31,055 nt of DNA from a virus: the IMG/VR virus record IMGVR_UViG_3300007346_000130, positions 1 through 31,055 of that record; one strand, 5' to 3'. Positions 1 through 31,055 of the stretch are shown here, one piece after another (position 1 is the first letter of the stretch; each line of letters starts with the position of its first letter). The position numbers and the translations under genes are program-made. Under the pieces are notes generated by a model that worked only from the letters and a program-made list of their open reading frames with translations, made no database searches and had not been told where the DNA came from.

Positions 1-20
1 GGCGTAAGCCTCTTTTTTTA
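1..20 (+). terminator. 3' part of an intrinsic terminator cut by the left edge
   Basis: GGC-gtaa-GCC is followed by TCTTTTTTT, which looks like the apex and U-tract of a terminator whose 5' arm lies outside the window. It would end a rightward gene to the left. Only 3 bp of stem are visible. Confidence 0.5.
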
Positions 21-49
21 TTGTTTTTTTTAAAAAACTGTGCTATACT
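21..49 (+). promoter_or_regulatory. sigma70-like promoter, TATACTC type
   Basis: TTGTTT, 17 bp, TATACT. It has the same -10 extension (TATACTC) as the promoters at 378-406 and 1803-1831. No rightward gene follows; transcription would run antisense into the leftward gene at 85-297. Confidence 0.5.
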
Positions 50-56
50 CATGGGC

Positions 57-81
57 AAAAAGAAAGGGGCGATTGCCCCTT
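57..81 (-). terminator. intrinsic terminator of the HTH-like gene
   Basis: Read leftward: AAGGGGC, 4-nt loop, GCCCCTT, then TCTTTTT. It sits just past the stop codon of the 85-297 gene. Stem of 7 bp, perfect. Confidence 0.85.
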
Positions 82-84
82 GGT

Positions 85-297
85 TTAGCGGTATTCGGCG
101 TTGAGTACAACTCTATCGCCTACTAGGGTGAACACAGCAGGTCGCTGATCGGTTGGTTGGGAAAACTCAGCAAGAATTTTATAGGTTTGTGACCTAGACT
201 TGCCAATGGCTTGCACCACTTCTTTTTTGTGAAGTATCTGATGCGGTGTATTTCTAAGTAATACAATAATGTTCAAAATAGTATCAGTTTTTGTCAT
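85..297 (-). CDS. small HTH-like protein (putative transcription regulator)
   Basis: 70-residue protein. The start is set by a perfect AGGAGG four bases upstream and by a consensus promoter. Residues about 23-45 (HKKEVVQAIGKSRSQTYKIL) have the spacing and polarity of a helix-turn-helix, with a polar turn GKSRSQ. A short beta-rich tail (VFTLVGDRVVL) could be the wing of a winged helix. It is the only leftward gene in the first 4 kb and faces away from the early gene array, so a role as regulator of that array is plausible but is inference. I recognise no named family. It forms a complete unit of promoter, SD, ORF and terminator. Confidence 0.75.
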   Translation of the reverse strand: MTKTDTILNIIVLLRNTPHQILHKKEVVQAIGKSRSQTYKILAEFSQPTDQRPAVFTLVGDRVVLNAEYR

Positions 298-313
298 GTT
301 ACCTCCTAATGGA

Positions 314-342
314 ATTATCTCATATCTTGAGAATTAAGTCAA
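314..342 (-). promoter_or_regulatory. sigma70-like promoter of the HTH-like gene
   Basis: Read leftward: TTGACT, 17 bp, GATAAT. The SD and start of the 85-297 gene follow within about 15 bases. Confidence 0.8.
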
Positions 343-377
343 CAACAATCGACACACAAAAAAACTTTTTTTTAATA

Positions 378-406
378 TTGTGCTTTCTATTTTTGTATGA
401 TATACT
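378..406 (+). promoter_or_regulatory. upstream promoter of tandem pair, TATACTC type
   Basis: TTGTGC, 17 bp, TATACT. The transcript would have a leader of about 120 nt before the gene at 532, which also has a proximal promoter. The leader has TGTGG and TTGGCA elements shared with the one after 1831. Confidence 0.65.
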
Positions 407-474
407 CGCAAAGTGTGGTAAAAACTTGGCATAAAACTTGCATACAAAAAAATGCGAAATAATGAAAAAATATC

Positions 475-503
475 TTGTGTTATTTTCCGAGATGCTTTAT
501 AAT
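475..503 (+). promoter_or_regulatory. early promoter with CATTAACACTAAC leader
   Basis: TTGTGT, 17 bp, TATAAT, then the conserved leader CATTAACACTAAC and an AGGAGG site before the gene at 532. Confidence 0.75.
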
Positions 504-531
504 ATCATTAACACTAACCATAGGAGGAAAT

Positions 532-744
532 ATGGAAAAGAGAACGGAAATTAAAATTGTACAAAAAAATGCAGTATTTTTTGAGGCAGTAGTTAAGCAC
601 AAAACTAAAAGCTACACAAAGACTTTAACTCAAGATAATTTACAGTCTTTGCAGATTGACCTTGATGTGTGGTTAAAGTGTGGAAATTATGAGCTAGTAT
701 CAGCCGAGAAAGTGGAACGTGTAAGCTGTAAGCTGATAGCATAA
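532..744 (+). CDS. small protein of unknown function
   Basis: 70 residues. The ATG at 532 is chosen over an in-frame upstream start (475) because AGGAGG lies 5 nt before it and the promoter -10 (498-503) overlaps the longer version. The protein is mixed alpha/beta and basic, with no recognisable motif. It stands alone between a promoter and an intrinsic terminator (748-780), so it is a monocistronic early-type unit. A host-takeover or anti-defence role fits the location but is inference only. Confidence 0.75.
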   Translation: MEKRTEIKIVQKNAVFFEAVVKHKTKSYTKTLTQDNLQSLQIDLDVWLKCGNYELVSAEKVERVSCKLIA

Positions 745-747
745 TGC

Positions 748-780
748 AAAAACCGTGCCAAGGAAGGTGCAGGTTTTTTA
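748..780 (+). terminator. intrinsic terminator, ACCGTGCC type
   Basis: AAAAACCGTGCC pairs with GGTGCAGGTTTTTT through G-U wobbles and one bulged A. A T-run follows, directly after the stop of the 532 gene. The 5' arm recurs at 1040 and 4038. Confidence 0.8.
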
Positions 781-783
781 TTG

Positions 784-812
784 TTGACAATATAACCCAC
801 ATAAGGCATAAT
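784..812 (+). promoter_or_regulatory. sigma70-like early promoter
   Basis: TTGACA, 17 bp, CATAAT. The leader continues to AAGGAGAG and the ATG at 844. It begins immediately after the preceding terminator. Confidence 0.85.
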
Positions 813-843
813 AACTATAGAACCTAACAAAAGGAGAGAAAAA

Positions 844-1020
844 ATGGATAGATATGAAAAAAATGGTTATGATAACAGAAAACATTATCTCAATTGTTTA
901 GCAGAGGATTTTGGAATAGAAAAATCAGTGGTTTACGAAATGGCATCTATTCTAGGTCAAAATGAGGACTTCGATGGGCTAGTAACGACAGTTGAGGATT
1001 ATGTAGACGGTTATCTATAA
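844..1020 (+). CDS. 58-residue protein with LGxNEDFDGL motif, unknown function
   Basis: Starts at an ATG behind AAGGAGAG and ends TAA at 1018-1020. It is acidic and predicted helical. The segment YLNCLAEDFGIEKSVV followed by ILGQNEDFDGLVTTVED looks like a conserved small phage/bacterial family that I recall but cannot name. It is a monocistronic unit, with promoter 784-812 and terminator 1040-1075. Function not assigned. Confidence 0.8.
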   Translation: MDRYEKNGYDNRKHYLNCLAEDFGIEKSVVYEMASILGQNEDFDGLVTTVEDYVDGYL

Positions 1021-1039
1021 TCCTTGGTTAGTGTGTTGC

Positions 1040-1075
1040 AAGAACCGTGCCAACTTGGTGCGGTTCTTCTTTTTG
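1040..1075 (+). terminator. strong intrinsic terminator, ACCGTGCC type
   Basis: AAGAACCGTGCC, 5-nt loop, GGTGCGGTTCTT, then CTTTTTG: a 12-bp stem including two G-U pairs. It is the clean version of the 748 terminator. Confidence 0.9.
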
Positions 1076-1135
1076 AGAGAAGTATACACCACAAATCCAT
1101 ATAGCACAACCATTATATTAATTTATTTTTTGTTG

Positions 1136-1164
1136 TTGACAGCTATCGCCAAAAATGCAATAAT
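1136..1164 (+). promoter_or_regulatory. sigma70-like early promoter
   Basis: TTGACA, 17 bp, AATAAT, then a TTAACACTAAC leader and TTGGAGG before the gene at 1193. Confidence 0.9.
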
Positions 1165-1192
1165 GACTTAACACTAACATATTGGAGGAAAT

Positions 1193-1537
1193 ATGAATTT
1201 AGTAAACAGACCATCAGTAGGTGAAACAAACGGACTCTTAGACGGTCACAAATACCACAGTGAGTTCACAGCAAATATACAGCGTCAAGTACCTTGGACA
1301 GCCGAGGGACTAAAAATAACACGCCTGAGACTACTCTCAGACCACGGCTTTCCATTTTGGGAGGTTAGTTATTGTCATGGCGTATTAAATGGCGAACCTG
1401 TAGAGGTTATTTTGCCTTTTAGTGAGTTACCAAAGAAAAATAGAAATAGAGCTATCGTAAAATATGCCATTAAAGATGGCATATTTGCGAAGGGGCTAGG
1501 GATTCTCTCCCCCCTAGTCCAAAGTACCCTCTGTTAG
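1193..1537 (+). CDS. 114-residue conserved-looking phage protein, unknown function
   Basis: ATG follows TTGGAGG with a 6-nt spacer. The core (ITRLRLLSDHGFPFWEVSYC, then a beta-rich LPFSELPKK stretch and a basic helix) ends in AKGLGIL near the C-terminus. The composition and motif-dense character suggest a constrained, conserved small protein, but I cannot give a family name or function. It is monocistronic, with its own promoter and a strong terminator (1545-1581). Confidence 0.8.
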   Translation: MNLVNRPSVGETNGLLDGHKYHSEFTANIQRQVPWTAEGLKITRLRLLSDHGFPFWEVSYCHGVLNGEPVEVILPFSELPKKNRNRAIVKYAIKDGIFAKGLGILSPLVQSTLC

Positions 1538-1544
1538 TGTGTTC

Positions 1545-1581
1545 GAGGGGCAGTAAAAAAAATGCTGCCCCTCATTTTTTT
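1545..1581 (+). terminator. strong intrinsic terminator
   Basis: GAGGGGCAG, 11-nt A-rich loop, CTGCCCCTC, then ATTTTTTT. Perfect 9-bp stem. The next promoter starts three bases later. Confidence 0.95.
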
Positions 1582-1583
1582 AT

Positions 1584-1612
1584 TTGACACGACAGCCGAC
1601 CCGTGCAATAAT
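1584..1612 (+). promoter_or_regulatory. sigma70-like early promoter
   Basis: TTGACA, 17 bp, AATAAT, followed by a short leader with CGGAGG before the ATG at 1636. Confidence 0.9.
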
Positions 1613-1635
1613 GGTATTAACGAAACGGAGGAAAT

Positions 1636-1788
1636 ATGGAAACACTAATCGAAAAAATCAACGAACTAGAAATTAAAGCCAAGGTCTACTCTGACAACTA
1701 CGGCCCTAACTCTGATGAGGTAAAGGCAATTGACCAACAAATTGCTAAAATTAACCTAGAAATACTTGACATCATGTGTCCCGAATAA
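1636..1788 (+). CDS. 50-residue acidic helical microprotein, unknown function
   Basis: METLIEKINELE... is predicted almost entirely helical, with a heptad-like pattern in both halves (ELEIKAK and IAKINLEILDI) around a turn at NYGPNS. It may be a helical hairpin or a small coiled-coil binder. The start is fixed by CGGAGG and a consensus promoter. The stop lies within the loop of the terminator hairpin. Function unknown. Confidence 0.75.
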   Translation: METLIEKINELEIKAKVYSDNYGPNSDEVKAIDQQIAKINLEILDIMCPE

Positions 1789-1802
1789 GGGACACTTTTT
1801 TC
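1776..1802 (+). terminator. intrinsic terminator overlapping the stop codon
   Basis: GTGTCCC, loop gaataa (holding the TAA stop), GGGACAC, then TTTTTT. Perfect 7-bp stem. Confidence 0.9.
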
Positions 1803-1831
1803 TTGTGTTTTTTGCTTTTGTCGTGTATACT
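1803..1831 (+). promoter_or_regulatory. upstream promoter of tandem pair, TATACTC type
   Basis: TTGTGT, 17 bp, TATACT. Paralogous to the one at 378-406. It is followed by a leader of about 160 nt containing a 9-bp hairpin, then by a second promoter at 1940. Confidence 0.65.
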
Positions 1832-1848
1832 CTCCCAATGTGGAGAGT
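1829..1848. promoter_or_regulatory. inverted repeat over the -10 end and start site (possible operator)
   Basis: ACTCTCC, 6 nt, GGAGAGT: a perfect 7-bp dyad overlapping the last bases of the -10 and the expected start of transcription. The position suits a repressor operator. The protein partner is unknown; the HTH-like gene at 85-297 is one candidate. Confidence 0.4.
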
Positions 1849-1852
1849 TGGC

Positions 1853-1875
1853 ACGGTAAACCAATAGTTTACCGT
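1853..1875 (+). other. leader RNA hairpin
   Basis: ACGGTAAAC, loop caata, GTTTACCGT: perfect 9-bp stem in the leader of the 1803 promoter. No T-run follows, so it is not a terminator. It could be a structured leader or part of a small RNA. Confidence 0.5.
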
Positions 1876-1939
1876 AGTATATCACGCAAAACGTGCAAGC
1901 ACCAGAAGAAAAATAAATTAATTAAAGTGCATTATTTTG

Positions 1940-1968
1940 TTGACTCAAAATTCGAGATGCTTTATAAT
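1940..1968 (+). promoter_or_regulatory. early promoter with CATTAACACTAAC leader
   Basis: TTGACT, 17 bp, TATAAT. The stretch from GAGATGCTTTATAAT into CATTAACACTAAC repeats the 490-516 sequence almost exactly. Confidence 0.9.
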
Positions 1969-1995
1969 TTCATTAACACTAACAGGGAGATTCAA

Positions 1996-2181
1996 ATGAA
2001 AAATTCAAGAAAAAAAGACGCTAAAAAAATGGAACTACTAACTAGAGTTCTGAATAGACAATTGAAAGAGGGTAAAAAAGACTCTAATTTCAATAGACGT
2101 TTAGATGAATGGTGTAAGTTGCACGATATACTAGCCAATGAAAGACCGCTTAAAAATATTTCTTTAACAAAAAGGGCATAA
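1996..2181 (+). CDS. 61-residue basic protein, unknown function
   Basis: The ATG at 1996 is preferred: it has AGGGAGA upstream and lies just after a consensus promoter. A longer in-frame reading from about 1840 would cross that promoter and leader. The protein is very basic in its first half (NSRKKDAKKMELL) and predicted helical, so it may bind nucleic acid. Its stop codon sits in the loop of a 10-bp terminator hairpin. No family recognised. Confidence 0.75.
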   Translation: MKNSRKKDAKKMELLTRVLNRQLKEGKKDSNFNRRLDEWCKLHDILANERPLKNISLTKRA

Positions 2182-2193
2182 TGCCCTTTTTTT
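2169..2193 (+). terminator. strong intrinsic terminator
   Basis: AAAAAGGGCA, loop TAA (the stop codon), TGCCCTTTTT, then TT. Perfect 10-bp stem. Confidence 0.9.
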
Positions 2194-2197
2194 GTTG

Positions 2198-2222
2198 TGC
2201 TTTATAATTTCATTAACACTAA
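2198..2222 (+). promoter_or_regulatory. early promoter core with CATTAACACTAAC leader, weak -35
   Basis: TGCTTTATAAT followed by TTCATTAACACTAAC matches the promoters at 475 and 1940. The -35 position falls in the preceding terminator and has no TTGACA-like hexamer. Either a weak promoter or one relying on an activator. Confidence 0.55.
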
Positions 2223-2237
2223 CACGGAGATAAAAAA

Positions 2238-2528
2238 ATGCTAACAGTAAACGGACACACTTTGAACATTGAGAGACATTTTTACATGGACGAACTTGAA
2301 GAGACTTACTTCGAGGTTAAAAAACCTTGTGGCAACTATTGTCATATGGATTGGTCAGGTTGGGGCGCACAGCCGACTTCTAAGGACTTTGCACTATGGA
2401 TTGAGCTTGGATATCCAGACAGGCATCACGCTGCCTTAGAAGCTAAAAGAGAGGCTACAGGCATCAAGGTTTACTCGCCGCTTGATAGCAAAGATTTACA
2501 AACAATTAAAGAGTACGAGGGGCGATAA
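2238..2528 (+). CDS. 96-residue protein of unknown function
   Basis: ATG lies behind CGGAGA. The N-terminal half is beta-rich (MLTVNGHTLNIERHFYMDEL) and leads to a CGNYCHMDWSGWG stretch with two Cys and clustered Trp. The C-terminal half is helical (DRHHAALEAKREATG). The small aromatic, Cys/His-containing core might bind a metal, but only two Cys are spaced for it, so this is weak. Possibly co-transcribed with the next two genes because no strong terminator separates them. Confidence 0.75.
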   Translation: MLTVNGHTLNIERHFYMDELEETYFEVKKPCGNYCHMDWSGWGAQPTSKDFALWIELGYPDRHHAALEAKREATGIKVYSPLDSKDLQTIKEYEGR

Positions 2529-2541
2529 GCCCCTGTATTTA
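2519..2541 (+). terminator. weak hairpin at gene end
   Basis: GGGGC, gataa, GCCCC overlapping the stop of the 2238 gene. The T-rich follow-up is poor, so termination is uncertain. Confidence 0.3.
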
Positions 2542-2571
2542 TAAGGTGATTTTCTTAGGGCAGTAAACTTA

Positions 2572-2590
2572 AAAGGAGAGGAAGAATGAA
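2572..2590 (+). repeat. duplicated SD/start segment, copy 1
   Basis: The 19 bases AAAGGAGAGGAAGAATGAA, covering the SD and start codon of the 2586 gene, recur exactly at 2797-2815 over the start of the next gene. Confidence 0.8.
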
Positions 2591-2798
2591 ATTATCACAA
2601 ATTAAAAAACAAATGTCAGACTTTGAATTAAGAACTTACTACCTTCATAAAAGAGCTAGTATTTTAACGGAATGTTACGATGACGATTGGGATGAAAACT
2701 TAAAAAATTTTTTATCAGCTTTTGTTGATCTTAAAGAAGAGATAGAAGAGGAATACGGAGGTACATTTCCACACCTACTAGGACTAAAGGAGATTTAA
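2586..2798 (+). CDS. 70-residue acidic helical protein, unknown function
   Basis: Start behind AAAGGAGAGG. Predicted helical throughout, with an acidic C-terminal half (ECYDDDWDENL and LKEEIEEEYGG). Thirteen bases separate its stop from the next start, and both genes share an identical translation start segment, so they are probably co-translated at similar levels. No family recognised. Acidic small phage proteins are sometimes DNA mimics, but nothing here shows that. Confidence 0.7.
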   Translation: MKLSQIKKQMSDFELRTYYLHKRASILTECYDDDWDENLKNFLSAFVDLKEEIEEEYGGTFPHLLGLKEI

Positions 2799-2815
2799 AG
2801 GAGAGGAAGAATGAA
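2797..2815 (+). repeat. duplicated SD/start segment, copy 2
   Basis: Exact 19-base copy of 2572-2590, over the SD and ATG of the 2811 gene. Confidence 0.8.
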
Positions 2816-3095
2816 GTCATTTTCCGAATACTCTGAAATTTGGAACAAATTGCATTGTGAGTGGATAGATAAAAGGAATAATGCAATGGCGGATTATTGC
2901 GAGAATCTCATTTTAGAGGCTAAAAAAGCCTATTACGACACAGGAAATCCTATTATGTGCGATGCGTATTATGATAGCTTAGAATGGAAACTTAAAACAC
3001 TAAGACCGGACAGTGAGGTTTTAGAAAAGGTGCGGAGCTTAGAAATCAAGAGCTTCTCAACGCTCAACAGCTTGAGGATGGCATTAAACAAATGA
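2811..3095 (+). CDS. protein resembling the N-terminal Ia domain of NAD-dependent DNA ligase, possibly frameshifted
   Basis: 94 residues. Residues 35-74 resemble the LigA Ia-domain signature (YY near an acidic loop, Pro, D-x-x-YD-x-L, then PDS-x-VL-x-KV): here YYDTGNPIMCDAYYDSL at 41-57 and RPDSEVLEKV at 65-74. In LigA this domain helps bind the NAD nicotinamide ribose; there is no adenylation domain here. Stand-alone proteins of this type occur in phages as far as I recall; their role is unclear. After V74 the -1 frame stays open for about 44 more codons to 3160, with a more protein-like sequence than the present tail, so an indel near 3030 is possible. Confidence 0.65.
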   Translation: MKSFSEYSEIWNKLHCEWIDKRNNAMADYCENLILEAKKAYYDTGNPIMCDAYYDSLEWKLKTLRPDSEVLEKVRSLEIKSFSTLNSLRMALNK

Positions 3096-3160
3096 TGTTA
3101 TACGGTGCCACCACCAGAGAACAGGCATTTAGATGGCTTGAGGATTCAGGGAGATACTAA
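3092..3160 (+). CDS. 22-codon ORF, possible C-terminal fragment of the preceding gene
   Basis: ATG overlaps the previous stop (ATGA). Predicted helix ending TTREQAFRWLEDSGRY. It may be a translationally coupled micropeptide. It may also be the displaced C-terminus of the 2811 gene, since the same frame is open upstream back to about 3017. A G-rich stretch (TTGAGGATGG) about 13 nt upstream could serve as an SD. Confidence 0.35.
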   Translation: MMLYGATTREQAFRWLEDSGRY

Positions 3161-3176
3161 CTCCCTGATATCAGGG
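3146..3176 (+). other. competing hairpins after the ligase-like gene
   Basis: TCAGGGAG (3146-3153) pairs with CTCCCTGA (3161-3168), which can instead pair with TCAGGG at 3171-3176 (CCCTGATATCAGGG is a 14-bp palindrome). No T-run follows. It could be an attenuator-like switch, an RNA processing site or a protein operator. Confidence 0.4.
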
Positions 3177-3204
3177 CAAAAACGAAGATAGTTTAAAATA
3201 ACTA

Positions 3205-3232
3205 TTGTAATTCACTGGCAGTATGCTATTAT
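3205..3232 (+). promoter_or_regulatory. promoter with extended -10
   Basis: TTGTAA, 16 bp, TATTAT, with TGC directly before the -10 (extended -10). Precedes the gene at 3268 by 35 bases. Confidence 0.6.
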
Positions 3233-3267
3233 TAGATTATAGAAACACACAAACAAAGGGAAACAAA

Positions 3268-3444
3268 ATGAATGAGAAAACAGAAAAACTAATCACTGAA
3301 AACGTACAAATGGAAGTCGCTTTAAAAATTATCAACAACTATCTTAATGCCGATGCAAGCGATAAAATTAAACTCAAGCTCGTAACAAAGGAACTTGAGG
3401 AGATTCAAGAAAAGATAGGAAGAAAGTTTTTAGAGAGGGCTTAA
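3268..3444 (+). CDS. 58-residue helical protein, unknown function
   Basis: The ATG at 3268 is chosen because AAAGGGAAA precedes it and an in-frame upstream start (3223) lies within the promoter -10. Predicted all-helical with a heptad-like C-terminal half (LVTKELEEIQEKIGRKFLE). First gene of a three-gene unit with two membrane microproteins. Confidence 0.7.
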   Translation: MNEKTEKLITENVQMEVALKIINNYLNADASDKIKLKLVTKELEEIQEKIGRKFLERA

Positions 3445-3469
3445 CAGCCCCTCTAAGGAGGCTAATAAC

Positions 3470-3541
3470 ATGGTACAACTATTTTCTAAACTTTTAATCG
3501 TCTTATACATGGTATCAATGATTCAGGAGAGTTTTTTATGA
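3470..3541 (+). CDS. 23-residue hydrophobic microprotein
   Basis: Very short but well signalled: AAGGAGG lies 10 nt before the ATG, and its stop overlaps the next start as ATGA. The peptide (VQLFSKLLIVLYMVSMIQES) could form one short membrane-embedded or amphipathic helix. Such tiny membrane peptides in phage early regions can modulate host membrane proteins; function here is unknown. Confidence 0.55.
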   Translation: MVQLFSKLLIVLYMVSMIQESFL

Positions 3542-3663
3542 GCAAGTCAACCGCTATCTTTTTATTTACGATCGGCTATTTAATTTATATTGGTTACGTT
3601 GTCACGCAAGTATCTGAAAGGATTAATAAAATAAAAACAATAACCATAACCAATAAACAATAA
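3538..3663 (+). CDS. 41-residue single-pass membrane microprotein
   Basis: ATG at 3538 overlaps the preceding stop and has GGAGAG 6 nt upstream. Residues about 5-25 (TAIFLFTIGYLIYIGYVV) form one transmembrane helix. The tail is basic and would be cytoplasmic or periplasmic depending on orientation. It pairs with the 23-residue peptide. A holin-like role is possible, but lysis genes are not usually placed in an early-type block. Confidence 0.6.
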   Translation: MSKSTAIFLFTIGYLIYIGYVVTQVSERINKIKTITITNKQ

Positions 3664-3699
3664 CAATTATATATAATACTAATATATATAATTATATAT

Positions 3700-3808
3700 A
3701 GGCGTAGGAACTGACTCACCGCCCCACCGGACACCGCCCCACCGTTCAGCATCACTGGACATCGTAGCAAAAAAATACCGCCAACAATTCTTGTCAGTTC
3801 CTATGCCT
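3700..3808 (+). ncRNA. structured element: 16-bp stem closing a C-rich loop
   Basis: A plus GGCGTAGGAACTGAC (3700-3715) pairs with GTCAGTTCCTATGCC plus T (3793-3808). The one non-Watson-Crick position is G-U, which favours RNA over DNA function. The 77-nt loop is strikingly C-rich and carries CACCGCCCCACCG twice (3717-3729 and 3732-3744). No clear promoter of its own; read-through from 3205 is possible. Confidence 0.5.
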
Positions 3809-3829
3809 CATATTGTTGGCACTCACTCC

Positions 3830-3853
3830 TGCCACAAAAAGTTGGCACTTTTT
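3830..3853 (+). terminator. terminator-like hairpin
   Basis: TGCCA, 8-nt loop, TGGCA, then CTTTTTC. Short stem but placed to end transcripts from the 3268-3663 genes and the structured element. Confidence 0.45.
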
Positions 3854-3914
3854 CTACTGACTATTCTTTAGACAGGTGTATAATTTTTTGACAGTATTTT
3901 TTTTAATTATGTTG

Positions 3915-3943
3915 TTGACAGTGCAGAGTTCTATCTGTATACT
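3915..3943 (+). promoter_or_regulatory. strong sigma70-like promoter with no gene downstream
   Basis: TTGACA, exactly 17 bp, TATACT. No ORF longer than nine codons with an SD follows before the terminator-like repeats at 4165-4203. Confidence 0.8.
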
Positions 3944-3950
3944 GTAATGT

Positions 3951-3982
3951 AAAGCCAAAACCAAAAGCCAAAACCTAAAGCC
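3951..3982. repeat. 13-bp tandem repeats (AAAGCCAAAACC)
   Basis: AAAGCCAAAACC at 3951-3962 and 3964-3975, followed by AAAGCC to 3982: about two and a half units. Iteron-like, just downstream of the orphan promoter. Confidence 0.6.
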
Positions 3983-4164
3983 ATATGGCATATATATTGC
4001 ATATACAATACTGATGCCACACAGGGGGGAGGGGGTCATGCAAAAACCGTGCCAAACCGGGGTTTAGGAGTCCCTGATTTGAGATTGGATACCTATGCCC
4101 GAAATACAGCGAGGATCATTTTTAACTTTTTCAAATACCCCCCACCCCTTTTTTTAAGTAGTTA

Positions 4165-4203
4165 GGGTCCCATATATAGAGGGTGGGTCCCTTTTTTATT
4201 TTT
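4165..4203 (+). terminator. GGGTCCC hairpin with T-run
   Basis: GGGTCCC, 13-nt loop, GGGTCCC (six G-C pairs flanking a U-U mismatch), then TTTTTTATTTTTT. Confidence 0.5.
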
Positions 4204-4259
4204 TAGGGTCCCATATTGGGTCCCATACGGGTCCCTTTAAAAAATTTTTTAGGAGTCCC
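4165..4259. repeat. GGGTCCC heptamer array
   Basis: GGGTCCC at 4165, 4185, 4206, 4218 and 4229, plus GGAGTCCC at 4252 (and at 4067). Two copies can pair as a hairpin with one U-U mismatch. 4165 with 4185 followed by TTTTTTATTTTTT resembles a terminator, as does 4218 with 4229. Could alternatively be protein-binding sites or part of an origin. Confidence 0.6.
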
Positions 4260-4599
4260 TACTTCTAAGGTCGGCTATTTTTAATTTTAGATTTAACTCG
4301 GAGGTCTGCATTGTCATGTATACGGCAAAGGTTTCAAAGATATACTCTTCATCTGCTAGTGAATCAAGCCCTACAGTGAACCGGTCACTTCGGATGTCCA
4401 TTTTTCTATTGTCAAATTCTACTTGACGGGAAAACCTGAAATAAGCAACGCCACTATGCCAATCTTCAGTAATTGTCAACAAGGTTCCAATAGAGTTTCT
4501 AAATATGATATAATTATTCTTGCTACTCAGGTGTTTGTAATCATATTTCTGAAAATAGTTCTCGTTCTCACGGATTGTATGGAAATCAACTTTCTTCAA
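4249..4599 (-). CDS. 116-residue protein, last gene of the leftward operon, unknown function
   Basis: TTG start at 4599 with GGAGG 6 nt upstream, overlapping the end of the preceding gene by 14 bases. Predicted alpha/beta: a charged N-terminal helix, beta strands around IIFRNSIGTLLTITEDW and VAYFRFSRQVEF, and a helical C-terminus (LNLKLKIADLRS). No family recognised. The stop lies at the edge of the GGGTCCC array. Confidence 0.75.
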   Translation of the reverse strand: MKKVDFHTIRENENYFQKYDYKHLSSKNNYIIFRNSIGTLLTITEDWHSGVAYFRFSRQVEFDNRKMDIRSDRFTVGLDSLADEEYIFETFAVYMTMQTSELNLKLKIADLRSRDS

Positions 4600-4813
4600 C
4601 GTAAACCTCCTTAATAGAGAATACGTGATGTATAATCTCTTCTACGGTCTGATTAATGCTTGGGTCCCAAAAATGCCGTTTTGTGTGCGTGTTAAGACCT
4701 TCAATGTGCTTTTCGGCTTCTTCCCTAGTATCGAACTGCTTGACACCCATATTGACAGAATTAAACCGCATAATATCTGTTTCGTTAGTAACCCAATATT
4801 TTTTAACTTTCAT
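4586..4813 (-). CDS. 75-residue protein, unknown function
   Basis: ATG at 4813 is preferred to a TTG one codon upstream; GGGGG lies 6 nt before it. Starts within the end of the preceding gene (11-base overlap). The fold looks like a small alpha/beta domain: strand (KVKKYWVTNETD), helix (TREEAEKHIEGLNTH), later helix (TVEEIIHHVF). Function unknown. Confidence 0.75.
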   Translation of the reverse strand: MKVKKYWVTNETDIMRFNSVNMGVKQFDTREEAEKHIEGLNTHTKRHFWDPSINQTVEEIIHHVFSIKEVYVEES

Positions 4814-4973
4814 CAAACGCCCCCAATTCTATGAGACTCTTCACTGTCATACGTTTTGCCTGTACAAGCTCCAAAATCTCTTTAGATTGTTTTTTGTCTG
4901 ACATAGTGTCTAATTTCCAATTTATTGTACCCAAATCTTTTTCAAGTGTTTGAATTAACTCATCTTTATCCAT
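4803..4973 (-). CDS. 56-residue coiled-coil-like protein, unknown function
   Basis: ATG at 4973 with GGAGG 5 nt upstream; an upstream in-frame codon (4985) lacks an SD. Entirely helical, with heptad-like spacing over DELIQTLEKDLGTINWKLD and a second helix, so it may be a small helical hairpin. No named family. Confidence 0.7.
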   Translation of the reverse strand: MDKDELIQTLEKDLGTINWKLDTMSDKKQSKEILELVQAKRMTVKSLIELGAFDES

Positions 4974-5048
4974 TACAACCTCCAAATATCAACAGCCATG
5001 AGAGTATCACACACAGCCCAATTAGTAAATCCATTGTCTCATCACTTC

Positions 5049-5507
5049 TCACACTTCACCCCTGTCTTTTTTAAGCCGTTCTACATAGCTTCTAGCTTTC
5101 TCTGGATAAATCCATTCCTCACCGTCAGGTGTAACCATGCGAATTGTGATTGGCTTCTTTGGATTTAGTGCTTCGTGCATAAGCCTGTCATATTCGTCTT
5201 TAAAAGGTGTGCCGGGGCCAGAGCGTGACAAACAAGTTATGCCTTTCATATGGTGTGTCGGAAAGTCGTTGGCTGTCAGCATACGACTGTTTTTCACCCT
5301 GTCCCATAACTTGTCATATTCTGTGTCGGAAATTATTTTATACATCGCTGCCTCCTTTATGTCGATAACCCAATGATACAAGCTGTCATAATCACATTCA
5401 AAGTCACATTCATGAACTGTGCCGCAGTTTTTACACGTTTCATCATCACCAAAGCCTTCAGTGTACTCATTTTCTACTCCGCAGTGAAAACAATCGTATT
5501 TATCCAT
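5049..5507 (-). CDS. zinc-ribbon protein with a YD-x-L motif, unknown function
   Basis: 152 residues. CxxC at 6-9 and CxxC at 25-28 (YDCFHCG and ETCKNCG) make a four-Cys zinc ribbon, followed by two more Cys (34, 38). Residues 60-67 read SDTEYDKL, like the YD-x-L signature of the 2811 protein, but without the rest of the ligase Ia pattern. The C-terminal part is charged and contains a beta turn (ITIRMVTPDGEEWIYPEKAR). Overlaps the preceding gene as TAATG, so translation is coupled. It may bind nucleic acid through the ribbon; this is inference. Confidence 0.75.
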   Translation of the reverse strand: MDKYDCFHCGVENEYTEGFGDDETCKNCGTVHECDFECDYDSLYHWVIDIKEAAMYKIISDTEYDKLWDRVKNSRMLTANDFPTHHMKGITCLSRSGPGTPFKDEYDRLMHEALNPKKPITIRMVTPDGEEWIYPEKARSYVERLKKDRGEV

Positions 5508-5818
5508 TATCCATCCAGTTCTTCGTCATAGTCAAACATATTATTTTCAACAGCCTTCATCATATCTTTTTTACTGTTATAACTGCCCATCCATTTAGCC
5601 AATGCATGATATAACCTCTCAGCATCCTCTGGACCCATGTTAATTTTTGTCAAAAAATCATCTTTTTTTATGCTTAAGTAGCTGTTATCATGTGTTGCTT
5701 GCTCATAATAGCTAAAAATATCAGCAGTTGTTTGATATTCCCACCAACATTCAACATCTACCATATCAAGATAGTAATCTTGCTTTGCTTTTCTTCTATA
5801 GCTTTTCCAAGTAGCCAC
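5507..5818 (-). CDS. 103-residue protein, unknown function
   Basis: GTG start at 5818 supported by GGAGACAGG just upstream. Mostly helical, Tyr/Trp-rich N-terminal half (VDVECWWEYQ), acidic C-terminus. Coupled to the next gene through TAATG. A possible promoter lies at 5830-5858. No family recognised. Confidence 0.75.
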   Translation of the reverse strand: MATWKSYRRKAKQDYYLDMVDVECWWEYQTTADIFSYYEQATHDNSYLSIKKDDFLTKINMGPEDAERLYHALAKWMGSYNSKKDMMKAVENNMFDYDEELDG

Positions 5819-5829
5819 CCTGTCTCCTT

Positions 5830-5858
5830 TTTTTAGACATTTAGCGTATTTTTGTCAA
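5830..5858 (-). promoter_or_regulatory. possible internal promoter of the leftward operon
   Basis: Read leftward: TTGACA, 17 bp, TAAAAA (poor -10). It sits at the end of a repeated segment (AGACTTTTTG and GAATTTTT) also found at 6185-6206. Confidence 0.4.
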
Positions 5859-5879
5859 AAAATTCACCCCAAAAAGTCT
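5854..5879. repeat. intergenic repeat of the leftward operon, copy 1
   Basis: The 22-base core AAAAATTC-x-CC-x-CAAAAAGTCT (x variable) matches 6185-6206 at 20 positions. Its AAAGTCT end also occurs at about 6521-6527 beside the main promoter. Confidence 0.6.
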
Positions 5880-5887
5880 TGTTTCTT

Positions 5888-6163
5888 TTATATATCCAAT
5901 TCTTCATTGTATTTTTTCTTATACAGATATTTGTACAGTTTTTTGCTTTCAAATACAATCTCAAGATGTCCCATTCTTAAGAAAATTAGTGGAATTTCGC
6001 CATCTGGACGATATGGATTGGTTTCGCAAAAATCTAGATACATTTCTCTTATCTTATACAAGGAAAAATGTACGTTAAAGATAGAGATATCAAAAAAAGG
6101 TATTGCAAAATCCATATTTTCCATTTTTTTTATAGATTCTTTTATTTTTTTGTCTAAATTCAT
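5888..6163 (-). CDS. 91-residue protein, unknown function
   Basis: ATG at 6163 with AAGG 8 nt upstream, a weak SD. Sequence is Lys-rich, with an amphipathic helix at the N-terminus, aromatic strands (FFDISIFNVHFSLY) and a Lys/Tyr-rich end. AT-richer than its neighbours. Function unknown. Confidence 0.65.
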   Translation of the reverse strand: MNLDKKIKESIKKMENMDFAIPFFDISIFNVHFSLYKIREMYLDFCETNPYRPDGEIPLIFLRMGHLEIVFESKKLYKYLYKKKYNEELDI

Positions 6164-6180
6164 GTATTTACCTTGTTTTT

Positions 6181-6206
6181 AACGAAAAATTCGCCTCAAA
6201 AAGTCT
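6181..6206. repeat. intergenic repeat of the leftward operon, copy 2
   Basis: Second copy of the 5854-5879 repeat, before the 5888-6163 gene. Confidence 0.6.
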
Positions 6207-6217
6207 TTTAGATAATA

Positions 6218-6466
6218 TTATTCTTTTATTTTACCATTTTTAACAGCTTTAACGTAGTCATTTAGAGTCAAACCATGATTTCCTGCTCTAATTTCAAGAA
6301 TTCCTTGATGAGTTTTTGGGGAATATGTTGCTTTTAAACTTTTGTGCTCTTTAAAATTCAAGAATCCAGCCTTTTCTAGCTCTTCACAAATAGCATTAGC
6401 TGGCCAATTTTGGTGTTTTTCTAGAACATTTGTAATAATTTCAATTGCTTTTTGTTTAATTTTCAT
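6218..6466 (-). CDS. 82-residue protein, first gene of the leftward operon, unknown function
   Basis: ATG at 6466 with AAGGAG and an 8-nt A/T spacer, behind the operon's best promoter. The N-terminal 35 residues (AIEIITNVLEKHQNWPANAI then CEELEKAGFLNF) have the look of a small winged-helix or HTH-type helix pair, followed by a beta-hairpin (GILEIRAGNHGLTL). A DNA-binding role is possible; first-gene position would suit a regulator. Not assigned to a family. Confidence 0.7.
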   Translation of the reverse strand: MKIKQKAIEIITNVLEKHQNWPANAICEELEKAGFLNFKEHKSLKATYSPKTHQGILEIRAGNHGLTLNDYVKAVKNGKIKE

Positions 6467-6488
6467 AAAAAAATCTCCTTTTCAATAA

Positions 6489-6517
6489 ATATTATCAATT
6501 TTTTTGTGTTATGTCAA
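6489..6517 (-). promoter_or_regulatory. main promoter of the leftward operon
   Basis: Read leftward: TTGACA, 17 bp, TAATAT, then GGAGA and the 6466 start. It is back to back with the late-type promoter of the tail operon. Confidence 0.85.
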
Positions 6518-6545
6518 CGAAAAGTCTAATATTGTCTTTACCCGT

Positions 6546-6585
6546 AATCTTTAATATGTGTCCGTTTTTTATGATATTATGGATG
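6546..6585 (+). promoter_or_regulatory. late-type promoter of the tail operon
   Basis: TATGATATTATG at 6570-6581 followed by GATGTGAGATAAT; AATCTTTAATATGT lies upstream at 6546. The TGATATTAT core and flanks recur before the other late genes, without a -35 box. Confidence 0.6.
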
Positions 6586-6608
6586 TGAGATAATAAAAAA
6601 GGAAAAAA

Positions 6609-9125
6609 ATGCCAATAAATGATAATTCAATTATAGTAGGTATTAAAGGCGATACTTCAGATATTGAACGAAAAATCTCTGAATTACAAAGAAAACTTCG
6701 GTCTCTGCGTGAAGGCGGTGCGCTAGGTCAGCTTGCGCAACAATATCGGTCAAGAGGTATGGAAGACCGTGCTAATCAGCTTGATCAATTTAGACAAAGA
6801 GAGCAGGTAAGGAATAGAAGAGAATTAGAGCAAAGCTTCAGAAATCAAGAAAAGAGTTTAGATAGCTTAAAAAGACATTATGATAATATTCAAAAAGGCC
6901 TAGATTCTATGGTCAAGGGCACTGATGCTTGGAAGCAAAAAAGTACTGAGGCAGCAGAGGTTTGGGATAAAATTGTAGGAAAAGCTGCTCAAGTAAAAGC
7001 TACATATCAGGAATTATTTCAAGGAAATGGTGCCGGTCTTCCGGGTCTGCCAATGCAATTTCAACAAGGTTTCGGTCCATTTAGTGCCAGAGATTTAACT
7101 CATATTGCTAGAAGTGGGCAAATGGGTGGTTTTGGTGGAGCCATGAAGGGTGTTGGTCGTGTTATGACCCCTGCTATGATGGCTCAACTTGGGGCTGGCA
7201 CTCTTGGAGCAGTTGGTGCTGGTATGGGTTTGTATGGGCAAGCCCAACTTCAAATTGGTACATTTGGAGAAAGAGTAACTACAGCAAGAGCTAGAAGTGC
7301 TCAAAATCTATTAGGTGAAGCCGCACAACTTAGAGAGCAAGGTAGAAGTTATGAACTAGAGCTTTTTGGTCAAGAAAGACTAAAAGCTTTAAATGCTGCT
7401 CAAAATAGAATGGCTAGAGAAAGAACGGCTGATAAAACGGGTCTTGGTGCTACTGTGTTGGGTGGCATTAGTGCTGGTGCTTTAACTGGCAGTACTGCTG
7501 GAGCTATTTATGGCTCTCCACTTGGGCCAGCAGGTATAGGTGCTGGTGCTTTAATTGGTTCTGCTGGCGGTGCCTTAGTAGGAGGTGTTTCAGCTTTTGG
7601 TGTCAGCATGATGAGTGACCGTAAGAGAAGTATGCTTTTTGATGAAGAAGGATATAATGAGCTTATTGGTAGTATTGGCTCAGATACATATCAACAACAA
7701 AGAAAGGCTCTTGAGGCTAGAAATTTTGAACTTTTAAATGCCAATAAATTCTTTGAAAAAAGACGGGGTAGAATGTTACAAACTCAAAGAGCTTTAGGTC
7801 TTTCTGACGAAGAACTTTTTGGTGGTGAAGAATCACTTTATAAAAGAGCTTCAAGAGCTGGTTTTACTGGTGATATTATAGAAGGCCAAGCACAGCAAAT
7901 ACTTCAAGCTGGTGGCACTACAGGTGTTGCCGGTGGTCAGGGTGGTATTTATGCTGCTCAGATGGCTAGAGGGTTAGACCTTACAAATGCTGGTAGTATA
8001 ATGGGCATGGTTTCTGCTACTAAAAATATGGGTGCTGAACAATCTAAAGATGAGGTCGTTAGAATGTTTGCAGAATCAGTTGCTCTTGGTCTTGATACTT
8101 CTGAAACTAGAATGTTTTTAGAAACAACTGCTCAAATGGCAGTTGAATCAGGTGGTAACTTTCAAGAAATTACCAGAATGTTAGGTGAAGGTGTAGAAGC
8201 ACTTCCAACATCAAGGGGGATTACTGCTGCCGCAAATGCCATGAATAAAATACGTGGTAAAAGTGGTGAGATGGGTGGTCTTTCTGGTCAATATGGTATG
8301 GCTGAACTTCAAACAGAAGAACTTACAAAAATGTTAGGTGGTGAAGCACTTGATATGGGTGAAATGTCCTATATTTTAGGTACTGATGTAACCAAAATTA
8401 CCAAAGACAATAAAGCAATCAGGTCATTTTTAAGAAAAAGAGGAATTGACCCTGATAGTGATGAAGCCCAAAAAATTATAGAGCAATTTAAAAAGGGTCA
8501 AATTAGAAAGACATATAGAACAGACGAAAGAGCACAAGCGGCTGAAGCATTTGATGAAACAAAAGAAGATTATGCTGAAGCTATGAAGTCTGGTGTATTA
8601 TCCCCAGAAGCAAAGAAAAAAGCTACCGAACAATATGAAGCAGCAGTTGGAGAGTATTCAAAATATGGTGCATTAGAAGAGGCTGAAGGATTTACCGGAA
8701 TGGGCTTGCCAGAACAGGAAGCTCAAGCTGGAATTGAAGGTGGCATACTAACTGGAGATAAAGGTCCAGCTCTAACAACTGGTATTGAAAAGAAACTAGA
8801 AGAAGCTACTAGGGCGGCTGATAAAAGGATTGCTAAATCAGCAGGAGACTTTGGTAGAAGCGTAGATAATTTGAATAAAAACATGACAAAACTTATGACA
8901 AGTTTTCAAAGTGCTGCCGATTCAAAAGCTATTGCTGACCTTTTACAAAAAATGGAAAATATTGCCACGGAAACCGGTAATACTACTGAAGCTTTTAAAA
9001 TTTATAAAGATACACTGAAACAAATTTTACAATCTGGAGGTGGAGGTGGTACTACTCCTAAGCAATCAGATGTTGATATTAATAAATATATGTTTGACGG
9101 AATCTTGCCAGCAGAAGGTGACTAA
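6609..9125 (+). CDS. putative tail tape-measure protein
   Basis: 838 residues, behind AAAAAAGG and a late-type promoter. The N-terminal 130 residues are coiled-coil helical (ISELQRKLRSLREGG and similar). Gly/Ala-rich hydrophobic stretches follow at roughly 170-215 and 280-330 (LGGISAGALTGSTAGAIYG). The rest is long, low-complexity helical sequence with GG spacers. Tape-measure proteins span the tail tube, set its length and often help DNA pass the inner membrane through such hydrophobic segments. The adjacent hub and spike genes support the call. At a typical 0.15 nm per residue the tail would be on the order of 125 nm. It lacks a visible peptidase or lysozyme domain. A different long helical structural protein cannot be excluded. 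Confidence 0.7.
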   Translation: MPINDNSIIVGIKGDTSDIERKISELQRKLRSLREGGALGQLAQQYRSRGMEDRANQLDQFRQREQVRNRRELEQSFRNQEKSLDSLKRHYDNIQKGLDSMVKGTDAWKQKSTEAAEVWDKIVGKAAQVKATYQELFQGNGAGLPGLPMQFQQGFGPFSARDLTHIARSGQMGGFGGAMKGVGRVMTPAMMAQLGAGTLGAVGAGMGLYGQAQLQIGTFGERVTTARARSAQNLLGEAAQLREQGRSYELELFGQERLKALNAAQNRMARERTADKTGLGATVLGGISAGALTGSTAGAIYGSPLGPAGIGAGALIGSAGGALVGGVSAFGVSMMSDRKRSMLFDEEGYNELIGSIGSDTYQQQRKALEARNFELLNANKFFEKRRGRMLQTQRALGLSDEELFGGEESLYKRASRAGFTGDIIEGQAQQILQAGGTTGVAGGQGGIYAAQMARGLDLTNAGSIMGMVSATKNMGAEQSKDEVVRMFAESVALGLDTSETRMFLETTAQMAVESGGNFQEITRMLGEGVEALPTSRGITAAANAMNKIRGKSGEMGGLSGQYGMAELQTEELTKMLGGEALDMGEMSYILGTDVTKITKDNKAIRSFLRKRGIDPDSDEAQKIIEQFKKGQIRKTYRTDERAQAAEAFDETKEDYAEAMKSGVLSPEAKKKATEQYEAAVGEYSKYGALEEAEGFTGMGLPEQEAQAGIEGGILTGDKGPALTTGIEKKLEEATRAADKRIAKSAGDFGRSVDNLNKNMTKLMTSFQSAADSKAIADLLQKMENIATETGNTTEAFKIYKDTLKQILQSGGGGGTTPKQSDVDINKYMFDGILPAEGD

Positions 9126-10955
9126 ATGGCTTATACTAAACTAATTGGTAAAAATTCAGAAGATTCGCACCAGATAAGCCCAGCTTATCTTTTGACTTTT
9201 ATTCGCTGGTCAAATAGAGATGTACTTAACCAAACTGGTGAAGATTTTTTAGCTGTAAGAAAACCACTTGTTGTAATTAACGATGCCATATCTATTCAGA
9301 TTCAATATTCTAAACAAAATCCCTTACAAGCGTTTTCATGTACTTTAAAACAAGGTGATTTAAACTATATGACAGCCGTTCACCCCGGCGATTATGTTTT
9401 AGTAAATATGGTAAATGACGAACCTAAAGCATTGGAATTAAGACAAAGAGCATTAGATTCAAAAGCTATAAATAGATATGATGATGGATTTAAAGGTGTT
9501 TTTAAAATTTCTGATGTTAGAATGACTTTATCAACCAATCCATCAAATGGTCAGAAAGAATATGTTGTAAGTGTTACGGGTAGAGCTTTTGATGAGTTTA
9601 ATAATACTCTTTACTTTAACCCTGCTTTAACTAATGAAACTGCGTTACAAAAACTTTTCCTTAATAACTTTAAAAACTTTCTGGATTTAATTATTCAGAA
9701 AGATAAAAATAACGTACAACCTCTTGTAAAAACAATTATTAAAAGAACTATTGGTGTAGGGATGGCCAAGGTAGCTAAACAAGACACTGTGCTTAACCAG
9801 ATACCGGCCTACAAACTCCCTTTGCAATTAGGTCAGCTTTTAAACATAGCAGAGGGCACCGTAGCTAATCCAGTTACTGGAAAAATGACCAATATTTTTG
9901 CTTCAGATTTGAATAGATATTATTTAGGCATATGGAATCCTAGTCCAAAAAAAGGAGTTGGAAAAATAACCTCAAAACCTCCAAAAGAAGGTTTTACTTC
10001 ATTTTTTACTAAAGACTCAGGTGAAGCAAACTTCTATAGTACAGCACTTGAGTTACCGGGTGCCAGACAGCTTGCATTGCAGGATTTTTCAAACATTAAA
10101 GTTTGGAGTATGTTGCAAGATTATGCAAATCCTGTACTTAATGAGTGTTATACTTGTTTTAGAACTGATAAAAATGGATTTGTTTATCCTAGTTTAATTG
10201 TTAGGCAAAAGCCTTATAATACACCAAAATATCTGAAGGCCAAGAAAAAACAAGATCATACGCAATTTTTAGATATTCCAAGATGGAAGATATCTCCAGA
10301 TTTAATTACAGATTTTAATATTGGCAGAAGTGATGCTGCTAGGGTTAATTTTGTACAGGTTTTTACTAGAAGTTTATCTGTTAACGATGCTTTAAATCAA
10401 GCCCAGCAGATTCAAAAAGGTAATTATGTTGTAGATGAAGATGATATAATTAGAAATGGCAGGAAAACATTTATTCAAAATTGTAATTACGATTATCCTA
10501 ATGCTCCAGACCAATATAAAGGAGATGCTTGGGCTGAACTTGTAGCTGATTGGGTTATGAATAACCATTTGAAGCTAAACGGAAGTATTTCATGTATAGG
10601 TATTGAGGACCCAATTTGCATTGGTGATAATTTAGAGTTTGATAGGGTTGTTTATCAAATTGAAAGCATTGCTCACAATATGGTTATATCTCCAGATGGT
10701 GCCAAATCATTTAGAACAAATATTTCATTATCTATGGGTATTGATGAAAGAAGTGATTCAAGCCTTACTGTTTATGGTGAAATGGATCATACCGATTCTC
10801 TTACTAAAAGAATTGAAGACTTTAAAAGAGAAAAGGTTTTACCGGGCTTTTCTGATACTCAGGATATTCCGGGTAGAGCAAATGGTGAAGAAGTTACAGA
10901 AACTAGACAGAAGAGTTTTACAAATCCAAACTCTTTAAATAAAGGAAAGAAATAA
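9126..10955 (+). CDS. putative baseplate hub / tail protein (gp27/gp44-like)
   Basis: 609 residues, starting immediately after the tape-measure stop, with AAGGTGA as SD. The N-terminal third looks like the hub barrel pattern (SIQIQYSKQNPLQAFSCTLK, a PGDYV loop, GVFKISDVRMTLS, VSVTGRAFDEF). The C-terminal part has the typical closing barrel: an ICIGDNLEF strand, VYQIESIAH, then ISLSMGI. Hub proteins form the ring between tube and central spike. Order (tape measure, hub, spike) is the classical myovirus arrangement. Family-level sequence identity cannot be checked here. Confidence 0.65.
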   Translation: MAYTKLIGKNSEDSHQISPAYLLTFIRWSNRDVLNQTGEDFLAVRKPLVVINDAISIQIQYSKQNPLQAFSCTLKQGDLNYMTAVHPGDYVLVNMVNDEPKALELRQRALDSKAINRYDDGFKGVFKISDVRMTLSTNPSNGQKEYVVSVTGRAFDEFNNTLYFNPALTNETALQKLFLNNFKNFLDLIIQKDKNNVQPLVKTIIKRTIGVGMAKVAKQDTVLNQIPAYKLPLQLGQLLNIAEGTVANPVTGKMTNIFASDLNRYYLGIWNPSPKKGVGKITSKPPKEGFTSFFTKDSGEANFYSTALELPGARQLALQDFSNIKVWSMLQDYANPVLNECYTCFRTDKNGFVYPSLIVRQKPYNTPKYLKAKKKQDHTQFLDIPRWKISPDLITDFNIGRSDAARVNFVQVFTRSLSVNDALNQAQQIQKGNYVVDEDDIIRNGRKTFIQNCNYDYPNAPDQYKGDAWAELVADWVMNNHLKLNGSISCIGIEDPICIGDNLEFDRVVYQIESIAHNMVISPDGAKSFRTNISLSMGIDERSDSSLTVYGEMDHTDSLTKRIEDFKREKVLPGFSDTQDIPGRANGEEVTETRQKSFTNPNSLNKGKK

Positions 10956-12010
10956 TGTATAAAAAAGGAGTTGTCTTACCTTCAGGCTTAATGGACAGGC
11001 CAAAAGAAGAAAGAATAAGTTATTTCAATAGAAAATATCAGAATACACCTCTGAGAATGGGGTGTATTGTAAAAATACATGAGGTTGATGATGACACAAA
11101 TGTTTCTAAGCTTTTTGTAGAGTATGATGTTGTAACTGATGAGCAAAAAGTAACTCTAGGACAATCCTTTACAACTTACCCAAATTGCATTGCTCTTGAT
11201 AGTCTTGGTGGTCTTGCTGATTTTTTTGAAGCTAAACTAAGAGTTTCAAAAGATGAAAAATTTGAAAAATCATATGATTTTAAAAAGCAAGATGGTACAA
11301 TGGTTTTAATTCTGTGTATTGATGGGTTTTCAGATAAGCCAATTATTATAGGTGGAGTCGGGCATCAGGCTAGAAAAACAAATTTAACCAAAAATAATGA
11401 GCTTCACCTTGAGGGTGAATATAATGGTATGAACTGGCGTGTCAACAAGGATGGTGAGCTTAAAATTACTTTTAAGTCTAAAACTGATAACAAAGGTAAA
11501 CCACAAGATGAAAAAGCTGGTGGTACTTTTTTTGAAATTAACAAAAAAGGTTCTGTTGATATAAATACCAATCTCGAAGGTGATGATGAAACCTATATGA
11601 GAATGGATAAAGAAAATAAAGATGTAGGATTAAAAGCTGGTGCCAATATTGGACTCACAGCAAAAAAGAATATAGGCTTCAATGCTGAAGCTGATATTAA
11701 AGGTGCCGCAAAAGCCAATGTTGAATTTGCGGCTGAAGGGTCTGCAAAATATAGCTCTAAATCTGCTTTTGATATTATGAGTGATGCCAGTTTAACAGTA
11801 AAAGCCGCAAGTGTTATAGTTCAATCTGACGGCGATTTTTTAGTCGAATCATCAACTGCATTAATAGACGCTCCTAAAGTTCAATTAGGAGCAAGCGGCA
11901 CTCCAGCACTTGTTCAGACTACTCAATTCATAGGGACGGGAAATTTAGGGGCACCAGTATTGTCAACGGCAATTGGACCGTTTAGTTCTGTTGTTTTTAT
12001 TTCACCATAA
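10955..12010 (+). CDS. putative baseplate central spike / tail-associated OB-fold protein
   Basis: 351 residues; TAATG overlap with the hub gene and AAAGGAAAG upstream. Residues about 30-135 look like an OB-fold (MGCIVKIHEVDDD, MVLILCIDGFSDKPIIIGGV), as in gpV/gp5 spikes. Residues about 150-330 are short repeated beta strands (GLKAGANIGLTAKKNIGFNA, then SLTVKAASVIVQSDGDF), the pattern of a trimeric beta-helix needle. The tip (residues about 310-351) is hydrophobic and Gly/Ser rich. Such a spike pierces the outer membrane at contraction, which would fit a Gram-negative host. No lysozyme insert. Confidence 0.75.
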   Translation: MYKKGVVLPSGLMDRPKEERISYFNRKYQNTPLRMGCIVKIHEVDDDTNVSKLFVEYDVVTDEQKVTLGQSFTTYPNCIALDSLGGLADFFEAKLRVSKDEKFEKSYDFKKQDGTMVLILCIDGFSDKPIIIGGVGHQARKTNLTKNNELHLEGEYNGMNWRVNKDGELKITFKSKTDNKGKPQDEKAGGTFFEINKKGSVDINTNLEGDDETYMRMDKENKDVGLKAGANIGLTAKKNIGFNAEADIKGAAKANVEFAAEGSAKYSSKSAFDIMSDASLTVKAASVIVQSDGDFLVESSTALIDAPKVQLGASGTPALVQTTQFIGTGNLGAPVLSTAIGPFSSVVFISP

Positions 12011-12015
12011 TAAAC

Positions 12016-12243
12016 ATGAGCAAAAGACAACTTTTATTTGCAATAAAATGCAAAATATGTAATAATGAATTTGTATATTGTTTAAAATCTGGAAAAGATT
12101 TTAGATGTTATGATTGCAAAAAAAATTCAATGACAGTTGAAGAGGTTGAAAAAGAACTTGAGGAAATGTCAGATGAAGAATATCAATCATTTATGGATGA
12201 TATAAAAGAGTACGAAGAAGAAGTTAATAAAAAAAAGTTATGA
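12016..12243 (+). CDS. 75-residue zinc-ribbon protein, unknown function
   Basis: Follows the spike gene by five bases; SD is weak. CxxC at residues 12-15 (CKIC) and again after 14 residues (CYDC) forms a short zinc ribbon. The remainder is very acidic (EEVEKELEEMSDEEYQ). Acidic zinc-ribbon phage proteins may bind the host transcription machinery, but that is speculation. The TGA stop lies within the next late-type promoter motif. Confidence 0.7.
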   Translation: MSKRQLLFAIKCKICNNEFVYCLKSGKDFRCYDCKKNSMTVEEVEKELEEMSDEEYQSFMDDIKEYEEEVNKKKL

Positions 12244-12256
12244 TATTATATATGTG
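12239..12256 (+). promoter_or_regulatory. late-type promoter
   Basis: TATGATATTATATATGTG, aligned through ATGTGAG with the 6570 copy. Drives either the small RNA at 12252-12329 or, by read-through, the gene at 12341. Confidence 0.6.
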
Positions 12257-12329
12257 AGGTTAGTTTTTTCACTTTATAATTGGGCGCAACCTCTCATGCG
12301 CCCGAAAAACCCTCTTCGGAGGGTTTTTT
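12252..12329 (+). ncRNA. candidate small RNA of about 78 nt with possible pseudoknot
   Basis: Bounded by a late-type promoter and a UUCG terminator with no ORF between. GGGCGC (12282-12287) pairs with GCGCCC (12298-12303). The 10-nt loop AACCTCTCAT (12288-12297) is complementary at nine of ten positions to ATGTGAGGTT at the expected 5' end (12252-12261). The RNA could therefore form a pseudoknot or an alternative stem. Confidence 0.45.
12305..12329 (+). terminator. strong intrinsic terminator with UUCG tetraloop
   Basis: AAAAACCCTC, TTCG, GAGGGTTTTT: perfect 10-bp stem closing the extra-stable C(UUCG)G loop, followed by a T-run. Ends the tail operon and/or the small RNA. Confidence 0.95.
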
Positions 12330-12340
12330 AGAGAAATTTT

Positions 12341-12616
12341 ATGTACGAAAAATTTTTAAAATTAAAAAAAGAAAAAGCTTGGTTATTTTACCTTCTTATT
12401 ATTCCATTTTTAATTGTGGCAATATTAGAATTTTACAATAAATATTTGGTAAATAGTGGGAAAGAAATTGTAAAAAAAGCCGAAGAGCAAAATGGTAGTT
12501 TGGAAAAAAACCAAATGAAAGCCGAAGCCGGGGCAGATTATCACGAAGAAAAATCTAATAAGATAGAAGAAGATATTAACAAAAAAAAGGTTGATAAAAA
12601 TTGGCATCTGAAATAA
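12341..12616 (+). CDS. 91-residue single-pass membrane protein (possible inner-membrane spanin-like)
   Basis: Residues 1-13 are Lys-rich and 14-30 form one transmembrane helix (AWLFYLLIIPFLIVAILEF). This predicts N-in topology with a charged, coiled-coil-like tail outside the membrane (KSNKIEEDINKKK). That layout matches i-spanins, and a small lipoprotein is encoded 2 kb downstream (14578-14820), but the two are not adjacent or nested as spanin pairs usually are. SD is weak (GAGAAA). Function uncertain. Its stop overlaps the next start as TAATG. Confidence 0.6.
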   Translation: MYEKFLKLKKEKAWLFYLLIIPFLIVAILEFYNKYLVNSGKEIVKKAEEQNGSLEKNQMKAEAGADYHEEKSNKIEEDINKKKVDKNWHLK

Positions 12617-13158
12617 TGGAATATTTAGAGTATGTATATAGATTAATAGTTGGAAACTTTCAGCTTATTGCTGGGATTACACTTGTTTTTATGCTTTTTA
12701 AAGATAGGGAACAGTTAAAAATTAAATGGGATAAAATGTCCGTTTTTGTTGGTTTAATGGTTTTTGTTTCTTTAGTCAGGCTTTGTTTAATAGATTTTCA
12801 AGTGTATGAGGATGGAATTAGCAAAATCCCTCAAGGATTCAACAGGTTAAGATTGCACAAATTTCTTTGGGTGGGACTTGAAGATGTATTTTTTGTAATG
12901 ATCCCAATATATATTACAAAATTTTGCAAAACTAAAATATTAAGATTTGCAATATGGTCTTTGTTTACTGCCATGTTCGCTCTTGGACATAGTTACCAAG
13001 GAGTCAGTGCAATTTTTATTACTGGATTATACCCTTATTTTATTTCAAGATATTTTACTTTAAAAACAAGTTTGGCAACTGTAATGGCTTGCCATTTTAT
13101 ATATGATTGCTTTACCTTTCTTACGGTAAAAATTAGTCGAATACTTCCGTACCTGTAA
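12616..13158 (+). CDS. predicted CPBP-type intramembrane protease
   Basis: ATG at 12616 is preferred to an upstream in-frame TTG because it forms the TAATG overlap. 180 residues with about five to six hydrophobic helices. Three conserved CPBP (Rce1/Abi family) motifs appear in order and spacing: E89-D90 in LEDVFFVMIP; F121-x3-H125 in MFALGHS; H160-x3-D164 in CHFIYD. In the family these Glu and His residues hold the catalytic water within the membrane. The usual EExxxR is degenerate here: the second Glu is Asp and Arg is missing. Members process prenylated or bacteriocin-like peptides or confer immunity. In a phage this could be a moron for host-envelope modification or exclusion; that is inference. 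Confidence 0.55.
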   Translation: MEYLEYVYRLIVGNFQLIAGITLVFMLFKDREQLKIKWDKMSVFVGLMVFVSLVRLCLIDFQVYEDGISKIPQGFNRLRLHKFLWVGLEDVFFVMIPIYITKFCKTKILRFAIWSLFTAMFALGHSYQGVSAIFITGLYPYFISRYFTLKTSLATVMACHFIYDCFTFLTVKISRILPYL

Positions 13159-13186
13159 AACGGTATTAATTTTACGCTAACAGATT

Positions 13187-13204
13187 TGTGATATTATGTT
13201 GGCG
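13187..13204 (+). promoter_or_regulatory. late-type promoter
   Basis: TGTGATATTATGTTGGCG, matching the TGATATTAT core. About 28 bases before the start at 13226. Confidence 0.55.
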
Positions 13205-13225
13205 TACTGCGTTAAAGGGATTTTT

Positions 13226-13456
13226 ATGGCCGAATCTGTAAATCAAAGATGGTATAGATGGGATAAGTTGGCAAACGATAATAAACATGATGAAATAGTT
13301 AAAGAATTTGACGACATGCTTAGAAAAAATATTAAGGTAACAGTTGGAGATTTGACAAGAAGAGACATGGCTTTAGAAGAAATGGGGGTCATGTCTTTAA
13401 GTAAAAACGCTTTAAAAAAGAGGGGATATGGAAAAGGAAGAAAAAACAATTTATAA
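13226..13456 (+). CDS. 76-residue basic protein, unknown function
   Basis: ATG at 13226 behind AAAGGGA; a longer in-frame start at 13196 would lie within the promoter motif, so it is rejected. Predicted helical and basic; C-terminus is Lys/Arg/Gly-rich (KKRGYGKGRKNN), likely nucleic-acid or surface binding. First gene of an overlapping run of small genes to 14820. No family recognised. Confidence 0.65.
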   Translation: MAESVNQRWYRWDKLANDNKHDEIVKEFDDMLRKNIKVTVGDLTRRDMALEEMGVMSLSKNALKKRGYGKGRKNNL

Positions 13457-13610
13457 TCTAAAAATGGAATTGGCAACAATTATAATGGGTTATGAAAAAG
13501 AATTGTTAAAATGTGATCGTGAGGAAATATCTGATTTTTCTCAAGGTTGTATGGAAAGATATTTTCAAATTATGAAAGAGCTTAAGTGTGAAGGTGATTT
13601 AAATGGGTAA
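13428..13610 (+). CDS. 60-residue acidic helical protein, unknown function
   Basis: Starts within the end of the preceding gene (29-base overlap), with AGGGG upstream, and ends within the start of the next. Helical, acidic, two Cys. Nothing recognised. Confidence 0.6.
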   Translation: MEKEEKTIYNLKMELATIIMGYEKELLKCDREEISDFSQGCMERYFQIMKELKCEGDLNG

Positions 13611-13803
13611 AATATTTGAGTTAGAAAAAATTAAGTATGATAAAAAAACTAAAGAAGAAAGTTTGGCCCCATTTTCAATTTACAAAAATGATATTATATG
13701 TTTTTATAAAGACAAAAAAGGCGTTTTTATTATTACAAAACAAGGTTTTATGCATAAAATGCCCTACAGTATTGGTGAAATAAAAAAATACTTGGAGATG
13801 TGA
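13603..13803 (+). CDS. 66-residue protein, unknown function
   Basis: Overlaps the previous gene by eight bases; AAGGTG lies upstream. Predicted beta-rich (FSIYKNDIICFYKDKKGVFI, then ITKQGF), perhaps a small beta-barrel. Lys-rich. Unknown function. Confidence 0.6.
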   Translation: MGKIFELEKIKYDKKTKEESLAPFSIYKNDIICFYKDKKGVFIITKQGFMHKMPYSIGEIKKYLEM

Positions 13804-14258
13804 TGGGGTCAAAATTTAAATATGGCGACGAAGTAATTGTATCAGGTCATCATGGTAAAATAAAATCAATAAGAAAAGATGGGCAAAAATACTATTGCAC
13901 TGTAAAATTTGAAAACAATTATTTAATACCGCCAGAAATGGAATATGATCAAGACTATATAAAGCTTAAAGATTCAAATAAAAATCTTTGCCCTTTTTGT
14001 AAAACAAGATGGAATGTAACTAAATTTAACATGAATGTGTGGAAAGATTGTTTAAAATGTAACAAAACCCAAGAAGAGTTGTTGAAAATTAAACAAAATG
14101 AAAAAGAAAAAGGTTATTTCTCTTTAAATTCTTCAAAAGAAAAAGAAGAAAAAATGCTTAGAGATTTTGAAAAAATGTTAGATAATAAAATTGATGATGA
14201 CGATGATGATGATGATGATGATGATTTGGATTTTTTTGACTATATAGTTCCTTCTTAA
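13803..14258 (+). CDS. KOW/SH3-like plus zinc-ribbon protein with poly-Asp tail
   Basis: 151 residues; the ATG forming TGATG with the previous stop is preferred over the GTG one codon earlier. N-terminal 50 residues resemble a small SH3/KOW barrel (KYGDEVIVSGHHGKIKSI). Then two CxxC pairs, CPFC and CLKC, about 25 residues apart, make a zinc-ribbon-like site. The C-terminus is a helix followed by 11 consecutive Asp encoded by a GAT microsatellite. Barrel plus ribbon plus acid tail suggests contact with a nucleic-acid machine; no named family. Confidence 0.65.
   Translation: MGSKFKYGDEVIVSGHHGKIKSIRKDGQKYYCTVKFENNYLIPPEMEYDQDYIKLKDSNKNLCPFCKTRWNVTKFNMNVWKDCLKCNKTQEELLKIKQNEKEKGYFSLNSSKEKEEKMLRDFEKMLDNKIDDDDDDDDDDDLDFFDYIVPS
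14193..14225 (+). repeat. GAT trinucleotide microsatellite
   Basis: Eleven Asp codons in a row, ten GAT and one GAC. In-frame changes in copy number would only lengthen or shorten the acid tail. Confidence 0.9.
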
Positions 14259-14260
14259 AA

Positions 14261-14581
14261 GTGGGTTTAATAGTGACTATTGCTGATTACAATAAAGATT
14301 GGGAAAAATTTAGGGTTTATGTTGAAAAAAAAATAAAAGGAAAATGTGAATTAAACAATAAAAATTGGTTAAAGTTAAGAGATTTTCATTTTGAAGAATT
14401 TATAAAGAAAATACCTCATCCATACGGGTTTTTATTTAAAATGATTTATATGAGCACTGTACACAAGGAAATACCCTGTATTTATAAGATATATACAAAA
14501 TACAGAAAGGAAAAACAAGAGCAGTTAATATCAACATTTAGGTTAAAAAGCAAGGCATCAGCCTACAGGAAATATAGATGA
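14261..14581 (+). CDS. 106-residue basic protein, unknown function
   Basis: GTG start at 14261, two bases after the previous stop; another in-frame GTG at 14273 is an alternative, and neither has a strong SD. Basic, aromatic (FLFKMIYMSTVHKEIPCIYK), C-terminal Lys/Arg/Ser-rich. Overlaps the next start as ATGA. Function unknown. Confidence 0.55.
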   Translation: MGLIVTIADYNKDWEKFRVYVEKKIKGKCELNNKNWLKLRDFHFEEFIKKIPHPYGFLFKMIYMSTVHKEIPCIYKIYTKYRKEKQEQLISTFRLKSKASAYRKYR

Positions 14582-14820
14582 AAAAAAAATACAGATCATT
14601 TTTAGGATATATTAGTTTTATTTGGATGGTTTCTGTAATTATTTTTATATTAACATCCCTTTCCTCTTGCTCTAATTTGGAGTGTTGTAATATTCAAGGG
14701 GTTAATACGCAACCTTGCGCCGCTATTCAAAACAAAAATGAAAAACAAAAATGCAACAAAAAAGAAATGGAGTACTATCACCATGTTGGCTGGAGATATG
14801 AAAAATATAAACAAAGATAG
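14578..14820 (+). CDS. small lipoprotein, unknown function (possible outer-membrane spanin)
   Basis: 80 residues; ATGA overlap with the previous gene. A basic N-terminus (KKKYR) and hydrophobic core (ISFIWMVSVIIFILTSL) end in a lipobox LSSC at about residue 31, so it should be lipidated and exported. The mature part has several further Cys (ECCNIQG, PCAAIQ, KCNKK). It may be an o-spanin, a superinfection-exclusion lipoprotein or a virulence-type moron. Sequence alone does not decide. Confidence 0.65.
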   Translation: MKKKYRSFLGYISFIWMVSVIIFILTSLSSCSNLECCNIQGVNTQPCAAIQNKNEKQKCNKKEMEYYHHVGWRYEKYKQR

Positions 14821-14825
14821 GAATT

Positions 14826-15470
14826 ATGAAAACTATGCAAAAACACACAGAATTTGAGACAAAATATCGTATTGAAGGCGATAAAGTATTTGAATTTAAA
14901 CAACTTGTTGAATCTATTGGAGAACCGTATGAATTTGTATATGTGCAAGGACCCGATTGGTATTACACAAAACCAGATGGTTCATTCTTAAGATATAGAA
15001 AAGCTGAAAATGACAAAAGCAACAGGGCTGAACTTACAATGAAGTCAAAGCCTAAAGGTGCTGAACATAATGTAATTAGAAAAGAAGTCAATCTTAGAGT
15101 TGATAAAAATAAATTTCATACAGTAGAAGCATTTGCAACGATGCTTGGCTATCAATTTAATTTTAAAATATGGAAAATGTGCCATATATATAATTTTAAT
15201 GATGCAACCCTTGTTTTTTATACTGTCAGAGATGAAAAAGGTACAATGACGCATTTTGTTGAAATTGAACTTGATGAAGATAACATACACAAGCTTACAG
15301 AAGAAGAGGCATGGAATATTGTAAGAAAATACGAAAGAGTACTTGCTCCAATTGGAATTACTCATAGACATAGGCTTAACAAAAGTTTATTTGAAATGTA
15401 CGCAAACGATATTGCCAAAGAAAACGCAATATCTTTTGATAAAAAAGATATGGAGTTAGTTAATGGATAA
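14826..15470 (+). CDS. CYTH-domain triphosphate tunnel enzyme
   Basis: 214 residues, AGGA close upstream. The hallmark ExExK motif is at residues 9-13 (EFETK), followed by R56/R58 (FLRYRKAE), K73/K75 (TMKSKPK), R85-K86 (IRKEVNLRV) and the acidic pair E146/E148 (FVEIELDE). These residues line the beta-barrel tunnel of CYTH proteins, which bind triphosphate and divalent metal ions. Members include adenylyl cyclase type IV, thiamine triphosphatase and inorganic triphosphatase. The substrate cannot be read from sequence. It is coupled to the dNMP kinase gene (8-base overlap), which hints at nucleotide or tripolyphosphate metabolism. Confidence 0.8.
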   Translation: MKTMQKHTEFETKYRIEGDKVFEFKQLVESIGEPYEFVYVQGPDWYYTKPDGSFLRYRKAENDKSNRAELTMKSKPKGAEHNVIRKEVNLRVDKNKFHTVEAFATMLGYQFNFKIWKMCHIYNFNDATLVFYTVRDEKGTMTHFVEIELDEDNIHKLTEEEAWNIVRKYERVLAPIGITHRHRLNKSLFEMYANDIAKENAISFDKKDMELVNG

Positions 15471-16179
15471 TTTGTTTTGGGAAGAAGATAAAAAAATAAA
15501 AACAGTAATTGGAATTGCTGGTGTAAAAACTGCTGGAAAATCAACAGTAGCTAATATTGTCAAAGAATTATTGGGTAATGACGCTGAAGAGTGTGCATTA
15601 GCAGATAAGTTAAAAAATACTTGTGCTAAAGTATTCAATCTTAACAGAAAATATTTTGACCTTCAAGAGTTAAAGGAAGTTTCATTTGAAAATCCCAAAC
15701 TTTTAGATCACAAAAGAATTGAGGAAATTCTAAGGGCTTTCAATATTGAACCCTCAGAAATGTTGATGAATTATTATTATGAGTATAATGTTGAGGGAAT
15801 GCTTCTTGAAAGTCCACGCCATATTGCTCAAATTGTGGGTACAGAGGTTTTAAGAGCTGCTGGCGATGAAGATATTCATTGTAAAAATATGGAAATAAAA
15901 GAAGGTAAAATTACGATTGTTTCTGATTTAAGATTTCCAAATGAATTTGAGTATTTTGTCAATGCTAAAGACATTGTGTTTTTGCCAATTTATGTTCAAC
16001 GTAATAATGCCGAAAAATTAGTGACGAAAGATTCTCATCTTTCTGAGGCCTCTGTTTTTCTGTTTTCAGAAAGGTGTTTTGAAGTCAATAATAATGGTAG
16101 TTTAGAAGATTTGAAAAAACAAATTGCCGCACTTCTAGTACAAACAAGTTTTTTAGAAGATATGCCTAAGCAAGCGTAA
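15463..16179 (+). CDS. deoxynucleoside monophosphate kinase (T4 gp1-like)
   Basis: 238 residues, GGAG 8 nt upstream, start inside the end of the CYTH gene. P-loop GVKTAGKS at 20-27. Residues 154-161, SDLRFPNE, match the conserved (S/T)D(V/L)RFPNE signature of phage dNMP kinases. The 119-133 region (RHIAQIVGTEVLRAA) also fits the family. The enzyme phosphorylates dNMPs to dNDPs using ATP in the cytoplasm, feeding phage DNA synthesis. Length is typical. It is unusual to find it in the middle of tail genes. Confidence 0.85.
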   Translation: MDNLFWEEDKKIKTVIGIAGVKTAGKSTVANIVKELLGNDAEECALADKLKNTCAKVFNLNRKYFDLQELKEVSFENPKLLDHKRIEEILRAFNIEPSEMLMNYYYEYNVEGMLLESPRHIAQIVGTEVLRAAGDEDIHCKNMEIKEGKITIVSDLRFPNEFEYFVNAKDIVFLPIYVQRNNAEKLVTKDSHLSEASVFLFSERCFEVNNNGSLEDLKKQIAALLVQTSFLEDMPKQA

Positions 16180-16200
16180 TCTTTATAAAAAAGGAAAAAA

Positions 16201-17541
16201 ATGGCTATTTTTACAAAAGAAGACAGGATTGAAATATCTAAAAAATTAACAGGTGTTGATAAAGAAATTCAAGCTGCTGACGATCAAGCTGCTAGAATTG
16301 TTGATAGTATAGAAAAAGCCGATAAAGAAGATGCTCCAAACAAAAAATTAATGGACGATAGAACTTTGTTTATTAATCCATATCAAAATGAATTAAAATT
16401 TCTTGACGGTAATGTTAGAACAGAACTTACCGAGCAGGTTGTGATAGATTCTGCAAAAAGAACTCTTAATAATTCTTTTTTTCCCAACGACCCAGCTACA
16501 TCATTACCTTCTGTTTCAGATGGTGTCTGGAAAAACTTAGTTCCTTTTGCTGGAAATCACGGTGTTGGCAAAACAAGTTTTGAAACATATGACGGCCCTG
16601 TTCAGCGTACAGAGCAGGATATTATTGATGAAATAAATGCCGCAATAGTACTGGTTGAAGCTGAATCAATTCCAGAAAGGGCCACAGGTCAACAATGTGA
16701 AGCTGGAACACCTCCAGCTTTAGATGCTTATTCACCATATGATGTAATTCAAGATTTGTTGACAGAAATTAAAACATTAGTTCAAGAATGGGAGGACATG
16801 CTAAATGATGAGCTAATTACAATCCCATTTGGACCAAATTCTGACCCAAATACCACCAGACAATCAGGTAATGACACTTCTGTATCTGATATCAACAATG
16901 CTGTGTTTGTAATTGACACATGGCAAGCTGTTCAGGATTTTGACATAACAACCTCTCTACCTTCTGATTGTGATGATTATTACATGATGGTTGAAGGTGA
17001 TTTTGAACAAGCCAAATTGCAACCAACAACCCTTCAGCTTTTAAAAGATGAATTGTTTGCTAGAGCTTCATATATAGCCATTAGAGAGTCTGAGCTTGCT
17101 GGTAACGACTATCTTGGTGGTGTCACTCAAGATGTGAATAGCGGCGAAATTTCAGCGTTTAATGGCCTGTATGGTGAAAGAATGAGGTTTATTGACTTAA
17201 GGCTAAATGCATCAGGTGGAACCCTGTCTAAAAAAATTGGTTTGGAAACAGCATCTAATTTTACTGGCGGTCAAAAAGCAAACGCAGAGAATGCTAGAGC
17301 AGCACTGTCACTGGTAATGGCAGCAACACTGGCAATAGCACCGGGTATAGATACAAAATATTTGAATGTTAAAGATGCATCTCAGTTTAGTGCCGGAGAT
17401 AGGGTTTATGTTGTGGCAAATGATCAGGAAGAGTTGTCTGGATCAATTGTTTCTGTAAATAACAATAGAATAGAGCTTACTTTTAATGTTCCTAAAAAAT
17501 ATACTACAGTTAACCAAACAAGACTTTATAAAATTCTTTAG
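16201..17541 (+). CDS. virion structural protein, probably tail or baseplate
   Basis: 446 residues; AAAAAAGG before the ATG. Helical N-terminal half (IEISKKLTGVDKEIQAADDQ), acidic linker regions, and a central helical segment (PYDVIQDLLTEIKTLVQEWE). The last 60 residues form a beta domain starting KYLNVKDASQF (388-436), related in pattern to segments of the J-like and 28211 proteins. The GNHGVGKT stretch looks like a P-loop but is probably not one. Flanked by structural genes, so a virion role is likely. The stop overlaps the stop of the convergent gene by four bases with no terminator. Confidence 0.6.
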   Translation: MAIFTKEDRIEISKKLTGVDKEIQAADDQAARIVDSIEKADKEDAPNKKLMDDRTLFINPYQNELKFLDGNVRTELTEQVVIDSAKRTLNNSFFPNDPATSLPSVSDGVWKNLVPFAGNHGVGKTSFETYDGPVQRTEQDIIDEINAAIVLVEAESIPERATGQQCEAGTPPALDAYSPYDVIQDLLTEIKTLVQEWEDMLNDELITIPFGPNSDPNTTRQSGNDTSVSDINNAVFVIDTWQAVQDFDITTSLPSDCDDYYMMVEGDFEQAKLQPTTLQLLKDELFARASYIAIRESELAGNDYLGGVTQDVNSGEISAFNGLYGERMRFIDLRLNASGGTLSKKIGLETASNFTGGQKANAENARAALSLVMAATLAIAPGIDTKYLNVKDASQFSAGDRVYVVANDQEELSGSIVSVNNNRIELTFNVPKKYTTVNQTRLYKIL

Positions 17542-18083
17542 CGTTTCCAGTTTCTCATTTCATTAAAATAATAATACCTATGTTTTATTCGACAATTATC
17601 GCTAAAAGCGTGTGAGTGCATAATGCTTGCTGGACATCCATCTTTTAAATAACCAAGCCTTTTGATAATGCCTAGCTGAAAACCTATTTCTTCAAAAAAA
17701 TCTTCAATACTTTCTATTTTAAATTGTTTGTTGGTGTGCATTCTGCTTCTTATGCAATGCTCAAGTTCGTGATAAATTAAAAATTCTTTAGCTAAAAAAT
17801 TATGCTCGTTCCATTTCCAATAATTTATATCTATCTCAACTTCATATTCGCCATTTAACAACCACCAACATCTACCTATTATAGAACCTTCTAAATCAGC
17901 AAAATTCATATGTAAATATTTGAATTTATTAGAGTGTTTATTTTCTCCTACAATATATTTGTAGTTTTGTATGTAAGGCTTAAACTCCTCATTGATACCA
18001 GTTTGTTTAGCCGATATTCTGGGGGTGGCAGCGCAAGAATTTGCAGAAAAAGCTAGTAAAATCAACAATATAATTTTTTTCAT
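17538..18083 (-). CDS. secreted HExxH metalloprotease-like lipoprotein
   Basis: 181 residues. Signal peptide 1-16 (KKIILLILLAFSANS) with Cys17 as likely lipidation site, so export to the envelope is expected. HELEH at 105-109, with a further His at 116, is a zinc-metalloprotease motif (HExxH plus six-residue spacing). A Met-containing CPASIMHSHAF at 150-160 resembles the met-turn segment of similar small bacterial lipoproteins I recall. Last gene of an inverted cassette within the late region, coupled to the gene before it by ATGA. Could act on envelope or peptidoglycan-linked proteins during lysis, or on competing phages. Target unknown. Confidence 0.65.
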   Translation of the reverse strand: MKKIILLILLAFSANSCAATPRISAKQTGINEEFKPYIQNYKYIVGENKHSNKFKYLHMNFADLEGSIIGRCWWLLNGEYEVEIDINYWKWNEHNFLAKEFLIYHELEHCIRSRMHTNKQFKIESIEDFFEEIGFQLGIIKRLGYLKDGCPASIMHSHAFSDNCRIKHRYYYFNEMRNWKR

Positions 18084-18199
18084 CTTTTCACCGGGATATA
18101 TTGTCTAAGTAATCCACATCTTTGACATGATGAATTTCTGCTGAAAATGTGCCCTCCATAAAAATATTCGCAAATATAAAATCTAATTTTTTGAATCAT
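18080..18199 (-). CDS. 39-residue CxxC microprotein
   Basis: ATG at 18199 (overlapping the previous gene) and TGA overlapping the next ATG. Contains SCQRCG, a single CxxC, and aromatic/basic residues. Two such chains, or other Cys/His in partners, could hold a zinc ion. SD is poor (AAAGGG about 8 nt upstream). Support comes mainly from the perfectly nested overlaps. Confidence 0.5.
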   Translation of the reverse strand: MIQKIRFYICEYFYGGHIFSRNSSCQRCGLLRQYIPVKR

Positions 18200-18362
18200 A
18201 TTTGTTCCCTTTAACTAATTTTAATTTTTTTTTCATTGCTTTTTTATGTTGAATATTGTTAAATTTATTTTTAATTCTTTTACATCCAATATAAAAACAT
18301 AAAAACGCAAAAAATATGTAAAAAATAACAAAAAATATTAAAAGTGTGTCGCTAATTGTCAT
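18183..18362 (-). CDS. 59-residue single-pass membrane protein
   Basis: ATG at 18362, 11-base overlap with the preceding gene. Residues 6-27 form one strongly hydrophobic helix (LLIFFVIFYIFFAFLCFYI); the tail is Lys-rich (KKAMKKKLKLVKGNK), so N-out/C-in topology is favoured. A candidate holin-, antiholin- or membrane-anchor-type peptide in the inverted cassette. No family recognised. Confidence 0.6.
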   Translation of the reverse strand: MTISDTLLIFFVIFYIFFAFLCFYIGCKRIKNKFNNIQHKKAMKKKLKLVKGNKYDSKN

Positions 18363-18519
18363 CTGCTATCTTCTTTGTTTCTTGTTTGCTTTTTTGACGG
18401 TTATAATCTTTTTTAGATTTCATTGGAAAACCAGAAGGAGCCACTGGAATACGAGGCTTAATAACTTGTTTAAGCTTTTTCCTTCTTAACCTATTGATTT
18501 TACGTTTAGCTTTTCCCAT
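18352..18519 (-). CDS. 55-residue very basic protein
   Basis: First gene of the inverted cassette. ATG at 18519, 11 nt after the late-type promoter motif on the same strand; GAG serves as a weak SD. Rich in Lys/Arg (KAKRKINRLRRKKLK), with a Pro-rich middle and Lys-rich end, so probably binds nucleic acid or the membrane surface. Function unknown. Confidence 0.6.
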   Translation of the reverse strand: MGKAKRKINRLRRKKLKQVIKPRIPVAPSGFPMKSKKDYNRQKSKQETKKIADDN

Positions 18520-18530
18520 ATTAATCTCGT

Positions 18531-18545
18531 ATATATAATATCATA
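18531..18545 (-). promoter_or_regulatory. late-type promoter, leftward
   Basis: Read leftward: TATGATATTATATAT, the best match to the late motif on the minus strand, right before the 18519 start. Back to back with the rightward copy at 18567. Confidence 0.6.
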
Positions 18546-18555
18546 CAAAACACAA

Positions 18556-18579
18556 TCTTTAATATGTATGATACTATAC
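18556..18579 (+). promoter_or_regulatory. late-type promoter, rightward
   Basis: AATCTTTAATATG followed by TATGATACTATAC (18567-18579). One base differs from the TGATATTAT core. Precedes the 18605 gene. Confidence 0.55.
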
Positions 18580-18604
18580 ATTATAGATTATTGCAAGGAA
18601 AAAT

Positions 18605-21226
18605 ATGGCATTAAAAAATTTTTTACAAGAATTAGGTGGTAAATTAGTAAGTGGTATTGCCCCAAATTCTTCAACCACAAGTGGTTTTGATTCTTTTGAG
18701 TCATCTGAACTGCCTTGGAGTAATCAGTTTGAAAAAGATTCATTTTTTTCACCTATTGATTTAGAAGTAGATAGAGCCAATGGCATTTTTCCTTACAGAC
18801 TTTTGGTAATAGATGTAACCGATGGAAATTCTGTAGTAGGATCAGAAGGAAACAAATCTTTTTTTACAGAAATTGTTAAGTACGAATCTGATACCGGAGG
18901 TGTTAGGTATGAAATTGGAAAAACAAAAAATAGATGGGAATTTGTACTCCCTATAACCCCCCAACAACTTCAAGTTACAGATCAATTTGCAATCAACACT
19001 ACAGCTACTATGCGTGGTATCGTAGAAGAACATAATGGCGTTAAATTCAAAATGATCTCTGCCTCTGGTACTACGGGTATTTGGCCAACCAGAACAACCT
19101 ATGAAGACCCAAATTCAGGCAGTGGTACGGCATTGTTTGGTGGAACTGTCGAAGCTTTAGGCGGTGTTGTTGATTCTTTCAATCAATTAAAAAATGGCGG
19201 TAAATCACCACCAACTTCTTTAGATATTGAAAGTGATGGTGGAGGTAGAAACACCGGGTATTTTCAGGCGTTATTATTGCAACAATTTTTAGAGCAATAT
19301 GCTATGGCTAAAAAAGACCCTGCAAATAAAGGGTGGAGATTAATTTTTGATTGCCCAAAAACAAATGAATCATTTGTTGTAACTCCCATCCAATATTCTG
19401 TCACAAAAAGCCAAAGAAGTCCCGGCGAACATCTTTACAATATGCAATTTAAAGCATGGAAAAGAATTGACATTAGTTCTTCTAAAGGTTTTGTTGGCTT
19501 AGAGATTCAAAAACTTAACCCAAATTTTTTTCAAAAAATAAATAACACTCTTGATAACGCCAGAAGTTTAATGAGTGCTTCTCTGAACACTATTAAAGCT
19601 GTTAGAGCTGATTTTAGAAAGCCTTTTGATACGTTAAGAAAAATTACTTTGTTAACCAAAGATTTTTCAGGATTAGCATTGTCTATTTCAGATTTGCCAA
19701 ATCAAATTGGCAAAGATATTACTGCTGCAACAAAGAAAAGATCAAAAGACTTAGCTCAATCTGAAGCTAATTTTGAAGCAGCTTTTAGTTCTGGGCAAGC
19801 CAGAAACAATAAAGCACAAGCTAAAGCAAGGGCAATTGTATCCGCTATTGCAACTGAAGACTCAAAAAACGAAGGCGTATCTGCTGACCAAATAGAGGCT
19901 GGTGTTTTAGGTGTAGAAGCTAGAGATGCCGCCAGAGTTAGTCCAGTAAATAATGTTTTCAATGAACCCGAAAGTGCATTTGATTTTTTTAACTCAATTA
20001 ACATTGATGAGCTAGAACTTACCCCTCAACAACGGGCGGCAATTGATGATGAAGTTGAGCTTAACTCTCTTATTTCCATAGAAGAAATTAGAGAGTTTAA
20101 CCAAGAAATACAAGAACTTATACTTGATTTAAGTAATAACTTTGGTGCTGGCGATGAATTTTTTTCAGAAATTTACGGTAGACCAACACCAAAAGAAAGA
20201 GCTACGCCAATGTCTATTGAAGAATTCGAGTTAATTGCAGCTCTTGAAGAAGCTGTTTTGGATATAAATCAGTTGATTGCAACTAGACAGTTTGATGATG
20301 TAAGGTCTCAAAGCTCACTGGAATACGTTGGGGGGCTTGCTGATGATTCTGGAATTGCCTTTGATTCATCTTCCACGGCCAAACAGCTTGTTCCAGTTCC
20401 TTTTAATTTAACAATCGAACAAATTTCTGCTAGGTATCTTGGCGATCCTGATCGTTACAATGAAATTATTACGTTAAACAATCTTCGATCACCTTATATT
20501 GATGAGGATGGTTTTTTCTATTCATTTCTTTCAAATGGAGATGGAAGGCAATTCAATATTGAAAGCAATGAAAATTTGTATGTAGGGCAAAAAGTGCAAA
20601 TATCGAGCAATACTGTGCCGGTTTTTATTAGAAAAATTACAGCAATTGAAAAAATTACTGATACTAACTATTTAATTACAGTTGATGGGATTTCTGACTT
20701 AAATCTTTTGACAACTAATGATCAAGCTAAAGTAAAAACATTTTTACCGGGAACTGTCAATAGTCAAAACCAAATATACATCCCATCCGATCAGGCTGTA
20801 GATGAAGAGCCTAGAACTTATGAGATTCCATTTCTTAAAGACGATACGCTTCAGGGGGTCTCCAAAGTAGATTGGCTTCTTGACGACAATAATGATATCG
20901 TACTCAACTCTTTTGGTGAAATAGGGCTTGCAAATGGAACGACAAACCTTATTCAAGCTCTTAAAATGAAAGTGCAAACTCAAAAAGGAAGTTTGCTATC
21001 AGACACATCGTTTGGCTTAGGGTTAACTCCGGGGGTTAATGTAACAGATGTTGCGGTTGAGGGTGTGCTTAAAGATTTAAGAGATATGGTTCTTCAAGAC
21101 TCTAGATTTGAAGCCGTTGAAAAAATTGAAATTAGTCTTTTGCCACCTGATTTGGCAATCACAATTAGTGCTAGGCTTGTAAATGGAAGAGGTATATTTC
21201 CAATTAATTTTAATGTAGCTGTGTAA
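18605..21226 (+). CDS. baseplate protein: LysM-like domain plus C-terminal gp25-like domain
   Basis: 873 residues; AAGGA before the ATG. The N-terminal 300 residues are beta-rich, ending YNMQFKAWKRIDI, and look like a tail/baseplate domain. The middle (310-560) is helical and acidic. Residues about 595-668 (LTIEQISARYLGDPDRYNEI, then a GQKVQI end) form a LysM-like domain, as in gp53-type baseplate proteins. The last 150 residues (LIQALKMKVQTQKG, TSFGLGLTPG, DSRFEAVEKIEISLLPPDL) match the gp25/GPW wedge pattern. In T4 gp25 and gp53 are separate wedge components; here they seem fused. It should form the baseplate wedge with the J-like protein that follows. Confidence 0.7.
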   Translation: MALKNFLQELGGKLVSGIAPNSSTTSGFDSFESSELPWSNQFEKDSFFSPIDLEVDRANGIFPYRLLVIDVTDGNSVVGSEGNKSFFTEIVKYESDTGGVRYEIGKTKNRWEFVLPITPQQLQVTDQFAINTTATMRGIVEEHNGVKFKMISASGTTGIWPTRTTYEDPNSGSGTALFGGTVEALGGVVDSFNQLKNGGKSPPTSLDIESDGGGRNTGYFQALLLQQFLEQYAMAKKDPANKGWRLIFDCPKTNESFVVTPIQYSVTKSQRSPGEHLYNMQFKAWKRIDISSSKGFVGLEIQKLNPNFFQKINNTLDNARSLMSASLNTIKAVRADFRKPFDTLRKITLLTKDFSGLALSISDLPNQIGKDITAATKKRSKDLAQSEANFEAAFSSGQARNNKAQAKARAIVSAIATEDSKNEGVSADQIEAGVLGVEARDAARVSPVNNVFNEPESAFDFFNSINIDELELTPQQRAAIDDEVELNSLISIEEIREFNQEIQELILDLSNNFGAGDEFFSEIYGRPTPKERATPMSIEEFELIAALEEAVLDINQLIATRQFDDVRSQSSLEYVGGLADDSGIAFDSSSTAKQLVPVPFNLTIEQISARYLGDPDRYNEIITLNNLRSPYIDEDGFFYSFLSNGDGRQFNIESNENLYVGQKVQISSNTVPVFIRKITAIEKITDTNYLITVDGISDLNLLTTNDQAKVKTFLPGTVNSQNQIYIPSDQAVDEEPRTYEIPFLKDDTLQGVSKVDWLLDDNNDIVLNSFGEIGLANGTTNLIQALKMKVQTQKGSLLSDTSFGLGLTPGVNVTDVAVEGVLKDLRDMVLQDSRFEAVEKIEISLLPPDLAITISARLVNGRGIFPINFNVAV

Positions 21227-21251
21227 TTTTAATAACTTGGAACTTTTATAG

Positions 21252-21274
21252 CTTTTTTTAATTAAGAAAAAAAG
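21252..21274 (+). terminator. AT-only hairpin in the gap before the J-like gene
   Basis: CTTTTTTT, 7-nt loop, AAAAAAAG, then TCATGTTTTCTTTTT. Perfect 8-bp inverted repeat, but seven of the pairs are A-T, so termination would be weak. Confidence 0.3.
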
Positions 21275-21301
21275 TCATGTTTTCTTTTTGGCTTCGCACT
21301 G

Positions 21302-21330
21302 AATCTTTAAATTATATGATATTATATAGT
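21302..21330 (+). promoter_or_regulatory. late-type promoter
   Basis: AATCTTTAAATTA followed by TATGATATTATATAG (from 21315), then AAAAAGGA and the 21345 start. Confidence 0.6.
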
Positions 21331-21344
21331 TAAAAAGGAATTGT

Positions 21345-24300
21345 ATGGCTGTCGGTTTACCCACCCCAAAATCAAGAGAGCAAATTTTATCTGAAATGCT
21401 TACAGAATATGTAGGGCTTACAGGTATTAACGATTTAAATACAGGGTCGGCTGTAACTCAATTTTTTGACGTAGTAGCTAGGTCTGTAGCACGTACTTCT
21501 GGTGATATATTTCAAATACTTAGAGATTTTTCTGTGGAAAGAGCAACTGGAGAAGCTCTAAATAGAATTGGTAGAGAAGAAAGGGTTTATAGAAATACAG
21601 CTCAAGTAGCTAGTGGTAAAATTAAAGTAACTGATACTTCTTTTGAAAAAATATCAACCAAAATATATTCTGGTGCTCCCTCTCCTAATATTGGGGCTAT
21701 TGAAATCAATGTATCAGATGCTTCTAAATTTCCAAATTCAGGTAGGCTATACATAGGTCGTGGAACTCCAAATGTTGAAGGTCCAATTAATTATAGCTCC
21801 GTAGTTCCAGACGGGTCTTTTTGGAAAATTACTCTTGATTCTCCAACACAAAAATTTCATAACATTTCTGAATCTATAATTTTAGGTCAAGGTGGAACTA
21901 GAAATGTACCGGCTGGTACAACTGTAATTTCACCGGGAACTGGTGCTACTGCTGACATAAATTATTCAGTTTCTTCAGCCGCCCTTCTTCTTGATGGTGA
22001 AAATGAAAATAAAAATGTTCAAGTTGTAGCACAAGAACCCGGCACTAACGGCAACGCTCCGGCTGGTGCTATTCGTGAATTTGTAACTGCGCCATTTTCT
22101 GGTGCGGCTGTAATTAATGAAGTGCCTTTTTCAAATGGTGCTGACAATGAGTCTGACGATAATTATCGTGACAGAATTAAAAAAGAAAGACTTTCAAGAG
22201 GTCTAGGCACAGCTCTTGCTGTAAAAAATGCAGTGTTAGGCGCACAGGCCCCTGATGAAAATGCTAGAGTAACATCTAACGAAATTGACACTTCAAATCC
22301 TGAGCAAACAATTCTTTATATTGACAATGGTGAAGGGTACGAAGAAACTTCAGAAGGTGTTGGGCTTGAATCTGTCATTGAATCTGCCATTGGTGGTGAG
22401 CAAACATTTCAACTTGCTACTGGAGGGCAGCAAACTTCTGTAAGAAAAGCCTTTATTCAATCTTCAAACAGCACACCTTTTGCGATTAGTTCATTTGATA
22501 AGCTTGCAATTCTTGTAGGCGGCGTAGTTTTTGAACATACTTTTTTAGAAGGCGATTTTCAAGCCGAAGGTGCTGCTACAGCGTATGAAATTGTTGCAAG
22601 TATTAACAATAATCCTGACTCAACATTTGAGGCAACTACAGCCGAGGCTGGAACTAAAGTTGTAATACAGGCTAAATCTGAAGATAATGAATTTTTGCAA
22701 TTAACGACTCCCAGCTCTGGAGTTGATGCTGGGCCAATACTTGCATTCCCCACAAACGAAGTGGCAACAGTTCTTCTCTATAAAAACAAAGAGCTTTTAA
22801 ATAAAAATGGTCGTTCTGCTTTTGTTATTACTAAAAACCAATTCGATTGGTCAAACACCATAACAGATGGTGATACGTTAATTATTTCAGTTGATGGAAC
22901 GGATTTTATTACATACAACTTTATTAACGAAGATTTTATTGCAGATGGACAGCACTCAACTGTAAACAATCAAAACTCTCTTTCCTCTTGGGTGAATGTT
23001 ATTAATGCCAAAATTACTGGTGTTACTGCTGAAATAAATGGTGAAAGAATTAAACTTACATCTAACCTTGGACCATCAAACAGAGCATCAATTCAAATTG
23101 ATAACTCTTCAGACCTTGTTTTAAAAGGAATGTTTTCAGAAGAACTTGGTCTTACTGCACAAGGTAATGAGGCAGATTTTGAACTGTCAAGAAATACTGG
23201 ACAGATCAAGTTAAATAAATTACTTAAAGAGGGTGATTCAGTCAATGTTGGCTCTGAATTTACCAGAGCTGAAATTCAAAGCTCACCAATTCTTGGGGGG
23301 CAAACTACCATATCTAGTACAGCTTATGTCTGGCTTGTTGTTGATGATACAGTGGTAGAACCAGTAGAAATTGGTGTAACAGCCGATACATTTTTAACCG
23401 TATCGAAACCCGGCAATGGAATCGTAAGATATGAAAGCACATCTTTAAGCGCATTTGGGAATGTAGAGATTGGTGATTACGTTATAATTTGGTCTGAAGA
23501 GCTTTCTGTTAAAAATAGATTAGAAGGTCGTGTTTACGCCAAAACAGATACGACCCTTGATATTAGGGTTACTGGTTCTGAAGAATCTTCGGCTATACTT
23601 GAGGGACCAATTTTATATCAAGAAGGTTTTTCTGTAATTAGAACAGAATATGCGCCACAAAAAATTAAAGTTAGTGCTGGCATTTATACTGTAAATGATA
23701 TTGCGGCTATTTTTAATAACCAACTAAAAAATGCAGTGGTTTCAGTTGAGGATGATGAGATTTTTATTTTCAGAACAAATACTGAAGATATTCATGGGGC
23801 AATGTTTTTGGCTGATTTTAATGATGGTGCTAAAGCTTTAAATTTAATTAAAAATAGTTTTTCAAAAAGTATTAACTCGCAGTTGGCTTTTTATGAAAGT
23901 GGTTTTAAAGACAGGCAATGGCCATCTTTTGTTCATGGCAAAATAACTACAGATCAATTTTCAGACCCACCCAATGGATATATAAATACAGTGGATTCAA
24001 GTGAGGATTTAAATGCGCTAGGGTTTGATCCTTCAGGATTTTTATGTTTTGCACAGCCTTTTAATGATTCTAATGATATTTCTTCAAAAGAATGTGTAGA
24101 AATTAAAAATTATACAGGGACAACTGTTAATGTAGAGGACAGTGTTTTTTATAAAAGAAGTAGGATCAATGATAGGTTTTATTTTGTAAACGGTTATGAT
24201 TTTGGACATAATGATTCTATTGTAACTGTACTTGATAACGACCCAACTGGAAAAACATTTAATATGCCATTGTTTAGAACGGCTGTTACAAAAATTACAC

Positions 24301-27300
24301 ATCCTGCAAACGCTAATCATTTTAGGGCTTGGGATAAAGAAGGTGGAGGAGGTTGTGACATAGACCCTTCTAATAATACAACACAATCATCTTGTTTGTT
24401 AGCAGGAGGTACATGGACTACCCCTACTGAATTCACCAAATTTTTTGGTAATAATTTTGTTTTTGACAATTATAAAGCTTTAATGCAAGCTAAAAATGTT
24501 GTTGACCCACTTTCACTTACAAATCAAGATGCAATTCTTTACAGGTCTGTCGAGTGGGGTAATTCAGGTGAAAAAGTTGGTATTGGTTACTTTTATCCAA
24601 CAACTCCAAATGAAGACATTTCCCATATTGTATCTGTTAATAATGAAATAGAAGTTAAATTATTTTTAAAATCTGGCCCAGCTAAAACTACAACAATTAA
24701 CGGAACTACAGAGTGGGATGTTACAATTATACCAAATCCAAACTATGATTTAGTAACATACACACATTCTGGAACGGGAACTGCTCCGGGTTTAACACCA
24801 ATTCTTTCTGGAGATTATGTTTCAATTATTTCAACCGGAGAATTTTTAACTGAAAACCAAGGTAGTTACAGGGTAGATTCTGCAACAGCCACTAGTTTTA
24901 CAATAAAAAGACCTCTTGGGGTTGCAATTGAGCAATCAGATGTTGCAACACTTGAAACTGGAACAATTAATTTTTTTGAAAAATCTGATACAACAGCCGA
25001 ACAAATTGTTGATTATGTGACAGATAATTTGTCTGATTATATTACGGCAGAAATAGTAGACGACAACGGCTCAACCGGATCAGGTATTATAAACCTTTCA
25101 ACTGCTGAAGATTCTGATTTTGCTTATGACTCTGTAAAACTTCTTGATGGAAAAAACTATATTTTATCAAGTGATATTGATGCTATAGGGGGATTGCCTC
25201 AATTTGTTTTCAAAACCCCATTAGATTTACCTACCTTTTCCACCAACACTACTGATGCTTATAGTTTTAATAATGGTGAAAAAATTAAGCTTGTACCAAC
25301 AACATCTTTACAGCTAACTAAATTTCTAAACATACTTGCTGTAACTGGATATACTACGCTTGGAGACATTAAGTCTGTCGATAGGAACACAAATGTACAG
25401 TTATCAACTAATGTAATTGGAAATAATGGTGCTGTTCAAATTGCTGGCGGTGTGGGCAATTTTGTTGCGGCAGCAGTTGAAGGTTCTGCAATTATTATTG
25501 GTGATCAAGCTAATGCTAAATCTTTAGTTAGTATAAACACAGCTACTTCTGATGGATTTCACTCTGATCAATGGGTAAAAGTTTTTGCGTCAGAAATACA
25601 GAAAAAAGTTACGGGAATTAACGCACTTAATTCAATCAAAATTAGCTCTGCTAATCCAAGTGTTGGGTTTACAAAAATTGAGCTTTTTGATAAGGGAGTT
25701 TCTCAAAGATTATTTGGCAGAAATAGGTATCACACACGAACCCGTGGAAAAACTTTTAAAGTAGAAAAACAGGGTGATCTTACTGCAATTATCTGGAATG
25801 AAAATGGAACTCAGCCAAATTTTTTAACTTCAAATATAGACATTAAAGATTCTTCCCCAAGTACATTGACTATTTTTAGAGATGGAATTAGCAGTATTGT
25901 AGACCTTAGAGTTGACACTGGAGATATGAGGTTTGATGAGGTTGCTGTTGGAGATATTCTTACTATAACAAACAGGTTAAGCGAAAAAAACAATGGAAAT
26001 TTTCTTGTTGTTGGGCGTTCTGATGATGCAAGAACTGTTAGAATTATTAACTCTAGCGGTGTATCAGAATTAGTTACTGGAAATTTTACAATTACTGATA
26101 ACGTAGCTGTTTTAGGCACTCAATTTACTGTTGGAACAACAATCCTTACAGAAGGTGTTGATTTTGTAGCTGGAGCAAGTGTAAATGATACAGCTTCAAA
26201 CCTTTCTGCTGCCATAGCTCTTATACCAAGTATTAACTCAAATTCAGATGGGGCTATAGTAAATATTGAGTCTGAAGTTGCTGCTGTAACAATACCAATT
26301 TTTGTAACCGGTGGTGGTGCCACTGCTTCTGGAAGTGAACTTGAAGCTCCTGTAGCTAACACTGGAGATTTAGTTTTCAAAACAGAAGTTCAAGAAGGTG
26401 ACTCCGTAATTATAAATAGTGATTTTAGCATTCTTAATCAAGGAACATTTAGAGTTGTTAGAAGATTTAAAGATTCTATCTATATTGACAACCCAAATTC
26501 TGTTGAGGAAGAAGTTACAATAGGAAATAATAATGTAGAACTATATAGTAACAATCCTATTCCTTTAAATTTGATTTTTACAAATGCAAGTACCACCGTT
26601 GTCTCTGTTGGTAACGTAGATTGGACAAGTATTGTAGAAGCTGGTGATTTTATCAAAGACGCTTCTAAAGGCGATAATTATTATTATAAAATTGATTCTG
26701 TTGATTCTACATTTCAAATAACCTTAGCAACTCCGTTTCAAGAATCTTCTTCAAGTGTAGATGGAATTGAAGCTGTATATACAGATTTAGATATTGACTT
26801 AACGGATTTTGATGTTGAAAAACTTGATGGAAAAGTTAGGCTTAAATGGGCCGGTGCTGGTGCAGAACCTAGCTTTGAAAACTTAAGGCCGGGCAACATA
26901 GCTACTCTTGGAGAAGATTTTGATGCTGCAAATGAAGGTGATTTTCATGTCGTTGACTCCGGCGAAAAACTTCAAGAAGTTACTCAATTTAAAATGTCTA
27001 GAGAAGTTGATATTAACAATAGTGAATATGGAATTATGTATTCTTCTGAAAATGTTAACGAGTATCACTTTTATTTTAAAGGGCCAGACCCCGGAGCAAC
27101 TGCCAACCCAATTTCGGTAGGGCTTGTCGGAAGTGAAAGTGCCGAACAAGTTGCTGTTAAATTTGCAGATGCTATTAACACACAAGCTAGTGCCGATTTT
27201 ACTGCTGTAGCTGAGGGCGATACCGTCACTGTTACTACAACAGGAGTTGGTGAAACTACTGATGCTTTTAATTTTAATATTAGCGGTGAGTTTGCTGTAG

Positions 27301-28208
27301 AAGTTAAACAACAGGGTAGAAGAAATTTTGTTGATTTTATTAATGTAAATGGTGTTTCTGAAGCTGGCATTTTGGTTACAGATGTTTTGGAATTCCATAA
27401 AGAAGCAATGGAATTTAAACAATATGAAGGAACAGTTCCCGGCGATAAATTTGTAATTTCTGATAGTTTTATTGGAGAAAATAATGTTGGAACTTATACA
27501 GTGGTTGATGTTTTAAGTGAAAGCGAAATTATTGTATCTGGCAATACTGTAGATGTAGAAAAAACCTTACTTGACTCTAACTTTAACAAAGTTTATGTGG
27601 AAGAATCTACCCCTTATGTTGGGTACAAACAAATTGAGTTTATTACTACAAACCCTGCAAATTTAAACTCTAAAAATGTTATGTTTACAACAGATAATCA
27701 ATTTGAAAAAATTAGTGAGCTTGGCGGTGTTTCAATAAGTGCAATTGGAAAACTTCAATACCCAACCAATATAATAAAAGGTGTTGATGCTTACAAATTT
27801 AATACAGGGCTAATTGGAGAAGCCAATAGAATTGTATATGGTGAGCCTAGAGACAATACAACCTATCCGGGTGTAGCTGCGGCTGGTGCTGAAATTTTTA
27901 TTAAAGCACCTCTTACAAGAAGAATTCAAGTTTCTATTGATGTTAGAGTTAAGACAGGCGTACCTTTTAGTACAATTGTTGAAGAGGTTAGAAATTCTGT
28001 TGCTTCATTAATTAGAGGGAATGATGTTGGAAAACCAATTCCAATATCAAATATTGTAAGTAATGTTGATGGAATTGTGGGGGTGCAAGCTGTTGCAATT
28101 AGCTCACCTCAATATGACAGCCAAAATGATGTTATAAAAATAAATGCTGGAGAAAAAGCTTTGATTCTTGATATTATCTCTGATATTATTGTTTCAAAAA
28201 TTGATTAA
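21345..28208 (+). CDS. giant baseplate J-like wedge protein with a ~1,850-residue insertion
   Basis: 2,287 residues, several times the usual J/gp6/gp47 length. The first ~330 residues follow the baseplate-J pattern (FSVERATGEALNRIGREE, PAGTTVISPGTGATA, VAQEPGTNGNAPAG, NESDDNYRDRIKKE). The last ~110 complete it (RRIQVSIDVRVKTGVPF and PIPISNIVSNVDGIVGVQAV). Between them lies a long array of beta modules: at least five copies of a GDxxxI / N-x-G-x-F/Y-x-V unit (about 1147, 1527, 1680, 1846 and 2030) and several IN-rich modules. At about 1004 is a Cys motif ending in GGTWTTP. The protein should form the wedge ring that links hub to fibres. The inserted modules may be surface-exposed arms or receptor-facing decorations. 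No frameshift was seen. Confidence 0.8.
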   Translation: MAVGLPTPKSREQILSEMLTEYVGLTGINDLNTGSAVTQFFDVVARSVARTSGDIFQILRDFSVERATGEALNRIGREERVYRNTAQVASGKIKVTDTSFEKISTKIYSGAPSPNIGAIEINVSDASKFPNSGRLYIGRGTPNVEGPINYSSVVPDGSFWKITLDSPTQKFHNISESIILGQGGTRNVPAGTTVISPGTGATADINYSVSSAALLLDGENENKNVQVVAQEPGTNGNAPAGAIREFVTAPFSGAAVINEVPFSNGADNESDDNYRDRIKKERLSRGLGTALAVKNAVLGAQAPDENARVTSNEIDTSNPEQTILYIDNGEGYEETSEGVGLESVIESAIGGEQTFQLATGGQQTSVRKAFIQSSNSTPFAISSFDKLAILVGGVVFEHTFLEGDFQAEGAATAYEIVASINNNPDSTFEATTAEAGTKVVIQAKSEDNEFLQLTTPSSGVDAGPILAFPTNEVATVLLYKNKELLNKNGRSAFVITKNQFDWSNTITDGDTLIISVDGTDFITYNFINEDFIADGQHSTVNNQNSLSSWVNVINAKITGVTAEINGERIKLTSNLGPSNRASIQIDNSSDLVLKGMFSEELGLTAQGNEADFELSRNTGQIKLNKLLKEGDSVNVGSEFTRAEIQSSPILGGQTTISSTAYVWLVVDDTVVEPVEIGVTADTFLTVSKPGNGIVRYESTSLSAFGNVEIGDYVIIWSEELSVKNRLEGRVYAKTDTTLDIRVTGSEESSAILEGPILYQEGFSVIRTEYAPQKIKVSAGIYTVNDIAAIFNNQLKNAVVSVEDDEIFIFRTNTEDIHGAMFLADFNDGAKALNLIKNSFSKSINSQLAFYESGFKDRQWPSFVHGKITTDQFSDPPNGYINTVDSSEDLNALGFDPSGFLCFAQPFNDSNDISSKECVEIKNYTGTTVNVEDSVFYKRSRINDRFYFVNGYDFGHNDSIVTVLDNDPTGKTFNMPLFRTAVTKITHPANANHFRAWDKEGGGGCDIDPSNNTTQSSCLLAGGTWTTPTEFTKFFGNNFVFDNYKALMQAKNVVDPLSLTNQDAILYRSVEWGNSGEKVGIGYFYPTTPNEDISHIVSVNNEIEVKLFLKSGPAKTTTINGTTEWDVTIIPNPNYDLVTYTHSGTGTAPGLTPILSGDYVSIISTGEFLTENQGSYRVDSATATSFTIKRPLGVAIEQSDVATLETGTINFFEKSDTTAEQIVDYVTDNLSDYITAEIVDDNGSTGSGIINLSTAEDSDFAYDSVKLLDGKNYILSSDIDAIGGLPQFVFKTPLDLPTFSTNTTDAYSFNNGEKIKLVPTTSLQLTKFLNILAVTGYTTLGDIKSVDRNTNVQLSTNVIGNNGAVQIAGGVGNFVAAAVEGSAIIIGDQANAKSLVSINTATSDGFHSDQWVKVFASEIQKKVTGINALNSIKISSANPSVGFTKIELFDKGVSQRLFGRNRYHTRTRGKTFKVEKQGDLTAIIWNENGTQPNFLTSNIDIKDSSPSTLTIFRDGISSIVDLRVDTGDMRFDEVAVGDILTITNRLSEKNNGNFLVVGRSDDARTVRIINSSGVSELVTGNFTITDNVAVLGTQFTVGTTILTEGVDFVAGASVNDTASNLSAAIALIPSINSNSDGAIVNIESEVAAVTIPIFVTGGGATASGSELEAPVANTGDLVFKTEVQEGDSVIINSDFSILNQGTFRVVRRFKDSIYIDNPNSVEEEVTIGNNNVELYSNNPIPLNLIFTNASTTVVSVGNVDWTSIVEAGDFIKDASKGDNYYYKIDSVDSTFQITLATPFQESSSSVDGIEAVYTDLDIDLTDFDVEKLDGKVRLKWAGAGAEPSFENLRPGNIATLGEDFDAANEGDFHVVDSGEKLQEVTQFKMSREVDINNSEYGIMYSSENVNEYHFYFKGPDPGATANPISVGLVGSESAEQVAVKFADAINTQASADFTAVAEGDTVTVTTTGVGETTDAFNFNISGEFAVEVKQQGRRNFVDFINVNGVSEAGILVTDVLEFHKEAMEFKQYEGTVPGDKFVISDSFIGENNVGTYTVVDVLSESEIIVSGNTVDVEKTLLDSNFNKVYVEESTPYVGYKQIEFITTNPANLNSKNVMFTTDNQFEKISELGGVSISAIGKLQYPTNIIKGVDAYKFNTGLIGEANRIVYGEPRDNTTYPGVAAAGAEIFIKAPLTRRIQVSIDVRVKTGVPFSTIVEEVRNSVASLIRGNDVGKPIPISNIVSNVDGIVGVQAVAISSPQYDSQNDVIKINAGEKALILDIISDIIVSKID

Positions 28209-28210
28209 TT

Positions 28211-30268
28211 ATGGCAGATAGAGAAAGCGAATACAAAAGATTAAGAAAATACTTAAATAAAGTTATCCGTGGCAAAAACACAGATGCAATTTTGCGATCT
28301 GTTGCCAGTGGACCTGCGCATCTTGTAAATAATATCGAGGCTGTAAACGACTCTCTTTACATTGTTACAGCCAGCCAAAAATATTTAGATTCAAGGCTTG
28401 GCGATAAAGGTGTTGTAAGACCGCCTGAAGTTGGTCTTTCTGACGAGGTTTTTCGTGAAATTGGTATTGAAATTACTAACAGAAAACAAGTTAGAGATTT
28501 GGTTCATCAACTTCTTAGAATTTTATATGGAGAAGTATTTACACGGGCTACTTCGGCATCTGAGGAAGTTGAAAATTTTTCACTTGAAGATGGTGATAAT
28601 TTAATAATGTCTTTTGACGATGCAGAACCCGTTGAAATTGCTTTTAGTTCTAGCCAATTTCAAAATATTAACGATGCAACAGCGCAAGAGGTTGCTGATG
28701 CAATTACTAAAAGCATTAAAAAAGTTGGTGGGAATGGTGCTGCTTTTGCAAGGCAAGATGATGGGGTTACAAGAGTTGTGTTAATTTCTTTTACCGATGG
28801 CCCTTCATCTAGTGTAAAAGTTTTAGGTGGCAAAGCTCAGAACGCTCTTAAATTTGATAAAATTAGACCTACTGCGGCTGATGCAACAACACAATGGACG
28901 CTTACACAAGAAGCTGGTGGGGCTATTAGGGCCACTTGGAGTGGTGGTGCTAACCCTTCAATTGGAAAAGTAAAAGCTGGTGATTATGTTAATATATATG
29001 GAAATAATTTTTCATCTGAAAACCGAGGTACTTTTAATGTTACAGAAGTCAAAAGTGGTCCGGTTAACGAAGCTTACGTGGAATATGAAAACCCAGAAGG
29101 TATTGCTGAAGGAGGGTGTAGTATAAATCCTAGTATAAATGTAACGCCAGCTCTTTGTTCGGCAGATGGAGGGGTGTGGTCTCCTCCTGTAGTTCAAGGT
29201 AGTGATGATGCCATTTTGTTTTATAATCCAATAACTAGAACTGTAATTTCTAACTTAACTTACGCTGCTGCTTTTCAAACATCACCAAGAACCCTTGAAG
29301 TGTTTATTCCAGCAACAACTAAAGTTGTTAGAAGGAACAGGGCTGGAGCTGCTCATATATATACTCACGTTCCAGAAAAAACACAAATAACCTTTCCTTC
29401 GCTTGCAGAGTTACAGTCTGGAGATAGTTTTTTGTTAAATTCTTTTTTGAATTCAACAAAATATAGAGTTATATATAATATAGATAATTCAATTATTGAT
29501 AAAAATTTTTCAGAAAAAGTATTAGAAATAAATATAAATAGTTCGGAAGATATTACGGCTTCAGATATTGCTGCAAAAACATATAATAGGATAAATGATA
29601 TTTATAATTTTTCTTGTAATAATAATCAAGACGGTTCTATTGAAATTACAAATACAACTGGTGGAAATTCTTTTGATGTAGAATCTATAAATATGCCCCC
29701 TTCATTTTTGGTAGATGTTATTATACAAGGAACTAATGTGGTTTCAAATGAAGGACAAGTCGGCCCTTATTCATATGACACAACTGTTGGATATACAATT
29801 GGAGAACAAGCAGCTCTTACAACAGAAAAGCTTGATGCTAGTAGTGATAAAATTCTTTTTGTTGACAATTCAACGCAATTTCCTGATGAACAAGGTGATT
29901 TAATAATTGGATTTGGAACATCACATCAAGAAGGTCCTGTTCCCTATATTTCAAGACCTTCTAACCAAACATTAAGAATTAATCCTTCATATGAATTTAA
30001 ACAAAAACACCCGAAAGGAACTGATGTTACTTTAATTGCAGAAAAAAAACCAGCTAACCCAAACAAAGATGGTTCAGATTATCCTTTTTATTTAACCGAT
30101 TCTGTTGCTGGTAGAATATATGCTCAAGATTTAATTCAAGAAATTACCGCAACTGGTATTGTCGTTGTTTTTTACGTTTTATATCCAAACGATATTGGCT
30201 TAGGAAATTGGGGTGACGAAGAAAACTCAGAAAAATATTATATTTGGGGTACTGAAGAGGATTTGTAA
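28211..30268 (+). CDS. baseplate-associated structural protein, J-neighbour
   Basis: 685 residues, starting two bases after the J-like stop without a visible SD, so probably coupled. N-terminal 130 residues are helical (ESEYKRLRKYLNKVIRGKN, SQKYLDSRLGDKG). Then come beta modules that also occur in the J-like protein: a GDYVNIYGNNF / NRGTFNV unit at about 254-300, a Cys motif ending GGVWSPP at about 301-327, and an SxQFP-x-x-x-G unit at 541-600. The short C-terminal domain is mixed. It ends in TAATG overlap with the tube-like gene. Likely a wedge or fibre-attachment protein (gp7-type position); no family name assigned. Confidence 0.65.
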   Translation: MADRESEYKRLRKYLNKVIRGKNTDAILRSVASGPAHLVNNIEAVNDSLYIVTASQKYLDSRLGDKGVVRPPEVGLSDEVFREIGIEITNRKQVRDLVHQLLRILYGEVFTRATSASEEVENFSLEDGDNLIMSFDDAEPVEIAFSSSQFQNINDATAQEVADAITKSIKKVGGNGAAFARQDDGVTRVVLISFTDGPSSSVKVLGGKAQNALKFDKIRPTAADATTQWTLTQEAGGAIRATWSGGANPSIGKVKAGDYVNIYGNNFSSENRGTFNVTEVKSGPVNEAYVEYENPEGIAEGGCSINPSINVTPALCSADGGVWSPPVVQGSDDAILFYNPITRTVISNLTYAAAFQTSPRTLEVFIPATTKVVRRNRAGAAHIYTHVPEKTQITFPSLAELQSGDSFLLNSFLNSTKYRVIYNIDNSIIDKNFSEKVLEININSSEDITASDIAAKTYNRINDIYNFSCNNNQDGSIEITNTTGGNSFDVESINMPPSFLVDVIIQGTNVVSNEGQVGPYSYDTTVGYTIGEQAALTTEKLDASSDKILFVDNSTQFPDEQGDLIIGFGTSHQEGPVPYISRPSNQTLRINPSYEFKQKHPKGTDVTLIAEKKPANPNKDGSDYPFYLTDSVAGRIYAQDLIQEITATGIVVVFYVLYPNDIGLGNWGDEENSEKYYIWGTEEDL

Positions 30269-30690
30269 TGGCACAAAGAACAATCGCTGGCGCACATGTT
30301 AAATTGTATATAAACGGAAAAGTTTATAACGAGGTTCAGCAATTACAATACACAATAGATTATGGGGAAGAACCAATTTACGGTATTGACTCGGTATTTC
30401 CACAAGAAATTAAAATTACCAGAGTTTCTATCCAAGGAAGTGTTTCTGGAGTCAGAACTGCTCAGTCAAATGGCCTTCAAGGGTATGATATAAGGCCTAA
30501 AATATTTGACTCAATATTTGCGCCATATATTTCTATTAGAATTAGCGATAGAAGAACTGGTGAAGATATTCTTTTCGTCCCTTATGCAAGAGTAACAAAT
30601 GAGCGTACAAATATAAACGCCAAAGGTGTTGTTCAAACATCTTTTAGCTTTTCAGGTCTGCAAGGGCAGCAACCTCTTGACAGAGTTTAA
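30268..30690 (+). CDS. putative tail tube or tube-initiator-like structural protein
   Basis: 140 residues, GAGG 8 nt before the overlapping ATG. Beta-rich with regular strands (HVKLYINGKVYNEVQQLQY, ITRVSIQGSVSGVRTA, QTSFSFSGLQG) and a YGIDSVFPQEI loop. The pattern is that of small tube-fold proteins (gp19/Hcp-like two-sheet barrels), such as tube, tube-initiator or completion proteins. Position after baseplate wedge genes suits a hub-ring or tube-completion subunit more than the major tube. Certainty is limited without a structural comparison. Confidence 0.5.
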   Translation: MAQRTIAGAHVKLYINGKVYNEVQQLQYTIDYGEEPIYGIDSVFPQEIKITRVSIQGSVSGVRTAQSNGLQGYDIRPKIFDSIFAPYISIRISDRRTGEDILFVPYARVTNERTNINAKGVVQTSFSFSGLQGQQPLDRV

Positions 30691-30694
30691 ATAT

Positions 30695-31055
30695 TTAACA
30701 GTCGCCCAAATCAGCCCCACAGTTTTTGCATGAGTAAAACTGCAAGTTTTTACTAATTACATTTTTGTACTTTTGAGGGTTTGAGCAGCATCCTGATTTA
30801 TCAAAATCTTTTAAAATTGCAGCTTTACTTTTGCCAAAATGTTTTCCTTCAGGATTTAAAAGTCTTTTTCTCATCATTTCAAAATATGTCTCTTCATCTT
30901 TTTCCAAATGTGGCATGTGAAGAGCATGAGCTACTTCCACTGTCTTTTTAGCTAAAGAAAACTCGTCTACATCACCAACAGGATCAACAGTGGGTAATTC
31001 GTCACGCTCTGGCCAGCCACCATTATCGTAAGTAGCTGAATATACTGGTTCATTA
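30695..31055 (-). CDS. Cys-containing protein, 5' end outside the window
   Basis: Open from the right edge to a TAA at 30695-30697; 120 codons are visible and the true start is beyond 31055. A GTG at 30940 is not the start, because the frame stays open with normal protein sequence upstream (NGGWPERDELPTVDPVGDV). Ends in YSCKNCGADLGDC; with CC earlier (SGCCSNP) it may form a zinc site. Converges on the 30268 gene, four bases apart, with no clear terminator. Function unknown. Confidence 0.7.
   Translation of the reverse strand, partial: NEPVYSATYDNGGWPERDELPTVDPVGDVDEFSLAKKTVEVAHALHMPHLEKDEETYFEMMRKRLLNPEGKHFGKSKAAILKDFDKSGCCSNPQKYKNVISKNLQFYSCKNCGADLGDC

What the first reader, a model, noticed from the sequence alone, without database searches (positions are those of the whole stretch)
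3915..4203. Consensus promoter driving no gene: candidate 250-nt ncRNA
A perfectly spaced TTGACA/TATACT promoter is followed by 13-bp tandem repeats, a palindrome, a G-tract complementary to a later C-tract, and GGGTCCC hairpins with a T-run, but no credible ORF. This looks like a strongly transcribed structured RNA, or an origin primed by transcription.
Basis: partly seen in the sequence, partly recalled or inferred. Interest (0 to 1): 0.65.

Follow-up and report, generated by a model that had tools for sequence, protein, structure and literature searches.

The report
Phage promoter facing sigma-54 promoter site
The gene-free stretch with a strong promoter in this uncultured phage also holds, on the opposite strand, a perfect docking site for the host's special sigma-54 RNA polymerase; it is one of about 14 such sites packed into the phage's early region, and similar clusters turn up in many other uncultured phages, where I found no earlier description of them.

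Summary
A TTGACA-17-TATACT promoter (3915-3943), 13-bp repeats, palindrome, G/C tracts and GGGTCCC hairpins with a T-run are all there, with no convincing ORF. A ~250-nt terminated RNA is plausible, but the interior folds no better than shuffles (z -1.3), and no origin evidence exists.

4039-4055, read on the minus strand, is a perfect sigma-54 (RpoN) -24/-12 site, TTGGCACGGTTTTTGCA, facing the sigma-70 promoter. It belongs to a dispersed set. The 129-kb relative G001 has 8 perfect and 6 one-mismatch sites in its early region, all intergenic, against 0 perfect in ten random genomes. No RpoN or sigma-54 activator domain was found in the phage records. A second promoter type (TTGACN-17-TATACT) sits near these sites.

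A scan of viral contigs returned at least 120 stretches with paired sigma-54 sites. Thirteen of 14 whole contigs checked hold 5-16 perfect sites, mostly clustered (backward-pattern control: 1). So sigma-54 site arrays recur in uncultured phages.

Best reading: a two-sigma regulatory island, in which host sigma-54 polymerase controls or opposes a sigma-70 transcript. Sequestration of sigma-54 is the main rival. The site identity is well supported; the function is inferred.

The parts
3915..3943 (+). sigma-70-type promoter TTGACA-17-TATACT; predicted start near 3950; member of a TATACT promoter class
   Evidence: conserved in G001
3951..3983 (+). 13-bp tandem repeats AAAGCCAAAACCA, 2.5 copies (3.5 in G001)
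3986..4019 (+). small AT-rich hairpin, overlapping the palindrome GCCATATGGC (3980-3989); one pair lost in G001
   Evidence: fold z -2.2; alignment
4024..4035 (+). G-tract GGGGGGAGGGGG, shorter in G001
4039..4055 (-). perfect sigma-54 (-24/-12) site TTGGCACGGTTTTTGCA, reading leftward; predicted start near 4028
   Evidence: start rule of 19 bp past the motif centre from PMC4591121
4057..4239 (.). most conserved block of the region (2 differing columns in 183 against G001)
4138..4148 (+). C-tract CCCCCCACCCC, can pair with the G-tract or with AGAGGGTGGG at 4178-4187
4164..4203 (+). terminator-like hairpin AGGGTCCCAT..GTGGGTCCCT followed by T-run
4165..4235 (.). five GGGTCCC copies: tandem terminator arms, or possible enhancer (UAS) 137-207 bp upstream of the predicted sigma-54 start (inference)
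745..761 (-). perfect sigma-54 site, just past a + gene's stop codon, within its terminator-like hairpin
1037..1053 (-). perfect sigma-54 site, 5' arm of a strong + strand terminator
426..442 (+). two-mismatch sigma-54 site, counterpart of the one-mismatch site at G001 13473

Best explanation
The interval is a two-sigma regulatory island in the early region of a phage. A consensus sigma-70 promoter (3915-3943) makes a short untranslated RNA of about 250 nt that ends at the GGGTCCC hairpin and T-run. A perfect sigma-54 site on the opposite strand (4055-4039) lies in its path. Host sigma-54 polymerase would bind there as a silent closed complex and fire leftward only when a host AAA+ activator is active. 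It would thus block or oppose the rightward transcript, or make a convergent antisense RNA. The site is one of about 14 in this phage's early region. Shown by sequence: both promoters, their conservation, the phage-wide set, similar arrays in other viral contigs. Inferred: binding, activity, blocking, the RNA.
For: The 17-bp motif was found first as a dispersed repeat and only then recognised as YTGGCACGNNNNTTGCW. Window: 3 perfect sites, 0.01 expected. G001: 8 perfect and 6 one-mismatch sites in its early region, 0 perfect in ten Markov genomes; backward control 0; none inside called genes. Flanks carry almost no information, so these are not copies of a longer repeat. Orthologous sites: 0 of 55 changes at key bases against 22 of 330 in flanks (P = 0.055). 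TATACT promoters lie within 130 bp of a sigma-54 site in 8 of 9 cases (4.6 expected, P = 0.02). In other viral contigs, unselected positions beside the searched pattern reproduce the known consensus. Closed-complex behaviour, and repression where a site overlaps another promoter: PMC4591121.
Against: No transcript or binding data. The host is unknown, so its RpoN is assumed. No leftward gene lies downstream of the 4055 site. E. coli work found no roadblock effect from intragenic sites (PMC4591121). The site in G001 has one mismatch (TTGGCATGTTTCTTGCA). Two of the three window sites coincide with terminator arms, which could explain part of their sequence.
Confidence: 0.5

Rival explanations
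1. Sigma-54 sponge: the sites mainly capture host sigma-54 or its polymerase as phage copies accumulate, shutting down sigma-54 dependent host responses; their orientation and downstream sequence hardly matter.
For: 9 of 14 G001 sites face against the early genes. Other viral contigs carry packed arrays with sites 26-56 bp apart, tandem or inverted, too dense for independent promoters. Site spacing shows a weak 10-bp period (P about 0.008, several periods tried).
Against: Copy number and affinity unknown. Fourteen sites may be too few early in infection. Some rightward sites sit 72-95 bp upstream of genes, as promoters do.
Confidence: 0.25
2. Ordinary untranslated RNA gene: a sigma-70 promoter makes a ~250-nt regulatory RNA, and the sigma-54 site is incidental to it.
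For: Promoter and terminator-like hairpin bracket the interval and are conserved; 4057-4239 differs at 2 of 183 columns.
Against: Fold not significant (z -1.3); the 5' half varies in repeat copy number and loses a hairpin pair; no Rfam match.
Confidence: 0.15
3. The motif is only part of intrinsic terminators shared by early operons and resembles sigma-54 sites by accident.
For: Window copies at 745 and 1037 lie in terminator hairpins.
Against: Most G001 copies have no T-run hairpin; the spacer bases vary while both promoter boxes hold; chance of 8 perfect matches is negligible.
Confidence: 0.05
4. Replication origin primed by transcription from the 3915 promoter.
For: AT-rich tracts, short repeats and a promoter without a gene lie together.
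Against: GC skew follows gene direction and does not switch independently here; no initiator site identified; repeats vary in number.
Confidence: 0.05

Closest known systems
Sigma-54 (RpoN) dependent promoters, -24/-12 type (as described in PMC3844500 and PMC4591121)
   Same: YTGGCACG-N4-TTGCW boxes and spacing; spacer bases free; intergenic; possible upstream repeats where enhancers lie.
   Different: Many sites in the early region of a phage genome in which no activator domain or RpoN DNA-binding domain was found; most face against the genes; close to consensus sigma-70 promoters.
Opposing-direction sigma-54 binding sites in bacterial chromosomes (PMC3844500, PMC4591121)
   Same: Sites oriented against the local genes, with antisense RNA or transcriptional interference suggested as roles.
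   Different: Those sites are scattered and intragenic in cells; these are clustered, intergenic and viral.
Mycobacteriophage L5 stoperators (from memory, not tested)
   Same: Short asymmetric sites repeated between early genes, thought to hinder transcription.
   Different: Bound by a phage repressor, with a different sequence; here the sequence is that of a host sigma factor site, mostly facing against transcription.

Membership tests
Sigma-54 dependent promoter | GG at -24 and GC at -12 with fixed spacing (YTGGCACGNNNNTTGCW) | tested here: met
   4039-4055 minus strand 13 of 13; set in G001 and G002
Sigma-54 dependent promoter | Both boxes kept while spacer varies between relatives | tested here: inconclusive
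   0/55 key changes against 22/330 flank, P 0.055; against spacer-type positions not significant
Sigma-54 dependent promoter | Binding by Esigma-54 and activation by an AAA+ enhancer-binding protein | not testable with these tools
   No host known; phage records lack PF00158 and PF04552 matches
Sigma-54 dependent promoter | Upstream activator sites about 80-200 bp away | tested here: inconclusive
   GGGTCCC repeats lie at about the right distance but also form terminator arms
Small non-coding RNA gene | Promoter and terminator bracket, no conserved ORF | tested here: met
Small non-coding RNA gene | Stable structure or covariation | tested here: not met
   z -1.3; one hairpin pair broken in G001; too few substitutions for covariation
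Transcription-primed replication origin | Replication start, skew switch or initiator sites | tested here: inconclusive
   No skew switch beyond gene direction; initiation not testable here

The most novel reading that the evidence does not exclude
Many phages carry dedicated arrays of sigma-54 sites that act as sponges or silent roadblocks, seizing the host's sigma-54 polymerase during takeover; this interval is one element of such an array, coupled to an opposing sigma-70 promoter.
Probability: 0.3. Interest if true: 0.88.

Novelty: new variant of a known kind. Interest (0 to 1): 0.7.

Why it matters
Sigma-54 runs stress, nitrogen, motility and development programmes in many bacteria and is unusual in staying silent on DNA until an activator acts. 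Phages that carry whole arrays of perfect sigma-54 sites would mean that viruses repeatedly exploit or disarm this system. The arrays are easy to find by sequence, so the idea can be tested at once across phages whose hosts have or lack rpoN. I found no description of such arrays in the papers searched, which cover open-licence papers only.

Tried and rejected
Rfam at gathering and at permissive thresholds: nothing real (the SmY hit at E 0.71 is noise). BLAST of the region against named phages: none. Small ORF 4049-4165: no relatives and start frameshifted in the window. GGGTCCC pattern in viral contigs: many unrelated hits; reused as an unselected background for sigma-54 density. More distant relatives of the early region: searches with two early proteins found only the same two records. 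DnaE relatives with other early regions: three distant virus records and Myxococcus phage Mx1 have no perfect sigma-54 sites. Host from genome contigs: one 30% hit in a Lachnospiraceae MAG, not informative. Orientation of arrays relative to the next gene: 37 of 55 co-directional, not discriminating because most phage genes run in one direction anyway.

Full report
WHAT THE WINDOW IS. The window is a 31-kb virus record (G000). Two relatives were found: IMGVR_UViG_3300034418_013526 (50.6 kb, G002, 99.9% identical) and IMGVR_UViG_3300005747_000012 (129.3 kb, G001, mostly 93-97% identical). G001 encodes a DnaE-type polymerase, terminase-like and helicase proteins, portal, sheath and a GroEL-like protein. 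Its nearest named relative is Myxococcus phage Mx1 (polymerase 33% identical over 98%). The host is unknown. The finding lies at the end of an early-type region of small rightward genes, next to a leftward gene set that ends at 4249.

THE OBSERVATION. The region from 3540 to 4240 is well conserved in G001; 4057-4239 differs at 2 of 183 columns, whereas the 13-bp repeats and the G-tract vary. Just past 4252 the two phages diverge completely. The RNA fold is unremarkable (z -1.3), but the hairpin at 4164-4192 with its T-run looks like a terminator. A short untranslated RNA is therefore plausible, though nothing shows that it is made.

THE PROMOTER IS ONE OF A CLASS. Scanning G001 and G002 showed two kinds of strong promoter in the early region. 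One kind has AATAAT or TATAAT and runs, after a short leader, into a gene with GGAGG and ATG. The other has TTGACN-17-TATACT, and most copies lack an immediate gene. The finding's promoter is of the second kind. Near these promoters a 17-bp motif, TGCAARAANCGTGCCAA, recurred.

THE MOTIF IS A SIGMA-54 SITE. Read on the other strand the motif is YTGGCACGNNNNTTGCW, the -24/-12 promoter of sigma-54. The window has three perfect copies against 0.01 expected, one of them at 4039-4055 inside the finding. G001 has eight perfect and six one-mismatch copies in its early region, out of 16 in the whole genome; ten random genomes had no perfect copy, and the pattern read backwards gave none. None of the 14 lies in a called gene. 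The flanks share almost nothing, so this is not a duplicated longer repeat. Between G001 and G002, 0 of 55 key bases changed against 22 of 330 flanking bases (P = 0.055); the contrast with spacer-type positions inside the motif is not significant on these numbers. Eight of nine TATACT promoters lie within 130 bp of a sigma-54 site, 4.6 expected (P = 0.02). No RpoN DNA-binding domain or sigma-54 activator domain was found in the phage records, so any sigma-54 and activator would come from the host.

DIRECTION. The site at 4055 reads leftward, face to face with the sigma-70 promoter; the start rule of PMC4591121 puts its start near 4028. Nine of the 14 G001 sites face against the early genes. 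Several rightward ones sit 72-95 bp before a gene, as a promoter would. The two other perfect window sites fall in terminator hairpins just after + genes. The GGGTCCC cluster lies 137-207 bp upstream of the predicted leftward start, where an enhancer could sit, but it also forms the rightward terminator; I cannot separate the two roles.

BEYOND THIS PHAGE. In 119 of them (0.99 Mb, without G002) there are 389 sites, of which two per locus are there by selection, while four control patterns give 0-4; unselected viral loci of 1.06 Mb have 2 perfect sites. Sixty-six of the 120 stretches hold three or more sites. Of 14 whole contigs checked, 13 hold 5-16 sites, in most contigs gathered in one stretch, with one backward control match in all. 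Positions that the pattern did not fix (Y before TGG, purine after CACG, T and C before TTGC) reproduce the known sigma-54 preferences (comparison with the consensus from my own knowledge). Some arrays are tandem, others inverted pairs. This is strong sequence evidence that sigma-54 site arrays recur in phages. Searches of the paper library found no description of them; the library is incomplete.

MECHANISM. Sigma-54 polymerase binds its promoter without opening it until an AAA+ activator acts (PMC3844500; PMC4591121), and sigma-54 bound over another promoter can repress it (PMC4591121). The simplest model here is a two-sigma switch: the sigma-70 transcript from 3950 runs into a bound sigma-54 complex, and activator-dependent firing would send a convergent transcript back. 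A roadblock is uncertain, since E. coli intragenic sites showed no such effect (PMC4591121). The sponge model explains the dense arrays of other phages better than this phage's scattered sites. I rate the site identity at about 0.85, the two-sigma island as described at 0.5, and the sponge as the main role here at 0.25.

LIMITS. All evidence is sequence. Early timing is inferred from gene layout. G001 and G002 are close relatives, so conservation tests are weak. Gene calls in metagenomic loci are mechanical.

Noticed in passing
window 3700-3808: Very stable 16-bp-stem hairpin (z -6.0, none of 200 shuffles as stable) just upstream of the finding; its loop has a 15-bp direct repeat that G001 has lost, and one stem change keeps pairing as G-U. 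Role unknown, perhaps the 3' end of the early operon.
   Followed up: partly
L155-L274 (viral contigs), e.g. L206, L212, L165, L196: Dense arrays of perfect sigma-54 sites in unrelated uncultured phages, tandem or inverted, with a weak hint of helical spacing.
   Followed up: partly
window 4249-4802: Sequence is replaced in G001 exactly at the edge of the conserved non-coding block, between matching flanks: an accessory gene swap.
   Followed up: no
G001 7990-8550 (L132:7990-8550; G002 9070-9630): A long intergenic stretch with five sigma-54 sites, two of them forming an inverted pair, and three TATACT promoters in both directions: the densest part of the set.
   Followed up: partly
L137:4172-5956 and L136:6714-7706 (G001): The phage encodes a divergent GroEL-like chaperonin and a ClpP-like protease.
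   Followed up: no
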